Assembly (NCBI RefSeq): GCF_006974145.1
Contig: NZ_CP039456.1
Location: forward strand, 2,448,001-2,512,000
From: Changchengzhania lutea
Lineage (GTDB): Bacteria; Bacteroidota; Bacteroidia; Flavobacteriales; Flavobacteriaceae
Length of the DNA: 64,000 nucleotides
Direction: 5' to 3'
Numbering within the stretch: position 1 is the stretch's first letter; every line of letters starts with the position of its first letter. Under the pieces are notes generated by a model. It saw nothing but the letters and a program-made list of their open reading frames with translations. It was not told where the DNA came from and did not search any database. Shown piece after piece: positions 1-64,000 of this stretch. The position numbers and the translations under genes are program-made.

Positions 1-251
1 TCTTTTGGGTAGTCTATTTTTGAGATATTATCGAGCAAACGTTCCATAACATACATTTCATTATAAACAGGGAGCTGTATGGTGACCAAGGGAATGCTAT
101 CTACTTTTGAAAAATCTAATAGAGGTGCTATCTTTTTTGTCTTTTTAGAACCCAAATAATTAAATAACAAATTGAGTTGCGCCAAGGCATACAAAAGTAT
201 GAGCATGAGCGCAATCGTATAAATAAGTATGATAATAGATACGAGAATCAT
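1..251 (-). CDS. Glycosyltransferase family 2, N-terminal part (cut by window edge)
   Basis: Only the first ~83 codons are inside the window; the gene runs off the left edge. The start codon is the ATG read from 251 downwards. The N-terminus has one hydrophobic segment (about residues 2-25), then a basic stretch (SKKTKK) and the opening strand of a GT-A fold (VTIQLPVYNE). This arrangement fits membrane-bound, processive-type family 2 glycosyltransferases. The start overlaps the stop of the gene at 248-940 by four bases (ATGA), so the two are probably co-translated. The acceptor and sugar cannot be told from this fragment. Confidence 0.8.
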   Translation of the reverse strand, partial: MILVSIIILIYTIALMLILLYALAQLNLLFNYLGSKKTKKIAPLLDFSKVDSIPLVTIQLPVYNEMYVMERLLDNISKIDYPK

Positions 252-940
252 TTTTTAATACTGTATTGAAATATCCAACCTAAAATTTTAAACCCTGCAA
301 ATATAGCACCTTTAACGGTGCCAGAAACTTTTGAAACACCTATTCTATTTCTGTAATTTACCGGCACTTCAGTGTAGGTTAATTTTTGTTTTAATGCTTT
401 GAGTTGCATTTCTACCGTCCAGCCATAGGTTTTGTCTTCCATATGCAGGGCTAGTAATTTAGTGTATTTTATAGCTCTAAACGGACCAAGATCCGTAAAT
501 TTTGCTCCAAAAAAAAGGCGCATTAAATTTGTCGCTAACCAATTTCCGAAAACTTGAGGTATCGTCATAGCTCCTGCTTCTCGTAGTAGTTTAACACGGG
601 CGCCAATTACAAAATCAATATTTTTTTCTAATATGGGCTGCACTATTTTGGTTAATTCTTCGGGGTAATCACTGTAATCGCCATCTAAAAAAACCACAAT
701 ATCTGGTTTGTTTTCTTGTATTGCTAGGTATTGCATACCTTTTAAACAGGCGTATCCGTAGCCTTTCCTGTTTTCGGTAAGTACAGTGGCGCCTGCATGT
801 TTGGCATTGGCTTCTGTGGCATCTGTAGAATTATTGCTTACTACAATAATTTCATCGACAAATGCGGGAATATCCTTGATGACTTTGGAAATTGAGTCTG
901 CTTCGTTATAAGCAGGGATAATGACTTTTATTTGGGGCAT
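248..940 (-). CDS. Glycosyltransferase family 2 (DPM1-like, polyprenyl-phosphate type)
   Basis: A 230-residue GT-A enzyme. The nucleotide-sugar binding start (VIIPAYNEADSI) is at residues 6-17 and the metal-binding DXD-like motif (FLDGDYSD) is near residues 84-91. The length and the lack of an N-terminal membrane anchor resemble dolichol- or polyprenyl-phosphate mannosyl/glucosyltransferases, which load a sugar onto a lipid carrier at the inner face of the membrane. It is followed, with a 4-bp overlap, by a second membrane-anchored glycosyltransferase. The exact sugar and lipid are not readable from sequence. Confidence 0.85.
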   Translation of the reverse strand: MPQIKVIIPAYNEADSISKVIKDIPAFVDEIIVVSNNSTDATEANAKHAGATVLTENRKGYGYACLKGMQYLAIQENKPDIVVFLDGDYSDYPEELTKIVQPILEKNIDFVIGARVKLLREAGAMTIPQVFGNWLATNLMRLFFGAKFTDLGPFRAIKYTKLLALHMEDKTYGWTVEMQLKALKQKLTYTEVPVNYRNRIGVSKVSGTVKGAIFAGFKILGWIFQYSIKK

Positions 941-1046
941 TTGTGGTGAAATAAATTTTGTTTTAAAGCAATAAAAAAGTTTATTACTTAATTAAATTTG
1001 TTGATTCTCGTTTTTAAAAAAGATGAAGCTAGAAGTAAACTTATTA

Positions 1047-2639
1047 CTATTTCTGATTCACTAAATCCATTAAGTCTACATCATTTCCCAATAATATATC
1101 TGTGGGATTGATACGCCCTTTTTCAGGTCCGTTTTCTAACTTTAAAACACCTCTCGGGCAAACCGCACTGCAAATACCACAGCCTACGCAACTGGATCTT
1201 ACAATGTTTTCGCCTTTTTGGGCATAGGCCCTAACATCGATGCCCATTTCGCAATAGGTAGAGCAATTGCCACATGAAATACATTGGCCGCCGTTAGTGG
1301 TTATTCTGAATCGGGATTTAAAGCGTTGCACCAGGCCTAAATACGCAGCAAGCGGACAGCCAAAACGGCACCATACCCGATTACCAAAAATAGGGTAAAA
1401 GCCAGTACCAATAACACCTGCAAAAATGGCTCCTATTAAAAAACCATAAATGTCTTGAACGGTTTGTGTTTTAATGCCCAATACCGAAGGGCTTCCTGAA
1501 AAGTAAGTGTATAATGTAAAACCTGTCATCACTAATACAAAAACCAAAACCCCATGTACAATCCAGCGTTCAAACTTCCATGCTATTAACGATTTGTCTG
1601 ATAATTGCCGATAAGGATCCCCTAAAGTTTCGGCGAGTCCACCACAACCACAAACCCAAGAGCAGTACCATCGTTTTCCAAAGAAATAGACCATCACAGG
1701 CACAATGACTAAGGTCAACACGATTCCCCAAATAAGAATGAATAATCCCAAGCCACCACTGGTAATAAGTTCGTCTAGGTTCCAACTAAAGAAAAAATCA
1801 TAATCTAATGGGAAGGCATTTTTAAAATCGTACCAAGGTTTTTCAAAACGCACTAAAATTTCAGGAATTAAAAAGGCAAAAACAATTTGAAAGAACAAGA
1901 CAGATGTAGTACGTAGTATTTGATAGTTATTATGCCGGTATTTAATATACATTCTAACGGCCATAACCGTCATTACCGTGCAATACATAAAGCCGTACAA
2001 AAACCACTGGCTGGCTAAGTTCCCGCTCAAATTTTTACTAATGGGATCCACTATATAGGTCCAATTGACAATATAATCTGGTCTAAAATACAGCAGTAAA
2101 TAAAACCCGACCAGAAAGATAAAGGCAAACCAACCTATCCAACCTCTGTTGGTGGATGCATCAAACCAAATGCCGTTATTTTTAATGCCTGGCGGCCCTA
2201 AAGTAATCACTTTAGGTGTCATATACAGGAGTGCCCCAATAATACCCAAACCAAAAGTTAGCCACCAAAAAAGCCATTTATTCTGTTTAATAAGTCCGGT
2301 GCCCGAAGCTTTTACTATTTGATAAGAAAAGCTGTGCGGCTTATCCCAAATGACTTTATCCCAGAGCTCATTTTTTCGATGCTTTATATTCGCATTTTCT
2401 ATGGCAGTTGTGATTTCTGAAGAAAGCGTAAATGGATTGGTGAAGGGTTTCCCCACGACATCTTGATTCATGTCATTGATGAACAAGTCACTTTTTATGC
2501 CTTTATCACTAATAACAGATTCGAACACTTCAGAAGTAACCTCATACTTGCCTAAGAAAATGAGCGCTGTGAAAACGGACAGTCCGATTAAAAAAAGGCT
2601 CAGACCAATGTTTTGTATATTTTTCATAGGATTAAGCAC
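1047..2639 (-). CDS. Membrane polyferredoxin (NapH/CcoG-like 4Fe-4S protein)
   Basis: A 530-residue integral membrane iron-sulfur protein. After an N-terminal anchor (about 12-30) comes a ~90-residue presumably extracytoplasmic domain, then several membrane helices (about 121-140, 167-187, 210-232, 244-262, 296-320, 360-382, 398-420). Two cysteine clusters follow helices (CSWVCGCG at 326-333, CRFGC at 424-428), as in NapH/NosR/CcoG proteins. The C-terminus carries two classical 4Fe-4S motifs (CISCGNCSTYC at 453-463 and CVGCGICSAVC at 484-494). It probably passes electrons across the membrane together with the upstream FAD oxidoreductase, which it overlaps by 8 bp. A start at 2627 (Met5) is also possible. 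The electron donor and acceptor are unknown. Confidence 0.85.
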   Translation of the reverse strand: MLNPMKNIQNIGLSLFLIGLSVFTALIFLGKYEVTSEVFESVISDKGIKSDLFINDMNQDVVGKPFTNPFTLSSEITTAIENANIKHRKNELWDKVIWDKPHSFSYQIVKASGTGLIKQNKWLFWWLTFGLGIIGALLYMTPKVITLGPPGIKNNGIWFDASTNRGWIGWFAFIFLVGFYLLLYFRPDYIVNWTYIVDPISKNLSGNLASQWFLYGFMYCTVMTVMAVRMYIKYRHNNYQILRTTSVLFFQIVFAFLIPEILVRFEKPWYDFKNAFPLDYDFFFSWNLDELITSGGLGLFILIWGIVLTLVIVPVMVYFFGKRWYCSWVCGCGGLAETLGDPYRQLSDKSLIAWKFERWIVHGVLVFVLVMTGFTLYTYFSGSPSVLGIKTQTVQDIYGFLIGAIFAGVIGTGFYPIFGNRVWCRFGCPLAAYLGLVQRFKSRFRITTNGGQCISCGNCSTYCEMGIDVRAYAQKGENIVRSSCVGCGICSAVCPRGVLKLENGPEKGRINPTDILLGNDVDLMDLVNQK

Positions 2640-3975
2640 TGAAAATACGTTTCCAGCTTTTCTTTTTTAGTTGCACATTGGTGTTATTTTCTAAGTTGAA
2701 TTTTGCCACGATGTTTTTTTCGTAAAGTTTGTAAAATTCAGGATCAAAATTAGCATCTGCCAAATGCTCTAAAACATAATTAATCGAACGTTTTTCAGTT
2801 AAAACGGCATCAAAAAAGTCATGCCGCATTCTAATACCAAATGTATTGATGCCTATAAACTCCCCTGTTGTATTGTTATAACTTAGGTGTATGCCCTTGT
2901 TCCCGTCGGTATGTTCCCAATAAAACCGAGTTTCATGGCTTTTGGGTTCTGCCCAAACCCAACCATAGGTTTGATATTCAATGTCGAAAAACTTAGCGGA
3001 GTTGAACCAATGTCCCGGTTTATATGGTATTCTGTTTCCGCAAATGGTCTGTGCTAGCGTTTCTCCCATCATGCGCCCTGTATACCATACCGCCTCAATA
3101 GGTCTGCGTTGGTCTATACCTTTATGTTGTTCGGCACAATCACCAATAGCGTAAACATCAGGGATATTTGTTTCGAGAAAACGGTTCACTTTAACACCTC
3201 TACCGGTTTCTATTTCTGAGTCTTTTATAAAATCTATATTTGGTGATACGCCAGCCGTCAAGCCAACAACATCACAGGCTATTTCCTCGCCTGTTTCTTC
3301 AATTATAATGGATTTGACTTGCCCGTTTTCATCAGAAATGATTTCTTTAAGATTTGTAGATAAACGTAAATCTATTCCATTTTTTAAGATTTCTCTGTTA
3401 ATCATTGTACTCTCCTCTCTTGGTAAAACAATGTCCCAAAAACTACTTTCCCTAACCAGAAATGTCACCGGGATATCACGCGAGTGTAGCATTTCGGCAA
3501 GTTCAATACCAATTAAGCCACCACCGACAATTACTGCTCGTTTACAAACCGTGTTATTGGGGGCGTAGGTTTCAAGAAGGTCCAAATCTTGTTTGTGGTA
3601 CATGCCCATCACGCCTTTTAAATCTTGACCGGGCCATCCAAACTTATTGGGTTTGCTGCCTGTGGCAATAATGAGTTTGTCATATTGAAGCGTGTCACCT
3701 TTTTGAAAGTGTAATGTTTTACTCTGGGTGTCAACAGTTTTTACAAAGCCTTTTTTTAAGTGTATTCTATTTTTCTCCCAAAACCAATTTTCGTAAGGTT
3801 GCGTATGTTCAAACTTCATGTGCCCCATATAGACATACATTAACGCTGTACGTGAGAAAAAATAATCGGTTTCAGCTGAAATAATGGTGATTTTTTTATC
3901 GGAAAGTTTTCTAATATGTCTGGCAGCGGTTACTCCAGAGATACCGTTTCCAATAATAACGATGTGTTCTTCCAT
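2632..3975 (-). CDS. NAD(P)/FAD-dependent pyridine nucleotide-disulfide oxidoreductase family protein
   Basis: A 447-residue flavoprotein. The FAD-binding Rossmann motif (IIGNGISGVTAARH) is at residues 6-19, the NAD(P)-binding motif (IVGGGLIGIELAEML) near 148-162, and the second FAD contact (VYAIGDCAEQ) near 273-282. No CxxxxC redox disulfide is seen, so it resembles NADH:ferredoxin or nitrite-reductase-type reductases more than disulfide reductases. It lies directly upstream of the membrane polyferredoxin with an 8-bp overlap, so the pair probably forms one electron-transfer unit. The physiological partner is inferred from this context only. Confidence 0.85.
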   Translation of the reverse strand: MEEHIVIIGNGISGVTAARHIRKLSDKKITIISAETDYFFSRTALMYVYMGHMKFEHTQPYENWFWEKNRIHLKKGFVKTVDTQSKTLHFQKGDTLQYDKLIIATGSKPNKFGWPGQDLKGVMGMYHKQDLDLLETYAPNNTVCKRAVIVGGGLIGIELAEMLHSRDIPVTFLVRESSFWDIVLPREESTMINREILKNGIDLRLSTNLKEIISDENGQVKSIIIEETGEEIACDVVGLTAGVSPNIDFIKDSEIETGRGVKVNRFLETNIPDVYAIGDCAEQHKGIDQRRPIEAVWYTGRMMGETLAQTICGNRIPYKPGHWFNSAKFFDIEYQTYGWVWAEPKSHETRFYWEHTDGNKGIHLSYNNTTGEFIGINTFGIRMRHDFFDAVLTEKRSINYVLEHLADANFDPEFYKLYEKNIVAKFNLENNTNVQLKKKSWKRIFSA

Positions 3976-4181
3976 AGTTTGGCGGTTGTGTTGTATAGTT
4001 GGTCGAAGCTAAAGATAATAACTTATCTTGGTGTTGTTAATTTAGAATGGGTTTAAATTGAATTTTAAATGTAAGGATTCATACTTCCGTAAGATATTAA
4101 AAATCTTTTTTATTAAGTGTAAGTTAGCCATCACTTTATTCGACATAGCTGTTGTTACTTTACGATTAATAAAACAAAAGG

Positions 4182-5084
4182 ATGAAAAAAGCATTACTAA
4201 TACTTGTCGCCATAACGTTCAGTTTTAATTGTTTTTCACAAGAAGAAAATCAGGAATCATCAAAAAGTAATATTCAAACCTATACCCCTTCAAAACTATT
4301 AAAGAAAGGGCAGTGGGATATAAAATGGTTTAATAATCTTTATACGGAGACGAAAAGTAAATTTAATGGTGTAAAGAGTGACAAGGCACGTGAAACTTAT
4401 TTCACATCAACGGTAGACATTTTTACAGGAATTTCAAATAACAACAATTTTAATATGGGTTTGTTGCTTGAGTTTCGTTCTAATGCCGTTGCAGGTAGAG
4501 ATGCTTTAGATGTATTTTCTTTTGATGGCGAGCGGGGAACGGCGCGTTCTGGTTTTACGTCCTTTGCTCCTGCAATAAAGTTTAACCCTATTAAAAGTGT
4601 TTCAAATTTCACTGTTCTAACGGCATTTCATATTCCTCTAGTTGATAACGAATCGGAAGATTTTTTACCAGTAAATAACAATAATGGGGTGTTTTTAGAC
4701 CAAAATGGCTTTATATTCCAAAATCGTTTTTTCTATGATTACAGTTTTGCAGGTGGTGATTGGCAGTTGTTTTCAGAGCTTAATACAGAATACAACTTTG
4801 GTAAAGAAGAAGATAGTTTTGCTAATAATAGCTTACGTTTAACTCCAGGTCTGTTTTTAAGTTACTTCCCAAGTTCAAATTTTACAATACTGGCGTTAGC
4901 ACAACATTCACAATTAATTGATGCTGGGAATGATTTTTCTCAAGATTTTACAGCATTAGGAGGAGGTGCAAAATACCAATTAAGCGATGTGTTAAATATT
5001 GAGGCACTTTATACCAATTTTGTAAGAGGTAACGATACAGGTTTAGGACAAACATTTAACTTAGGCTTAAGGGCATTGTTTTAA
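4182..5084 (+). CDS. Predicted outer-membrane beta-barrel protein, function unknown
   Basis: A 300-residue secreted protein with a clear signal peptide (residues 1-19, ending before QEENQ). The mature part has many short amphipathic strands and glycine/aromatic-rich turns, and ends in a phenylalanine (GLRALF), the usual C-terminal signature of outer-membrane barrels. No enzymatic motif is visible. It is followed after 37 bp by the GH113-like lipoprotein and the Omp85-like protein, so the three may form one envelope operon. A transport or scaffold role is a guess. Confidence 0.7.
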   Translation: MKKALLILVAITFSFNCFSQEENQESSKSNIQTYTPSKLLKKGQWDIKWFNNLYTETKSKFNGVKSDKARETYFTSTVDIFTGISNNNNFNMGLLLEFRSNAVAGRDALDVFSFDGERGTARSGFTSFAPAIKFNPIKSVSNFTVLTAFHIPLVDNESEDFLPVNNNNGVFLDQNGFIFQNRFFYDYSFAGGDWQLFSELNTEYNFGKEEDSFANNSLRLTPGLFLSYFPSSNFTILALAQHSQLIDAGNDFSQDFTALGGGAKYQLSDVLNIEALYTNFVRGNDTGLGQTFNLGLRALF

Positions 5085-5121
5085 TGATTAATAGTAAATT
5101 AGAAGTTTAATAGTCATTTTA

Positions 5122-6126
5122 ATGAAAAACATTAAACTCCTAATTGTTTTATTTGGCCTTACTATTCAATCTTGTAGCACTCAAACTGAAAAGATTAACG
5201 GCGTTAGTTTTGTAGCTTCTAGTGAAGCGATTGATGAGACCCATACAAAGCCCGTAGTTAATATAAATGCAAATTATGCAGCGATAATGCCTTTTGGGTT
5301 TATCAAGGATTTAGATCACCCTGAGATAATTCATAATACCGATAGACAATGGTTTGGCGAAACCAGAGCAGGGGCAAAGCAGTACATTAACGAACTTCGA
5401 AAGAAGAAGATTAAAATTATGCTGAAACCCCAAATTTGGGTTTGGAGAGGTGAGTTTACTGGTTATATCGAAATGAAAAATGAAGCCCATTGGAAAACTT
5501 TAGAAAACTCCTATTCAAAATTTATTTTGGAATATGCAGAACTCGCTCAAGACATGAACGTGACTGTTTTTTGCATAGGAACAGAGCTTGAAAAATTTAT
5601 TGATAACAGACCAACGTACTGGAATAGATTGATTGTAGAAATAAAAACGATTTATAAAGGGAAACTAACCTATGCAGCCAATTGGGATGAGTTTAAACGC
5701 ACACCTTTTTGGAATCAGTTAGATTTTATAGGTGTTGATGCCTATTTTCCCGTAAGCAATAGTAAAACGCCCACACTAACTGAATGCTTAGAAGGTTGGG
5801 GGCAACATAAAAATACTATTCAAACTATATCTAAAAAACATAACAAACCTATTTTGTTCACAGAGTTTGGTTATAGAAGTGTAGATTATTCTGGGAAAAC
5901 CCCTTGGATAAGTGATAGAAGTATGGATCAAGTTAATCTCGAGGCACAAACCAATACAACACAAGCGCTGTTTGAAACCTTTTGGAAAGAAGAGTGGTTT
6001 GCAGGTGGTTTTATTTGGAAGTGGTTTCACAATAACGATCGTGTTGGAGGCGAAAGCAATCATATGTTTACCCCGCAAAATAAGCCAGTGGAGTCGGTTA
6101 TAATGTTGCATTATTCTAGAAAATGA
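5122..6126 (+). CDS. GH113-like glycoside hydrolase, lipoprotein
   Basis: A 334-residue protein with a lipoprotein signal (lipobox IQSC, Cys18), so it is probably anchored at the outer membrane. The body reads as a TIM barrel of the glycoside hydrolase 113 type: ML(K)PQIW after strand 3, a putative acid/base glutamate in CIGTELE (about residues 151-157) and a putative nucleophile glutamate in FTEFGY (about 240-245). Characterised GH113 members are beta-mannanases, but the substrate here cannot be assigned. The stop codon overlaps the start of the Omp85-like gene (ATGA), which suggests coupled translation. Family assignment is by motif recall, not by search. Confidence 0.7.
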   Translation: MKNIKLLIVLFGLTIQSCSTQTEKINGVSFVASSEAIDETHTKPVVNINANYAAIMPFGFIKDLDHPEIIHNTDRQWFGETRAGAKQYINELRKKKIKIMLKPQIWVWRGEFTGYIEMKNEAHWKTLENSYSKFILEYAELAQDMNVTVFCIGTELEKFIDNRPTYWNRLIVEIKTIYKGKLTYAANWDEFKRTPFWNQLDFIGVDAYFPVSNSKTPTLTECLEGWGQHKNTIQTISKKHNKPILFTEFGYRSVDYSGKTPWISDRSMDQVNLEAQTNTTQALFETFWKEEWFAGGFIWKWFHNNDRVGGESNHMFTPQNKPVESVIMLHYSRK

Positions 6127-7376
6127 AAAAAGCCATCTTCATTTTTTTTATATCAATATGGGCTCATTGTTTTTCGCAAGATCACCTGGTTGCCGATTTA
6201 AAGATTCAAGGCAATAAAAGGCTCAAAGCGTCCTTTGTAAAAAGCATATCAACTATAGAATCGGGTGGTGTTTTAGATTCAACCATTATAGCACAAGATA
6301 TTTTGCGGTTGAAACGATTGCCCTCTGTATCCCATGCGTATTATCAAGTGTTCCCTTCAGAAGGAAATCAATTTAACGTGTTTTATAATATTGAAGAGAA
6401 TTTCACACTTATACCATCTGCCAATGTATATACCACCAATGATGATGAATTTGCATACAGATTGGGACTTTATGAGTTTAATTTATTAGGGAGGAATATG
6501 ATTTTTGGAGGGTTTTACCAAAAAGATATATACAGTTCATATGCCATAAATTTTAGAGCGCCTTATTTGTTTTCCAATAAGTTGGGACTGGCATTAAACC
6601 ATCAGGATTTAACCACTCAGGAACCCGTTTTTTTTGATGATGAAACAGCCAATTATAAATATAGAAATAAGTCGTTTGAGATTTTAGGGTTGTATGAACT
6701 CAATTTTAAGAACAGGCTGGAATTAGGAGTCAATTATTTCACTGAAGATTACAGTTTTAAAGGAGAAAACATTAATAACAGACCAGAATTGAATGTGCAT
6801 AAATGGCTTGTCAAGGGCATTTATGAATATAATAATTTAGATTATTACTATCAGTATATCTCTGGATTTAGAAGTCAGTTTAACTTTCAATATGTTACGT
6901 CAACAAATGATATGCTCCCTGATTTTTTTATAGGCTGGAATGACTTTTTTTATTTTAACCGTTTGGGGAAAAGCGGGAATTTGGCAAGTCGATTAAGGCT
7001 AGGCCTATCCACTAATGATGAAACACCATTTGCTCCGTTTTCAGTAGATAATAATTTGAATGTTCGTGGCGTGGGTAATACCATTGATAGAGGGACAGGC
7101 GTTATCGTTCTAAATACCGAGTATCGCCATACACTTTATGAAAAAGAGTGGTTTGTTTTGCAAGGAAATGCTTTTGTAGATGCTGGTACATGGCGAAATC
7201 CAGGAGGCGATTTTGGGGATTTTGGAAAAATGGAAAACGTTAAAATATACCCTGGTCTTGGGCTTCGATTTATTCATAAAAAAATATACAATGCTATTTT
7301 TAGAATCGATTATGGTTACGGAATCACTAAAAATTCAATAAAAGGCTTAGTGTTTGGTATTGGGCAGTATTTTTAG
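6123..7376 (+). CDS. Short Omp85-superfamily outer-membrane protein (one POTRA domain plus barrel)
   Basis: A 417-residue protein with a signal peptide (about 1-18, ending CFSQ). Residues ~22-95 look like a single POTRA domain (ADLKIQGNKRLKASFVKS with a later LKRLPSVSHAYYQV). The rest is a strand-rich barrel. The conserved VRG turn of Omp85 proteins is seen at NVRGVGN (about residues 317-323), and the C-terminus ends in an aromatic residue (GQYF). Known family members insert or export outer-membrane proteins, but those are longer with more POTRA domains. This one is small and tied by a 4-bp overlap to a GH113-like gene, so a dedicated role is likely. Convergent with pyc, with no gap between the stop codons. 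Confidence 0.7.
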   Translation: MKKAIFIFFISIWAHCFSQDHLVADLKIQGNKRLKASFVKSISTIESGGVLDSTIIAQDILRLKRLPSVSHAYYQVFPSEGNQFNVFYNIEENFTLIPSANVYTTNDDEFAYRLGLYEFNLLGRNMIFGGFYQKDIYSSYAINFRAPYLFSNKLGLALNHQDLTTQEPVFFDDETANYKYRNKSFEILGLYELNFKNRLELGVNYFTEDYSFKGENINNRPELNVHKWLVKGIYEYNNLDYYYQYISGFRSQFNFQYVTSTNDMLPDFFIGWNDFFYFNRLGKSGNLASRLRLGLSTNDETPFAPFSVDNNLNVRGVGNTIDRGTGVIVLNTEYRHTLYEKEWFVLQGNAFVDAGTWRNPGGDFGDFGKMENVKIYPGLGLRFIHKKIYNAIFRIDYGYGITKNSIKGLVFGIGQYF

Positions 7377-10300
7377 CTATTCCATGACCAAAACCAAATC
7401 TTCCGAATTTACCATAACACCACTTTTTAATGCTATTTTCTTAATGGTTGCCTCTGTATGCGCTGTTATAGTGGTTTCCATCTTCATCGCTTCAATAATA
7501 AATAAAGGTTGATTCTTTACCACCTGCTCTCCTCTTTTTACCAAAATGGTAGATAACATACCTTGTAAGGGCGCTCCAATTTGTTTTGGATCTGTGCTGT
7601 CCACTTTAATATGCTCAATCTTTTCAACTTTAATGGAAGTATCCTTAATTCTAACACTTCTCCCTTGTCCGTTTACTTTAAAATAAACGGTCACCATACC
7701 ATTGCTATTGGCTTGACCAACAGAATCCAGAGTAATCAATAGTGTTTTTCCTTTGTCTAATTCAACAATAATTTCCTCTCCTATTTCCATACCATAGAAA
7801 AAATTCTTGGTCGGCAAGTTCATGAGGTTATCATATTTTAAATGATTATTATAGGCATCAGTAAACACTTTAGGATACAATTGGTATGAGAGAAAATCAG
7901 TGTATTCAATGCTCCTGCTTAGATCATTTTCAAATATATTCTTGAATGTCGCATATTCTTGCTCAATGTCTAAATCCGGAAGATGCGCATTTGGCCGGTC
8001 TGTATAGGGTTTTTGATCTTTTAAGATAATGCTTTGTAATTTTTTAGGGAATCCCCCAACAGGTTGGCCCAAGTCGCCTTTAAACATATCTACTACCGAC
8101 TGCGGGAAAGATAGGGTATCACCTTTTTCAAGAACATCCTGAACGGTTAAATTATTACTCACTAAATATTGCGCCATATCGCCCACAACTTTTGAGCTAG
8201 GTGTCACCTTAATGATATCTCCAAAAAGGGTATTGACATCCCCATACATCTTCGTGATTTCATAAAAACGATCCCCCAAACCTAAGGCCTGTGCTTGTGG
8301 TCTTAAATTAGAATATTGGCCACCAGGAATTTCATGCTTGTAGACTTCCCCAGAACCTGCTTTTAAACCGGATTCAAATGGATAATAATATTCCCTAACG
8401 GTTTCCCAATAATTGGAGTAGTCGTTTAAGGAATCTATATCCATATGGCTCGCTCTATCTTGAAACTTCAACATTTCTACAATGGAATTGAAATTGGGTT
8501 GCGAGGTCAACCCGGAGACACCGCCAAGGGCGACATCCACCACATCTACACCGGCCTCAATCGCTTTTAAGTAAGTGGCAGATTGAATGGATGAGGTGTC
8601 GTGGGTATGTAAATGAACAGGGATATTGAGTTCGCTTTTTAGTGCGGAGATAAGCTCGTAAGCGGCATAAGGTTTTAATAATCCTGTCATATCCTTTACG
8701 CCTAAAATGTGGGCGCCTGCATTTTCGATCTCCTTAGCAAGATTGACGTAATATTTTAAATTGTATTTGGTGTTTTTCGGATTTAAGATATCGTTGGTGT
8801 AACATAGAGAACCTTCCGCAAGACCCTGTGTTCGGGTTCGCACGTGCTCAATACATGGCGCAATGGATTTCATCCAGTTAAGTGAATCAAATATTCTAAA
8901 AACATCCACGCCATTTTCCCAAGATTGGGAAACAAACTCACCAATTAAATTGTCTGAATACGCTTTATAGCCAACCCCGTTGGAGCCTCTAATAAGCATT
9001 TGTAGCAGCAAATTTGGCATGGCCTTACGCAATAAACGCAGTCTTTCCCAAGGGTTTTCTTGAAGAAAACGTAAGCACACATCAAAAGTAGCGCCGCCCC
9101 AAACTTCCATACTGAATACATCCGGATGATTTTTAGCATACCCTTCGGCCACTTTAAGCATATCAAATGTTCGCATGCGCGTTGCCAACAGACTTTGATG
9201 GGCATCTCGCATGGTGGTATCTGTAAAATGAACCTTCTTTTCATTTTTCAACCATTGTGAAAATTTTTCTGGACCTAATTTGGTGAGCAAATCCTTGGTG
9301 CCTTTTGGATATTCCGCATTCACATCAAATTTCGGTACTGTTGGCTTTACGAACGTTTTGCTAGGGTCTATTTTTTTTACGTCGGCATTACCATTTACAA
9401 TAACATCCCCTAAATATGTGATTAATTTGGTTGCCCTGTTTCTTGGCTCTTTAAAAATAAATAAATCGGGGTTTGCTTTGATAAAGTTTACCGTAACCTT
9501 TCCTTTTCTAAAAGTATCATGTGTTAGAATATTACTAAGAAATGGCATATTTGTTTTTACGCCACGAATCCTAAATTCTGATAAGGCACGTTGAATTTTT
9601 CTGCTGGCACCATCAAGTGTCCTACTGTTTGCAGTCACTTTAACTAACATGGAATCGAAAAACGGTGAAATGGTAACCCCTTGATAGATGCTTCCTGCAT
9701 CCAGTCGAATGCCAAACCCAGAGGCACTTCTGTAAGCTGTAATGGTTCCGTAATCTGGTTTGAAATCGTTTTGGGGATCTTCAGTTGTAATCCGACACTG
9801 CAGCGCATATCCATTAACGTATATGGATGCTTGACTTGGTATTTTAATTTGTGTGTCAGCAAGTTTATAACCGCCAGCAATAAATAATTGGGTTTTAACC
9901 AAATCTATATTGGTCACCACTTCGGTAACGGTATGTTCTACTTGGATTCGTGGATTGACTTCAATAAAGTAGATGGAATCAGCATCTACTAAAAATTCAA
10001 CCGTACCAATATTATTATAGTTTACGGCTTTGCATATTTTTAGCGCATAGTCGTATAAAGCTTGTTTTGTTTTCTGTTTTAATCCGTAGGAAGGTGCAAA
10101 TTCAATAACTTTTTGATAGCGCCGTTGTACGGAACAATCTCGTTCATACAAATGTACCATATGGCCATGATTATCGGCAACAATTTGTATTTCAATATGT
10201 TTTGGGTTTTCTACAAATTTCTCTAAAAAGACGGTGTCATCTCCAAAAGCGTTAAGGGCTTCTCGTTTACTTTCATTAAAAGCACCCTTTAATTCATCTT

Positions 10301-10826
10301 CTTTTCTTATCACGCGCATCCCCCGACCACCGCCACCAGAAGCCGCTTTTAGTATAATTGGATACCCTATTTTTTTTGCTTCGCTTATGGCCGTTTTGAT
10401 ATCTTTTAAAGGTTTTTCGTTACTCCGTATTATAGGTATACCATTAGCTACAGCGACTTTTTTCGCAGTAATTTTGTCGCCTAATGATTTCAAAACGGAT
10501 ACTTTTGGTCCAATAAATATGATGCCGTTGTCTTCACATGCCTTTGCAAAAGCAGCATTTTCAGACAAAAACCCATAGCCAGGATGAATAGCGTCAACCC
10601 CATTCTTGAGCGCCACTTGTATAATATTATCAATATCTAAATAGGGTTTTAAGGGCTGGTTATCTTCACCAATTTGATAGGATTCATCGGCTTTATAACG
10701 ATGCAGGGAATACCGATCCTCATAGGTATAAATGGCTATCGTTTTAACATTAATTTCTGTACAGGCTCTAAAAATTCTAATCGCAATTTCTCCTCGGTTG
10801 GCAACAAGTACTGTTTTGATTTTCAC
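7377..10826 (-). CDS. pyc: Pyruvate carboxylase
   Basis: A 1149-residue, full-length biotin enzyme that makes oxaloacetate from pyruvate, bicarbonate and ATP. Domains in order: biotin carboxylase (about 1-455, with KAASGGGGRGMRV as the ATP-grasp loop and EVNPRIQVEHTVTE), carboxyltransferase of the HMGL-like type (about 530-800, starting FTDTTMRDAHQS, with the metal-binding HLHTHD), the PYC_OADA region, and a C-terminal biotinyl domain with the biotin-accepting lysine in EAMKMET (Lys ~1115). It stands alone as a gene and serves anaplerosis of the TCA cycle. Confidence 0.97.
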   Translation of the reverse strand: MKIKTVLVANRGEIAIRIFRACTEINVKTIAIYTYEDRYSLHRYKADESYQIGEDNQPLKPYLDIDNIIQVALKNGVDAIHPGYGFLSENAAFAKACEDNGIIFIGPKVSVLKSLGDKITAKKVAVANGIPIIRSNEKPLKDIKTAISEAKKIGYPIILKAASGGGGRGMRVIRKEDELKGAFNESKREALNAFGDDTVFLEKFVENPKHIEIQIVADNHGHMVHLYERDCSVQRRYQKVIEFAPSYGLKQKTKQALYDYALKICKAVNYNNIGTVEFLVDADSIYFIEVNPRIQVEHTVTEVVTNIDLVKTQLFIAGGYKLADTQIKIPSQASIYVNGYALQCRITTEDPQNDFKPDYGTITAYRSASGFGIRLDAGSIYQGVTISPFFDSMLVKVTANSRTLDGASRKIQRALSEFRIRGVKTNMPFLSNILTHDTFRKGKVTVNFIKANPDLFIFKEPRNRATKLITYLGDVIVNGNADVKKIDPSKTFVKPTVPKFDVNAEYPKGTKDLLTKLGPEKFSQWLKNEKKVHFTDTTMRDAHQSLLATRMRTFDMLKVAEGYAKNHPDVFSMEVWGGATFDVCLRFLQENPWERLRLLRKAMPNLLLQMLIRGSNGVGYKAYSDNLIGEFVSQSWENGVDVFRIFDSLNWMKSIAPCIEHVRTRTQGLAEGSLCYTNDILNPKNTKYNLKYYVNLAKEIENAGAHILGVKDMTGLLKPYAAYELISALKSELNIPVHLHTHDTSSIQSATYLKAIEAGVDVVDVALGGVSGLTSQPNFNSIVEMLKFQDRASHMDIDSLNDYSNYWETVREYYYPFESGLKAGSGEVYKHEIPGGQYSNLRPQAQALGLGDRFYEITKMYGDVNTLFGDIIKVTPSSKVVGDMAQYLVSNNLTVQDVLEKGDTLSFPQSVVDMFKGDLGQPVGGFPKKLQSIILKDQKPYTDRPNAHLPDLDIEQEYATFKNIFENDLSRSIEYTDFLSYQLYPKVFTDAYNNHLKYDNLMNLPTKNFFYGMEIGEEIIVELDKGKTLLITLDSVGQANSNGMVTVYFKVNGQGRSVRIKDTSIKVEKIEHIKVDSTDPKQIGAPLQGMLSTILVKRGEQVVKNQPLFIIEAMKMETTITAHTEATIKKIALKSGVMVNSEDLVLVME

Positions 10827-11043
10827 TAGTATGTGGGTTTAAATAAATTATTGTAAAAATTTTAACTAAAATACTTAAAATAATGTAAAATTCTGGTAAT
10901 TTTTATATTACTTACTGGTAATAATTCAAGGGGTGTTTTTCCTAAAATTGCATTAGAAAATCATAGAGGCTCTTTTATGAATTTAGTATTCAAGGTCATC
11001 ATTCTTGACAAAATCCGTTAGTTTTGTTGTATATAATTTGATT

Positions 11044-11775
11044 ATGAGAACATTGGTTATTGGAGATATTCATGGTGGTATGAAAGCGCTGGTTCAACTG
11101 ATGGACAGATTGGAGTTGAGACCAAATGATAAGCTCATTTTTTTAGGGGACTATGTAGATGGCTGGAGCGAAGCATCATTAGTGATACGATATTTAATAA
11201 GGCTTTCGCAAACCCATGACTGTGTTTTTATTAAAGGAAATCATGATGTATGGTGTGAAAATTGGTTAAAAACTGGAGATATTGATCCAATTTGGCATAT
11301 TCATGGTGGCAAAGAAACGATAGCGAGTTATACCTTTATATCTGCTGAAGAAAAAGAAACACATCTTAATTTTTTTGAGAAGATGCCATTATACCATATT
11401 AATGCAGACATGCGGTTATTTATTCATGCTGGTTTTACGTCTATGCACGGGGTCACCAAAGAAGTTTTTAAACCTGCCTTTTATTTTGACAGGACCCTTT
11501 GGGAAATGGCACTAACTATGGATAAAGGTATTACAGAAGATTCAACGCTGTACCCTAATCGTTTAAAGCATTACAAAGAAATTTACATTGGGCATACGCC
11601 AACGATAAATTTTGACTGTTACGTACCGATGAATGCTGCTAATGTCTGGAATGTGGATACCGGAGCAGCCTTTTATGGTAAATTGTCTGGGATTGATTTG
11701 GATACGAAAAAAGTTTTTCAAAGTGATATTGTGAAAGACCTTTATCCTAATGAAAAAGGGAGAAATAAATCGTGA
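11044..11775 (+). CDS. Metallophosphoesterase (PPP-type calcineurin-like phosphatase)
   Basis: A 243-residue cytosolic enzyme with the full metal-binding set of PPP-type phosphatases: GDIHGG (residues 6-11), GDYVDGW (about 35-41), GNHD (about 67-70) and a later HAGFT and GHTPT. Such enzymes are protein-serine/threonine phosphatases or diadenosine tetraphosphatases; the substrate here is not known. The frame is open further upstream to 11005, but the start at 11044 (MRTLVIGDIHGG) places the first strand at the N-terminus as in homologues. It converges with the arsenosugar operon with an 11-bp gap. Confidence 0.85.
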   Translation: MRTLVIGDIHGGMKALVQLMDRLELRPNDKLIFLGDYVDGWSEASLVIRYLIRLSQTHDCVFIKGNHDVWCENWLKTGDIDPIWHIHGGKETIASYTFISAEEKETHLNFFEKMPLYHINADMRLFIHAGFTSMHGVTKEVFKPAFYFDRTLWEMALTMDKGITEDSTLYPNRLKHYKEIYIGHTPTINFDCYVPMNAANVWNVDTGAAFYGKLSGIDLDTKKVFQSDIVKDLYPNEKGRNKS

Positions 11776-11786
11776 TGGGTATAATA

Positions 11787-12500
11787 TTAAGAAGCGATGT
11801 GTTTTTTGTAGTACTGATGTAAATCGGTCGCCGAGGCTCCAAACCATTTTTGGACATAAATATTCCAAAAATGAAATTGTAATTTCCAAACACCATGTTT
11901 TTGATATAAACGCGCAGAGGTTGTGAGTTTTTTTTGAATCACTGTAAACTCGTCAATAGCGTAAAGTTTACTTATTAAATCGTTGTCTTCGTATATAATA
12001 TAATCTTCATCAAAACCGCCAAGATCTTTAAATAACGTTTTGGTAATAAATTGACTTTGATCTCCGCCACGGCAGGCACGCCATTTAAATTGCGTGAGCC
12101 AACCGGCCAATTGCAGCCACCAATGGGTGTTATTAAATTGCATTCGGAAGCACCCCGCTTTGTTGCCGTTTTCAATTTCATTAATAATGAGTTCATCAAA
12201 ATGTTTAGGCGGAAAAGAGTCAGCGTGTAAAAAGTACAAAATCTTTCCTTTGGCATGTTGTGCCCCTAAATTCATTTGTTTAGCACGTCCCTTTTCTGAA
12301 TTTAAAAGTAGTATTTGTGGATGAGTGTCACTTTGGAGAAATCTATTAATTGTGTTCTGAGAGCCGTCTGTACTACCGCCGTCTACAATAATGATTTCTG
12401 GAACCAAGTTAGTTGACACATGACCTATAAGATGCTGAAGCACATGGGTAATGTTTTTAGCTTCATTAAGCATAGGTATAATAATCGAGATGTTACTCAT
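11787..12500 (-). CDS. TIGR04283-type arsenosugar biosynthesis glycosyltransferase (GT2)
   Basis: A 237-residue GT-A family 2 glycosyltransferase: nucleotide-sugar binding start SIIIPMLNEAKNI (residues 5-17), VDGGSTDGS (about 40-48), and FLHADSFPP as the DXD-like metal site (about 91-99). The sequence resembles the TIGR04283 family, whose members lie in arsenosugar clusters. It is the last gene of the operon and overlaps the DUF547 gene by 8 bp. Its likely job is attaching the arsenic-bearing ribose to an aglycone or lipid, but this is inferred from context. Confidence 0.85.
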   Translation of the reverse strand: MSNISIIIPMLNEAKNITHVLQHLIGHVSTNLVPEIIIVDGGSTDGSQNTINRFLQSDTHPQILLLNSEKGRAKQMNLGAQHAKGKILYFLHADSFPPKHFDELIINEIENGNKAGCFRMQFNNTHWWLQLAGWLTQFKWRACRGGDQSQFITKTLFKDLGGFDEDYIIYEDNDLISKLYAIDEFTVIQKKLTTSARLYQKHGVWKLQFHFWNIYVQKWFGASATDLHQYYKKHIAS

Positions 12501-13323
12501 TTAACTCCCAATTATAATCTTTAAAACTCATTCGCGCTTTTTCAGAAATAGTGATATCTGTGTACTGATTTAAAAAATTTATAAGACTTCCGTTCTTTTT
12601 AAAATCATCATCAAACCATTTAAAAATTTTAGAAATTTCAATTTTGTTCGGCGCTATCTTATTTCTTTTTTCGTTTGATAAAAATGTTTTAGTCGCTGCT
12701 GTGAGTTGGGCTTCTAAATCGTTAGAAGTATAGGCTGTGTTAGCTAATTTAGGACAGGAATATGAGGCACAGACTATAGCGAAATGAATACGTGGTTCGT
12801 TCATTTTTCTTAATATATCGTGCTCAATATGGTTCAGATCAACCTGTTTATCTCCAAATTGCCACAACGCTTGATCCCATGGATTTTTAATATCTTTTAT
12901 GCTATTTACGGGGTAATTTTTAATAATTAAATCGATGGTTAAAGCATTGTATGCATTAATCCAATAGGCTAAAACCTCATTTCTTTTCCAACTGGAATCA
13001 GGTACGTTTTTACTGAGGTTTTCAATATAGACACTTAACTTTTCTTTGTTTTTTTTGAATGCCTTATAATTTACTTGACCATCTTCTGAAACATATTGTT
13101 GGAGCAATGTGTTCCATAGCTCATGATTGAATGCCTTTTGTTTAGTAGTAAGGCTGTTTTGAGTACTGTCAACAAGTTTAATGTCGTTATTCAAAAGACT
13201 ATCTGTGGTTTTGGTTTGACCAACCGATGTGGTCTGTGTGGTATTTGATACAGCTTTTGGAGCATTTGTACAAGCTGAATAATTGAATAAAAGACTGATA
13301 AAAGTAAGAATGAGATATTTCAT
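12493..13323 (-). CDS. DUF547 domain lipoprotein
   Basis: A 276-residue protein with a lipoprotein signal (MKYLILTFISLLFNYSAC, Cys18), then a polar linker (about 20-65) and a DUF547 domain (about 70-270) with its recognisable VLAYWINAYNALTIDLI and FAIVCASYSCPKLA stretches. DUF547 has a predicted cysteine-protease-like fold, but its function is unknown. It is followed by, and overlaps by 8 bp, the TIGR04283 glycosyltransferase, the usual neighbour in arsenosugar loci. The reading frame is open upstream of its ATG and runs back without a stop through the sterol desaturase remnant; no start codon exists there, so the ATG at 13323 is used. Confidence 0.85.
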   Translation of the reverse strand: MKYLILTFISLLFNYSACTNAPKAVSNTTQTTSVGQTKTTDSLLNNDIKLVDSTQNSLTTKQKAFNHELWNTLLQQYVSEDGQVNYKAFKKNKEKLSVYIENLSKNVPDSSWKRNEVLAYWINAYNALTIDLIIKNYPVNSIKDIKNPWDQALWQFGDKQVDLNHIEHDILRKMNEPRIHFAIVCASYSCPKLANTAYTSNDLEAQLTAATKTFLSNEKRNKIAPNKIEISKIFKWFDDDFKKNGSLINFLNQYTDITISEKARMSFKDYNWELNE

Positions 13324-13667
13324 TTTTTCGTTATTGGATATAATTCTTGATTTATAAAATTTTTTGGGGAAGGTTTCATCACCAGAAAAACCGAGTTCAA
13401 TATCTTTTTCGCTATGTGGGACATAGTTGGTTTTAAATAGATAATCCCAAATATTTAAAGTAAGTCCGTAATTAACATCAAAACTTACATATTTAGGTAA
13501 GGCTTTGGCGTGATGCCAAATGTGCCTTTTAGGATTGTTAAAAATGTATTTTAAAAATCCATAGGCCCATCCCAGATTGGCATGGTTTAAATGTCCAATA
13601 ATGATGCTAAAAAATACACGATGACCATACCCTGTGCGTCAAAATCATCAATAAGCGCAATAGGAAT
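13324..13667 (-). pseudogene. Sterol desaturase / fatty acid hydroxylase remnant
   Basis: Reverse-strand translation gives a recognisable C-terminal part of a sterol desaturase-type membrane di-iron hydroxylase: GHLNHANLGW, FLKYIFNNPKRHIWHHAK with its histidine cluster, then NYGLTLNIWDYLF and EKDIELGFSGDETFPKKF. An earlier segment (IPIALIDDFDAQGMVIV) lies in a different frame, so there is a frameshift near 13620. Everything upstream is missing, about two thirds of the usual gene. The natural stop is also lost: the frame runs straight into the DUF547 gene. Its place between arsM and the DUF547 gene suggests it was once part of the arsenosugar operon. Confidence 0.8.
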
Positions 13668-13996
13668 TTTTTATGCTCTCTATGTATTTATTTTTATTCA
13701 TGTCACGATTTTATAATTGTTTTGCTATTTAGGGTCTCTTCAGAATCTCTGAAACACCTGTATTTATTGAGTTTTTTTCTGTTTTTATTGTTTTTTAATG
13801 CAGGGTTATTGCTCTATTAATGCAATGCCTTTGTATTTCAGAACAACTATTTAGACAAAAAAACTGAAATTTGAAAAACACAATAGACTGTCCATGAACA
13901 AAACCTTCTTAAAATGCTTTAAAATGCGTTTAGAGCAGCATAAAAAAACAGAATATATCCAGTAAGTCAAAAGTTGACATTCTGAGGAAACCCTAT
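13668..13996. other. Non-coding remnant spacer in arsenosugar operon
   Basis: About 330 bases between arsM and the desaturase remnant. I see no gene and no clear homology to the missing front part of the desaturase. A very short minus-strand frame (17 codons, starting near 13698) stops just before the remnant. The stretch is low-complexity and AT-rich with a small GTCAA/TTGAC hairpin near 13970. It looks like decayed DNA. Confidence 0.5.
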
Positions 13997-14965
13997 TTAG
14001 CAGCAGCCTCCACCATCATAATGAAACGTGGATTCTGAAAAATAAATGTCATCTCTTTGTAATGCTTGCAAGGCGGCAGCTGTTTTATCGCATATGGCCA
14101 GTGGCTGATTTTTTAATAAAATATGGCCTGCTTTATCATCAAAGTAATCGTTCTCTCCATAATAGATTGCTGATTTTCCAGTAAAAACACAAGGGCCATC
14201 TGCTGGCATAGGGTCTTTAATGGCGGCGACTTCAATTGATTCAATATAAATTAACTCATCTGTAGGGTAGCTTTTAGGATCGAGAATCCTGTAAGGTTTA
14301 CGCGCTCTAATTTCAATCGTACCAAAACCGGCGTCTGTTAATGCTTTGACATATTCTGAAATGGGCAAGCTGCCACTTAAACACAAAGCACGAAGTCTTT
14401 CATCATTTCTCAAGGTGTCATTCATGGGTTGCTCACAGGTGGGATCACTCATAACTAAACGGCCATGAGGTTTTAATACGCGGTACATTTCGGCAATAGC
14501 CCGTTTTAAATCATCAGCTTTAAAAATATTGAATAAACAGTTCTGTGCAGCCACGTCAATACTGTTATCCTCAACTGGCAAATGCATGGCATCTCCTTTT
14601 TTGAGGTCTATAAAGTCGCTTTTAAACCAATCATTTTGGGCTTCTGCCTCAATAAAGTTTTTTCTAGATGCCTCTAGCATTTCATCAACCACATCAACGC
14701 CAATAACCCCACCTTTTTGTCTATTGAAATAAGCAAATTGTAAGAGTTCCATACCACCACCAACGCCAACATAGAGCATTTTGGGGTTGTTGGTCAAGTC
14801 TCTGGCATGCACCGTGCTACCACAGCCATAATTCATTTCTTGCATAATTTTAGGGATTTTAAGCCCTGGCAATTCCCAAATAGGATTGGTGGTGCAGCAT
14901 AAGCCAACATCTGGCGTTAAGGCTGCTTCTTTGTATACGTTGTGTGTTGTATCTAAATAGCTCAT
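13997..14965 (-). CDS. arsM: Arsenosugar biosynthesis arsenite methyltransferase ArsM
   Basis: A 322-residue class I SAM-dependent methyltransferase. The SAM-binding glycine motif (YVGVGGGMELLQ) is at about 65-76 and GVDVVDEML follows as motif II. Arsenic-binding cysteines fit ArsM: a CC pair at 23-24 (GLCCTTN), a mid-protein Cys (DPTCEQP) and a C-terminal GGGCC tail. ArsM methylates arsenite stepwise to dimethylated arsenic, the substrate for ArsS. It starts one base after the PNP stop codon, so it is within the operon. Confidence 0.92.
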   Translation of the reverse strand: MSYLDTTHNVYKEAALTPDVGLCCTTNPIWELPGLKIPKIMQEMNYGCGSTVHARDLTNNPKMLYVGVGGGMELLQFAYFNRQKGGVIGVDVVDEMLEASRKNFIEAEAQNDWFKSDFIDLKKGDAMHLPVEDNSIDVAAQNCLFNIFKADDLKRAIAEMYRVLKPHGRLVMSDPTCEQPMNDTLRNDERLRALCLSGSLPISEYVKALTDAGFGTIEIRARKPYRILDPKSYPTDELIYIESIEVAAIKDPMPADGPCVFTGKSAIYYGENDYFDDKAGHILLKNQPLAICDKTAAALQALQRDDIYFSESTFHYDGGGCC

Positions 14966-14966
14966 A

Positions 14967-15779
14967 TTATAAGGTCTTAATCAATGCTTTAAATAGGGTA
15001 ATCATGTTTGGCTCTGCTTTTGAAGCCATGGCAATAATTTCTGAAATATCTACAGGTTTTAAATCGTCTGGATCACATTCATCGGTCAAAACTGAAACCG
15101 CTGCAGCTTTTAAATTTAAATGCTTGGCGACAATAATCTCAGGGACCGTGCTCATGCCTACAGCATCAGCGCCAAGGGTTTTCAACATGCGATATTCTGC
15201 GCGTGTTTCTAATTGTGGTCCTACTACAGAGGCATAAACGCCTTTATGCAAGGTGATGTTGTGTGCTTTGGCGATGCTTTCAAACTTTGAATTAATTTCT
15301 AAGTCGTAAGGCGCACTCATATCTGTAAAACGTTCACCCAATGCCGACACGCCTTTAAAGGCTAATGGTGAGCCACCTTGTAGATTAATGTGGTCATCAA
15401 TCAACATGAGCTCCCCTTTTTTGTAATCGAGATTAATGGCACCGGCCGCATTGGAAACCAATAAGGTTTTAATGCCTAATTTTTCCATAATTCGCACGGG
15501 GAAGGTGACATCTTGCAATGAATACCCTTCGTAAACATGGAACCTGCCTTGCATGACCACTACTTTTTTTCCAGCTAAATTGCCATAGATAAGTTTGCCT
15601 TTATGAAACTCAACCGTGGCTGTTGGGAAGTTAGGGATGTGATTGTAACTCGCTTCAACAAGGACTTCAATGGCATCAATAAGTTGTCCTAATCCTGTGC
15701 CTAAAATGATGCCTACTTCTGGATCATCAAAGCCTTTGCTTTGTAAATATGCTGTACTTTCTGTAATCTGTTTAATCAT
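14967..15779 (-). CDS. Purine-nucleoside phosphorylase (PNP-I, trimeric type)
   Basis: A 270-residue phosphorylase: phosphate-binding GTGLGQLID (residues 27-35), VVMQGRFHVYEGY (about 74-86), SNAAGAIN (about 113-120) and VGPQLETRAEYRM (about 186-198). The family cleaves purine nucleosides with phosphate to base plus ribose-1-phosphate. In this operon it may cleave adenine from the dimethylarsinoyl-deoxyadenosine made by ArsS, leaving an arsenic-bearing sugar phosphate; that role is inferred from gene order. It overlaps the upstream glycosyltransferase gene by 8 bp. Confidence 0.92.
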   Translation of the reverse strand: MIKQITESTAYLQSKGFDDPEVGIILGTGLGQLIDAIEVLVEASYNHIPNFPTATVEFHKGKLIYGNLAGKKVVVMQGRFHVYEGYSLQDVTFPVRIMEKLGIKTLLVSNAAGAINLDYKKGELMLIDDHINLQGGSPLAFKGVSALGERFTDMSAPYDLEINSKFESIAKAHNITLHKGVYASVVGPQLETRAEYRMLKTLGADAVGMSTVPEIIVAKHLNLKAAAVSVLTDECDPDDLKPVDISEIIAMASKAEPNMITLFKALIKTL

Positions 15780-16401
15780 GGAATTGTTTTAGTTTTTTCT
15801 GTAATTCAGGATTCAATTTATAAAACGCTGAAGTTACTAAATCCTCATACGTATCTATATCATTGAGTGTTTCTAATAGGGCATAATCCATATTGTTTTT
15901 TACTAATTCTTTTAGGGTTACCTGTAATAACTGTGGCTGGCTCCACGGTTTATTATCAAATACCAAATCGTTCATTTTAGAAAGCCCTATAAGGTAATAA
16001 CCACCATCTTCTGCAGGACCAAAAACAAGGTCTTTAGTTTTCAGGACTTCAAGTCCGTTGATAATATGTTTGCTGGTAATATCTGGTAAATCGGAGCCAA
16101 TTAAAACAATACGCTCATAACCCTCTTCAAAGCCTTTTTTAAAAGCATTCCTCATGCGCTCTCCCAAATTTTCACCTTCTTGAACAGCCTTGTAATCGTT
16201 TTTCCATTTGTTTTCGATGATGGCATCAGAGAAATAAATCCGCTTATCTGTTGTTGTACTTTTAGTAGCACCTTCGGTTATTTTTACAAGTTCCTTATAT
16301 ACTTCAAAAGCGCCTTGATTGCCTATGGTCTTTGCCAGTCGCGTTTTCACCTTGCCCAGTTTTATGTTTTTTACAAAAATAATGATGAGTTCTTTAGTCA
16401 T
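15772..16401 (-). CDS. TIGR04282-type arsenosugar biosynthesis glycosyltransferase (DUF2064)
   Basis: A 209-residue protein of the DUF2064/TIGR04282 group, a nucleotide-sugar transferase-like GT-A fold: FVKNIKLGKVKTRLAKTIG (residues 8-26) and VLIGSDLPD, then FGPAEDGGYYLIGL. The frame is open up to 16542, but the start at 16401 (MTKELIIIFVKN) fits the family and gives an 8-bp overlap with the rhodanese gene, the same spacing as at its other end with PNP. It works in the arsenosugar operon, perhaps activating or transferring the arsenosugar moiety. Confidence 0.88.
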   Translation of the reverse strand: MTKELIIIFVKNIKLGKVKTRLAKTIGNQGAFEVYKELVKITEGATKSTTTDKRIYFSDAIIENKWKNDYKAVQEGENLGERMRNAFKKGFEEGYERIVLIGSDLPDITSKHIINGLEVLKTKDLVFGPAEDGGYYLIGLSKMNDLVFDNKPWSQPQLLQVTLKELVKNNMDYALLETLNDIDTYEDLVTSAFYKLNPELQKKLKQFHD

Positions 16402-16888
16402 AAACCTTGATGCCATTTGTGAGCCATTTGCTCCATTCCTTTGAAAATGTATGAACGGTGTCCGTTTCCTTTTCTTCAGCATTATAAACGGGTAAATCAT
16501 TATTTTTCCACTCAAAAATACCACCGAATAAATTATAAACATTGTTATAGCCTACTTTTTTAAGGCTATCTGCAATAGATTCAGAACGCACTCCAACGGA
16601 GCAATACACCACAATTTTTGATTCTTTGTTTGGAATTGTTTTCTGAACACTATCTATTTTAAAATGGGTATAACCTACATGAATCGCATTTTTTAAATGA
16701 CTCGTTTTATATTCTTTTTGTTCTCTAGAGTCCATTAGGATAACAGGTTCTTTTCCAGTTTTTAAATCTTCAACAGAAATGTATGGGATACTTTCATCAT
16801 TATACACTTTTAAAAGCTTAGACAGGGTTTTTTGTGAAAACCCTGAAGACGAAAATCCAATAAAAAGGAATACTATTAGCTTTTTCAT
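16394..16888 (-). CDS. Exported rhodanese-like domain protein
   Basis: A 164-residue protein with a signal peptide (about 1-19, ending GFSQ) and one rhodanese domain (about 35-140). The active-site loop CSVGVRSE is present with Cys96, so it should be able to carry a persulfide or a thiol-bound group. It lies two bases after arsS and overlaps the next gene. Rhodaneses are common passengers in arsenosugar loci; the exact step is unknown. Confidence 0.85.
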   Translation of the reverse strand: MKKLIVFLFIGFSSSGFSQKTLSKLLKVYNDESIPYISVEDLKTGKEPVILMDSREQKEYKTSHLKNAIHVGYTHFKIDSVQKTIPNKESKIVVYCSVGVRSESIADSLKKVGYNNVYNLFGGIFEWKNNDLPVYNAEEKETDTVHTFSKEWSKWLTNGIKVYD

Positions 16889-16890
16889 AG

Positions 16891-17946
16891 TTACGCGACC
16901 ACACCTTGACAGCTACTTCCTGCACCTGCTGTGCAACCATAGCAATGTTGGGAAATAACGATGTTTCTACCCTCTAATAGTGCTTCGTTATATTCTGAAA
17001 TATGTTTTGCTTTACTGTTAACGGGCAGTTCTAGCATCTGATTGAAATCACAATCAAACAAACACCCATCCCAACTAATAGACAGGGTATTGGTGCACAT
17101 CACCTTGGCAACCGCCGTGGGATTGTAGGCTTCTACTAGCGAGTACATGTAATCCTCATAATTTTCTGAAGCAATTAAATAGTCTAAAAAACGTGAAATA
17201 GGCAGATTGGTGATGGCGAATAAATTATGAAATTCAATATCAAAATCGGCTTTGAGCGCTTTTTTAAAATCTTTTTCCATAGAAGCCTGATCGCCAGGTA
17301 AAAATGCGCCGGACGGGTTATAGACCAAATCTAAGCGCAAGTTGCTTTCTGGCATCCCGTAACCCACCGCATTCAATTCCTGTAATGCTTTTATCGATTT
17401 ATCAAAAACACCATCACCGCGTTGTTTATCCGTTTTTCCACGGGTCCAGTGTGGCATCGAACTTACCACATGGATGTTATGTTTTTTAAAGAATTCGGGC
17501 AAATCGTAATATTTTTTGTTGGCCCTAATGATGGTAAGGTTAGACCGCACAATAAAATCCTTAATACCCGCCTTGGCAGCTTCTTCGACAAACCATCTAA
17601 AATCCGGATTCATTTCTGGGGCGCCACCTGTTAAATCCAATGTGTGCGCCTCTGTTTTTTTTATGACTGCTAAACATTGTTGCATGGTGTCGCGTGTCAT
17701 AATTTCCTTTCGGTCTGGACCAGCATCTACATGGCAGTGCTCACAAACCTGATTACACATGTAACCCACGTTTATTTGTAAAATCTCTAATTTTTTTGCT
17801 TTAAGCGGAAATTGATTGGACTCAGAAATTTTATTTTTGAATGTTGGTAATTCGCCATCTTGAAAAATCCCATTAGAAAGAATTTCAAGTTGTCTGTTGC
17901 TATTTGCTAAATCGCTTTCGCGCTTATGAAGGGACTTTGTTACCAT
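16891..17946 (-). CDS. arsS: Arsenosugar biosynthesis radical SAM protein ArsS
   Basis: A 351-residue radical SAM enzyme. The cluster-binding motif CNQVCEHC (CxxxCxxC, Cys64/68/71) follows NVGYM, and a GGAPE SAM-binding stretch lies near 101-105. The C-terminal domain has conserved cysteines (CLFDCDFNQ, CYGCTAGAGSSCQG). ArsS is known to join the 5'-deoxyadenosyl group of SAM to dimethylated arsenic, making dimethylarsinoyl-deoxyadenosine, the arsenosugar precursor. It lies between the peroxidase-like gene and the rhodanese gene. Confidence 0.93.
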   Translation of the reverse strand: MVTKSLHKRESDLANSNRQLEILSNGIFQDGELPTFKNKISESNQFPLKAKKLEILQINVGYMCNQVCEHCHVDAGPDRKEIMTRDTMQQCLAVIKKTEAHTLDLTGGAPEMNPDFRWFVEEAAKAGIKDFIVRSNLTIIRANKKYYDLPEFFKKHNIHVVSSMPHWTRGKTDKQRGDGVFDKSIKALQELNAVGYGMPESNLRLDLVYNPSGAFLPGDQASMEKDFKKALKADFDIEFHNLFAITNLPISRFLDYLIASENYEDYMYSLVEAYNPTAVAKVMCTNTLSISWDGCLFDCDFNQMLELPVNSKAKHISEYNEALLEGRNIVISQHCYGCTAGAGSSCQGVVA

Positions 17947-17998
17947 TTATTGGTTTTATCTTAATTAGTGTTATGGTGAAAAATTAGAGTTGGATTTT

Positions 17999-18081
17999 GC
18001 GTTAGGGATTGAACGGTGTGTTTGAGCTCGCCGACGGTAGGAGGCAGCGAGTAGTGAAAGCCCGACCCTTGGGGAACGCCC
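17999..18081. repeat. Structured interspersed repeat (GCGTTAGGG...AACGCCC)
   Basis: An 83-bp, locally GC-rich element in an otherwise AT-rich spacer. It starts GCGTTAGGGATTGAA and ends AGCCCGACCC...GGGGAACGCCC, so the ends can pair (GCGTT with AACGC). A central CTCGC...GCGAG hairpin lies at about 18027-18051. Elements of this shape are, as I recall, scattered between genes in many Flavobacteriia. It sits inside the arsenosugar operon, between the peroxidase-like gene and arsS. Confidence 0.6.
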
Positions 18082-18086
18082 AAATA

Positions 18087-18422
18087 TTACATGTCCAACT
18101 TATTCACTTTATTCATCATTTGGACCCCGTGCACTAAAGTGGCACCACTTTTAATGGCGGCACCAACGTGTAGTGCTTCCATCATTTCCTCTTTGGTAAT
18201 CCCGCGTTGCAAACCGTCCTTGGTATAGGCATCAATGCAATAGGGGCACTGCTCGGTATGTGATACGGCCAGTGCAATGAGTGATTTTTCTCTAGCTGTA
18301 AGGGCGCCATCTTCAAAAACCTTTCCGTAGTATTCAAAAAATGCATCTCCCAACTCCTGATTCCATTCACTAATTTTACCAAACTTCTTTAAATCGGCAG
18401 GGTCGTAATATGTTTTTTGCAT
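18087..18422 (-). CDS. Arsenosugar biosynthesis-associated peroxidase-like protein (AhpD/CMD family)
   Basis: A 111-residue carboxymuconolactone decarboxylase/AhpD-type protein. The redox motif CPYC (Cys59, Cys62) is intact, preceded by LALAVSHTEQ. It closely resembles the small peroxidase-like family that marks arsenosugar loci. It is the first gene of the minus-strand operon; 140 bp with a structured repeat separate it from arsS. It may keep arsenic thiols reduced or detoxify peroxides. Confidence 0.88.
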   Translation of the reverse strand: MQKTYYDPADLKKFGKISEWNQELGDAFFEYYGKVFEDGALTAREKSLIALAVSHTEQCPYCIDAYTKDGLQRGITKEEMMEALHVGAAIKSGATLVHGVQMMNKVNKLDM

Positions 18423-18527
18423 GAAGTTTTATTTTTAGCTAATATAAAATGTATTTATGTAAAGTCGAAGAGAATATAATTACTTAACAAAAGAAGTCTA
18501 CTTTTGTGTATAATTTGAAACATTTTT

Positions 18528-19769
18528 ATGGATTACTTTAATATCATTACCATTCTTGTCTTATTGGCTGCTGCTTTCGGATATATTAATGTACGCTTTT
18601 TAAAACTGCCAAATACTATTGGTTTAATGTTTATTACTATAGTTTTTACTTTAGTGATATTTGTGATTAGCTATTTTGACTCGACCCTATTGGATGCCGA
18701 GCGCTATATTATCACTCAAATAGATTTTAAAGCGGTATTATTGGACATCATGCTAAGCTTTTTACTTTTTGCAGGGGCTTTGCATACCAATTTTCAGCAA
18801 TTAAAGGTACAGCGATGGCCCGTGTTGGTGTTTTCTACTTTTGGAGTATTAGTGTCTACTTTTTTAGTTGGGGTGAGTGTTTATTTTTTATTACAGCTTT
18901 TAGGCCTACAAGTCGATTTTATTTATTGCTTGTTGTTTGGGGCATTAATATCTCCCACTGATCCTATTGCTGTTTTGGGGATTTTAAAGAAAGCGGGTGT
19001 TCCAAAAAAACTGGAAGCTAAAATTGTTGGCGAATCCTTATTTAACGATGGTGTTGGTGTGGTGGTTTTTTTGACCATTTTTCAAATAGCGCTTTTGGGA
19101 ACGGGTGAAGTTGAGACTTTTGATGTGTTTAAATTATTTGGTCAAGAGGTGATAGGCGGTATTTTACTTGGAGGGATTTTGGGTTGGATAACCTATAGAT
19201 TAATGAAGTCTATTAATGATTATGATATTGAAGTTATTATAACGTTGGCAGCAGTTATGGGCGGCACCTTATTGGCGCACCATTGGCATTTGTCTGCGCC
19301 CTTGGCTATGGTTACCGCTGGTTTGATAGTCGGAAATGATACCGTTAGAAATGCATCTATGAGTGAGATTACAGAGACCTATGTTGATAAATTTTGGGAG
19401 CTTATAGATATTCTCCTCAATACCATATTATTTGTTTTGATAGGTATGGAGATGTTGGTACTCACCTTTAAAATGGATTATATTATTGCGGGGCTTATTG
19501 CCATTCCTATAATTTTAATTTGTCGATATCTGTCTTTATTATTACCAATAAATATCTTTAAAAAGAAATTGGATTTTGTACCCAAAACAAACTTAATCAT
19601 GACTTGGGGAGGTTTACGAGGCGGAATTTCCATTGCTTTGGCTTTGGGTTTGACCGACGCCATGCAGCGTGATTTGTTTTTGGTCATTACCTATGTGGTG
19701 GTGGTGTTTTCCATATTGGTACAAGGACTTACTGTCGAGGGCTTGGTAAAACGGTTTAAAGAGGACTAG
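18528..19769 (+). CDS. Cation:proton antiporter (CPA1/NhaP-type)
   Basis: A 413-residue membrane protein with about 12 hydrophobic helices. The family core is clear: GALISPTDPIAVLGILKKAG (about 141-160) followed by GESLFNDGVGVVVF (about 168-181), holding the conserved Asp residues of NhaP/NHE-type Na+/H+ exchangers. A later WGGLRGGIS (about 362-370) is also typical. No C-terminal regulatory domain is present. It is divergent from the arsenosugar operon. The sequence TATAATTTG ends 10 bp before the ATG and may be a promoter element. Confidence 0.9.
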   Translation: MDYFNIITILVLLAAAFGYINVRFLKLPNTIGLMFITIVFTLVIFVISYFDSTLLDAERYIITQIDFKAVLLDIMLSFLLFAGALHTNFQQLKVQRWPVLVFSTFGVLVSTFLVGVSVYFLLQLLGLQVDFIYCLLFGALISPTDPIAVLGILKKAGVPKKLEAKIVGESLFNDGVGVVVFLTIFQIALLGTGEVETFDVFKLFGQEVIGGILLGGILGWITYRLMKSINDYDIEVIITLAAVMGGTLLAHHWHLSAPLAMVTAGLIVGNDTVRNASMSEITETYVDKFWELIDILLNTILFVLIGMEMLVLTFKMDYIIAGLIAIPIILICRYLSLLLPINIFKKKLDFVPKTNLIMTWGGLRGGISIALALGLTDAMQRDLFLVITYVVVVFSILVQGLTVEGLVKRFKED

Positions 19770-20018
19770 TGGTCTTGCAAAATACTTTAAGTTTATATTA
19801 CTCATTATTAAAAAGTTTTGAAAGTTAGCTATTGTTGGGATCTTTAACTGTAATGTCTTTTTGATGATCGTTTTAAGACTTCAGTAACTAAGAGTGATGT
19901 AGTGCTAGCGTTTTTTGTTTTTATTGGACACCTGTTTCCATTCCATAATCTATGTATGGAAGTATGTGTACTCGACTGCAATGTTCCGATTATGTTTTAT
20001 TTTGACTTACACATAAAC

Positions 20019-20062
20019 AAAAAACTCACAACTTTCTAATAATTAGATTGTTATGAGTTTTT
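20019..20062 (-). terminator. Intrinsic terminator of tRNA-Phe
   Basis: On the minus strand, AAAAACTCATAAC pairs with GTTGTGAGTTTTT across a loop that holds a second small palindrome, giving a 13-bp stem with one mismatch and a T-rich 3' side. It begins five bases after the tRNA 3' end. Confidence 0.75.
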
Positions 20063-20066
20063 AAAG

Positions 20067-20139
20067 TGGTACCTCCAGGAATCGAACCAGGGACACATGG
20101 ATTTTCAGTCCATTGCTCTACCAACTGAGCTAAGGTACC
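20067..20139 (-). tRNA. tRNA-Phe (anticodon GAA)
   Basis: 73 nt on the minus strand. Acceptor stem GGTACCT pairs with AGGTACC, discriminator A; D arm GCTC AGTTGGTA GAGC; anticodon loop CTGAAAA with GAA at the centre, stem ATGGA/TCCAT; T arm CCTGG TTCGATT CCTGG. The CCA end is not encoded. Confidence 0.97.
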
Positions 20140-20323
20140 TCGCCAAAGCGGATGCAAATATATATTCAATTTTATTATTTGCCAAAGGAAAATGCTAAAA
20201 AAAAGCATGAATGAAGCCTTTGTGTTTCAATAATACAGATATAACTAAATATCAAGCATTTATTATAAAGAGTTTAACAAAATTATAATTATTCCTTTTT
20301 AAATTTACACTTTTAAGAAAAAT

Positions 20324-21052
20324 ATGAATTTAATAATTGATGTTGGAAATACCTTTGTAAAACTGGCCGTTTTTAAGGAATCCGACTTAGTGTATAAGGA
20401 CACTGTTCTAATAGACGATATTCGTGATAGGGTAGATGCTCTCAATACCAAGTTTCCCGCTATTACTAACGCTATTATTTCATCGGTAGGTAGATTGGGA
20501 GACACTGATTATGATTTTATTGCATTCCATTTTAAAGTACTTGTACTAAATAGCAACACAAAATTGCCATTTAAAAATGGCTACTCAACCCCAACAACCT
20601 TAGGAAACGATAGATTGGCATTGGTTGCTGCAGCAGTGCATCAATATCCAAATAAACATGTGCTCGTCATTGATGCTGGTACATGCATTACTTACGATTT
20701 TATTACAATAAATGCCGATTATCTGGGTGGCGCCATAAGTCCGGGGATAAAAATGCGCTATGAATCGTTACATAATTTAACGGCGAACTTACCGTTATTA
20801 GAAGCAGCTGTACCGCATGATATTATCGGGAATTCAACAAATCAATCCATACATTCCGGTGTCGTGTATGGTGTTTTAAAGGAAATTGAGGGCGTTAAAG
20901 AAGCATATCATCAAAAATATTCAGATTTAACAGTTATTTTAACAGGAGGGGATGCTAATTTCTTGTCTAAACAATTAAAAAGTAGCATATTTGCCAACTC
21001 TAATTTTCTTTTAGAAGGTCTAAACTTTATTTTACAATTTAATTCAAACTAA
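20324..21052 (+). CDS. coaX: Type III pantothenate kinase
   Basis: A 242-residue ASKHA-fold kinase for the first step of coenzyme A synthesis. The phosphate-binding motif DVGNTFVKLAV is at residues 5-15, with VIDAGTCITYDFI (about 114-126) and YLGGAISPG (about 132-140). The length is typical. The last base of its stop codon is the first base of the next ATG, so it leads an operon with the outer-membrane protein, TPR protein and lptC genes. Confidence 0.95.
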   Translation: MNLIIDVGNTFVKLAVFKESDLVYKDTVLIDDIRDRVDALNTKFPAITNAIISSVGRLGDTDYDFIAFHFKVLVLNSNTKLPFKNGYSTPTTLGNDRLALVAAAVHQYPNKHVLVIDAGTCITYDFITINADYLGGAISPGIKMRYESLHNLTANLPLLEAAVPHDIIGNSTNQSIHSGVVYGVLKEIEGVKEAYHQKYSDLTVILTGGDANFLSKQLKSSIFANSNFLLEGLNFILQFNSN

Positions 21053-22377
21053 TGATAAAAAAACTTGTATTAGTTTTTATAGTGCTTTTCACAATCCAGT
21101 CTTACGCACAGGAAAGTACAGCCTCTCCGTATTCCTTTTACGGGATAGGAAGTCTAAAATTTAAAGGTACCGTGGAAAATAGAAGTATGGGAGGTTTAAG
21201 TATCTATACGGATAGTATTCATGTGAATTTACGTAACCCTGCCTCTTATGCTGGAAATAATTTAGCCGCTTTTAATGGTGAAACCAGACCAGTGAAGTTC
21301 GCAGTTGGTGGTTCGTATTCTAGTATAACGTTAAAAAGCACTACTGGTAGTGATGATGCATCATCTACCACGTTTGATTATTTAGCATTATCTGTTCCTG
21401 TTGGAAAATTTGGTTTTGGGTTCGGTTTATTACCTTACACGTCCGTAGGTTATAAACTGGAATCTCTTAATGAGGATGATGCCATTGAAAACAGATTTAG
21501 GGGCGAAGGTGGTGTTAATAAAGCTTTTTTCGGATTGGGATATCAAATTTCTGAAAAGTTTAGCGTTGGTATAGACGTTAATTATAACTTTGGTAATATT
21601 CAAAATAGCACTATCGAATATAATTTTGATAATGATGGAAACCCACTTCAATTCCAATCTCGTGAAAATAATAGATCCGACTTAAGTGGTTTAAATATTA
21701 ACTTAGGCCTTTCCTATAAAACCATGTTAAATGAAAATTTAGAATTGGTTTCAGGTTTGACGTATACACCTGAGAGTAATTTAAGTTCTGAAAATGAACG
21801 TTCTTTTTCAACTATCACAATCAGTTCTTCCACAGGGCAAGAATTTGTAAGTAATACTGTTGAAGTTGATCTTGATGCATTGGATTTAAAAGAGACGGAT
21901 TTAATTTTACCGTCTAAATTTTCTATAGGAGCAGGAATTGGTAAACCTAGAAAGTGGTTTGTTGGTGTCGAATATGCTTCTCAAAGAACTAGTAATTTCT
22001 CAAATCCTCTATATGTCTTTAGTGATGAAGATGGAAATCCAATAAATAAATACGAAAATGCATCCTCATTCTCACTAGGTGGTTTTTACATCCCGCAGTA
22101 CGATGCATTTAGGGGTTATTTAAAACGGGTTGTATATAGAGCCGGTTTACACTACGAAAAAACAGGTTTAAATATAAAAAATGAGTCGATAAACGAGTTT
22201 GGCATATCTTTTGGATTAGGATTACCAGTTGGAACCTTTTTCTCTAATGCTAATTTAGGTTTTGAAATAGGAAAACGCGGAACGACAAACAGCAATTTGA
22301 TAGAAGAGAATTTTATTAATTTCCAATTAAGTTTATCTTTGAACGATAAATGGTTCCAAAAAAGGAAATATGACTAA
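21052..22377 (+). CDS. Predicted outer-membrane porin-like protein
   Basis: A 441-residue secreted protein with a signal peptide (about 1-19, ending SYAQ). The mature protein is rich in beta strands with alternating hydrophobic residues. The start (ASPYSFYGIGSLKFKG) and middle (FGLGYQISEKFSVGIDVNYNFG) resemble FadL/OmpP1-like barrels of Bacteroidota. A function cannot be read from sequence. It is translationally linked to coaX upstream and followed by a TPR protein and lptC, so a link with envelope assembly is plausible. Confidence 0.75.
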   Translation: MIKKLVLVFIVLFTIQSYAQESTASPYSFYGIGSLKFKGTVENRSMGGLSIYTDSIHVNLRNPASYAGNNLAAFNGETRPVKFAVGGSYSSITLKSTTGSDDASSTTFDYLALSVPVGKFGFGFGLLPYTSVGYKLESLNEDDAIENRFRGEGGVNKAFFGLGYQISEKFSVGIDVNYNFGNIQNSTIEYNFDNDGNPLQFQSRENNRSDLSGLNINLGLSYKTMLNENLELVSGLTYTPESNLSSENERSFSTITISSSTGQEFVSNTVEVDLDALDLKETDLILPSKFSIGAGIGKPRKWFVGVEYASQRTSNFSNPLYVFSDEDGNPINKYENASSFSLGGFYIPQYDAFRGYLKRVVYRAGLHYEKTGLNIKNESINEFGISFGLGLPVGTFFSNANLGFEIGKRGTTNSNLIEENFINFQLSLSLNDKWFQKRKYD

Positions 22378-22396
22378 CAGCATAACATTTAAAATT

Positions 22397-23779
22397 ATGA
22401 AAACGAAAATTACATTAGTACTAGCATTATTATTTATAGGCATAGGTGCAGCTTTTGCACAACAGAATGAAGAATGCATGACCAAGCTATCTATTTTTCA
22501 TGAATACGTTAAGGCAAAAAACTACGACGCAGCTTATCAACCTTGGATGGATGTAAGAGAAGCGTGTCCTAAATTTAATACCGCTATCTATGTAGATGGT
22601 GAGAAAATTTTAGATGATAAAATTGAGAAGGCAACTGGCGCTGAAAAAGTTAATTATATAAACGACTTATTAAAACTTTGGAAGGAAAGAGAGGCTAATT
22701 TTGCGAGTAAAACAGATAAGGGCGAATATGCCGCCAAAGCATGTCAGTTAATGTACGATCATAGAGAGGCTTTAAATAAAACAGATGAAGAGTTATATGA
22801 ATGTTTTGATGCCGCTTACAAATTGGACAAGGCGACTTTTACAAACCCTAAGAGTTTATATACCTATTTCTCTTTAATGGTAGATTTATATGATGCCGGT
22901 AAAAAACCTGCAAAAGATTTATTTAATAAATATGATGACGTTTTTGAAAAAGTTGAAGACGAGGTGAGAAACTACTCTGAAAACTTAAATAAGCTTATTG
23001 AAAAAGAAGAAGCTGGAACGGAGTTAACAAAAAAGGATGGCAAATATAAAAACTACTACGAAAGTTATTTAAAAGCTTACGATCAGATTTCTGGAAGTAT
23101 CGACAGCAAATTAGGTGAACGCGCAAACTGTGAAAACTTAATTCCGCTTTACACTAAAGATTTTGAAGCGAATAAAACTAATGCCCTTTGGTTACAAAGA
23201 GCAGCTGGCAAAATGTCTGAAAAGGAATGTACAGATGATCCATTATTCTTTAAATTAGTAAATGCATATCACGAAATCAGTCCGTCGGCGAATTCAGCTT
23301 ACTATTTAGGGATACTTAAAGACAAGGAAGGTAAATCTAACGAAGCCATTAAGTTTTATGAGCAAGCTATTAGTTTACAAACTGATAAGTTTAAAAAATC
23401 CAAACTCTACAATAGAGTTGGTTTAAAGCTGAAAGCAAAAGGCAACTATGGAAAAGCTAGAAGTTATTTTAGACAAGCTTTAGCCTTGAACCCTTCAAAT
23501 GGTCGTCCATATTTATCAATTGCAGGCATGTATGCTTCAAGTGCAAACAGCTGTGGAGACACAAACTTTAATAAACGTGCGGTATTTTGGTTAGCTGCAG
23601 ATGAGGCAAGAAAGGCTGCTCGTGTAGATCCAACATTAAGTGGGGCAGCATCACAAACGGTAGCGAACTACATGGCGAAAGCCCCAAGTAAAGCGGATAT
23701 TTTTAGTGCAGGTAATTCTGGACAAAGTATAAGTATTGGTTGCTGGATAGGAGCTTCGGTTACGGTTCCAAAAATCTAA
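22397..23779 (+). CDS. Secreted tetratricopeptide-repeat protein
   Basis: A 460-residue protein with a signal peptide (about 1-21, ending AAFAQ) and TPR-like helix pairs. The clearest repeats are near residues 310-380 (SAYYLGILKDKEGKSNEAIK, then KSKLYNRVGLKLKAKGNYG). The frame opens at 22370, but MKTKITLVLALLF at 22397 is a proper signal sequence and is preferred. Four or more cysteines in the mature part may form disulfides. It is a periplasmic protein of unknown role next to lptC, with no gap to it. Confidence 0.8.
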   Translation: MKTKITLVLALLFIGIGAAFAQQNEECMTKLSIFHEYVKAKNYDAAYQPWMDVREACPKFNTAIYVDGEKILDDKIEKATGAEKVNYINDLLKLWKEREANFASKTDKGEYAAKACQLMYDHREALNKTDEELYECFDAAYKLDKATFTNPKSLYTYFSLMVDLYDAGKKPAKDLFNKYDDVFEKVEDEVRNYSENLNKLIEKEEAGTELTKKDGKYKNYYESYLKAYDQISGSIDSKLGERANCENLIPLYTKDFEANKTNALWLQRAAGKMSEKECTDDPLFFKLVNAYHEISPSANSAYYLGILKDKEGKSNEAIKFYEQAISLQTDKFKKSKLYNRVGLKLKAKGNYGKARSYFRQALALNPSNGRPYLSIAGMYASSANSCGDTNFNKRAVFWLAADEARKAARVDPTLSGAASQTVANYMAKAPSKADIFSAGNSGQSISIGCWIGASVTVPKI

Positions 23780-24334
23780 ATGAAACATAAGATTACATAT
23801 TATATACTAAACATAGTCACAGTAATTACTGTGACTATGTTTTTTTCATGTAAAGACAATTTTAGAGATGTTCAAAAACTAGGTATTTCAGAAAACGAAC
23901 CTATTGGCGTTGCGGAAAATATAAATTTAAAATATACAGATTCCGGTAGGGTAAAGGCCGTTTTATTAAGTACTAAAATGCTCGATTATTCTAATAGGGA
24001 TTTTCCTTTTAATGAATTTGTAAATGGCGTAACACTGGATTTGTTTGATGAAAACAATGAGAAAAGTGTTATTGTGGCAGATTATGCCATCGTGTACAAT
24101 AAAACGAATTTGATCGATATGAAAGGGCATGTAAAAATTTCAACTAAAGACAATGACACCCTATTTGCCGAACAACTCTATTACGATCGAAATAAAGAGT
24201 GGTTATTTACCAACAAACCTGTAAGTTTTAAAAGAGGGCTTGACTTAATATACGGAAATGGATTCGATTCCAATTCCAATTTCACCAATGCAGAGGTTTT
24301 AGAAGTCAATGGTACAATTACTGTTGATGAATAA
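23780..24334 (+). CDS. lptC: LPS export protein LptC
   Basis: A 184-residue periplasmic protein with an N-terminal hydrophobic anchor that ends in a possible lipobox (FFSC, Cys25). The rest fits the OstA-like beta-jellyroll of LptC: INLKYTDSGRVKAVLLSTKM, then AIVYNKTNLIDMKGHVKI and LFAEQLYYDRNKEWLFTNKP. LptC takes lipopolysaccharide from the inner-membrane LptBFG extractor and passes it to LptA. It starts right after the TPR gene stop. Confidence 0.88.
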   Translation: MKHKITYYILNIVTVITVTMFFSCKDNFRDVQKLGISENEPIGVAENINLKYTDSGRVKAVLLSTKMLDYSNRDFPFNEFVNGVTLDLFDENNEKSVIVADYAIVYNKTNLIDMKGHVKISTKDNDTLFAEQLYYDRNKEWLFTNKPVSFKRGLDLIYGNGFDSNSNFTNAEVLEVNGTITVDE

Positions 24335-24448
24335 AGCCAATTCTTAAAAAAGGAGAAGAAGCGGATGTTAAAGAAGCCAACCCATAATTTGTTATAGAAT
24401 CATTATTGTCCGATAAAAGAATTAAGACCGCTGCGCTGCTAGAACATA

Positions 24449-24468
24449 CCTGCCTGCCGGCAGGCAGG
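24449..24468. repeat. Perfect 20-bp GC-rich palindrome
   Basis: CCTGCCTGCC followed by its exact reverse complement GGCAGGCAGG, with no loop. It stands out in an AT-rich spacer. It may be a REP-type element or a protein binding site. Confidence 0.7.
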
Positions 24469-24903
24469 GAATCAAGACGTGGTTTTAACTAATTGATAAT
24501 CATCGTATAATACATTTATCATTTCAGAAAGGATATAATTTTTTATTTTTTTTTAATTAAAACCCGAAGCATTCCTACTACTTGGAGTTCCGACAGTGGT
24601 CGGAATCAGCGATTTTCAGAAATAATGAGCTAAGGGCAAAGTAAGAACAGTTCAATTTAGGATTGAATACGTAAACGTCTTTAAAAACTAAAATTGATCA
24701 TGTATTGGCGAATGGTGCGCAGCAATTTCCCTATAAATCGTTTTGATTTTTTGGTTCTTTAGCATCAAGGCAAAAGAACAAAGAAAATAATTATGTGAGG
24801 CAAAATACAAAATTTCGATTTTTGGCTCCAAGCCAAAATGAAACCAGTGAGAACACCCCTATGTCTTGCCTCGGGTATAGTCGGTTTCAAGAAATTTTTT
24901 AAT

Positions 24904-24911
24904 TATCTTTG
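24904..24911 (+). promoter_or_regulatory. Candidate -7 box TATCTTTG
   Basis: TATCTTTG matches the flavobacterial -7 consensus TAnnTTTG and ends 21 bp before the ATG at 24933. No TTG -33 element at the right distance was seen, so the call is tentative. Confidence 0.45.
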
Positions 24912-24932
24912 CGTCAAACTTAAGTTTCTTTT

Positions 24933-25127
24933 ATGAAATACTCTAACATTTTTGTTTACGCCTATTTAGCATTTGCTATTTTATTTCTATATGACGGTAT
25001 TGCAAAATATTTAAATGAAGGCACCATAGCATACCCTTCTTTTTTATTGGCAGCTTTAGCTGTTTTTATGTTCTTCTTTAGACGAAAGTTTAGAAATAAA
25101 TATAAAAATAAAGACAACTCAAATTAA
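24933..25127 (+). CDS. Small two-helix membrane protein, unknown function
   Basis: A 64-residue protein with two hydrophobic helices (about 5-22 and 36-52) and a very basic tail (FRRKFRNKYKNK). Its stop is directly followed by the ATG of the CNNM/CBS protein gene, so they are co-transcribed. I do not recognise a family. A -7-like box lies 21 bp upstream of the start. Confidence 0.7.
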   Translation: MKYSNIFVYAYLAFAILFLYDGIAKYLNEGTIAYPSFLLAALAVFMFFFRRKFRNKYKNKDNSN

Positions 25128-26417
25128 ATGAGCATTTATGTTATTATAATAATTACTTCATTACTACTTTCTGCTTTTTTTTCAGGCATGGAGATCGCTT
25201 ATGTGTCGTCCAATAAAATACACATTGAAATTGAAAAAAAGCAAGACGGCATACTGGCTAAAGTATTAAGTAAACTCACTGCAAGACCATCAAAATTCAT
25301 TACCACGATGCTTATTGGAAACAATATTGCCTTGGTGCTCTATGGGTTTTTTATGGGTGATGTATTGGTTAATTGGTTTGCATCTATGTTGCCAACGTCA
25401 TCAACGCTATTGAATTATTTATTTAATGATTTAAGCTTATTGACCCAAACCGTAATTTCTACTCTCGTTATATTAATAACTGCGGAATTTTTGCCAAAAG
25501 TGTTTTTTCAGATATATTCAAACTCATTAATGAAATTGCTCGCTATTCCAGCGTATATTTTTTATGTGCTTTTTACATTTATCTCAGATTTTGTCATCTG
25601 GATTTCAGATTTTGTGTTGCGAACATTTTTTAAAACGGAAGGCGATCAAATTCAATTGGCATTTACCAAATTGGAATTAGGCAACTACATTAGTGAGCAA
25701 ATGGAGTCGGTTGAAGCGAATGAAGAAGTAGATACTGAAATACAGATTTTTCAAAATGCCTTGGAATTTTCCGAAGTTAAAGCGCGGGAGGTCATGGTGC
25801 CCAGAACCGAAATAATAGCTGTGGAAATTAAAGCCTCTATTAAATCGCTCAATGCGCTATTCACAGAATCGGGTTGCACTAAAATCTTGGTCTATAAAGA
25901 TACTATTGATGATATTTTAGGCTACGTACATTCTTTCGAATTATTTAAAAAGCCAAAAAACATAAAGGCGATGTTGTTGCCTGTAGAATTCGTGCCAGAA
26001 ACGGTACTTATAAAAGATGTGCTTAATGTGCTTATAAAAAAGCATAAGAGTATTGCGGTTGTCTTAGATGAATACGGTGGCACTTCGGGTATTATGACGG
26101 TGGAAGATATTGTTGAGGAATTATTTGGTGAAATTGAAGATGAACATGACACCGTTGTATTAATAGAGGAGCAATTTGATGATGATCATTTCAAATTTTC
26201 AGCGCGCATTGAAGTCGACTATTTAAACGAAGTATATAAATTAAATTTGCCTGAAAGTGAAAACTACGAAACACTTGGAGGTTTAATAGTAAACCATACA
26301 GAAGAGATTCCAGCTAAGAATGAAATTGTAAAAATGGATGCGTTTCAATTTACAATTTTAGAAGTGTCTAACACTAAAATAGACATGGTAGAACTCAAAT
26401 TACTACAAGAAGAGTAA
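25128..26417 (+). CDS. Hemolysin-family CNNM/CBS domain membrane protein (CorC/HlyC type)
   Basis: A 429-residue protein. Domains: CNNM transmembrane part (about 1-190, starting with SAFFSGMEIAYVSSN), two CBS repeats (about 210-330, with REVMVPRTEIIAV and DEYGGTSGIMTVEDIVEELFGEIEDE), and a C-terminal CorC_HlyC domain (about 345-425). Family members are linked to divalent metal export or magnesium balance; the old name hemolysin is not a proven activity. A related protein, GldE, supports gliding in flavobacteria, but this gene is not in a gld context. Confidence 0.9.
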   Translation: MSIYVIIIITSLLLSAFFSGMEIAYVSSNKIHIEIEKKQDGILAKVLSKLTARPSKFITTMLIGNNIALVLYGFFMGDVLVNWFASMLPTSSTLLNYLFNDLSLLTQTVISTLVILITAEFLPKVFFQIYSNSLMKLLAIPAYIFYVLFTFISDFVIWISDFVLRTFFKTEGDQIQLAFTKLELGNYISEQMESVEANEEVDTEIQIFQNALEFSEVKAREVMVPRTEIIAVEIKASIKSLNALFTESGCTKILVYKDTIDDILGYVHSFELFKKPKNIKAMLLPVEFVPETVLIKDVLNVLIKKHKSIAVVLDEYGGTSGIMTVEDIVEELFGEIEDEHDTVVLIEEQFDDDHFKFSARIEVDYLNEVYKLNLPESENYETLGGLIVNHTEEIPAKNEIVKMDAFQFTILEVSNTKIDMVELKLLQEE

Positions 26418-26595
26418 GGGTAATATTATTTAAGATAATTTATGCTGCGTTCTCCTTTTATTATTAAAAGGAAAATGGTATTTTCGCGCACGATATTTTG
26501 GTCAAATAGCAGCCTATAAAACGCTTATTTTTCTGATTAATATCTAATTAACCAGTAAAATTCCGCTGATGGGATTTTTAAAATTTAAATGACAC

Positions 26596-28725
26596 ATGGC
26601 AGTTTTAAATAAAATTAGACAACGCTCACTATTCTTAATCTTAATAATAGCCCTAGCGTTATTTTCTTTTGTATTAGCAGATTTATTTAAAAACAGTGAT
26701 GCGCTTACTGCAAAATCACAAAATATAGTTGCTACCATAAATGGTAAAGATATCACCAGAGAAGACTTTTTGCAAAAAGTTGAAGCCGCTCAAAGACAAG
26801 CAGGACCAACGGCTACCAATTCGCAAGTAATGAATAGGGTTTGGGAGCAGGAAGTTAGAGAAGCTGTTATGGGGACTCAATTTGAAGAATTGGGGATTAG
26901 TGTTGAAAAGGACCAAATGAGAGATTTGCTTAAAACAGCGTTGGCAACAAGTCCAGAATTTTTAAACGAAGCTGGTCTTTTTGATGAAGGGAAACTAAAC
27001 GAATATATAGCCAACTTAAAAGAAACATCTCCTGCAGGATATGAAGGTTGGGTGAATTATGAAAAGTCATTAGCATCTAACGCACTACAACAAAACTATT
27101 TCAATTTAGTAAAAGCTGGTTTAACAGGGACATTGGCCGAAGGAGAATGGGCACATAAACTAGAAGGGAATAAAGTAGATATAAAATATGTGCAAATTCC
27201 TTACGCCTCTATTCCAGATAGTACGGTTAAAGTAGCAAAATCGGATATTTCAAAATACATTAATGCCCATAAAAAGCAATATGAAGTTGAAGCCTCTAGA
27301 GATATCAAATATGTGGAGTTTAAAGAAGTGCCTAGTGTTGAAGATGAAGATGCCATGAAAGCTGAAATGAACACTTATGTAAATGGACGTTTTGTTGATG
27401 GGACAGGAAGAAAGGATACAATTGCAGCTTTTTCAAAAGTCAAGAATAATGAAGATTATATCAATTCAATTGCGGAATCTGACATAAAATTCGATGTACG
27501 TTTTGTGTTTAAATCAGGTTTGCCAACTGCTTTTGCAGACAGCATTTATAATCTAAATGTTGGTGAGGTTTATGGACCATATAAGGACAATGGGTTTTTT
27601 AAAGTATCTAAGGTTATCGCTGTAAAGCAAATACCTGATTCTGCTAAAGTAAGACACATTTTAATTCCTTTTGTTGGAGCAAGAAGTGCTACGCCGGACA
27701 TTACACAAACAGATGCCCAAGCCAAAGCGACTGCAGATAGTTTGTTAACGGTTTTAAAAGCAGATCGCTCTAAGTTTCCAGAGTTTGTAACAACCTATTC
27801 TTCAGATCAAGGTAGTGTTCAGAATGAAGGGCGCTACGACTGGCATCCATATAATTCGATGGTACCAGAATTCAATGATTTTGAATTTGAAGGTAAAACA
27901 GGCGATTTAGGTGTGGTTAAAACCATATTTGGATACCATATCATCGAAATTGAAGGTCAGAAAGATAAAAAGAAAGCCGTTCAAGTAGGAACTATTGCTA
28001 GAAAAATAGAGCCATCTGAAGCCTCGGTAGATAAAATTTTTAGAGATGCCTCTAATTTTGAAATTAGTGTGGCAGATAAAGATTTTGAAACTGTAGCAAA
28101 AGAGAGTAAGTATGTAGTAAGACCTGTAAATGGTATCAAAGCTTTAGATGAAAATATACCAGGTGTAGGCAATCAAAGACCTATCGTGCGTTGGGCATTC
28201 GAGGATGGCGCAGAAGTTGGTGACATCAAGCGTTTCAATATTCCTAACGGATACGTGATTGCGCAATTGGTAGCAAAACACCAAGAAGGCTTAATGTCTG
28301 TTGAAGATGCTACTGCAAGCGCTTTACCAGCTATTCGTAAAGAAAAGAAAGCGGAGATGATTAGAGACCGTGTATCGGCTACTACGTTAGAAGATTTAGC
28401 TGCCACTGAAAACACATCGATAAAGACAGCCTCTGCAATCAACATGAAAAATCCAACATTATCTGGCGCAGGAAGAGAGCCTATGGTTATTGGTGCTGCC
28501 TTTGGTTTAAATGAAGGAGAAACATCTAAATTAATTGATGGTGCGAACGGCGTTTATATGATTCAAGTCACAAAGGTAACTCCAGCAGTTGAGTTAGATA
28601 ATTATCAAGCTGCTGCCAACAGGGTAGAGCAACAAAAAACAAGTGTGGTTAATACCAAGTTGTACAATGCTTTAAAAGAAGCGGCCGATATTGAGGATAA
28701 CAGAGCAAAAACCCAAGTGCAATAA
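26596..28725 (+). CDS. Peptidylprolyl isomerase (PpiD/SurA-like, membrane anchored)
   Basis: A 709-residue periplasmic chaperone/isomerase with one N-terminal membrane anchor (about 12-30). An N-terminal chaperone region with TINGKDITREDFLQKVE (about 48-64) is followed by a parvulin (PPIC-type) domain at about 350-460, seen in VRHILIPF and SSDQGSVQNEGRYDW. The end resembles another degenerate rotamase. It should help fold outer-membrane proteins. It lies after the CNNM/CBS gene with its own 180-bp spacer, so it may have a separate promoter. Confidence 0.9.
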   Translation: MAVLNKIRQRSLFLILIIALALFSFVLADLFKNSDALTAKSQNIVATINGKDITREDFLQKVEAAQRQAGPTATNSQVMNRVWEQEVREAVMGTQFEELGISVEKDQMRDLLKTALATSPEFLNEAGLFDEGKLNEYIANLKETSPAGYEGWVNYEKSLASNALQQNYFNLVKAGLTGTLAEGEWAHKLEGNKVDIKYVQIPYASIPDSTVKVAKSDISKYINAHKKQYEVEASRDIKYVEFKEVPSVEDEDAMKAEMNTYVNGRFVDGTGRKDTIAAFSKVKNNEDYINSIAESDIKFDVRFVFKSGLPTAFADSIYNLNVGEVYGPYKDNGFFKVSKVIAVKQIPDSAKVRHILIPFVGARSATPDITQTDAQAKATADSLLTVLKADRSKFPEFVTTYSSDQGSVQNEGRYDWHPYNSMVPEFNDFEFEGKTGDLGVVKTIFGYHIIEIEGQKDKKKAVQVGTIARKIEPSEASVDKIFRDASNFEISVADKDFETVAKESKYVVRPVNGIKALDENIPGVGNQRPIVRWAFEDGAEVGDIKRFNIPNGYVIAQLVAKHQEGLMSVEDATASALPAIRKEKKAEMIRDRVSATTLEDLAATENTSIKTASAINMKNPTLSGAGREPMVIGAAFGLNEGETSKLIDGANGVYMIQVTKVTPAVELDNYQAAANRVEQQKTSVVNTKLYNALKEAADIEDNRAKTQVQ

Positions 28726-28745
28726 GCTTAAAAATCATATTGAAT

Positions 28746-28896
28746 AAAAAGAGGCTATCTGAAAAGGCAATTTTATTCGTCATTACGAGAAATTTTAATT
28801 TCGAAGTAATCTGTTAATCAATAACTTAAATTCAACAGATTGCTTCTCCCGAATACTCGGGATCGCAATGACGGTCTTTTAAGACAGTCTCTTTTT
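28746..28896. repeat. Nested inverted-repeat element between convergent genes (terminator-like)
   Basis: Outer arms 28746-28766 and 28876-28896 can pair over about 21 bp with few mismatches and end in a T-run, fitting a bidirectional terminator. Inside, a second inverted repeat begins CGTCATTACGAG (28778) and ends CGCAATGACG (28873), with AATCTGTT/AACAGATT further in. That inner unit matches, as I recall, a dispersed repeat of Bacteroidota genomes (CGTCATTGCGAG type). Confidence 0.65.
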
Positions 28897-29809
28897 ATTT
28901 AATCATAGTCGTGTAAGGAATGACAGTTTCATAGCCTTTATTCAAAAAATAGTCCGTAGGATTATGGATGGCAGTTGCCAAAACAAAATCGCCACCCCAA
29001 GCACCAAGGCTTTTAATACTTCCAGGGAAGTCCTTAAATAATATTTCCTTTACAGGGATCTGCTTTGTTATTCTAGAAATGATATGCTCATGAGCAATAA
29101 TGAGTAATTCAAATTCAGCCAGAGTTTTACAACCAATCATATTGGAAGTAATATTACTAATTTCTGAAATAACTTGACTATGTTTAGCACTGTTTTCTCG
29201 ATACATCGCAATACCCTTTCGACTATTCTGTTTCTTATTTAAATAAACGAAATAAAGCTGCGCTTTAAAATCTGGATTGAAATCAACAGGGCTGATTATA
29301 GGTGTGTTTTTATCCAACTGATAGGTGATTGGTGTGTTGTGTTGTGCACAAGCAATATCATAACCGCTACCGCCAAAGGTCATCTCTAAGAGTTTATAAG
29401 CATCTACTTGAGCCCACTGCGCAATATTGTTAATTAATGTAGAGGATGTGCCAAGGCCCCAATGGGTTGGGAATTCTAAATGTGTGGTGACCTTAAATCC
29501 GCCATTACTTTTAATAAAATTGGGATTGAGTGATTTTGCAGCGTTAAAAATTTGAACCAATCTTTTAGACCTGTCGTCATGTTGAACGCGACTCAGCATC
29601 CTAGCATTAGTCCAGTCAAATGCACCCTCAAACCAAATATTGCTGTTTTCATCTAAACTCTTCCAAATTAGTTTAGGTTCGTTTATCGTTTCAACTTCCA
29701 AGGATTGCCCATATTTAGTTGGTATGGCAAGGGATAGCGCACCATCAAGAACCACATATTCACCTGTAATCAATAATTTCCCGTTGCTTTTAAAGGTTTC
29801 CATGTTCAT
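28895..29809 (-). CDS. GYDIA-family GHMP kinase (mevalonate pathway)
   Basis: A 304-residue small-molecule kinase. The N-terminus (SNGKLLITGEYVVLDGALSLA, in which GEYVVLDG is the hallmark) resembles mevalonate and phosphomevalonate kinases. The ATP loop is degenerate (HWGLGTSSTLINNIAQWA) and the family name motif GGSGYDIACAQ is present. HMG-CoA reductase lies immediately upstream, so a role in isoprenoid precursor synthesis is likely; which phosphorylation it does is not settled from sequence. A start at Met3 (29803) is equally possible. Confidence 0.85.
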   Translation of the reverse strand: MNMETFKSNGKLLITGEYVVLDGALSLAIPTKYGQSLEVETINEPKLIWKSLDENSNIWFEGAFDWTNARMLSRVQHDDRSKRLVQIFNAAKSLNPNFIKSNGGFKVTTHLEFPTHWGLGTSSTLINNIAQWAQVDAYKLLEMTFGGSGYDIACAQHNTPITYQLDKNTPIISPVDFNPDFKAQLYFVYLNKKQNSRKGIAMYRENSAKHSQVISEISNITSNMIGCKTLAEFELLIIAHEHIISRITKQIPVKEILFKDFPGSIKSLGAWGGDFVLATAIHNPTDYFLNKGYETVIPYTTMIK

Positions 29810-29876
29810 GTTTAAAAATCAGAAAATTATAGGTTTAAAAAATGTAATCTGTACTTTATAATGTATTTTTATTATA

Positions 29877-29953
29877 TAGTCAATAGTCAATAGTCAATAG
29901 TCAATAGTCAATAGTCAATAGTCAATAGTCAATAGTCAATAGTCAATAGTCAA
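29877..29953. repeat. 11 x 7-bp tandem repeat (TAGTCAA)
   Basis: Eleven perfect copies of TAGTCAA, 77 bp in all, lie between HMG-CoA reductase and the GHMP kinase. On the transcribed (minus) strand the unit reads TTGACTA, so it repeats a -35/-33-like TTGAC every seven bases. Such perfect arrays easily change copy number by slippage. Confidence 0.95.
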
Positions 29954-29956
29954 GAC

Positions 29957-31285
29957 CTATTTCTCAATTGTCAATCGTAAATTCTGCAACGCTTCCACCA
30001 CAGCACTATGCGTGACGGTATGATTTTTAAAGTGCGTGGTTAGGGCCATTTTTTCAGAATCATTGGCTTTAAACTGGTTTAATATATTCATTAAATGCAT
30101 TTTCATATGACCTTGCTGAATTCCTGTTGTGGTCAATGATCGTAAGGCAGCAAAATTTTGAGCTAATCCAGCAACGGCAACCACTTGCATGAGTTCTTTG
30201 GCGTTTGGTTTATGTAGTAATTCTAAAGACAGTTTAACCAAAGGATGTAAACCGGTAAGTCCGCCAACGGTTCCTAGAGCTAAAGGAATCTCCATCCAAA
30301 AGGTAAAAATTCCGTTTTCAACCTTAGCGTGTGTTAAACTACGGTATTGTCCATCTTTTGAGGCATAGGCATGAACACCAGCTTCAACGGCTCTAAAATC
30401 ATTCCCTGTGGCCAAAACCACTGCGTCAATACCATTCATGATGCCTTTATTATGTGTTACGGCACGATAGGGTTCAACCTCTGCAATACGAACCGCTTGA
30501 ATGAAGGTGTCTGCAAAGTCTATACCCGAAACAGAAGGGTCTTCAGACAGTATTTCCACGGGGCAGCTCACTTCGGCACGCACCAAACAATCAGGAACAT
30601 AATTGGACAAGATACTCATCACAATCTCTATAGGATGGTCCAGTGAGGAAAAACCATCATAATGTTCGGCTTCGGCTTTAAACGTTTTTGCAAATTGCTC
30701 TAGGCATGAATTAATAAAGTTGGCGCCCATGGCGTCTAAAGTTTCAAACGATGCGTGGAGTTGGTGATAGCCTTTAATATCTTGTGTTTTATTGCGGAGT
30801 TCAATATCTATAATACCGCCGCCACGGGCTTCCATATTTTTAGTAATGCCCTGCGTATCTTTTATAAGTTTTGATTTTACATTTTGAAAAAAGGCATTTA
30901 GTATTTCAAAATCGCCGTAGTACATAAAATGCACCTGCCCAATTTTGGTGGTAGAGATAACTTTTGTTTTAAATCCGCCTCTATCTAACCAGAATTTTGC
31001 AGCTTTACTGGCCGCAGCCACTACAGAACTTTCCTCTATGGCCATCGGGATGGTGTAATGCCTATCATTAATTAAAAAATTAGGGGCCACACCAAGTGGT
31101 AAGTAATAATTGGAAATTGTATTTTCTATAAATTCATCATGGAGTTGTTGCAGCTTTAAATCGTCATTCCAATATTGCTTTAAAATGCGTTTGGCATCCT
31201 CAGCATTAGAAAAATAACTGTTCACAATCCAATCTATCTTTTTTGATTTTGAAAGTTTAGAAAAGCCTGAAATCGATTTACCCAT
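29957..31285 (-). CDS. Hydroxymethylglutaryl-CoA reductase (class II type)
   Basis: A 442-residue HMG-CoA reductase. Seen motifs: PLGVAPNFLIND (substrate loop, about 47-58), ARGGGIIDIELR (about 151-162), DAMGANFINSCLE (NAD(P)-binding, about 181-193), the TGND stretch near 291 and GTVGGLTGLHPLVK (about 337-350). The length and lack of membrane segments fit the bacterial class II form. Here it feeds the mevalonate route to isoprenoids, in agreement with the next gene, a GHMP kinase. The tandem repeat starts three bases after its stop codon. Confidence 0.93.
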   Translation of the reverse strand: MGKSISGFSKLSKSKKIDWIVNSYFSNAEDAKRILKQYWNDDLKLQQLHDEFIENTISNYYLPLGVAPNFLINDRHYTIPMAIEESSVVAAASKAAKFWLDRGGFKTKVISTTKIGQVHFMYYGDFEILNAFFQNVKSKLIKDTQGITKNMEARGGGIIDIELRNKTQDIKGYHQLHASFETLDAMGANFINSCLEQFAKTFKAEAEHYDGFSSLDHPIEIVMSILSNYVPDCLVRAEVSCPVEILSEDPSVSGIDFADTFIQAVRIAEVEPYRAVTHNKGIMNGIDAVVLATGNDFRAVEAGVHAYASKDGQYRSLTHAKVENGIFTFWMEIPLALGTVGGLTGLHPLVKLSLELLHKPNAKELMQVVAVAGLAQNFAALRSLTTTGIQQGHMKMHLMNILNQFKANDSEKMALTTHFKNHTVTHSAVVEALQNLRLTIEK

Positions 31286-31432
31286 AAAATTGTAATTTTC
31301 AATGCAAAGATAATACTCTTCCTATGAATATTGAATTTGCTTTTTAATACGGGCATTTAACTGTTAATATTACAGGTTTTTTGCAGAATTTTTAGTAAAC
31401 TTGACAACATTTTGTGAATTAAACATTTTTAA

Positions 31433-33676
31433 ATGAAATACCCTAAATTATTACCTTGTGTTTGCCTTTTCTTAACGACTTTATTACCAGCACAAACCAA
31501 GGAAATTTCCCTAGATGATATTTGGAATGGCACCTATAGAACAGAGCGTATGGATGTTTTACATTCCATGGCTAACGGACAGCAATATTCTGTTTTAAAT
31601 TTTGATAGAACTGCACGTTCTACTTCCATAGATATTTATGATTATAAAACCTTGAATAAGGTAAAAACCTTGGTGGATTCTAAAGACCTTGAAAATCTTG
31701 AATATTTCTCAGACTATAGTTTTAGTAAAAACGAAGACAAACTTATCTTGGCAACTAATGAAACGTCTATTTATAGAAGATCCTCATTAGGAAACTATTA
31801 TGTTTATGATATCAAGACCAAATTACTTTCATCGATAGCCGAAGAAAAAATACAGGAACCTACATTTTCCCCAGATGCTACTAAAGTAGCCTACGGCTTA
31901 GATAATAATATTTTTATAAAAAATTTAAAATCTGGAGAAGCCACTCAAATCACATTTGATGGCGAAAAAAACAAAATCATTAATGGTATTGCCGATTGGG
32001 TCTACGAAGAAGAATTCTCGATAGTTCGTGCGTTCGAATGGAATAGTAACGGTGACAAAATAGCATTTATCCGTTTTGATGAAACCGAAGTGCCAGAATT
32101 CTCCATGGATGTATATGGAGAAGGACTTTATCAAACGCAGCAAGTCTTTAAATATCCAAAAGCAGGTGAGCCAAATGCTTTGGTGTCCCTTCATATCTAC
32201 GATTTAAAAACAAACAAGACGGAGTCCGTAAAGGTAAATAAAGATTATAATGATTTCTATATTCCTAGAATCAAATGGACAAATAATCCAGAGGTTTTAA
32301 GTGCGCAATACATGAATAGACATCAAAACGAACTTGATTTGTGGATGATAAATGCCGAAGAAAACAGCTCTAAATTAGTATTAGCTGAAACGGATAAAGC
32401 TTATGTAGATGTGACTGATAATCTAACCTTTTTAAAGGATAATAGTTTTATTTGGACCAGTGAAAAAGATGGCTTTAACCATATTTATCATTATTCCAAA
32501 AAGGGGGAGTTAATCAATCAGGTTACAAAAGGAAATTGGGAAGTCACCAATTATTACGGTTACGATGATAAGACCAATAAAATCTTTTATCAATCTGTTG
32601 AAAACGGTTCGATTAACAGAGACGTGTATGCGATTAAATTAAACGGAAGAAATAAAACGCGATTGACAAAAAATGAAGGCACCAACGGGGCATCATTTAG
32701 TAAAGACTTCTCTTATTTTATTAATACGTTTTCTAGCGCCACAACACCACCAGAATACACATTGAACAGTGCTGAAAGTGGAGATGTAATTAAGAGCATT
32801 AAAGATAATGATGTCTTAGTGCAGAAACTTTCAGATTATAAAACTTCCAAAAAAGAATTTAGTACCATCCATATTAATGGAAATGATTTAAATATGTGGA
32901 TGATAAAGCCAGCAGATTTTGATGCATCTAAGGCATATCCACTATTTATGTTTCAATATTCAGGTCCAGGCTCACAACAGGTGGCAAACAGATGGAATAG
33001 CGCTAACGATTATTGGCATCAGCATTTGGCACAACAAGGCTATATTATTGCCTGTGTAGATGGACGTGGTACCGGCTTAAAAGGCGCTGATTTTAAAAAA
33101 GTGACTCAAAATGAATTAGGGAAATATGAAGTTGAGGATCAAATTGAAGCTGCAAAAGCCTTAGGGGAATTACCATATATTGATGCCAGCAGAATAGGAA
33201 TTTGGGGTTGGAGTTACGGAGGTTTTATGAGTAGTAATGCCTTGTTTAAAGGTAATGATGTCTTTAAAATGGCTATTGCCGTGGCTCCTGTAACAAGCTG
33301 GCGCTTTTATGATAGTATCTACACAGAACGGTATATGACTACTCCGCAGGAAAACGCGAGTGGTTATGATGAGAATTCACCGCTCAGTCATGTTGATAAA
33401 CTGAAAGGCGATTTTCTGTTGGTTCATGGATCAGCAGATGATAATGTGCACCTGCAAAATACGATGCGTTTAGTTGAAGCATTAATTCAAGCTGATAAGC
33501 CATTTGATTGGGCCGTTTATCCAGATGACAATCACGGTATTTACGGTGGAAACACCAGACTACATCTTTATAAAAAAATGACTAATTTCATTCACGAAAA
33601 TTTAGGCGACAAGATTGATAATACCCCAGAGGGCGAGAAGGAAGACATAAACATAAAAGAATCACTAGACAACTAA
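31433..33676 (+). CDS. S9 family peptidase (dipeptidyl peptidase IV type)
   Basis: A 747-residue exported serine peptidase. Signal peptide at about 1-20 (ending LPAQ); an eight-bladed beta-propeller (about 40-480) with the double-Glu motif YEEEF (about 196-200) that binds the free N-terminus of substrates; and an alpha/beta-hydrolase domain with the nucleophile in GWSYGGF (Ser ~592), Asp in HGSADDNVHL and His in DDNHGIYGG. It should release X-Pro dipeptides from peptides outside the cytoplasm. The two POT peptide transporters that follow, 15 bp away, would take up the products. Confidence 0.93.
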   Translation: MKYPKLLPCVCLFLTTLLPAQTKEISLDDIWNGTYRTERMDVLHSMANGQQYSVLNFDRTARSTSIDIYDYKTLNKVKTLVDSKDLENLEYFSDYSFSKNEDKLILATNETSIYRRSSLGNYYVYDIKTKLLSSIAEEKIQEPTFSPDATKVAYGLDNNIFIKNLKSGEATQITFDGEKNKIINGIADWVYEEEFSIVRAFEWNSNGDKIAFIRFDETEVPEFSMDVYGEGLYQTQQVFKYPKAGEPNALVSLHIYDLKTNKTESVKVNKDYNDFYIPRIKWTNNPEVLSAQYMNRHQNELDLWMINAEENSSKLVLAETDKAYVDVTDNLTFLKDNSFIWTSEKDGFNHIYHYSKKGELINQVTKGNWEVTNYYGYDDKTNKIFYQSVENGSINRDVYAIKLNGRNKTRLTKNEGTNGASFSKDFSYFINTFSSATTPPEYTLNSAESGDVIKSIKDNDVLVQKLSDYKTSKKEFSTIHINGNDLNMWMIKPADFDASKAYPLFMFQYSGPGSQQVANRWNSANDYWHQHLAQQGYIIACVDGRGTGLKGADFKKVTQNELGKYEVEDQIEAAKALGELPYIDASRIGIWGWSYGGFMSSNALFKGNDVFKMAIAVAPVTSWRFYDSIYTERYMTTPQENASGYDENSPLSHVDKLKGDFLLVHGSADDNVHLQNTMRLVEALIQADKPFDWAVYPDDNHGIYGGNTRLHLYKKMTNFIHENLGDKIDNTPEGEKEDINIKESLDN

Positions 33677-33691
33677 CTAACAATTATTTAT

Positions 33692-35248
33692 ATGGCAGCT
33701 ACGGCATTGAAACCACATCAAAGAGAACTTTTTGGACAACCTATTGGCTTGTACATTTTATTTTTAACCGAGATGTGGGAGCGCTTCTCATACTATGGTA
33801 TGCGCGCCTTATTGGTGCTTTATATGACAGCATCAACATTGGGTGATGACGATAGGGGTGCTGGATTGGGCTGGACCAGTAAAGAGGCTTTAGCGCTTTA
33901 TGGCTGGTATACCATGTTGGTTTACGTCATGTCCATTCCAGGGGGTATGATTGCCGATAAATTGATTGGTCAAAAAAAAGCTGTTCTACTCGGTGCTATT
34001 ATATTGTGTGTTGGTCATGGTGTCTTGGTATTGACCGATATTTGGGCATTTTATGCCGGTTTAGGTCTGGTAATTACAGGGGTAGGCTTATTAAAGCCCA
34101 ACATTTCCACAATGGTTGGTGGCTTATACAAACAAGGCGATATTAGACGTGATAAAGGCTTTAGTATTTTTTACATCGGTATTAATCTAGGATCCTTATT
34201 AGCCACTATGATTGTAGGAGGCGTAGTTGCCAAATGGGGCTGGCACGCCGGTTTTGGTCTTGCAGGTATTGTGATGGTCTTAGGATTGATCAATTACGTT
34301 TTAGGTCAGAAATACTTAACACAGGTTGGGAATTTTGTTTCAGATAAAAACGACCCTAATGAAGTGTCTTACGGCAAACTTTACAGCAAGTTATTCAGTT
34401 CCCCAAGGCAATTATTGTATGCAGGCATATTATTGTTAGGAACTGTTATTGGTTGGTATTATATGGATTGGGGTTATGGTTTATTGTTTTTATTTTTAAC
34501 AGCTATCGCATCCCTTTTAATGATGATTTATAAAGAATTGGATTCTCAAGTATTTAAAGATCGATTTATGGTATTGTTATTATCATTTATTATGGTCATT
34601 ATTTTTTGGGGCGCCTTCGAACAGGCTGGTGGACTAATGAATTTATATACCGATACTAAAACCAATAGAATGTTGCTCGGTTGGGAAATTCCAACGGTGA
34701 TGTTCCAAAGTTTAAATGCTGGATTTATTATCCTGTTTGCAACACTTGTGGCTAGTATTTGGGCAAAACGAAAGTTAAAAGGCAAAGAAGCGTCGTCATT
34801 ATTTAAAATGGCATTGGGTATCATCATCATGGGCTTTGGCTTTTTGTTTATGGTGTTTGCCGCCATGGAATTCGAAAAATCAGGTTCATCTAGCATGATT
34901 TGGCTCGTTTTGGCTTACTTCTTTCATACCATTGGAGAACTTTGTATTTCACCGGTAGCGCTATCATTTATAACTAAATTGGCCCCAGTAAAATATGCTT
35001 CTTTAATGATGGGTGTTTATTTTGCAGCCACTGGTTTAGGTAATAAAGTGGCAGGAATTGTTGGGGAATCTGCCTCAGATTATGGTGAGTATGCGGTGTT
35101 TTCAGGAATCTTAATATTCACGGTCATTATAGGGTCATTATTTATCCTTATTCTAAAACCTCTTAAGCGATTAACGCATGGCGCTGAAGATAAAGAACGT
35201 ATGATGCACTCTGATGAAGCAGAAGGCTTTGAACTAGCAGATAACTAA
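33692..35248 (+). CDS. Proton-dependent oligopeptide (POT) MFS transporter
   Basis: A 518-residue inner-membrane peptide/proton symporter with about 14 helices. The POT signature EMWERFSYYGMRALLVLY (ExxERFxYY, about residues 27-44) and the second motif GFSIFYIGINLGS (about 155-167) are complete. It sits between the S9 peptidase and a second POT transporter and probably imports di- and tripeptides. Confidence 0.94.
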   Translation: MAATALKPHQRELFGQPIGLYILFLTEMWERFSYYGMRALLVLYMTASTLGDDDRGAGLGWTSKEALALYGWYTMLVYVMSIPGGMIADKLIGQKKAVLLGAIILCVGHGVLVLTDIWAFYAGLGLVITGVGLLKPNISTMVGGLYKQGDIRRDKGFSIFYIGINLGSLLATMIVGGVVAKWGWHAGFGLAGIVMVLGLINYVLGQKYLTQVGNFVSDKNDPNEVSYGKLYSKLFSSPRQLLYAGILLLGTVIGWYYMDWGYGLLFLFLTAIASLLMMIYKELDSQVFKDRFMVLLLSFIMVIIFWGAFEQAGGLMNLYTDTKTNRMLLGWEIPTVMFQSLNAGFIILFATLVASIWAKRKLKGKEASSLFKMALGIIIMGFGFLFMVFAAMEFEKSGSSSMIWLVLAYFFHTIGELCISPVALSFITKLAPVKYASLMMGVYFAATGLGNKVAGIVGESASDYGEYAVFSGILIFTVIIGSLFILILKPLKRLTHGAEDKERMMHSDEAEGFELADN

Positions 35249-35258
35249 ACTAAACACT

Positions 35259-37001
35259 ATGTCAGCAAACACTACCGATCAGTTTTTTAAACACAATGTC
35301 TTAGGACATCCAGCAGGATTATTCGTTTTATTTTTTACAGAAATGTGGGAGCGATTTTCATACTATGGTATGCGTGCCTTGTTAGTATTATTTCTTACTG
35401 CATCCCTCTTAGATGAAGGTTGGGGTTGGCCTCGTGAACATGCCATGGCGCTATTTGGTTCCTACGTTGGTTTGGTCTATTTGTCAACCATGATGGGTGG
35501 CTATTTTGCCGACAAAGTGATTGGCTATAGATGGGCAGTAGTTGTTGGCGCACTATTGATGACCATGGGGCATGCCTCTATGGCTGTCGAAACACAATGG
35601 TCTATTTATTTAGGTTTAGGTTTACTTGTTATAGGTAATGGATTCTTTAAACCAAACATGACCTCTATTGTTTCTGAAATGTATAAAGATAGGCCAGAGA
35701 AGAAAGATGGTGCCTACACTATTTTTTATATGGGTGTAAACGCAGGTGCTTTTTTAGGGATTCTACTTTGTGGTTATTTAGGTGAAAAAGTAGGCTGGAG
35801 CCTAGGTTTTGGACTAGCGGGAATATTTATGTTTTTTGGACTTGTACAGTTTTGGTTAGCACAAAATATTTTTGGAAATATTGGCTTAAAGCCAAAAAAG
35901 AATGATGCCAATTCTATTGAAGCTCAAGATAATGATAAGCGCGTACCGTTTACACCTTGGCAATTAGGACTCATAATCTTAATGGTACTATTGGGGCTAA
36001 TGTGGATTTTAAATGCCCCCGCAACCACTATAACAGAAGGAAGAGTTAACGTCTTTTCATTTTTAGGACCTAACGGAAATAACATTGCTATCCTAATGGC
36101 TTTAGGTCTATTTCTTATTCTACTGTTTTATAGATTTACACAGTACTCAAAAATTACCAGGGAAAAATTAATGGCAGTTTCATTCTTTGCTTTACTATCG
36201 GTATTCTTTTGGGCTATTTTTGAGCAGTCGCCAGGTACATTGACGATTTTTGCAAATGATTATACAGATAGAACACTAGACGGTACTTCTGCCAATGTGT
36301 TTAGAATAGTCAATGCCGCCATGACCATTATACCTTTGGGAATTATAACATGGGTGTTATTTTTATTATTTAAGCAAACTTTCGGTCTTTATAAATGGTC
36401 TAACTTAATTTTGAGTTTGAGTTTTTTAATTGTGTGGGCCATTGCTATTTGGATGCTCTTAAATCAACTGAAGGAGGAAGATTTGGAAGTGCCTGCTTCT
36501 TGGTTTAGTGTATTGAATTCATTGTTTATCATTACGCTCGCTCCGCTATTTTCAAAATGGTGGGAGAGCAAATACAATCCTTCTGCCAATATGAAATATG
36601 GTATAGGTATGTTTTTATTAGGCTTAGGAATGGCTTGCGTTGCCTTTGGAGCCGGTGGTATAGAACCAGGAGCCAAAACAGCATCAGTGAGCATGATTTG
36701 GTTAATTCTTGTTTACCTATTTCATACCATGGGAGAACTTTGTATTTCACCTGTTGGATTATCATATGTTAGTAAATTAGTGCCAGCTAGAATGATTGCA
36801 TTTATGTTCGGGGTATGGTATTTGGCTATAGCGATTGGTATGAAAGGAGCCGGAGTTTTTGGTGAGAACGTGGATAAAATAGCCAATGAGAATGGGATAA
36901 GTTACTTTTTCTGGATATTAACAGCTATTTCAATAATTGTAGCTGTATTTTCCGTGGTGATGTCGCGAATAGTTAAAAAACTAATGCACGGTGTCCGTTA
37001 A
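35259..37001 (+). CDS. Proton-dependent oligopeptide (POT) MFS transporter, second copy
   Basis: A 580-residue relative of the preceding transporter. It keeps the ExxERFxYY signature (EMWERFSYYGMRALLVLF, about 28-45) and YTIFYMGVNAGAFLG (about 151-165). It is about 60 residues longer, mainly in loops and extra helices in the middle and towards the C-terminus. It starts 10 bp after its neighbour, so both are in the S9 peptidase operon. The two copies have clearly diverged, which may mean different peptide ranges. Confidence 0.93.
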   Translation: MSANTTDQFFKHNVLGHPAGLFVLFFTEMWERFSYYGMRALLVLFLTASLLDEGWGWPREHAMALFGSYVGLVYLSTMMGGYFADKVIGYRWAVVVGALLMTMGHASMAVETQWSIYLGLGLLVIGNGFFKPNMTSIVSEMYKDRPEKKDGAYTIFYMGVNAGAFLGILLCGYLGEKVGWSLGFGLAGIFMFFGLVQFWLAQNIFGNIGLKPKKNDANSIEAQDNDKRVPFTPWQLGLIILMVLLGLMWILNAPATTITEGRVNVFSFLGPNGNNIAILMALGLFLILLFYRFTQYSKITREKLMAVSFFALLSVFFWAIFEQSPGTLTIFANDYTDRTLDGTSANVFRIVNAAMTIIPLGIITWVLFLLFKQTFGLYKWSNLILSLSFLIVWAIAIWMLLNQLKEEDLEVPASWFSVLNSLFIITLAPLFSKWWESKYNPSANMKYGIGMFLLGLGMACVAFGAGGIEPGAKTASVSMIWLILVYLFHTMGELCISPVGLSYVSKLVPARMIAFMFGVWYLAIAIGMKGAGVFGENVDKIANENGISYFFWILTAISIIVAVFSVVMSRIVKKLMHGVR

Positions 37002-37089
37002 TCGAAAAATTATCTTAAAATTTTAAAAAATGTTCCTGTCTAGGAGCGTTTTTTGTAAGTTCGGAATAGCTTTTGCAACAAATCAACTT

Positions 37090-37638
37090 ATGAAAAAGAT
37101 AACAGTTATTTTAATATTAATGCTCCTGAGCACTATTAATGGTGTAGCACAGGAAATCAATTGGGTCTCTTTAGAAGAGGCGTTAGAACTTCAAAAGAAA
37201 TCTCCTAAGAAAATAATGATGGATGTTTATACCAATTGGTGTGGTCCCTGCAAACTTCTTGATAGAAACACGTTTCAAAATAAAGATGTTGCTAATTATG
37301 TGAATACCCATTATTATGCTGTAAAATTCAATGGGGAAGGCAATGAGAGCTTTACTTATAAAGATAATGTGTTCTCAAATCCCAACTATAATCCAGCGAA
37401 GGCAAATAGAAGAAATTCGGCACATCAATTTGCAAGTTATTTAAGGGTAAATGCCTATCCTACTATTATTTTCTTTGATGAGAAAGGAGACGTGATTGTG
37501 CCTTTACCAGGTTATAGAACACCACCACAATTAGAACTTTATTTGAAAATGTTTAAAAACGACGAACATACGTCTATTGATTCACAGGAGAAATTTAATG
37601 CCTATTCCGAAAGTTTTGTACCTGAATTTAAAAGTTAA
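37090..37638 (+). CDS. Exported thioredoxin-like protein
   Basis: A 182-residue protein with a signal peptide (about 1-20, ending GVAQ) and a thioredoxin fold with the active site NWCGPCK (Cys51, Cys54); the cis-Pro is in NAYPTIIFF. The frame extends back to 37030, but the start at 37090 gives a regular signal peptide. It probably reduces or isomerises disulfides in the periplasm. Stops nine bases before the convergent comEC stop. Confidence 0.88.
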   Translation: MKKITVILILMLLSTINGVAQEINWVSLEEALELQKKSPKKIMMDVYTNWCGPCKLLDRNTFQNKDVANYVNTHYYAVKFNGEGNESFTYKDNVFSNPNYNPAKANRRNSAHQFASYLRVNAYPTIIFFDEKGDVIVPLPGYRTPPQLELYLKMFKNDEHTSIDSQEKFNAYSESFVPEFKS

Positions 37639-37647
37639 CTTTAGACG

Positions 37648-39687
37648 CTAATAAGTAATAATGAAAGCGCCCTTTTTACTGGTTTGGTGAAAAGGGCGTT
37701 TTCTTTTTTCACATATCTCCGCCCATTGTTTTACATACGATTTATAGTTACTGCCATCTGCAATAATATATTTTGGTTTAATTGAATCAATTAATCTGTT
37801 TAAATTAATCTTCGGAGATGCTCTTAATAAGACGTAATCCGGATGGAAGGAGTTCACCTTGTACGCCCCTAGACTATCAATTACCAATAGGGTTTTATTG
37901 CCTACAGCATACACCGTTTTTAGGGAACCCTCTTTTATGTCTTTAATATCATTCCCTACTGCATAATCATTTATAATGTTGTTCTTCATTTTAGAGAGAC
38001 TATCTGAATTTGAGGCGATGCTTAAAGTCTTTCCTTTTTGATGGCCAATCAGACTATATCTGCTTTTATGAAACACAATAAAGGCGTCCGATGTACTTTC
38101 ATGGGTATTGTAAATAAGGGCGATTTGAGCAATAATAATGGCGACTAGTAATATTTTCAGATTGCGGTAATTATAGGTTTTCAATAATTTAATGGAGCTT
38201 ACTATAATCAGGTATGACACCATCACATATAATAAGTTAAACGCAATGTCCTTAAATAAAAAGGATTCTTGTTTGGACACCCACCCAACAAACCAATTCA
38301 TGCCACCTATAACAGTTCCAAAAACATCTGCTAGTATATGAGGTAATAGGTTTAAAACAGCCAATAAGATAACTAAAACCCCAACTCCTAACACAACACC
38401 CAAAAAAGGAATGATGACCAAATTAGAGATAAAAAACAAACCGGGAAATTGATGAAAATAATAAAGTGCTACAGGAATAATACCGAATTGCGCAGAAACC
38501 GTTATGGTGAGGGTGTGCCAAAATTTATCGACAATATAAGGCTTCGGTTTCCAAAGTTTGTACAGCATGGGGTCTATGGTCACAATGGCAAAAACAGCCA
38601 GATAGCTTAACTGAAAACCAACATCAAAAAGAAACAGCGGTTTAAAAAGTAAAATAACAAACATGGAGATGGCCAAGGTGTTGAAAATATTGGTAGGGCG
38701 CTTTAAATTTATAGCAATGGCCACTATACTGAACATGGTCACCGCTCTGGTTACAGATCCTGATAATCCAGCAATTAAGGCAAAACTCCACAAGAAGCTA
38801 ACCAGCAAAACCATTTTAATGAGTTTCCCCCTTTTAAGCCGTTCGATAGGTTTTAGAACAATACTTAAAATTAATAAAATGATCCCAACATGTAGCCCAG
38901 AAACCGCTAAGATATGTATGGCACCGGCGTTGGTATAGCTTGTATAAATGTCTTTGCTAATGTCTTGCCGCTGCCCTAAAAGCAGTGCATTGATTATAGC
39001 AAGTTCATCTGGTTTAAAATGATAGGGTTCCAATTTCTTATTGATATGTTCTCGAACTTCATGGGCTATTCCAAATACCGTATGCACTTGAGAATCTAAT
39101 AGTAATAGAGATTCATTGGCTATAAAAAGCTGATGATAGATGTACTTCTTTTTTAAATATTCTTTATAACTGAACTGATTGGGATTTAATGGATTTATTA
39201 AATTTTTAAAAGTGCTTCTCGTGACATAAACAGCATCAACTTTTAGATTGGCGTTTAAAGAATCATGGGTCACATTTAATAATGATTTCCCTCTAACTTT
39301 TTCTTTGTTAATGGAAAGAATATCAACCACATGCTTATCATAGAACTGACCAGGTTTTAAAACTTCCCTGATTCTAAAGGTGATCGTATTTGCTGAATCT
39401 GTAATCTGTTCAGCATATTGCGTGTAATGGTTCGAAAAATTTTTCTGATTATGGAATTGCGTCGTCAGCACGCCAATATTAATCATCATTAAAAAGGAGG
39501 CTATTCCAAACCATATGGTTTTGGTAAATCGCTTTTTAGCGCTGAGGTAGAAAACAAATAAAACGATAAAACCCGAAGAAGTAGAATAAAGTACGTCTCT
39601 GATTGATGGACTAAAATAATGCCCTATAACAATGCCAATTACAAGACAAAAGGTGAGTTTTATTATAGTGAAATTGAGAAGCTTCAT
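37648..39687 (-). CDS. comEC: ComEC/Rec2-family DNA uptake channel protein
   Basis: A 679-residue polytopic membrane protein. An N-terminal DUF4131/OB-like region (about 100-190) is followed by the Competence domain with ALLLGQRQDIS, then AGAIHILAVSGLHVGIIL (about 250-268), the family core. In transformable bacteria ComEC carries single-stranded DNA across the inner membrane. The C-terminal ~130 residues lack the HxHxDH metal site of the beta-lactamase-like domain found in many ComEC proteins. The frame is open to 39780, but the Met at 39687 begins a normal membrane start. Confidence 0.85.
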   Translation of the reverse strand: MKLLNFTIIKLTFCLVIGIVIGHYFSPSIRDVLYSTSSGFIVLFVFYLSAKKRFTKTIWFGIASFLMMINIGVLTTQFHNQKNFSNHYTQYAEQITDSANTITFRIREVLKPGQFYDKHVVDILSINKEKVRGKSLLNVTHDSLNANLKVDAVYVTRSTFKNLINPLNPNQFSYKEYLKKKYIYHQLFIANESLLLLDSQVHTVFGIAHEVREHINKKLEPYHFKPDELAIINALLLGQRQDISKDIYTSYTNAGAIHILAVSGLHVGIILLILSIVLKPIERLKRGKLIKMVLLVSFLWSFALIAGLSGSVTRAVTMFSIVAIAINLKRPTNIFNTLAISMFVILLFKPLFLFDVGFQLSYLAVFAIVTIDPMLYKLWKPKPYIVDKFWHTLTITVSAQFGIIPVALYYFHQFPGLFFISNLVIIPFLGVVLGVGVLVILLAVLNLLPHILADVFGTVIGGMNWFVGWVSKQESFLFKDIAFNLLYVMVSYLIIVSSIKLLKTYNYRNLKILLVAIIIAQIALIYNTHESTSDAFIVFHKSRYSLIGHQKGKTLSIASNSDSLSKMKNNIINDYAVGNDIKDIKEGSLKTVYAVGNKTLLVIDSLGAYKVNSFHPDYVLLRASPKINLNRLIDSIKPKYIIADGSNYKSYVKQWAEICEKRKRPFHQTSKKGAFIITY
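37664..37709 (+). terminator. Intrinsic terminator after the thioredoxin gene
   Basis: CGCCCTTTT (37668-37676) pairs perfectly with AAAAGGGCG (37690-37698), followed by TTTTCTTTTTT. It lies inside the 3' end of the convergent comEC reading frame. Confidence 0.75.
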
Positions 39688-39805
39688 GAAGCTGTAAGAT
39701 AAAAAATAATACCATTTCTTGTTTGAAATTACTGTAAAAGAAAATGATGATTTTTTGCTTTTTAAAAAATAGAAAAACAAAGCATAGCCATGGTTATGGT
39801 TTAAT

Positions 39806-39966
39806 TGAACTCATCTTGACTTTTTCTATTTCCTAAAAAACGGCTATAATTTATCCATATTTCGTTATTTTTTTTATTCGTAGCGATGCTATGCCTTTCA
39901 AAAAGTATCTCATCTGTACAAATTTTATCTCGTTTTCGGTTAAAAACAAAAGTCAAGATGAGTTCA
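39806..39966. repeat. 161-bp element bounded by perfect 19-bp inverted repeats
   Basis: TGAACTCATCTTGACTTTT at 39806-39824 is exactly repeated in reverse complement at 39948-39966, with 123 bp between. No gene lies inside. It looks like a small non-autonomous transposon (MITE) or a pair of insertion sequence ends. No target duplication was found. A group II intron starts 8 bp after its right arm. Confidence 0.7.
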
Positions 39967-39974
39967 TTTTATGT

Positions 39975-41829
39975 GTGTGCCCAGCATGGGCATCTTTTAT
40001 TTACGGAAAGGTAAATAATTAATCTAGAGGGTGCAAGTCCCTTATGTACAGGAGTAACGTCTTGAAGCATTAGTAAGTCGCAAGGGTGAAAACCGTGAGG
40101 TTCTATCTGAAGGAAGCGGAACTACAAAACTCGGTACTGACGAACAGAAATCGTATACAGAGGCATATTTACTTGGGTAAGCAAGCACATCATTGTAACG
40201 CCCAACGAACACCAAAAGGGTAAATATGTAGATACGGCAGTGATTGAGAGAAAGAAGATGTCATTACCTGGGGAGGTCTCCAAAACTACGAGTTGGTTAT
40301 TTGGAGAAGTCAGCAGAGGTCATAGTACCTACGGGAAACGAGTTGAGGCAATACCTCAGATGGTCTCACAAGTAGGGAAGGACAGAACATTAAATTACGT
40401 TGGAATTCGATTAGGATGCCTAGCTAGCCTAGTTTTAAACCAACAGGAGTACACGAATTATTAAACCTATGATTGAAAACGTATAATCAGCAACAAACCT
40501 TTTTAAAGCAACACGACAAGTGGAGCGCAATAAAGGCGCGAGCGGTGTAGATGGTATGAAAACAACGGAGCTTTCCGCTTATATATTAGAAAACCGTTCG
40601 ACTATACTATCGACTATTCGCACAAACAGCTATAATCCAAATTCAATATTAGGAGTAACCATTCCAAAAGGACAGGGTAAAACCCGACTATTAGGAATAC
40701 CAACTGTAGTCGATAGGTGGCTTCAAAAAGCGGTAAGTCAACAATTAATGGTTCATTTTGAATATGATTTTGAACCCGTTAGTTACGGTTTCCGTCCACA
40801 AAAGAACATCCAAAAAGCAGTATTACAAGCTCAAACGTATATCAATTCTGGTTATCAAGATATTGTAGATATTGATTTAGAAGGATTCTTTGACCAAGTA
40901 GACCACTGTATCTTACTGCAACTTATTTACCACAAGGTAAAATGTCCGACCACTTTGCGATTAATCCGAAAATGGCTTAGAGTTCCCATATTAATAGATG
41001 GAAAACTCCAAAAGCGCAGAAAAGGCATCCCGCAAGGCAGTCCAATTAGTCCCTTATTATCTAATATTATGTTAGATGTTTTGGACAAAGAAATGAAAAG
41101 CATGGGCTTGCGTTATGTTCGCTACGCTGATGATTTTAGCGTTTACGCCAAAAGCAAAAGCGAGGCTAAACAAATAGGAAATAGACTGTTTGTCTTCTTA
41201 AAAGATAAACTTAAATTACCTATAAACAAAGCCAAAAGTGGCATCCGCAGACCTGTAAACTTTGAGTTACTCGGGCATGGTTTTGTACCCATCTATAAAA
41301 AGGGTGTAAAAGGACAATATGTACTAGTGGTAGCCAATAAAAGTTGGGCAAAGTTTAAACGTAACCTAAAAAGTATAACCAAGAAAACCAAACCCATGTC
41401 GTTGTTAGAACGACTCGAACGACTTAATCAAGTCTGCCGAGGCTGGATGAACAATTACCGCTTAACCAACATCTATGCAAAAAGTAAAAAGCTAGATGAG
41501 TGGCTAAGAAATCGGTTGCGCTATTGTATTTGGCACGATTGGAAGAAACTAGAACGGAAACGTAAAAACCTAATTCAATTAGGTATAGAAATCGGACAAG
41601 CCTATGCTTGGAGTAGAACAAGAATGGGAGGCTGGGCAGTTGCTCAAAGTCCTATTCTAAAGACTACTATTACAGTCTCTAGACTTAAACGAAAAGGGTA
41701 TAAACCTTTGTTAGATTACATTAATAATACGCAAACTTCAATTTGGTGAACCGCCGTATACGAGACCCGTACGTACGGTGGTGTGAGAGGCGCAGTGACG
41801 ACTTTTAAGTCGTCACCCGTCTACTCAAT
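39975..41829 (+). mobile_element. Full-length group II intron
   Basis: About 1855 bp. The 5' end reads GTGTGCCCAGCATGGGC, the usual GUGYG start of group II introns (start uncertain by two bases). Domain I-like sequence follows (GAGGGTGCAAGTCCC, AAGTCGCAAGGGTGAAA, CTCGGTACTGACGAACAG). The maturase frame ends at 41749. Domain V is at about 41753-41786 (CCGCCGTATACGAG...CGTACGGTGG) and domain VI forms the GTGACGACTT/AAGTCGTCAC hairpin, ending CTACTCAAT. It lies between comEC and an NlpC/P60 gene and does not interrupt a gene. Confidence 0.9.
40520..41749 (+). CDS. Group II intron reverse transcriptase/maturase (possibly 5'-damaged)
   Basis: A 409-residue intron-encoded protein counted from a GTG start. 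The reverse transcriptase core is intact: GIPTVVDRWLQKAV, SYGFRP, DIDLEGFFDQVDH, GIPQGSPISPLLSN and YADD (202-205). The maturase domain follows; there is no H-N-H endonuclease domain. In the same frame, an ATG at 40469 reads MIENV, then a TAA stop (40484-40486), then SATNLFKATRQ leading into the protein. Homologues seem to start at that Met, so the TAA may be a nonsense mutation. Whether the GTG at 40520 gives active protein is unclear. Confidence 0.85.
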   Translation: MERNKGASGVDGMKTTELSAYILENRSTILSTIRTNSYNPNSILGVTIPKGQGKTRLLGIPTVVDRWLQKAVSQQLMVHFEYDFEPVSYGFRPQKNIQKAVLQAQTYINSGYQDIVDIDLEGFFDQVDHCILLQLIYHKVKCPTTLRLIRKWLRVPILIDGKLQKRRKGIPQGSPISPLLSNIMLDVLDKEMKSMGLRYVRYADDFSVYAKSKSEAKQIGNRLFVFLKDKLKLPINKAKSGIRRPVNFELLGHGFVPIYKKGVKGQYVLVVANKSWAKFKRNLKSITKKTKPMSLLERLERLNQVCRGWMNNYRLTNIYAKSKKLDEWLRNRLRYCIWHDWKKLERKRKNLIQLGIEIGQAYAWSRTRMGGWAVAQSPILKTTITVSRLKRKGYKPLLDYINNTQTSIW

Positions 41830-41882
41830 TGTAGTAGAAAGGAAAAAAGGGCGTTTTATTACAGTTATTTTAAATGTATAAC

Positions 41883-42437
41883 TTATAAAACCCGACGTGC
41901 TTCTACAAAAGCGGCATTCCAATACGGATCTGTGAATGAAGATAAGATGACGCCCCGTCGCGTTGTAGCGTGAATAAATTCAATATTTCCATTGTCAACC
42001 GACGTTACTAATCCCACATGATTAATAGCACTGCGCCTATTTTTTTTGCTCGTTTTAAAAAAGAGAAGATCTCCTTTTTTAAGCTTTCTCAAAGGAATTT
42101 CAGAACCATTTTTCGCCATATCCCGCGATATTCTGGGTAGAAAAATATCATAGGCTTTAAACGATTCAAAAATTAATCCAGAGCAATCCATTCCAGATGT
42201 TGTAGTGCCTCCCCATTTGTAGCGCACACCCTCAAACTGTCTGGCATAATTGACAATATGATCTGAAGTGGAGAAATGGGTATGGTCATTATCCCGATTT
42301 TCAGCTGTATTATTTTTTGTATGTCTTTTAGTTGAAATGACTTCAGACGTATTCGTTTTGCTAGTCCTTGCTTTTTTAGAAGATTTGCAAGCAATAAAAC
42401 TGAAAAGCACCAGAAGTAGCCAAAGTATCTGTTTCAT
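41883..42437 (-). CDS. NlpC/P60 (C40) family cell wall peptidase, lipoprotein
   Basis: A 184-residue enzyme with a lipoprotein signal (MKQILWLLLVLFSFIAC, Cys17) and an NlpC/P60 domain over the last ~120 residues: catalytic Cys in TTSGMDCSGLIFESF, His in INHVGLVTS and a third polar residue in IEFIHATTRRGV. Such enzymes cut D-Glu-DAP type bonds in peptidoglycan. The frame opens at 42494, inside lpxB, but the start at 42437 yields the signal peptide and leaves a 7-bp gap from the lpxB stop. Confidence 0.88.
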   Translation of the reverse strand: MKQILWLLLVLFSFIACKSSKKARTSKTNTSEVISTKRHTKNNTAENRDNDHTHFSTSDHIVNYARQFEGVRYKWGGTTTSGMDCSGLIFESFKAYDIFLPRISRDMAKNGSEIPLRKLKKGDLLFFKTSKKNRRSAINHVGLVTSVDNGNIEFIHATTRRGVILSSFTDPYWNAAFVEARRVL

Positions 42438-42444
42438 CACTAGT

Positions 42445-43557
42445 TTATGCTTTAATAGATTCATAAATAAGTTTCGCCGTTTTTTCGCTAGCACCTTTTC
42501 CGCCTAAGGCTTTTTCCAAATCGAAATAATCTAAAAATAATTGTCTGCGTTTAGAAGGGTCAAGAATTTTAGTGAGCTCCTTTTTAAGACGTTTTTTATT
42601 AAAGTCATTCTGAATCAGTTCGGTGACCACTTCTTTATCCATAACCAAATTCACTAAGGATATATACTTTAAGGTGATAATGCGTTTTGCAATATGATAG
42701 GAAATAGAACTCCCCTTATAGCAAACCACCTGAGGTACTTTAAAAAGCGCTGTTTCCAAAGTAGCTGTGCCAGAGGTTACTAAGGCAGCGGTTGAAACAC
42801 TCAGCAAATCATAAGTTTTATTAGAAATAAAATGTACATTGGACGATTTGATAAAAGGCTTATAAAAACTATAATCTTGACTAGGGGCACCTGCGATTAC
42901 GAACTGATAGTCTTTAAAGTCATCTACCAAACTCAGCATCACAGACAACATTTTTTTGATTTCCTGCTTCCGGCTTCCCGGTAATAAGGCAATGATGGGT
43001 TTATCGCTTAATTTATATTTTTCCCTAAATTTAAATTCACCAATTTGTTTTCTAGTTGAAATGCCATCAATAAGTGGATGCCCAACGAAATGCACATCAT
43101 AATCATGTTTTTTATAAAAGTCTTTTACAAAGGGAAGTATAACATACATGGCATCAATATCCTGTTTTATAGCTTTTACCCTGCCCGCTCTCGATGCCCA
43201 AACTTGTGGGGAGATATAGTAATGTGTCCTGAATTTTTCTTGCTTTGCCCATTTGGCAATGCGTAGGTTAAATCCTGAATTATCTATAAATACAATCACG
43301 TCTGGATTAAAATTGGCAATATCTGTTTTACAGAATGAAATATCTTTGAAAATTTTAGATAAATTCATTACAACTTCAGCAAAACCCATAAAAGCACGTT
43401 CTTTATAATGCTTTACCAAAGTGCCGCCAACAGCTTGCATCAGGTCACCACCCCAAAATCTAATGTCGGCATTACTGTCTTGTTTTTGCAAGGCCTTCAT
43501 TAAATTAGAGCCATGTAAATCACCAGATGCTTCACCAGCTATAATATAGTACTTCAT
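42445..43557 (-). CDS. lpxB: Lipid-A-disaccharide synthase
   Basis: A 370-residue GT-B enzyme that joins two acylated glucosamines to make the lipid A disaccharide. The family start YIIAGEASGDLHGSNLM (residues 4-20), FIDNSGFNLRIAK (about 91-103), YISPQVWASRAGRV (about 113-126) and LLPGSRKQEI (about 191-200) are all clear. It begins right after the stop of the 94-residue membrane protein gene and lies in a surE-lpxB-peptidase gene string. Confidence 0.95.
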   Translation of the reverse strand: MKYYIIAGEASGDLHGSNLMKALQKQDSNADIRFWGGDLMQAVGGTLVKHYKERAFMGFAEVVMNLSKIFKDISFCKTDIANFNPDVIVFIDNSGFNLRIAKWAKQEKFRTHYYISPQVWASRAGRVKAIKQDIDAMYVILPFVKDFYKKHDYDVHFVGHPLIDGISTRKQIGEFKFREKYKLSDKPIIALLPGSRKQEIKKMLSVMLSLVDDFKDYQFVIAGAPSQDYSFYKPFIKSSNVHFISNKTYDLLSVSTAALVTSGTATLETALFKVPQVVCYKGSSISYHIAKRIITLKYISLVNLVMDKEVVTELIQNDFNKKRLKKELTKILDPSKRRQLFLDYFDLEKALGGKGASEKTAKLIYESIKA

Positions 43558-43842
43558 TTAGAATAGTTTAAAAACAAATGTAAATACGGCTATAAAAACA
43601 GTAATCAATAGAACGCCTCTGGCACGATAATCTTGCTTTCTTTTAATAAAAATAAAAAACGCAATTAAATTTAAAATAGCACCTAAGCTTATTAGTTTTC
43701 CTAAAAAACCTTCAGCAACCGCAGCTTGAATAACTTTGGTAAAATCATCACCTTGTCCTAAAAAGGTAGCGGCAAAAAACAGGCCTATAGCATTGGCTAT
43801 CAACCCAACCAATATTCCAATTATAACTTCTTTTTTAATCAT
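43558..43842 (-). CDS. Small membrane protein, unknown function
   Basis: A 94-residue protein with three predicted membrane helices (about 6-27, 48-65, 74-92). It overlaps surE by 8 bp and abuts lpxB, so it is expressed with them. I do not recognise a named family. Its fixed place between surE and lpxB suggests an envelope link, but that is inference. Confidence 0.75.
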   Translation of the reverse strand: MIKKEVIIGILVGLIANAIGLFFAATFLGQGDDFTKVIQAAVAEGFLGKLISLGAILNLIAFFIFIKRKQDYRARGVLLITVFIAVFTFVFKLF

Positions 43843-44611
43843 TTAAATTCCATGAGTTTAAGTTTTGAATAAAATGGTGCGCCGTCAAATCAAATTGTAC
43901 GGGCACCACAGATACGTAGTTATGTTCTAAAGCCCATTCATCAGTATCTTCACCGCCATCTAAATTAACAAATTCCCCAGACAGCCAGTAATATTCCCTG
44001 CCTTGCGGATTTTTGCGCTTATCAAACGATTCCACCCAATTGGCTCTTGCCTGTCTACACACTTTAATGCCTTTTATGTCTTTTTCTGAAACATTAGGGA
44101 TATTCACATTTAGTACAACGCCTTTTGGTAACCCTTCTTTTATTACCTTTTCTGTAATGGTTTTTACGAACGCTTTTGAAGCTCCAAAGTTGGCATTCCA
44201 CGTGTAATCCAATAGCGAAAAACCGATAGCGGGAATACCCTCAATACCAGCTTCTAGAGCGGCACTCATGGTGCCGGAATAAATCACATTGATAGAGGAA
44301 TTAGACCCATGATTGATGCCAGAGACACACAGGTCTGGTCGTCTATCTAAGAGTTCCCTAACAGCCAATTTGACACAGTCTGCTGGCGTGCCAGAACAGC
44401 TGTATTCCTTTTGTGGGCCACCTGTGTTTTTTATTTCTTCAGCGTAAAGCAATGAATCCAAGGTAATGGCATGCCCCATACCGCTTTGTGGACTATCTGG
44501 CGCTACAACAATAACATCGCCAATAGTGGTCATGATATCCACTAATGTTCTAATACCCGGTGCATTAATGCCATCATCATTAGTCACTAATATTAATGGT
44601 TTTTTCGTCAT
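43835..44611 (-). CDS. surE: 5'/3'-nucleotidase SurE
   Basis: A 258-residue metal-dependent nucleoside monophosphate phosphatase. The metal site LVTNDDGINAPGIRTL is at residues 8-23, and PDSPQSGMGHAITL (about 38-51) and SGINHGSNSSINVIYSGTM (about 97-115) are typical. It is the first gene of the minus-strand string surE, small membrane protein, lpxB, NlpC/P60. Confidence 0.95.
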   Translation of the reverse strand: MTKKPLILVTNDDGINAPGIRTLVDIMTTIGDVIVVAPDSPQSGMGHAITLDSLLYAEEIKNTGGPQKEYSCSGTPADCVKLAVRELLDRRPDLCVSGINHGSNSSINVIYSGTMSAALEAGIEGIPAIGFSLLDYTWNANFGASKAFVKTITEKVIKEGLPKGVVLNVNIPNVSEKDIKGIKVCRQARANWVESFDKRKNPQGREYYWLSGEFVNLDGGEDTDEWALEHNYVSVVPVQFDLTAHHFIQNLNSWNLND

Positions 44612-44775
44612 TTACTTGCGTTATAAACATCGCTAAAATACATAATTTCATCTGTAAAGCCTTAATTTCTTTGGTTTAACAAAAATTTAGTAGCAATTGA
44701 CTCTGTTGGCATGGTTTTTTCTTTATTTTAGTGAAAAATAAGTTGTGCTCGTACAGTGCTATGAAACTTAAACGA

Positions 44776-46926
44776 ATGAAAAAAATTATGAGAGGCAATT
44801 ATAAAATATTATTGCTAATGCTGTTATTAGCATTCGCATCATGCAGCTTTACAACAAAGACATTTAGTAATCCAGATCGAGATAAATTATTAGTTCAAGT
44901 CATCACTTATGTTTTGCAACAAGGGCATTTTGATCCTATTGCTATGAACGATGAATTTTCAGAGGAATTGTTTTCAGATTATATTGAAACATTAGATCCC
45001 GTGAAACGCTATTTTCATCAATCGGATATCACCTATTTTGAAAACTTTAAACTGGCCTTAGATGATCAACTAAAAGCAGCAGATATTACGTTTTTCAATA
45101 TCACTAACGAGCGCATGATGAAGCGTATAGAAGAAGCCAAAGTCATCTATAAAGAAGTGTTGTCTCAACCCTTTGACTATAGCATTGATGAGGATTTTGA
45201 TACCGACTATGACCATAGTGATTTTGTGAATAGCAAAAAGGAGATGAAAGAGCGCTGGAGAAAACAACTTAAATTCTCTACACTTTCAAATTACGATGAC
45301 ATTATGACGCAAGAAAAGCAAACTAAAGAAAATGATCCTGCTTACGTCATGAAAACGGAAACTCAAATTGAAAAAGAAGCCAGGGAATCTACATTAAAGT
45401 CTATTGACGTTTATTTCAATGACAACATTGATGATTTGGAGCGTGAGGATTGGTTTGCAGTGTATGTAAATACCATTGTAGAGGAATTCGATCCGCACAC
45501 CTATTATTTAGCACCTCAAGGTAAGGAAGTATTCGATCAACGCATGTCGGGTAAACTTGAAGGTATAGGTGCACGCTTGCAAAAGCGTATGGACTATATT
45601 AAAATAGTAGAACTCATTTCTGGCGGCCCCGCTTGGAGAAGTAACCAATTGGAAGTTGAGGATGTTATTTTAAAAGTAAAACAAGAGAATGAGGAATACC
45701 CAGTAGACATTGTGGGAATGCGTATTAATGACGCTATAAAATATATTAAAGGTCCTAAAGGCACTAATGTTACGCTTACCATTAAGAAGGTAGATGGTTC
45801 TATCAAGGATGTTACCATTACGCGCGATATTGTTGAGCTTATGGAAACCTATGCAAAGTCATCCGTAGTTGAAAAAAATAATCAGAAGTTTGGGGTTATT
45901 AATTTACCGGCTTTCTATGTGGATTTTGAAGATTATAAAAACGTAAACGCCGCGCAAGACGTTAAAAAGGAAATTGAGCGATTAAAAGCTGATGGCATGG
46001 AAGGTTTGGTGCTCGATTTACGAAATAATGGCGGTGGCTCACTGCCAGCAGTGGTAGATATGGCAGGCTTGTTTATAAAAGATGGTCCCGTAGTGCAAGT
46101 GCGATCTACAGGTGAAGCCAAAGAGGTTTTAAAAGACAGGGATAAATCTATTTCATGGGACGGTCCTTTAGTAATTTTGGTCAATGAAATTTCAGCATCT
46201 GCATCAGAAATCATGGCTGCAGCTATGCAAGATTATAAGCGAGCGATCATTATTGGAAGTAAACAAACCTATGGTAAGGGTACGGTTCAAAATGTAATTA
46301 ACCTTAATAATTGGCTCCGTGGCAATACAATTGGTGATTTAGGCGCTTTAGCATTAACCACTCAAAAATATTATAGAATTAACGGTGGCTCGGTTCAGTT
46401 GGAAGGCGTTAAAAGTGATGTTCAGGTTCCAGGTCGTTTTAGTTATATCGACGTAGGGGAAAAGGACAAAGAAAATCCATTGCCTTGGGACGAAATTGAT
46501 GCCGCCAATTTTACACCGTGGGAGAATTATTACGATTACGATACCACCATTAAGAAAAGTGAAAAGCGTATGAGTAACAATGCCCAGTTAAACCTGATTG
46601 AGGAAAATGCAAAATGGGTAAAAAGTAAAATAGACGAAACAGTATTTTCTTTAAACTATAATGAATATAAGGCTCAATTAGAGAAAAATGAAGAAGAGTC
46701 AAAACGATTTGATCCTATTTCAGAGTATAAAACCAACTTAACATTCGAGTCTCATTCGTATGAAAGAGGTCTGTTTGAAAGTGATACTACCGATTTAAAA
46801 GAGAAACGCATCAGATGGCACAAGAATTTAAGTCAGGACATTTATATCGAGGAGGCGCTTAATGTGCTAGAAGATTTAAAAACAACATATCCCATTAAGA
46901 AAGTAGCATCTGCTGTAAAAAATTAG
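44776..46926 (+). CDS. prc: Carboxy-terminal processing (tail-specific) protease, S41A
   Basis: About 716 residues from the chosen start. A lipoprotein-type signal (LLLMLLLAFASC) is followed by a Prc N-terminal helical domain, a PDZ domain (about 240-340, GKLEGIGARLQKRMDYIK), the S41 core with the catalytic serine in NEISASASEIMAAAMQDY (around 470-480) and lysine in KQTYGKGTVQ (around 500), and a C-terminal DUF3340-type region. It degrades or trims proteins in the periplasm. In-frame Met codons at 44731 and 44761 are alternatives; the one at 44776 gives the best signal sequence. Confidence 0.9.
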   Translation: MKKIMRGNYKILLLMLLLAFASCSFTTKTFSNPDRDKLLVQVITYVLQQGHFDPIAMNDEFSEELFSDYIETLDPVKRYFHQSDITYFENFKLALDDQLKAADITFFNITNERMMKRIEEAKVIYKEVLSQPFDYSIDEDFDTDYDHSDFVNSKKEMKERWRKQLKFSTLSNYDDIMTQEKQTKENDPAYVMKTETQIEKEARESTLKSIDVYFNDNIDDLEREDWFAVYVNTIVEEFDPHTYYLAPQGKEVFDQRMSGKLEGIGARLQKRMDYIKIVELISGGPAWRSNQLEVEDVILKVKQENEEYPVDIVGMRINDAIKYIKGPKGTNVTLTIKKVDGSIKDVTITRDIVELMETYAKSSVVEKNNQKFGVINLPAFYVDFEDYKNVNAAQDVKKEIERLKADGMEGLVLDLRNNGGGSLPAVVDMAGLFIKDGPVVQVRSTGEAKEVLKDRDKSISWDGPLVILVNEISASASEIMAAAMQDYKRAIIIGSKQTYGKGTVQNVINLNNWLRGNTIGDLGALALTTQKYYRINGGSVQLEGVKSDVQVPGRFSYIDVGEKDKENPLPWDEIDAANFTPWENYYDYDTTIKKSEKRMSNNAQLNLIEENAKWVKSKIDETVFSLNYNEYKAQLEKNEEESKRFDPISEYKTNLTFESHSYERGLFESDTTDLKEKRIRWHKNLSQDIYIEEALNVLEDLKTTYPIKKVASAVKN

Positions 46927-46934
46927 AATTTTAA

Positions 46935-48029
46935 ATGCCTATAAAATCTAATTCGCTAAAACAATTAGCGCTCCAAAAGTTTAAAAAGAGCTTTTGGGGC
47001 GTTTTTAGTATGTATTTTATTCTGCTCGTGGGCTTGGTTTCTATTTTCGCTTATGCTATTGCCCCAGATAGTTCAAAATATGCCAATCAGATGCATTTGG
47101 CAATTCACTCCAAAAAACCAGGATTTAGCGTAGATATGCTCACGCTTCCTGCGACGTCAACTACCCCACAAAGTCAGTTTGACAAATTGTTTTTCGGAAA
47201 CAAAAATGTCGATTCAGAAATCCCTATTTCAGAATATACAATAAATGAAAACCAATTAACATATATTGAGTATGCTTCGGATGGCTTAACGGGTTTAGAA
47301 AAATCTATTGATATAAATCTCTTGGAAAACAAAAATCAGAATGATTTTATTAAAGAAAAAACCTTCTATTTTGGCACTGATAAGTATGGTAGGGATTTAT
47401 TAAGTCGCGTTTTGGTAGGTGCTAGAATTTCATTTTTTATTGGCTTTGTTGCCGTTTTTATTTCGTTGGTCATTGGCATTTTTATGGGAAGTGTTGCTGG
47501 GTATTTCGGCGGTAGGGTAGATGTATTCATTATGTGGATTATTAATGTGACCTGGTCCATTCCAACGCTGTTATTGGTCATTGCCATTACTTTAGCACTC
47601 GGTAAAGGGTTTTGGCAAGTATTTATTGCTGTAGGGCTTACCATGTGGGTAGAAGTGGCTAGAGTGGTTCGGGGGCAAATAATTAGTGCCAAACAGATGC
47701 AATACGTAACGGCGGCCAGAGCTTTGGGATATACAGATTTTAGAATCATCACCAAGCATATTTTGCCCAATATTATGGCACCGGTGATCGTGATTTCGGC
47801 AGCTAACTTTGCCGCGGCTATTTTAATAGAAAGTGGCCTTAGTTTTTTAGGTATAGGCGCCCAACCACCTATGGCCAGTTGGGGTGCCATGATCAAAGAT
47901 CATTATAATTATATTATTCTAGGTAAACCTTATCTAGCCATTATTCCTGGCCTTTGTATTATGAGTTTGGTGATGGCGTTTATGCTTATTGGAAATGCGT
48001 TACGTGATGCTTTGGATGTTAAGAGTTGA
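46935..48029 (+). CDS. ABC transporter permease (DppC/OppC type)
   Basis: A 364-residue inner-membrane permease. A first helix (about 19-40) precedes a ~100-residue periplasmic insertion, then five helices of the BPD_transp_1 domain. The EAA loop that meets the ATPase is ARALGYTDFRIITKHILPN (about 257-275). Peptide importers need a second permease, ATPases and a binding protein, none of which are encoded in the window. It follows prc by eight bases and may share its transcript. Confidence 0.9.
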   Translation: MPIKSNSLKQLALQKFKKSFWGVFSMYFILLVGLVSIFAYAIAPDSSKYANQMHLAIHSKKPGFSVDMLTLPATSTTPQSQFDKLFFGNKNVDSEIPISEYTINENQLTYIEYASDGLTGLEKSIDINLLENKNQNDFIKEKTFYFGTDKYGRDLLSRVLVGARISFFIGFVAVFISLVIGIFMGSVAGYFGGRVDVFIMWIINVTWSIPTLLLVIAITLALGKGFWQVFIAVGLTMWVEVARVVRGQIISAKQMQYVTAARALGYTDFRIITKHILPNIMAPVIVISAANFAAAILIESGLSFLGIGAQPPMASWGAMIKDHYNYIILGKPYLAIIPGLCIMSLVMAFMLIGNALRDALDVKS

Positions 48030-48242
48030 TGGTTCGTTTAACAAAACTGAAAGACTGTTGGATTAAGTCATTAATTTACTGTGTTGGCAACAGCATATTT
48101 ATTATTCAGAGATTAATTCAGGTGAAATGGGATATATTTTATTGTCATCAAGCATTAAAAATTCTGGTTTAAAATCTTCAGGACAAGTTATAGCAATCTT
48201 TACTTTTTTTATTTGTTGACCTTTTATCTTTTTTGGTTTTCT

Positions 48243-48750
48243 ATATTTCTTGGGATTCAGCTTTCAGCCGATAAGGTTCAGATTGAAAAAGGGAGGAAGC
48301 TTCCTTCAGTTTGATTGTAAAATGAGCCGAAAGTCCAAGGTTCGAATCACAAGAGAACTCCGTACACTTGCTTTCCATAACAAAACTCAACGTGGGATAC
48401 AGGACTTAGCAAATTTGCTGAACCCCAAGATTCGTGGTTGGATTCAGTATTATGGAAAGATAAGTCGTAGGAGCCTACAACCTGTGTTCTATTACCTGCA
48501 TAATCGTATGATCAGATGGATATTGAACAAGTACAAAAGCTTCAAAGGAAGCAAAATCAAAGCAGTAAAATGGCTTAGGTTTATTACAAAGTCATATCCA
48601 AATCTGTTCAATCATTGGGGACTGGGATACAAACTGGTCTAAATACAATTTAGGCTTTATCGACTGTATAACAAGAGCCGTATGAATCGAGAGGTTCACG
48701 TACGGTTCTGTGAGAGGTTTAGGGGTGAAATTCCCCTTTACCTACTCGAC
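48243..48750 (+). mobile_element. 5'-truncated group II intron fragment
   Basis: Only the 3' part of an intron is left: the end of a maturase gene, then domain V at about 48674-48709 (AGAGCCGTATGAATCG...CGTACGGTTCT) and domain VI ending CCTACTCGAC at 48750. The left junction is uncertain by several bases. It differs in sequence from the full-length intron at 40-42 kb, so it is a separate intron. It lies antisense within the broken gene at 48.1-50.4 kb. Confidence 0.85.
48250..48642 (+). pseudogene. Group II intron maturase, C-terminal fragment
   Basis: A 130-residue frame, open from the left junction, reads LGFSFQPIRFRLKKGG, FDCKMSRKSKVRI, NPKIRGWIQYYGK and ends NHWGLGYKLV. This is the thumb and maturase region of a group II intron protein; the reverse transcriptase core with its YADD is missing. 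No genuine start codon is present (only a TTG). Confidence 0.85.
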
Positions 48751-49019
48751 TGGTGGTAGTTTTTAAACGATTTATTCTTTTTTCCCAATCTCCATTCCAA
48801 CCTTATTTTTGTGCTAAAATACAAATTGATATTGCTTGTTCATATTTTTTCTCTTTTTGTAGTATAATACTATATTGCTTAAAACCATAGTGAGAAGGAA
48901 GTGGTGCTCCAAACTTTTCTAAAAAAATCTTTTTTACTTTTTCAGCAATTTCAATTTGACGCAAACAATTTTCTTTAGCTTGATTGTAAAGTTTTATATT
49001 TTTTTGTCTTTTTCTGTAA

Positions 49020-49027
49020 TTATAAAT
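49020..49027. repeat. Left target site duplication of the insertion sequence
   Basis: TTATAAAT directly left of the insertion sequence end at 49028; the same 8 bases are found at 50030-50037. Confidence 0.9.
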
Positions 49028-50029
49028 TTTGTATATCCGTTTAATGTCCATTAGCTGTAATGCTAGCAATAATAAGCCTATCAAAGATTCGTTCTCCAAA
49101 ATACCTGCGGTTGAGCTTATAAACAAACTCGTTCAGATATAATTGCAAATATTTCTTCTTGATTTTATGATAAGTTCCCGCAAAGTTCCTTTTAGCATTG
49201 CTTATTGCTATATGCACCCATTTGAGTGTTTCTTTGGTGGTTTGTTCGTTTGATTTCTCTGTCATATGTATTTCTACATAGTCTGCAATATTTACATATG
49301 AAGTACTCTTATCTGTAAATATAATAGTTTGCTCGTCATCAATAGCGTCTTTGAAGCTTTGGTCTGTGCCATCTGCCTTGTGGTCTTCTAATACCTTAGC
49401 TTTAAAATAACGGCATTGTCTATCTACTTTTCCTGTTTCTATATCTTCCAGTATGGTGCTTTCTGCCATAATCATAACATTGGATTTAGTTTTGCTCCCT
49501 CGACCTGCTTTTTGGGTTTTGTGTGCTTGTTCCGAGGCTTCAATAGTAAAATAGCCTTCATCCATTTCTATCATTCCTTCCAATGTGTACCTGTCATCAC
49601 GATCCCCCATTGCTCTACGCAGTTTATGGACCATTGCCCAAACTGGCTCATAACGTTTTAGCCCCAACTGGCGCTGTATCTCTTTACTGGAAAATCCTTT
49701 TTTTGTGGTGCTCATCAAAAAAATGGTCTTGTACCAAACCAGAAATGACAATTTAGAGCTTTCCATTATGGTGCCACTGCGCAATGATGTCCTTGAGTTG
49801 CAGGATTTACATTGATAGCTCCATTTATTGATCAGCCAATAGTGGTCTGTACATCCGCAACGCTTACAAACAACACCTTGCTTGTCCCTTTGCTCCTTGA
49901 AATGAAGCCTGCAACTCTTTTCATCTGTGAAATGAACCCCAAAAGAAAATATATCCATAGCTAACTGTTTTTGAATCAATTAAATATACAAAATATTAAT
50001 CAATATAGGGGTGTTTACGGATATACAAA
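49028..50029 (-). mobile_element. IS1595-family insertion sequence (1002 bp)
   Basis: The ends are inverted repeats reading inward TTTGTATATCCGT on both sides (49028-49040 and 50017-50029, 13 of 13). Eight-base direct duplications (TTATAAAT) flank them, the size known for IS1595-type elements. The single gene inside codes for an ISXO2-like transposase on the minus strand. The element interrupts the unknown gene at 48.1-50.4 kb, and its exact removal restores that reading frame. Confidence 0.92.
49041..49979 (-). CDS. IS1595-family (ISXO2-like) transposase
   Basis: A 312-residue transposase. The N-terminal zinc ribbon has CKRCG (about 38-42) and CKSC (about 57-60). The catalytic domain has an acidic residue in EMDEGYF, a second in IIFTDKS, and the HIAISNAKRNFAGTYHKIKKKYLQLYLNEF stretch in place, where this family has an Asn/Glu third residue. 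It fills most of the 1002-bp element, ends 13 bp from the left terminus and looks undamaged. Met8 (49958) is an alternative start. Confidence 0.9.
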   Translation of the reverse strand: MIQKQLAMDIFSFGVHFTDEKSCRLHFKEQRDKQGVVCKRCGCTDHYWLINKWSYQCKSCNSRTSLRSGTIMESSKLSFLVWYKTIFLMSTTKKGFSSKEIQRQLGLKRYEPVWAMVHKLRRAMGDRDDRYTLEGMIEMDEGYFTIEASEQAHKTQKAGRGSKTKSNVMIMAESTILEDIETGKVDRQCRYFKAKVLEDHKADGTDQSFKDAIDDEQTIIFTDKSTSYVNIADYVEIHMTEKSNEQTTKETLKWVHIAISNAKRNFAGTYHKIKKKYLQLYLNEFVYKLNRRYFGERIFDRLIIASITANGH

Positions 50030-50037
50030 TTATAAAT
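50030..50037. repeat. Right target site duplication of the insertion sequence
   Basis: TTATAAAT directly right of the insertion sequence end at 50029, identical to 49020-49027. Confidence 0.9.
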
Positions 50038-50370
50038 TATGATATGCTGTAAATAAAAATGAATATCAAGTATTTTTTTACATTCTGAAATAGTTGATTC
50101 TGATTGTTCGATTATTTTGCTATATAATATTTCATCACTATCAACTTTTGGTGATTGCAAGAAAATTGTTAAAAATGATAATTTAGATTGATTTGATGAT
50201 TTTATATCAATATCAGTTAGACTTTTTGGATTTACTCCGAGACCACTATTAAATTTATTTCTTAGATAATTTTGTTGTTCTAATGATAAGCTCTTCCAAA
50301 AATCGATAAGATTAAAATATTTAATTAAACCTTTAGTTTTAGCTTGTCTAAATTTGCCGAAAATCATTTA

Positions 50371-50907
50371 TTAATTAAATTTTAAAGGAGGTAGTTCAAA
50401 ATTGATTTGTGCTTTTTCTCTTATTTTCAAAAGTTCCTTTTTAGAAATTGTATGTGTATACTTTTTTCTTTTGTAGCATTTTCCATTCGTCAAATCCATT
50501 TTGATATTACTGTCAATTAAATGTGCGTGTGGATTGGAAGGAAAAGGGTCTAAATCGTATTTATGAATTCTCCACTTTAAGTTTTTTAATTTAATACTTA
50601 TTTTATATCCAACAAGATAATCTTTTGGTATTAAATTCCTTGAAGTTTCAACGGGAAATAAAACGGTTTTAAAATCAAAATTTGAAAGGATTTTTTTTAG
50701 TTTTTCAAAATCGGCATCTATGTCCCAAAGTTGAGTTGGATGCTCAAAATTATATTTCTCTTTTAATTCTAAATATAGAGCATCATAAATATTCTCAATT
50801 GTTATTTGAGAAGACAATGATTTTGAAAACTCATCTTTTAATTTAGAAAGAATTAAGTCCAATTCCTCAATTTTGGAAAGTTCTTTATCTATTTCTTCAT
50901 TTGTCAT
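50371..50907 (-). CDS. Hypothetical protein in accessory island
   Basis: A 178-residue soluble protein without signal peptide or membrane segment. The first ~70 residues are helical and charged (KELSKIEELDLILSKLKDEF, coiled-coil-like); the second half has WRIHKYDLDPFPSNPHAH and KELLKIREK. I do not recognise the family. It lies three bases upstream of the broken gene, so the two formed a two-gene unit. The region is AT-rich and full of mobile elements, which suggests acquisition by transfer. Confidence 0.7.
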   Translation of the reverse strand: MTNEEIDKELSKIEELDLILSKLKDEFSKSLSSQITIENIYDALYLELKEKYNFEHPTQLWDIDADFEKLKKILSNFDFKTVLFPVETSRNLIPKDYLVGYKISIKLKNLKWRIHKYDLDPFPSNPHAHLIDSNIKMDLTNGKCYKRKKYTHTISKKELLKIREKAQINFELPPLKFN

Positions 50908-51003
50908 TTTGTTTTGTTCAAATGTTTGTTAAGGCACATCGTTTACACAAGTTAAAGATTAGGCTTTATGCTAAATTAGTTTCTAGCCTTAAGGATTGTA
51001 CTT

Positions 51004-51621
51004 TTACCTCTGTTGCTTTTTAAAACCACAAAACAAGAAATTCTGTGAGGTGCCGAATGGTGTTAAATGGTTTTCTTTAATACAGTTAATTTTTTCAAAT
51101 CCATGCTTAAATTCTGAAGCCAACATATCTTGATTGTATTGTTTAATCTCAAGGCCACTGCATTTGGTAGGACCGTTTTCCGAAAATGTTCCAATTATTA
51201 AAAACCCATCCACGAAATTCGTGGTAATTTCCTTGTATTTTTCAACTTGCTCATCTGTGGTTAAAAAATGAAAAGTTGCTCGATCGTGCCAAACGTCAAA
51301 AGTAGATTCTGGTTCAAAATCAGTGATGTCACTTACAACCCAATTCACCTTTTTTGACTTATCACCTAGCCGTTTTTTAGCCTTCTCAAGGGCTTTTGAT
51401 GAAATATCCAATACGGTTATGTTTTCAAAGCCTTCATCAATTAGGTAATCCACAAGTTTACTGTCACCACCACCTATATCTATGATTTTCGCGGTTTTTT
51501 CAAGTCCAAATGAATTTATAAACTCCAAGGAGGTTTTTGGTGTTTCTTGTGTCCAACTAACTTGGTTTGGGTTTTTAGTTTTATAAACTGTTTCCCAATG
51601 TTGTTTTTTATTCAATTCCAT
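51004..51621 (-). CDS. Class I SAM-dependent methyltransferase
   Basis: A 205-residue methyltransferase. Motif I is IIDIGGGDSKLVDYL (about 45-59), followed by VLDISSKALEKAKKRL (about 70-85) and VSDITDF (about 96-102). The WHDRATFHFL stretch after it resembles thiopurine/thiol-type or tellurite-resistance-like methyltransferases, but the substrate is not known. It lies at the edge of the accessory island, 63 bp before engB on the same strand. Confidence 0.85.
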   Translation of the reverse strand: MELNKKQHWETVYKTKNPNQVSWTQETPKTSLEFINSFGLEKTAKIIDIGGGDSKLVDYLIDEGFENITVLDISSKALEKAKKRLGDKSKKVNWVVSDITDFEPESTFDVWHDRATFHFLTTDEQVEKYKEITTNFVDGFLIIGTFSENGPTKCSGLEIKQYNQDMLASEFKHGFEKINCIKENHLTPFGTSQNFLFCGFKKQQR

Positions 51622-51684
51622 TTGTATGTAGTTTAGCTTATTCTAAGCGTATTATAGAACCGTAGTTTATACCGTGCAAAGTAA

Positions 51685-52296
51685 TTAATTGGAATCCAAT
51701 TGCATATTTTCATTTAGGCAGTCAATATATCCCAATACCTCTTCCTTTCCAATATCTTTAGAAGAGGAGGTAATAAAATAATTAGGGACATGTTCCCAAG
51801 TTTCCAAGAGCACTTTTTTGTAAGCTTCCACATGGTTTTCTATCGCTTTGGGTCTAAGCTTATCGGCTTTTGTAAAAATGATAGAAAACGGGATGTTGTT
51901 TTCCCCCAGCCATTGCATAAATTCTAAATCGATAGGTTGTGGGTTATGCCTAATGTCCACTAAAACAAAAGCGGTGACGAGTTGTTCGCGTAAGCCAAAA
52001 TATTGTGTTATAAATTTTTGAAACACCTTTTTCGAACTTTTAGATACCCGGGCATACCCGTAACCTGGTAAATCTACCAAATGCCAGTTTTTATTAATTA
52101 AAAAGTGATTGATCAATTGTGTTTTTCCAGGTCGGCCAGATGTTTTAGCCAAACTTTTTTTGCTCGTTAGCATATTTATAAGAGAGGACTTGCCAACGTT
52201 ACTTCTGCCAATAAATGCGTATTCCGGTAATCTGCTTTTAGGGCATTTGGTAACATCAGAGTTGCTCATCACAAATTCGGCAGATTTAATATGCAT
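51685..52296 (-). CDS. engB: Ribosome biogenesis GTPase EngB (YihA/YsxC)
   Basis: A 203-residue GTPase needed for large ribosomal subunit assembly. G1 is GRSNVGKSSL (residues 30-39), G3 is DLPGYGYA, G4 is TKADK and G5-like TSSSKDIG. It is a core gene marking the return to conserved gene order before the dcw cluster. Confidence 0.95.
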   Translation of the reverse strand: MHIKSAEFVMSNSDVTKCPKSRLPEYAFIGRSNVGKSSLINMLTSKKSLAKTSGRPGKTQLINHFLINKNWHLVDLPGYGYARVSKSSKKVFQKFITQYFGLREQLVTAFVLVDIRHNPQPIDLEFMQWLGENNIPFSIIFTKADKLRPKAIENHVEAYKKVLLETWEHVPNYFITSSSKDIGKEEVLGYIDCLNENMQLDSN

Positions 52297-52368
52297 GTAT
52301 GTATCTTAAAAAATTTATTTAAAAAAAGCTGTTCGGTTGAGTATTTTACAGATCTATTTATTTATTGA

Positions 52369-53133
52369 CTATAGGCCTCGTTCCTGTAACCAAGTATTTA
52401 AAATGGTATTGAATTCGTTTGGATGTTCCATCATGGCGGCATGCCCACACTTGTCAATCCAGTATAAATCGGAATTTGGTAATAACTCGTTAAATTCTTC
52501 AGCAACATCTGGCGGTGTGACCGTATCGTTTTTACCCCAAATAATGCAGGTTGGTGTGGTCATTTTTGGCAAATCTTTAGCCATATTATGCCTAATGGCA
52601 CTTTTGGCAATAGCTAAGGTTTTTATAAGTTTATTGCGGTCATTTACGGTTTCATAAACTTCATCAACAATGGTCTTGGTGGCTACGGCGGGATCGTAAA
52701 AAACATCTTGTGCTTTTTTCTTGATCACCTCATAATCACTTCGCTTGGTATAACCGCCACCCATGGCACTTTCGTACAAACCAGAACTTCCTGTAATTAT
52801 TAGCGCTTTTACTTTTTGTGGATATTGTTTCGTGTAATATAAACCGATATGCCCTCCTAGGGAATTACCCAATAATATAAAGTCTTTAAAACCCTTAAAT
52901 TCAATAAAATCATGGAGATATTTAGCGAAACTCTTAACATTGGTTTTTAACAGGGACCTTGAATAAATTGGTAGCTCTGGTATGATAACTTTGTAGCCGT
53001 TTTGGCTAAAATAATCAGTCACACCATCAAAGTTACTGAGGCCTCCCATAAGACCATGAAGTATTATTATTGGCGCACCTTCACCCGCTTCAATATAACT
53101 ATATTTTTTTTCCTTCTTTAAACTGTAGGTCAT
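52369..53133 (-). CDS. Alpha/beta hydrolase
   Basis: About 254 residues from the chosen start. The oxyanion region LHGLMGGLSNFDGV (about 24-37), the nucleophile elbow GNSLGGHIG (about 92-100), a distal Asp in WGKNDTVTPP and the His in KCGHAAMMEHP form a complete catalytic set. The substrate is unknown. The frame is open to 53181; the Met at 53133 (MTYSLKKEKKYSYIEAGEG) fits homologues. Conserved neighbour of engB and mraZ in flavobacteria. Confidence 0.85.
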   Translation of the reverse strand: MTYSLKKEKKYSYIEAGEGAPIIILHGLMGGLSNFDGVTDYFSQNGYKVIIPELPIYSRSLLKTNVKSFAKYLHDFIEFKGFKDFILLGNSLGGHIGLYYTKQYPQKVKALIITGSSGLYESAMGGGYTKRSDYEVIKKKAQDVFYDPAVATKTIVDEVYETVNDRNKLIKTLAIAKSAIRHNMAKDLPKMTTPTCIIWGKNDTVTPPDVAEEFNELLPNSDLYWIDKCGHAAMMEHPNEFNTILNTWLQERGL

Positions 53134-53352
53134 TAAATGGTTGGTCATTTCGTTAAAAACAAATATAGTTAATTCATTCATATTTCAAGAATTTTAATTA
53201 ATTCTCAAAAAAGTTTTATAGATGAATGAAATGTTAACAAAAATCTTTGCTCCCAACTACTTTTTATAATTGATTGACAGTAAGGCTTCCTGCTAGTTTT
53301 TTGAGTCCAATAGAACCTTCAGCTTGCCTTTAGTCGAAAAATTATTAACAAA

Positions 53353-53382
53353 GTGGGGTAAAGTGGTAAAATGTGGTAAAAT
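53353..53382 (+). promoter_or_regulatory. MraZ operator: three 10-bp direct repeats
   Basis: GTGGGGTAAA (53353), GTGGTAAAAT (53363) and GTGGTAAAAT (53373) are spaced exactly 10 bp apart, one helical turn. Known MraZ boxes are GTGGG-type direct repeats upstream of mraZ. They lie just before a -7 box, so bound MraZ would block its own promoter. Confidence 0.85.
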
Positions 53383-53388
53383 TTTCAA

Positions 53389-53396
53389 TATATTTG
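53389..53396 (+). promoter_or_regulatory. dcw promoter -7 box TATATTTG
   Basis: TATATTTG matches the flavobacterial consensus TAnnTTTG. It follows the third MraZ repeat by six bases and would start transcription near 53403, ahead of the TTG start at 53430. No clear TTG -33 box is seen. Confidence 0.6.
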
Positions 53397-53429
53397 AAAC
53401 TTAATCATCTAAACTTCAGCAAAACCGCT

Positions 53430-53900
53430 TTGGACTTACTTACAGGAACATACGAATGTAAAGTTGATGCCAAGGGCAGACTAATGATGCCAGCTGCGTT
53501 AAAAAAGCAGTTGTCGCCAGTATTACAAGAAGGTTTCGTGCTGCGCCGTTCGGTTTTTCAAACCTGTTTAGAGTTGTATCCCATGAGTGAGTGGCAAAAA
53601 CTCATGCAGAAAATCAATAAGCTTAACCGGTTCAAAAAAAAGAACAATGATTTTATCCGTCGGTTTACCGCGGGTGTGAAAATGGTTGAGGTCGATGTTA
53701 ACGGACGCTTATTAATCCCAAAGGACTTAACGGTATTTGCTAATATTTCGAAAAATATTGTGATTACGTCGGCGATCAATATCATTGAAATTTGGGATAA
53801 AGATTTATATGAACAGGCTATTAATGATGCGACGACCGATTTTGCTGACTTAGCTGAAGAGGTTATGGGACAAGATGACGAAGACTATGGAATATCATAA
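53430..53900 (+). CDS. mraZ: Transcriptional regulator MraZ
   Basis: A 156-residue AbrB-like dimer-forming DNA-binding protein that represses the division and cell wall cluster. Both MraZ domains are present, with the DxxGR motifs in KVDAKGRLMMPAAL (about 10-23) and EVDVNGRLLIPKDL. The start is taken as TTG at 53430 (translated LDLLTGTYECKVD). The frame is open up to a GTG at 53373, but that GTG lies in the third operator repeat and before the likely transcription start. It overlaps rsmH. Confidence 0.9.
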   Translation: MDLLTGTYECKVDAKGRLMMPAALKKQLSPVLQEGFVLRRSVFQTCLELYPMSEWQKLMQKINKLNRFKKKNNDFIRRFTAGVKMVEVDVNGRLLIPKDLTVFANISKNIVITSAINIIEIWDKDLYEQAINDATTDFADLAEEVMGQDDEDYGIS

Positions 53901-54783
53901 TCCGGTTTTATTAAAAGAAACAGTAGATGGTTTAAATATCAAAGCAGATGGCGTGTATGTGGATGTCACCTTTGGTGGTGGTGGACACAGCAAAGAGATT
54001 TTAAACAGATTAGGCCCTAAGGGTAAATTATACGCATTCGATCAAGATTTAGATGCGCTTGAAAACGCTATTGATGATGACCGGTTTACATTGATCAATG
54101 AGAACTTTCGTTTTGCAAAACGGTTTTTAAGATTTCATGGTATTAAAAAAGTGGATGGCATTTTAGCAGATTTTGGAGTCTCCTCACATCAATTTGATGT
54201 CGCTGAACGCGGATTTTCAACACGATTTGAAGCCGATTTAGATATGCGAATGAACCAGCAAAATAAATTATCGGCATTTCATGTTATTAATGAATATGAA
54301 GAAGAAGCGTTGAAACAAGTGTTTTTACAGTATGGCGAATTAAGAGCGGCGCCTGCTATGTCGCGATTAATAGTTGAACATAGAAAAACGGAATCAATAA
54401 TTACTAGCGAGCAACTGAAAACTGTTTTAAGAAAATTTTTACCGCCACGTCATGAAAATAAAGTATTGGCTCAAATATATCAAGCTATTCGTATTGAGGT
54501 AAATCAAGAAATTGAAGCGCTCAAGGAATTTTTAATGCAGACGCCAGAAATGCTTGATACTGGTGGGCGTTTAAGTTTTATCTCGTACCACTCCTTAGAA
54601 GACCGGTTGGTAAAGCGTTTTATAAGAAACGGCTTGTTTGAAGGAGAACCAGAACGTGATATGTATGGCAATTTTGAAGTGCCATTAAAAAAAGTAAACG
54701 GATTGATTGTGCCATCGGCAGAAGAAATAAAAATAAACAGTAGGGCGAGAAGTGCAAAACTGCGTATCGCTGAAAAGATTTAA
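53887..54783 (+). CDS. rsmH: 16S rRNA (cytosine-1402-N4)-methyltransferase RsmH
   Basis: A 298-residue SAM-dependent enzyme that methylates C1402 in the ribosomal P site. MEYHNPVLLKETVDGL at the start, DVTFGGGGHSKEIL (SAM motif), ADFGVSSHQFD and FISYHSLEDRLVKRF are family hallmarks. A Met at 53875 is an alternative start. It overlaps the end of mraZ and its stop directly precedes the ftsL ATG. Confidence 0.95.
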   Translation: MEYHNPVLLKETVDGLNIKADGVYVDVTFGGGGHSKEILNRLGPKGKLYAFDQDLDALENAIDDDRFTLINENFRFAKRFLRFHGIKKVDGILADFGVSSHQFDVAERGFSTRFEADLDMRMNQQNKLSAFHVINEYEEEALKQVFLQYGELRAAPAMSRLIVEHRKTESIITSEQLKTVLRKFLPPRHENKVLAQIYQAIRIEVNQEIEALKEFLMQTPEMLDTGGRLSFISYHSLEDRLVKRFIRNGLFEGEPERDMYGNFEVPLKKVNGLIVPSAEEIKINSRARSAKLRIAEKI

Positions 54784-55107
54784 ATGAAGAACAATATTTA
54801 TAGCATATTAAAAGGCACCTTTTTGGTGAGTGATGATTCTTTCAAGAATTGGAGATTCATCATTTTCATTTCCATATTGGCTATAATTATGATAGCCAGT
54901 TCACATAGTGCCGATAAAAAAGTTTATGAGATCGCACGCTTAAAAAATGAAGCTAAGGAAATGCGTTCTGGATTTGTGGATGGTCGTTCTAAGCTGATGA
55001 GGCTTAAAATGGAATCGGCAGTCATAAAAAAAATGAAAGCAAAGGGGTTGGCGCCCTCAGTGGTGCCAGCAAAAAAGATAAAAGTTAAATCTCAAAAACT
55101 AAAGTAA
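54784..55107 (+). CDS. ftsL: FtsL-like cell division protein
   Basis: A 107-residue bitopic membrane protein. The cytoplasmic N-terminus is followed by one helix (about 26-43) and a helical, charged periplasmic segment (KKVYEIARLKNEAKEMRS...) that fits the FtsL coiled coil. Sequence similarity in this family is weak; the place between rsmH and ftsI supports the call. FtsL works with FtsB and FtsQ to activate septal FtsWI. Confidence 0.85.
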   Translation: MKNNIYSILKGTFLVSDDSFKNWRFIIFISILAIIMIASSHSADKKVYEIARLKNEAKEMRSGFVDGRSKLMRLKMESAVIKKMKAKGLAPSVVPAKKIKVKSQKLK

Positions 55108-55111
55108 GACT

Positions 55112-57124
55112 TTGGCAGTAAACGAGAAAGGCATATTAAACCGATTATATTTTATAGCAGGATGCATGTTCGTCTTTGGGCTTGCCGTGGTTTTTAAGTT
55201 GCTAAGTATTCAGTATTTACAAGGAGATAAATATCGTTCGCTTGTCGAGAAACGCGCCATAAAAAATGTGACCATTCCAGCAAATAGAGGGAATGTGTAT
55301 GCCGACGATGGCAGTTTATTGGCAACCTCAATCCCTAAATATAATATTGCTATTGATGCCGTTATTGCGCCAACAAATACGTTTGAAGAATTTGTAAATC
55401 CGCTGTGCGATTCATTGTCTAATTATTCAGGCAAATCGGCATCGTATTATGAAAAGCTTATTAGAAAAGCCCGCGCCAATAAAAATCAATATTTACTATT
55501 GGCAAGAAATATTAATTATACAGATTATACACGTTTTAGAAATTTCCCGCTGCTGCGACTTGGAGCCATTCCTGGTGGATTAATTGTAAACCAGAAAACA
55601 AAACGCGAATTCCCCATGGGTGAAATTGCACAACGTTCTATTGGTTATGAGCGCTTTGATGAAAAAGGCAATGTGACCAGAGCTGGGATTGATGGTGCTT
55701 TTGGTGTCAAGTATTTAAGAGGAACCGATGGCAAACGCTGGAAGCAGAAAATAGGAAATAACAAATGGAAACCGCTTACAGATTATAATCAAGTGGAACC
55801 AAAAGATGGCTATGATGTCTACACGACTATAGATGTTAATATCCAAGATATTGCACACCATTCGCTGTTGGGGCAATTGGAATATTACGAAGCAGAACAC
55901 GGCTGTGTTGTAGTTATGGATGTAAAAACAGGGGAAGTAAAGGCCATTTCTAATTTAGCAAAAACCAAAAAAGGAAACTATTACGAAAAACGTAATTATG
56001 CCGTTTGGGAATCTCATGAACCGGGATCGACCTTTAAAGTGATGGCTTTAATGGCGGCTTTAGAAGATAAAGTCATTGATACTGCAACCATTGTTGATAC
56101 CAAAAGAGGGACGAAGCGCTTTTATGGCAGAACTATTTCTGATTCCCATCATGGAGGCTATGGTAATATCTCTGCCGCTAGAGCCTTAGAGGTATCTTCA
56201 AATATTGGCTTAGCAACGCTAATAGACGAAAACTATTCTAAAGACCCAAATAAGTTTTTAAAGCGTTTAAAAAAATGGAATCTGGATAAGCCTTTAGGAG
56301 TTTCAATTATGGGTGAGGGCGATCCGTTTATTCCAGAACCAGGTCATAAAAAATGGAGTCGAAATGCATTGCCATCAATGGCCTATGGTTATGGTATTTC
56401 TTTAACGCCATTACAAACACTCACATTTTATAATGCCATTGCAAACGATGGTGAAATGGTGAAGCCACGATTTATTAAAGCGGTCAAGGAGTTTGATAAA
56501 GAAATTGAAGTTTTTGATAAGGAAGTGACTAACAAAAAAATATGTTCAGATAAAACGCTTGGTGAGATTAGAGAGATTTTGAAAAATGTTGTCGTTAGAG
56601 GTACTGGGCAAAAGTTGTATTCCACAAATTTTTCGATGGCGGGAAAAACAGGAACCGCCCAAACGGAGTATTGGATGGACGATTGGAAAGAAAATAAAAG
56701 ATATATCTCGTCTTTTGCTGGTTATTTTCCTGCTGATGCCCCTAAATATTCATGCATAGTCATCATCCATAAGCCAAGTACTAAGAAGGGTTATTACGGT
56801 GCGGATGTAACGGGGCCCGTATTTAAAAGGATCGCTCAGAAAATATTCACCGATACACCTTTAATAGACGAAATAGAATCGCTCGACGTCAAGCGCGCTT
56901 CAACCATTAATGAATACGATAGTTTTTATACGTCATCAAAAACCTATAAAACCATCATGCCCAATGTTATTGGGATGCCAGCGATGGATGCTTTAGCGCT
57001 ATTGGAGAATATGGATGTTAAGCTGAAAGTGAAATTGAGTGGTAATGGTATAATAAAAACACAATCCATAAATAAAAGTGTCAAACTGAAAAGTAATCAA
57101 ACTATTGTTTTAAAGGCTTCATGA
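55112..57124 (+). CDS. ftsI: Septal peptidoglycan transpeptidase FtsI (PBP3-like, with PASTA domain)
   Basis: A 670-residue class B penicillin-binding protein. One N-terminal membrane anchor (about 12-30), a dimerisation domain, and the transpeptidase domain with SxxK (Ser306-Lys309 in EPGSTFK), SSN (in EVSSNIG) and KTGT (around 511). A single PASTA domain closes the protein (PNVIGMPAMDALALLENM). It starts with TTG at 55112, four bases after ftsL (translated MAVNEKGILNRLYF). It overlaps murE by four bases. Confidence 0.94.
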   Translation: MAVNEKGILNRLYFIAGCMFVFGLAVVFKLLSIQYLQGDKYRSLVEKRAIKNVTIPANRGNVYADDGSLLATSIPKYNIAIDAVIAPTNTFEEFVNPLCDSLSNYSGKSASYYEKLIRKARANKNQYLLLARNINYTDYTRFRNFPLLRLGAIPGGLIVNQKTKREFPMGEIAQRSIGYERFDEKGNVTRAGIDGAFGVKYLRGTDGKRWKQKIGNNKWKPLTDYNQVEPKDGYDVYTTIDVNIQDIAHHSLLGQLEYYEAEHGCVVVMDVKTGEVKAISNLAKTKKGNYYEKRNYAVWESHEPGSTFKVMALMAALEDKVIDTATIVDTKRGTKRFYGRTISDSHHGGYGNISAARALEVSSNIGLATLIDENYSKDPNKFLKRLKKWNLDKPLGVSIMGEGDPFIPEPGHKKWSRNALPSMAYGYGISLTPLQTLTFYNAIANDGEMVKPRFIKAVKEFDKEIEVFDKEVTNKKICSDKTLGEIREILKNVVVRGTGQKLYSTNFSMAGKTGTAQTEYWMDDWKENKRYISSFAGYFPADAPKYSCIVIIHKPSTKKGYYGADVTGPVFKRIAQKIFTDTPLIDEIESLDVKRASTINEYDSFYTSSKTYKTIMPNVIGMPAMDALALLENMDVKLKVKLSGNGIIKTQSINKSVKLKSNQTIVLKAS

Positions 57125-58584
57125 TAGTATTAAAGGACATATTGTATAGAGTAACCCTGAATGCCGTAGTTGGTAGTACAAGTATTGGTATTCGTGCTAT
57201 TCATTTTGATTCTAGAAAAATCGAGAATGATGATGCCTTTGTGGCTATTCGCGGTTACGCAGTAGATGGTCATGACTATATAAATGTTGCTTTAGCAAAT
57301 GGTGCTAAGGCCATAATTTGTGAAGTACTACCCGGAAATCTAGTAGATGGTATTACGTATATAGAAGTTAGCGATTCCAGTAAAGCACTCGCCATAATGG
57401 CTTCAAATTTCTATGATGTCCCATCAGAAAATTTAAAACTAATTGGTGTTACGGGCACGAATGGTAAAACAACCGTGGCCAGTCTGTTATATCAATTGTT
57501 TAAAAAAGCGGGCTATAAAGTGGGATTGCTCTCTACCGTAAAAATTATGGTAGATAATAAAGTCTATAAAGCCACGCATACCACCCCGGATTCATTAACC
57601 ATAAATAAGTATTTGATGGAAATGAACCTAGCCGGTGTAGAATTTTGTTTTATGGAAGTGAGCTCTCATGGCATTCATCAAAACCGTACTGAAGGTTTGT
57701 GTTTTGAAGGTGGCATTTTCACAAATTTATCTCATGACCATTTAGATTATCATAGCACTTTTGCAGAATATAGAGATGTAAAGAAGTCCTTTTTTGATGC
57801 ATTACCAGCTAAGGCTTTTGCACTTGTGAACACGGATGATAAAAATGGTCTGGTCATGCTGCAAAATACAAAAGCTAGAAAATACACCTATGCTTTAAAA
57901 GGGTATGCCGATTATAAATCTCAAATTTTAGAGAATCAGTTTGGAGGCTTATTATTAAAAATTAATGATAGTGAAGTTTGGACGCGATTGGTAGGGAATT
58001 TTAATGCTTACAATGTGCTTGCCATTTACGCCACTGCGGAATTATTAGGGCTCGAAAAGGTGGAGATACTTCGGTTAATAAGTGATTTGGAAAGTGTGAG
58101 TGGGCGTTTTCAATATTTAATTTCAGATGAAAAAATAACGGCTATTGTAGATTATGCACACACACCTGATGCCTTAAAGAATGTTCTGGAAACCATAAAT
58201 AGTATCAGAACCCAAAATGAAGAACTCATTACGGTTGTAGGTTGTGGTGGCGATAGAGACAAAACTAAGCGCCCAAAAATGGGACATATTGCGACCGCTT
58301 TAAGTACCAAAGTGATATTTACAAGTGATAATCCAAGAAGCGAAGTTCCTGAAGACATTGTTAAGGATATTGAAAAAGGCGTGGAGCCACAAAACTTTAA
58401 AAAAGTGTTAACCATAGTGGATAGGGCACAGGCTATAAAAGCAGCGTGCCAAATGGCGCAACCTAACGATATTATTTTGATAGCTGGAAAGGGGCATGAA
58501 ACCTATCAAGAAATTAAAGGTGAGCGCTTTGATTTTGATGATTATAAAACAGTACAAGAATTACTAAGACAACTAAGCAAATAA
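57121..58584 (+). CDS. murE: UDP-MurNAc-tripeptide synthetase MurE (meso-DAP adding)
   Basis: A 487-residue Mur ligase. The ATP loop is GVTGTNGKTTV (109-119). The DNPR motif (403-406, in FTSDNPRSE) is the mark of meso-diaminopimelate-specific MurE, so the wall is DAP type. It adds the third residue of the peptidoglycan stem in the cytoplasm. The ATG overlaps the ftsI stop. Confidence 0.96.
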   Translation: MIVLKDILYRVTLNAVVGSTSIGIRAIHFDSRKIENDDAFVAIRGYAVDGHDYINVALANGAKAIICEVLPGNLVDGITYIEVSDSSKALAIMASNFYDVPSENLKLIGVTGTNGKTTVASLLYQLFKKAGYKVGLLSTVKIMVDNKVYKATHTTPDSLTINKYLMEMNLAGVEFCFMEVSSHGIHQNRTEGLCFEGGIFTNLSHDHLDYHSTFAEYRDVKKSFFDALPAKAFALVNTDDKNGLVMLQNTKARKYTYALKGYADYKSQILENQFGGLLLKINDSEVWTRLVGNFNAYNVLAIYATAELLGLEKVEILRLISDLESVSGRFQYLISDEKITAIVDYAHTPDALKNVLETINSIRTQNEELITVVGCGGDRDKTKRPKMGHIATALSTKVIFTSDNPRSEVPEDIVKDIEKGVEPQNFKKVLTIVDRAQAIKAACQMAQPNDIILIAGKGHETYQEIKGERFDFDDYKTVQELLRQLSK

Positions 58585-58605
58585 CCAAAACCAAACAACT
58601 CATTT

Positions 58606-59841
58606 ATGTTGTATTATTTATTTGAATATTTAGAACAAGAGTTCCAATTGCCAGGGGCTAGCCTATTTCAGTTTATTACGTTTAGGGCTGCTTTGGCTAT
58701 TTTGTTTTCATTGTTGTTATCTACCATATTTGGGCGAAAAATAATTTTGTATTTACAAAAACAGCAAGTAGGTGAAACGGTAAGGGATTTAGGTTTGGTG
58801 GGTCAAGTTGAAAAAGCAGGTACGCCAACCATGGGCGGTATCATCATTATTATTGCGACGCTGTTGCCGGTGTTATTGTTTGCCAAATTAGATAACATAT
58901 ATGTTATTATGCTTGTTGTGACCACATTATGGATGGGTTTGATAGGTTTTATTGACGATTATATTAAAGTATTTAAAAAAGATAAAGAAGGCCTAAGTGG
59001 AAAATTCAAAGTGCTTGGACAAGTAGGGTTAGGAATTTTCGTAGGTGCGGTGATGTATTTCCATCCTGGAGTCACTACAAAGCAAGAGAAAATTAATCCT
59101 AAATATTCCAATGAAAAAATTACCCAGAATTCACCTAATGAGTTTTTTGCAGCAGAAAATAGGTCTTTGAAAACCACCATTCCTTTTGTTAAAAATAATG
59201 AGTTTGACTATGCGAGTTTGGTGTCATGGATGGGTGATGATTTTGCAAAATATGCATGGCTTATTTTTATACCAATTGTTATTTTTATTGTAACCGCGGT
59301 TTCAAATGGCGCCAATCTCACTGATGGTATAGATGGTTTAGCGGCGGGAAGTTCTGCCATTATTGTATTTGCCTTGGCCATTTTTGCTTTTATCTCTGGA
59401 AACATCGTGTTTTCAGATTACCTTAATATCATGTTCATACCTAGTTTAGGTGAGCTTGTGGTATTTATTGCGGCATTCGTGGGTGCACTCATTGGTTTTC
59501 TATGGTATAATACCTATCCAGCTCAGGTTTTTATGGGGGATACAGGAAGTCTGACCATTGGAGGCGTTATTGCAGTCATTGCCATTGCGGTAAGAAAGGA
59601 GCTGCTTATTCCTTTACTGTGCGGTATTTTTTTCGCGGAGTCTCTATCGGTGATTTTACAAGTAAGTTATTTTAAATATACCAGAAAAAGGTATGGAGAA
59701 GGGCGACGCATTTTTAAAATGTCACCCTTGCATCATCATTATCAAAAATCAGGATATCATGAAAGTAAAATAGTCACGCGATTTTGGATTGTGGGTATAT
59801 TTCTGGCAATTCTGTCCATAGTGACATTGAAATTAAGATAA
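58606..59841 (+). CDS. mraY: Phospho-MurNAc-pentapeptide transferase MraY
   Basis: A 411-residue, ten-helix membrane enzyme that makes lipid I from UDP-MurNAc-pentapeptide and undecaprenyl phosphate. Seen: [11 protein letters not shown] (about 72-82), the Mg-binding FIDDYIK (about 116-122), [12 protein letters not shown] (about 237-248) and the HHH stretch in MSPLHHHYQ (about 371-379). It has a ~60-residue periplasmic loop insertion (about 150-210) that is common in Bacteroidota. Confidence 0.96.
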
Positions 59842-59937
59842 ATTACTATGAAAACAGGAATCTCATGAAATAAAAGCGGAATGACAAAGGAAAAACAGCA
59901 GATTGGGAAGTCCTTACCCTTTGGGGAAGGATTTAGG

Positions 59938-61269
59938 ATGGGGCGTTTAGTCGTATTAGGAGGTGGAGAAAGTGGTGTTGGAACGGCATTACTGGGAAAA
60001 GAAAAAGGGTTCGACGTTTTTGTTTCTGATAAAGGAAAAATAAAAGAAAAATATAAACAAGTTCTTATACATAATGCCATTGAATGGGAAGATGAAATGC
60101 ATACGGAGTTAAAAATCCTTAATGCTGATTTAGTGATGAAGAGTCCAGGCATTCCAGATAAGGTGCCTTTGATAAAGCGAATTCGCGAACGGGGGATAAA
60201 AATCGTTTCAGAAATTGAATTTGCATCCACATTTACCGATGCTACCATAATAGGGATTACAGGAAGTAATGGGAAAACAACCACCGCCACCTGGACGCAT
60301 CATATTCTAAAAGAAGCATTACATGTGGGATTGGCAGGCAATATTGGAGACAGTTTTGCAAAACAGGTTTTAGAAGAGGATTATAAAAACTATGTGCTGG
60401 AGATTAGTAGTTTTCAATTGGACGATATCATAGATTTTAAACCGAAGATAGCGGTAATAACAAACATAACACCAGATCATTTAGACAGATACAATTATGA
60501 ATTTCAAAATTATATCGATTCTAAATTTAGAATAGCAATGAATCAAACAAAGGATGATTATTTAATATATGATGCCGACGATGAAGTTATTACCAATCAT
60601 TTAAAACAACACCCAGTTCAATCCACATTATTACCATTTTCATTAACAACACCTATTGAAAACGGAGCGTATTTAGAAAAAGACAAAATAATAATAACAA
60701 TAGATAACAATAAAATAATTATGCCAACTACAAACCTGAAATTAGAGGGATTACACAATACTAAAAACGCTATGGCGGCCTCTACTGTGGCACATCTATT
60801 AAAAATTAGAAAGCAGACCATACGAGAAAGTTTAGAAAATTTTCATGGTGTCGAGCACCGATTAGAGCAAGTGCTTAAAATTAATAAAGTGCAATATATC
60901 AATGACTCGAAAGCAACTAATGTGAATGCCACATATTATGCTCTGGAAAGTATGGATGCACCAACGGTATGGATTGTTGGAGGAGAAGATAAAGGAAATA
61001 ATTATGCGGAGTTATTTCCGTTTATTAATGAAAAGGTTAAAGCCATTATTTGTTTAGGTGTGGATAATGAAATGCTTTTGCACACGTTTGGCAATATGGT
61101 TGATATTATAGTTGAAACCCAATTTATGAGTGAGGCGGTTAAAATTGCTTATAAAGTTGCCGAGGCAGGTGATAACGTTTTATTGTCTCCTGCTTGTGCC
61201 AGTTTCGATTTGTTTGAAAACTATGAAGACCGAGGGCGTCAATTTAAAAATGCCGTTAGAAATTTATAA
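59938..61269 (+). CDS. murD: UDP-MurNAc-alanine--D-glutamate ligase MurD
   Basis: A 443-residue Mur ligase. N-terminal UDP-binding VVLGGGESGVGTALL (about 4-18), ATP loop ITGSNGKTTT (about 106-115), NITPDHLDRY and NDSKATNVNAT. It adds D-glutamate to UDP-MurNAc-L-Ala. The frame is open back to 59881, but the start at 59938 (MGRLVVLGGGESG) fits the family. The bases just before it form a weak CCTT...AAGG hairpin. Confidence 0.95.
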   Translation: MGRLVVLGGGESGVGTALLGKEKGFDVFVSDKGKIKEKYKQVLIHNAIEWEDEMHTELKILNADLVMKSPGIPDKVPLIKRIRERGIKIVSEIEFASTFTDATIIGITGSNGKTTTATWTHHILKEALHVGLAGNIGDSFAKQVLEEDYKNYVLEISSFQLDDIIDFKPKIAVITNITPDHLDRYNYEFQNYIDSKFRIAMNQTKDDYLIYDADDEVITNHLKQHPVQSTLLPFSLTTPIENGAYLEKDKIIITIDNNKIIMPTTNLKLEGLHNTKNAMAASTVAHLLKIRKQTIRESLENFHGVEHRLEQVLKINKVQYINDSKATNVNATYYALESMDAPTVWIVGGEDKGNNYAELFPFINEKVKAIICLGVDNEMLLHTFGNMVDIIVETQFMSEAVKIAYKVAEAGDNVLLSPACASFDLFENYEDRGRQFKNAVRNL

Positions 61270-61366
61270 CCCATCTTGATCCTTCTAAAGTCAAGAAACT
61301 GTTATGGGTTAAGTAAATAATTAATAATAAAACAAATTTTTCCTTCTGGGAAATGTCTGTAGGACA

Positions 61367-62560
61367 ATGGGAAACATATTTAAAAACATAAAAGGAGACC
61401 GGTTAATATGGGCTATAGTAGCATTACTGGCCATATTGTCATTTCTGCCCGTATATAGTGCAGCTAGTGATTTGGCTTACGATAAGTATGATGGCAACAC
61501 ATTTATAGCCTTTGTCAAGCATTTTATGCATTTGTTTTTAGGCTTTTCCATTATGTATGGTGTGCACAAAATACCGTATCGATATTTTAAAGGATTGTCT
61601 CTAGTCATGATTCCAATTGTATTGGTGCTGTTGGTTATTACCATGTTTCAAGGTACGGTTATGGGAGGTGCCAATGCTAGTAGGTGGATTAAAATCCCCA
61701 TTGTAGGCATGTCATTTCAAACCTCTACGTTTGCTATGGTGGTGCTTATGGTGTATGTCGCGCGTTATATGTCTAAAATTAAGGATATATACGTGTCTTT
61801 TAAGGCGAGTATATTGCCTTTGTGGATTCCTGTGTTTTTGGTGTTAGCCCTCATATTGCCATCTAATTTTTCAACGGCGGCGATTATGTTTTTAATGGTC
61901 ATGATCTTGGTGTTTTTAGGAGGTTATCCTGTACGTTATTTAGCTGTAATTATTGGTACTGGTTTGGTGGCTTTAACCTTTTTTGTCATGGTCGCAAAAT
62001 TAACCACAGGATCCCTAAATGTAAAGGTGACGACTTGGGAAAATAGAATTAAGAATTATTCAAATGGCGAAGATACCCAGGCCGACTATCAAATTGAAAA
62101 GGCAAAAATAGCCATTGCGTCTGGAGGGATAAAAGGTGTTGGCCCAGGTAAAAGTATACAGAAGAATTTTTTACCGCAATCCTCTTCAGATTTTATATTC
62201 GCCATTATTATTGAGGAGTATGGGTTAATTGGAGGGTTTCTGATTATTATTTTATACATGTGGCTATTGTTTAGAATAGTCATCGTAGCCCAAAAATCGG
62301 ACACTATTTTCGGGAAGCTCTTAGTGCTCGGTGTGGGATTGCCCATTGTGTTTCAAGCACTCATTAATATGGCTGTTGCCGTGGAGCTGTTTCCTGTTAC
62401 AGGACAAACATTACCCTTAATTAGTAGTGGGGGTACTTCGATATGGATGACCTGTTTGGCCATTGGCATTATATTAAGTGTGAGCGCCAAACGTGAAGAA
62501 ATTAAAGAAAAAGAAAGTTTAGAAGATAATCCGTTAGAAATTTTATCAGAAGCTATATGA
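61367..62560 (+). CDS. ftsW: Septal peptidoglycan polymerase FtsW
   Basis: A 397-residue SEDS protein with about ten membrane helices. Key stretches: GGANASRWIKIP (about 103-114), YQIEKAKIAIASGGIKGVGPGKSIQ (about 241-265), FIFAIIIEEYGLIGG (about 275-289) and PLISSGGTS (about 351-359). It polymerises lipid II at the septum with FtsI. Its TGA stop is the left edge of the inverted repeat that bounds the four-helix-bundle cassette. Confidence 0.94.
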   Translation: MGNIFKNIKGDRLIWAIVALLAILSFLPVYSAASDLAYDKYDGNTFIAFVKHFMHLFLGFSIMYGVHKIPYRYFKGLSLVMIPIVLVLLVITMFQGTVMGGANASRWIKIPIVGMSFQTSTFAMVVLMVYVARYMSKIKDIYVSFKASILPLWIPVFLVLALILPSNFSTAAIMFLMVMILVFLGGYPVRYLAVIIGTGLVALTFFVMVAKLTTGSLNVKVTTWENRIKNYSNGEDTQADYQIEKAKIAIASGGIKGVGPGKSIQKNFLPQSSSDFIFAIIIEEYGLIGGFLIIILYMWLLFRIVIVAQKSDTIFGKLLVLGVGLPIVFQALINMAVAVELFPVTGQTLPLISSGGTSIWMTCLAIGIILSVSAKREEIKEKESLEDNPLEILSEAI

Positions 62561-62590
62561 TTTAAGATATACGATTTGTGAATTACGATT
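62559..62590. repeat. Left arm of 32-bp inverted repeat around the four-helix-bundle gene
   Basis: Starts GATTTAAGATATACGATTTG and matches the reverse complement of 63027-63058 at 27 of 32 positions. Its first two bases belong to the ftsW stop codon. Confidence 0.85.
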
Positions 62591-62687
62591 GAAAAGCATG
62601 AAACATCCATAACTAAAAGTTCGATACCTAAGGACAATGATTATATGGATGCTACATGTGACCAATAAAAAGCAATAGAATAAACAC

Positions 62688-63041
62688 ATGAAACAAATAT
62701 TAAAAAATAGAACAAAGAAATATGTAGCTGATTGTTGGAGTCTCTGCAATAAGTTTCCTGTCTCAAGAGAGTACAATGCATTTTATAATCAGTTAATAAG
62801 ATGCTCAAGTTCGGTTGAGGCGAATTATAGGGCAGCTTGTAGAACAAAATCTGATGCAGATTTTATTAATAAATTAAAAATAGCAGAAGAAGAGGCGGAT
62901 GAGAGTATGTATTTTTTGGAATTATTATTGGAATTAAGTGATAAAGAGGATAAAGAAATAAAAAGATTGCATGCTGAAGGGAATGAGTTGTTATCAATAG
63001 TTGTTGCGTCTATTAAAACGATGCGTAATCGTAAATCATAA
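62688..63041 (+). CDS. Four-helix-bundle protein (S23/IVS-type)
   Basis: A 117-residue, all-helical protein of the S23 four-helix-bundle family, first known from open frames inside intervening sequences of 23S rRNA genes. Typical stretches: DCWSLCNKFPVSREY, QLIRCSSSVEANYRAA and KLKIAEEEADESMYFLELL. Its function is unknown. It sits between ftsW and murG, an unusual place, and is bounded by 32-bp inverted repeats; its stop lies within the right arm, three bases before the murG start. Confidence 0.9.
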   Translation: MKQILKNRTKKYVADCWSLCNKFPVSREYNAFYNQLIRCSSSVEANYRAACRTKSDADFINKLKIAEEEADESMYFLELLLELSDKEDKEIKRLHAEGNELLSIVVASIKTMRNRKS

Positions 63042-63058
63042 ATCGTGAATCGTAAATC
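63027..63058. repeat. Right arm of 32-bp inverted repeat, overlapping murG start
   Basis: Reads AATCGTAAATCATAAATCGT and then GAATCGTAAATC. It spans the stop of the four-helix-bundle gene and the GTG start and first codons of murG. It pairs with 62559-62590 at 27 of 32 positions. Confidence 0.85.
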
Positions 63059-64000
63059 TATCAAATATAAATTCATATTGTCTGGAGGAGGTACAGGAGG
63101 TCATATATATCCTGCTATCGCTATTGCAAACGAGTTAAAATCTCGTTTTCCAGATGCAGACTTTTTATTTGTAGGAGCAAAAGATAGAATGGAGATGGAG
63201 AAAGTACCAGAAGCGGGTTATGCGATTAAGGGACTTTGGATTTCTGGTATTCAACGAAAACTAACATTAAAAAATGCAATGTTTCCATTTAAAGTAATTA
63301 GTAGCTTATGGGATGCCCGTAAAATTATAAAGTCTTTTAAGCCGGATGTCGCCATTGGTACTGGTGGTTTTGCCAGCGGTCCATTATTACAAATGGCTGC
63401 ATATAAAAATATCCCGAGTTTAATACAGGAACAAAATTCATATCCTGGAATTACCAATAAGTTACTATCTAAAAAAGCAAAAAAAATATGTGTGGCATAT
63501 GATGGTTTAGAGCGGTTTTTTCCAAAAGATAGAATTAGAAAAACTGGAAATCCAGTACGTCAAGGCTTATTGAATATTGAAACTAAAACGGTAGAAGCAA
63601 AAAACTTCTTCAACTTAAAGCATGGTAAACACACACTCTTGGTTTTGGGAGGCAGTTTAGGATCGAAGCGGATAAATGAATTAATAGAAAATAAATTAGA
63701 TTTTTTAGATACTAAAAACATACAGATTATCTGGCAATGTGGAAAATTGTATTATCAGCAGTATAAAATCTATAATAACACGAATAATGTGCAGGTGCAT
63801 GAATTTTTGAATAATATGGATTTTGCCTATGCGGCGGCTGATATCGTGATTTCTAGAGCGGGAGCGAGTTCGGTTTCCGAGCTTTGTATTGTTGGTAAAC
63901 CGGTCCTGTTTATTCCATCCCCTAATGTGGCAGAAGACCATCAAACCAAAAACGCCATGGCTGTGGTAAAAAACGATGCGGCACTATTAATTAAGGAATC
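63045..64000 (+). CDS. murG: Lipid II synthase MurG (cut by window edge)
   Basis: About 318 codons are in the window; the C-terminus is missing. The enzyme adds GlcNAc to lipid I. The N-terminal lipid-binding loop [17 protein letters not shown] (about 12-28), [11 protein letters not shown] (about 105-115), [10 protein letters not shown] (about 127-136), [14 protein letters not shown] (about 199-207) and [11 protein letters not shown] are clear. The only fitting start is GTG at 63045 (translated [10 protein letters not shown]); an in-frame TAA lies just before it. The first codons come from the inverted-repeat arm, so the original start may have been replaced. Confidence 0.95.

Follow-up and report, generated by a model that had tools for sequence, protein, structure and literature searches.

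The window analysed here is a stretch of 64,000 nucleotides from Changchengzhania lutea (contig NZ_CP039456.1, positions 2,448,001 to 2,512,000 of the forward strand). In its dcw operon, a segment of about 0.5 kb separates ftsW (61367-62560) from murG (GTG at 63045 onward). The features of the locus are as follows, in window coordinates.

61367-62560, + strand: ftsW, the upstream host gene (Pfam); its stop codon TGA (62558-62560) lies within the left arm
62555-62590, + strand: left arm, an array of ACGATTT-like words (alignment, fold)
62596-62658, + strand: extra hairpin between the left arm and the S23 gene (RNA fold)
62688-63041, + strand: S23 (23S_rRNA_IVP) four-helix-bundle gene, 117 aa; its last codons and stop lie within the right arm
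63027-63061, + strand: right arm, the reverse complement of the left-arm words; it includes the stop of S23 and the start of murG
63045-63998, + strand: murG, the downstream host gene, which continues beyond the window (Pfam); its GTG start and first residues come from the right arm
59842-59937, + strand: mraY/murD junction, without S23 in the window; this site is used in 28 of 42 named relatives with a dcw element

The identities of the flanking genes FtsW and MurG were obtained from Pfam, which also confirmed mraY and murD of the window. The enclosed gene had been predicted to encode an S23-type four-helix-bundle protein, and its product indeed scores over the cut-offs of both PF05635 (57.4 vs. 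33.8 bits, Pfam) and TIGR02436 (81.7 vs. 24 bits, NCBIfam); PDB entry 2rld is a solved relative (E 9.2e-12). The element is not within an rRNA gene, its position being between ftsW and murG. GTG 63045 is the earliest murG start candidate among the listed open reading frames. Comparison with relatives showed an intact FtsW C-terminus and a MurG that is intact from the first conserved block onward, indicating that the junction gained the segment.

For the ends of the segment, 27 of 32 arm positions had been reported to match, with 18 of 20 in the inner part, and a recount on a gapped alignment returned the same values (27/32 over the 32-column span, 18/20 over the inner 20 columns, counted by eye). 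In this alignment the arms (62555-62590 vs. 63027-63061) reach a score of 40, while the maximum among shuffled sequences was 28 (0 of 200 as good). Upon folding of the RNA from 62545 to 63075, the arms paired in both the minimum free energy (MFE) and the centroid structure (z -3.94; 0 of 100 shuffles as good), and the predicted helix contains the stop codons of ftsW and S23 as well as the murG GTG at 63045. The original prediction of an inserted cassette resembling an intervening sequence (IVS), with arms able to pair in the mRNA and to cover the murG start, is supported. Rfam has no family for the element; it returned three matches, all far under the gathering score. Two other repeats were seen in the window. 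The murD/ftsW spacer (61267-61311) carries an inverted repeat (TAACCCAT...ATGGGTTA), and positions 39803-39969 hold a separate inverted repeat family (GAACTCATCTTGACTTTTT...), a similar copy of which is found near 343945 of the same genome.

Relatives were compared at the ftsW/murG junction, where an insertion should leave an empty site. Among 40 genomes called up (this one and 39 others), 30 gave loci, this genome included; the other 29 represent 29 genera of the family or order. S23 is absent near ftsW/murG in all 29 of these genera. Matches to both genes were obtained in 28 of the 29 (L031 has no ftsW match), and the two genes abut or overlap in 21 of these 28 by a computed estimate. Two of the genera have long ftsW/murG spacers (L016, 90 nt; L020, 75 nt).

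Named genomes were scanned with the S23 protein of the window; of 89 relatives found, 80 were kept. The gene lies in the dcw operon in 42 of the 80: at mraY/murD in 28, at ftsW/murG in 12, at murD/ftsW in one (L259), and before mraY in one (L279). Six loci (L213, L214, L215, L236, L259, and L279) were placed from their coordinates, and L214 ends before murG at a contig end. The insertion at ftsW/murG is thus not unique to this genome. The element occupies four dcw junctions, and ACGATTT-like words were recognised by eye in the 28 dcw elements inspected, rather than all relatives having the gene at one site without conserved inverted repeats. A stable ancestral neighbour was excluded as a reading, because S23 is absent at ftsW/murG in the 29 other genera and the named relatives use different junctions. 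Positions differ even within a genus: Flavivirga rizhaonensis (RZ03) has the element at ftsW/murG, Flavivirga algicola (Y03) at mraY/murD, with an ftsW/murG spacer of 15 nt. Yeosuana aromativorans JCM 12862, a cultured species like these two, also has it at ftsW/murG. In all 11 ftsW/murG relatives that hold murG, the first murG start candidate is located 0-14 nt past the S23 match, within the right array. The window and L213 have about 127 nt between ftsW and S23, the remaining ftsW/murG elements about 30-45 nt.

No more than 14 of the 42 elements in dcw reach a cross-arm score of at least 28, and RNAalifold analysis of 14 mraY/murD elements showed two-sided changes in only three arm-helix pairs, each in one sequence. 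The two dcw positions are intermingled in the S23 protein tree, in which many forks are weak. Parsimony gave eight junction changes on 40 rows (13 of them ftsW/murG), a weak result because many forks are poorly supported.

Four dcw relatives carry a remnant at a second junction (L212, L224, L229, and L256). Among 25 ftsW/murG spacers of species with a mraY/murD element, decayed elements were recognised by eye in L212 (197 nt) and L224 (148 nt), and arrays of other words in L217, L219, and L240. Among six mraY/murD spacers inspected from named species with an ftsW/murG element, those of L229 and L256 hold a lone left arm; no lone left arm was found in the mraY/murD spacer of the window. The L212 remnant scores 126, 117, and 107 against ftsW/murG elements and 104 against the full copy of L212 itself; L212 is a metagenome bin, and strain mixing may be behind its two copies.

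The mraY/murD spacer of the window (59842-59937) has a repeat ending AGTCCTTACCCTTTGGGGAAGGATTTAGG just before the MurD start. The same ending occurs in L210, L229, and L256, and slightly changed in L279. The ftsW/murG spacers of L020, L217, and L219 contain AGAGAATAGAGA-like arrays without S23; the L020 array resembles the arms of the S23 elements L006 and L105 (scores 37 and 36; shuffles: 95th percentile 34, maximum 41).

The genome of C. lutea has 13 S23 matches, including the one described here. Five are broken or partial (two with an internal stop codon, three more partial). The cross-arm match stands out in nine of the 13 (matched or exceeded by no more than 3 of 200 shuffles) and is weak in L009 (13 of 200); L001, L005, and L011 have no cross-arm match beyond shuffles. 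Arm words vary among these copies. Fixed terminal repeats of the type found in insertion sequences (IS) or MITEs were rejected, because the words differ between copies of the same genome. Of the predicted inverted-repeat ends it holds that the arms can pair, but they are word arrays varying from copy to copy and not the fixed terminal repeats of one transposon. The first 400 kb of the genome together with the window contain 28 inverted repeats with a score of at least 32, among which, by eye, that of the ftsW/murG element alone is a word array.

A probe of the whole genome with the ACGATTT word detected the element itself and two places without S23. One of these places (L291, 1490-1558; near 625733-625779 of the genome) is a hairpin with ACGATTT-like words between the genes for tRNA-Thr and tRNA-Gly. 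The other (middle of L293; near 3267652-3267680) consists of ATCGTCA-type heptamers in frame within mnmE (Pfam MnmE_helical and TrmE_N). The assumption that arms occur only together with S23 was dropped on account of these two arrays, at about 625.7 and 3267.7 kb. Such S23-less arrays, in this genome as at ftsW/murG of L020 and Gelidibacter, may be remnants, or may have arisen without S23.

The distribution of S23 was surveyed in 60 Flavobacteriaceae genomes, this one included. The gene is present in 45 of these, with up to 16 copies. For closer analysis 82 loci were taken (13 from this genome, 29 from the search, and the 40 best-scoring among the matches listed, skipping those of this genome); as these are the tops of score-ranked lists, weak matches are under-represented. 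Among these listed matches, both neighbours have the direction of S23 in 80 of the 82 loci, and in the other two the upstream gene is opposite; the background for such placement is 165 of 313 genes (first 400 kb of the C. lutea genome). The proposal that the S23 family uses protein operons is supported. At phylum level, 116 of the 148 Bacteroidota genomes searched contain PF05635, and both neighbours have the S23 direction in 23 of 30 phylum loci. Combining the family, phylum, and genus samples and removing duplicates (L191 = L176, L190 = L164) left 147 unique loci, with same-direction neighbours in 133 of the 147 and in 60 of 70 contexts; both neighbours are opposite in one context. Nine relatives labelled as belonging to other phyla are all from metagenome bins, and eight of these loci have a cross-arm score of at least 32. 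Phages yielded a single record (30% identity to the window S23) and plasmids 13 records (all under 60%), neither being an obvious vehicle.

The 82 loci among the matches listed fall into 42 contexts, 15 of which are common to at least two genera, and mean S23 identity is 62% within a context vs. 36% between contexts. Five S23 orthologues from one site gave dN values of 0.000-0.134 and dS values of 0.22-2.57, the larger of which are saturated (dN/dS 0.00-0.06); the low dN relative to dS indicates that S23 is kept as a protein at that site. Sites kept across genera, together with a right array that holds the murG start both here and in all 11 relatives with murG, are what one would expect of a domesticated regulator, in which S23 and its arms would control the downstream gene through feedback, the helix acting as a switch that hides or exposes the start codon (here the murG GTG at 63045). 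We regard this as unlikely, since copy number changes fast (11, 7, 1, and 1 S23 matches in four species of one genus) and since, as noted, 5 of the 13 C. lutea copies are broken or partial. The shared contexts and the purifying selection at one site would equally suit an ordinary operon gene, a small host S23 gene that has settled in operons and whose arms would be due to chance or to AT-rich slippage.

Own left and right arms match far more often than arms from different loci. Among the 82 listed family loci, a score of at least 30 is reached by 35 of 82 own pairs vs. 134 of 6642 mismatched pairs, and by 2 of 1160 random placements; no random placement (0/1160) scores 32 or more. The corresponding values for the 30 phylum loci are 14 of 30 own vs. 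16 of 870 mismatched pairs. At a score of at least 28, the counts are 70 of 147 loci vs. 202 of 20542 pairs from different sites, and MFE folds with at least 15 left-right pairs were obtained for 116 of 147 own combinations vs. 135 of 441 constructs in which the right arms had been swapped. In many loci the flanks consist of words, mostly of 7 nt, arranged as inverted arrays that match within a site and differ between sites; 65 of 130 left spacers are clearly periodic, with period 7 in 44 and period 8 in 13. Sixty-nine loci have clear arms and suitable flanks. In 58 of these, the left arm starts at most 15 nt from the upstream stop codon, and in 49 the right arm ends between 15 nt before and 30 nt past the downstream start (median 5 nt before). 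These distances were taken from the arm alignments; those from MFE folds were set aside as being biased by the ends of the folded stretch. By eye, the left flanks of L068, L070, L001, L075, L046, and L062 look self-complementary, so that a hairpin without the right arm may form.

Arms and protein also change together. Over 3168 pairs of loci from different contexts (82 loci among the matches listed), S23 identity correlates with arm similarity at r 0.099 (left-left), 0.137 (right-right), and 0.105 (left to the other's right), each with 0 of 500 permutations as good; these correlations are small because words are common only to pairs above about 50% identity. Word type tracks S23 kinship even where the operons differ, an effect that is weak but exceeds the permutations. 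Within shared sites, the own mean for pairing was reached by 24 of 2000 within-site permutations for the 82 listed loci and by 0 of 5000 for 102 loci from 25 sites, some of which are close orthologues, so that the latter permutation overstates independence. Cross pairing exceeds own pairing at three of seven multi-genus sites. Word arrays gain and lose units between close species.

Such gain and loss of units, and the fact that strong arms are seen in only about half of the loci, would again fit an ordinary gene. That reading is nevertheless largely refuted by the arm tests, both the matched-vs.-mismatched comparisons and the within-site permutations, and it also has to face the random placements, the clade-word correlation across operons, and the relatives with different dcw junctions and remnants; we consider it very unlikely. 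A transposable element acting at the level of DNA, with S23, perhaps together with a host enzyme, reading the word arrays as DNA ends and RNA pairing being incidental, is an improbable but somewhat better candidate. It would account for the copies at several dcw junctions, the lone arms and the remnants, for the hairpin between the two tRNA genes and the heptamer array within mnmE, and for word types that track the S23 clade. It does not account well for the strong sense-strand and operon bias or for the site-dependent variation of the arms, which fixed terminal repeats would not show. A target duplication is not established, the junctions being overgrown by arrays, and we know of no catalytic motif in S23.

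Known systems offer several partial parallels. The 23S rRNA IVSs of Coxiella and Leptospira, as described in the relevant passages of PMC4990558, resemble the element in having a sense S23 gene, complementary ends forming a stem, and a size of about 0.45 kb. For Coxiella, the same passages report that RNase III cuts in the stem of the S23-encoding IVS and that heptamer repeats of variable number adjoin the S23 frame, another likeness to the element; there the authors doubt that the IVS-encoded S23 is expressed and describe the roles of S23 proteins and IVSs as unknown (PMC4990558). Site occupancy is sporadic in both cases (for the element, 0 of 29 other genera vs. 12 named loci at ftsW/murG). 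Unlike the rRNA IVSs, the element resides in protein operons at stop/start junctions, with several copies per genome and site-specific words. Avd of diversity-generating retroelements (DGRs) belongs to a related protein family, according to the part of PMC10053308 concerned with it. However, a scan of up to two flanking genes in either direction, within the limits of the window, gave mraY, murD, ftsW, and murG as neighbours of the element, with no reverse transcriptase or template repeat among these. Intergenic TAACTGA heptamer repeats (MacGregor 2015; PMC4679880) are likewise arrays near stop and start codons, some of them in Bacteroidetes, but they are direct repeats of one fixed word, and the main text of that report does not contain "S23" or "helix bundle". 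The 23S_rRNA_IVP genes in cas loci are S23-family genes within operons, for example between cmr3 and cmr2; they were read as a CRISPR-Cas association, and the passage in question does not mention flanking arms (PMC3936711). MITEs and IS elements share short length, inverted ends, and remnants with the element, but the ends of the latter vary between copies and its sole gene is S23. No account of armed S23 elements in protein operons was found in the open-access literature, although absence there is no proof of novelty.

We consider it rather likely that the segment is a member of a widespread class of S23 intervening elements at operon junctions of Bacteroidota, similar to the rRNA IVSs, in which a helix loops out S23 and is probably cut by RNase III. 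The sequences show S23 in sense, inverted arrays of about 7-nt words in many loci, matching within a site, and the potential to pair in the mRNA. They also show purifying selection on S23 at the one site tested, and related species that carry the element at different dcw junctions, with remnants. We infer a course of events that involves a helix in the cell, cutting by RNase III or bypass by ribosomes, recognition of the arms by S23, and a way of moving. In the polycistronic mRNA, pairing of the arms would produce a helix from which the S23 gene is looped out, so that the ftsW stop comes to lie next to the murG start. RNase III would cut this helix as in 23S rRNA IVSs, freeing the S23 message and separating the host messages; alternatively, the helix would stay uncut and ribosomes would cross from stop to start. 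S23, from a family with a solved pentameric member, would be translated from the mRNA of the host operon and is probably specific for the word type of its own arms, in which case the two would evolve and move together. Most likely it is a selfish or tolerated element, able to persist at junctions because the harm it does is limited by the helix.

On a more tentative level, it is possible that intervening elements of mRNA form a large class in the operons of Bacteroidota that has so far gone unrecognised. The S23 proteins of this class would each recognise the heptad words of their own arms and would spread, in the sense direction, to stop/start junctions within essential operons. The insert would be excised or bridged by means of the folded arms, which would keep the host operon working, and the rRNA IVSs would be one branch. 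The many natural copies, some of them in named isolates, would allow arms and protein to be varied separately, and the class comes with a prediction of which arms belong to which S23. It also offers paired arrays that undergo sequence turnover, the two halves tending to change in concert. If this interpretation is right, many polycistronic mRNAs of Bacteroidota would have processing or bypass points beside genes annotated as "four helix bundle protein", and the S23-family genes in cas loci may be the same kind of passenger.
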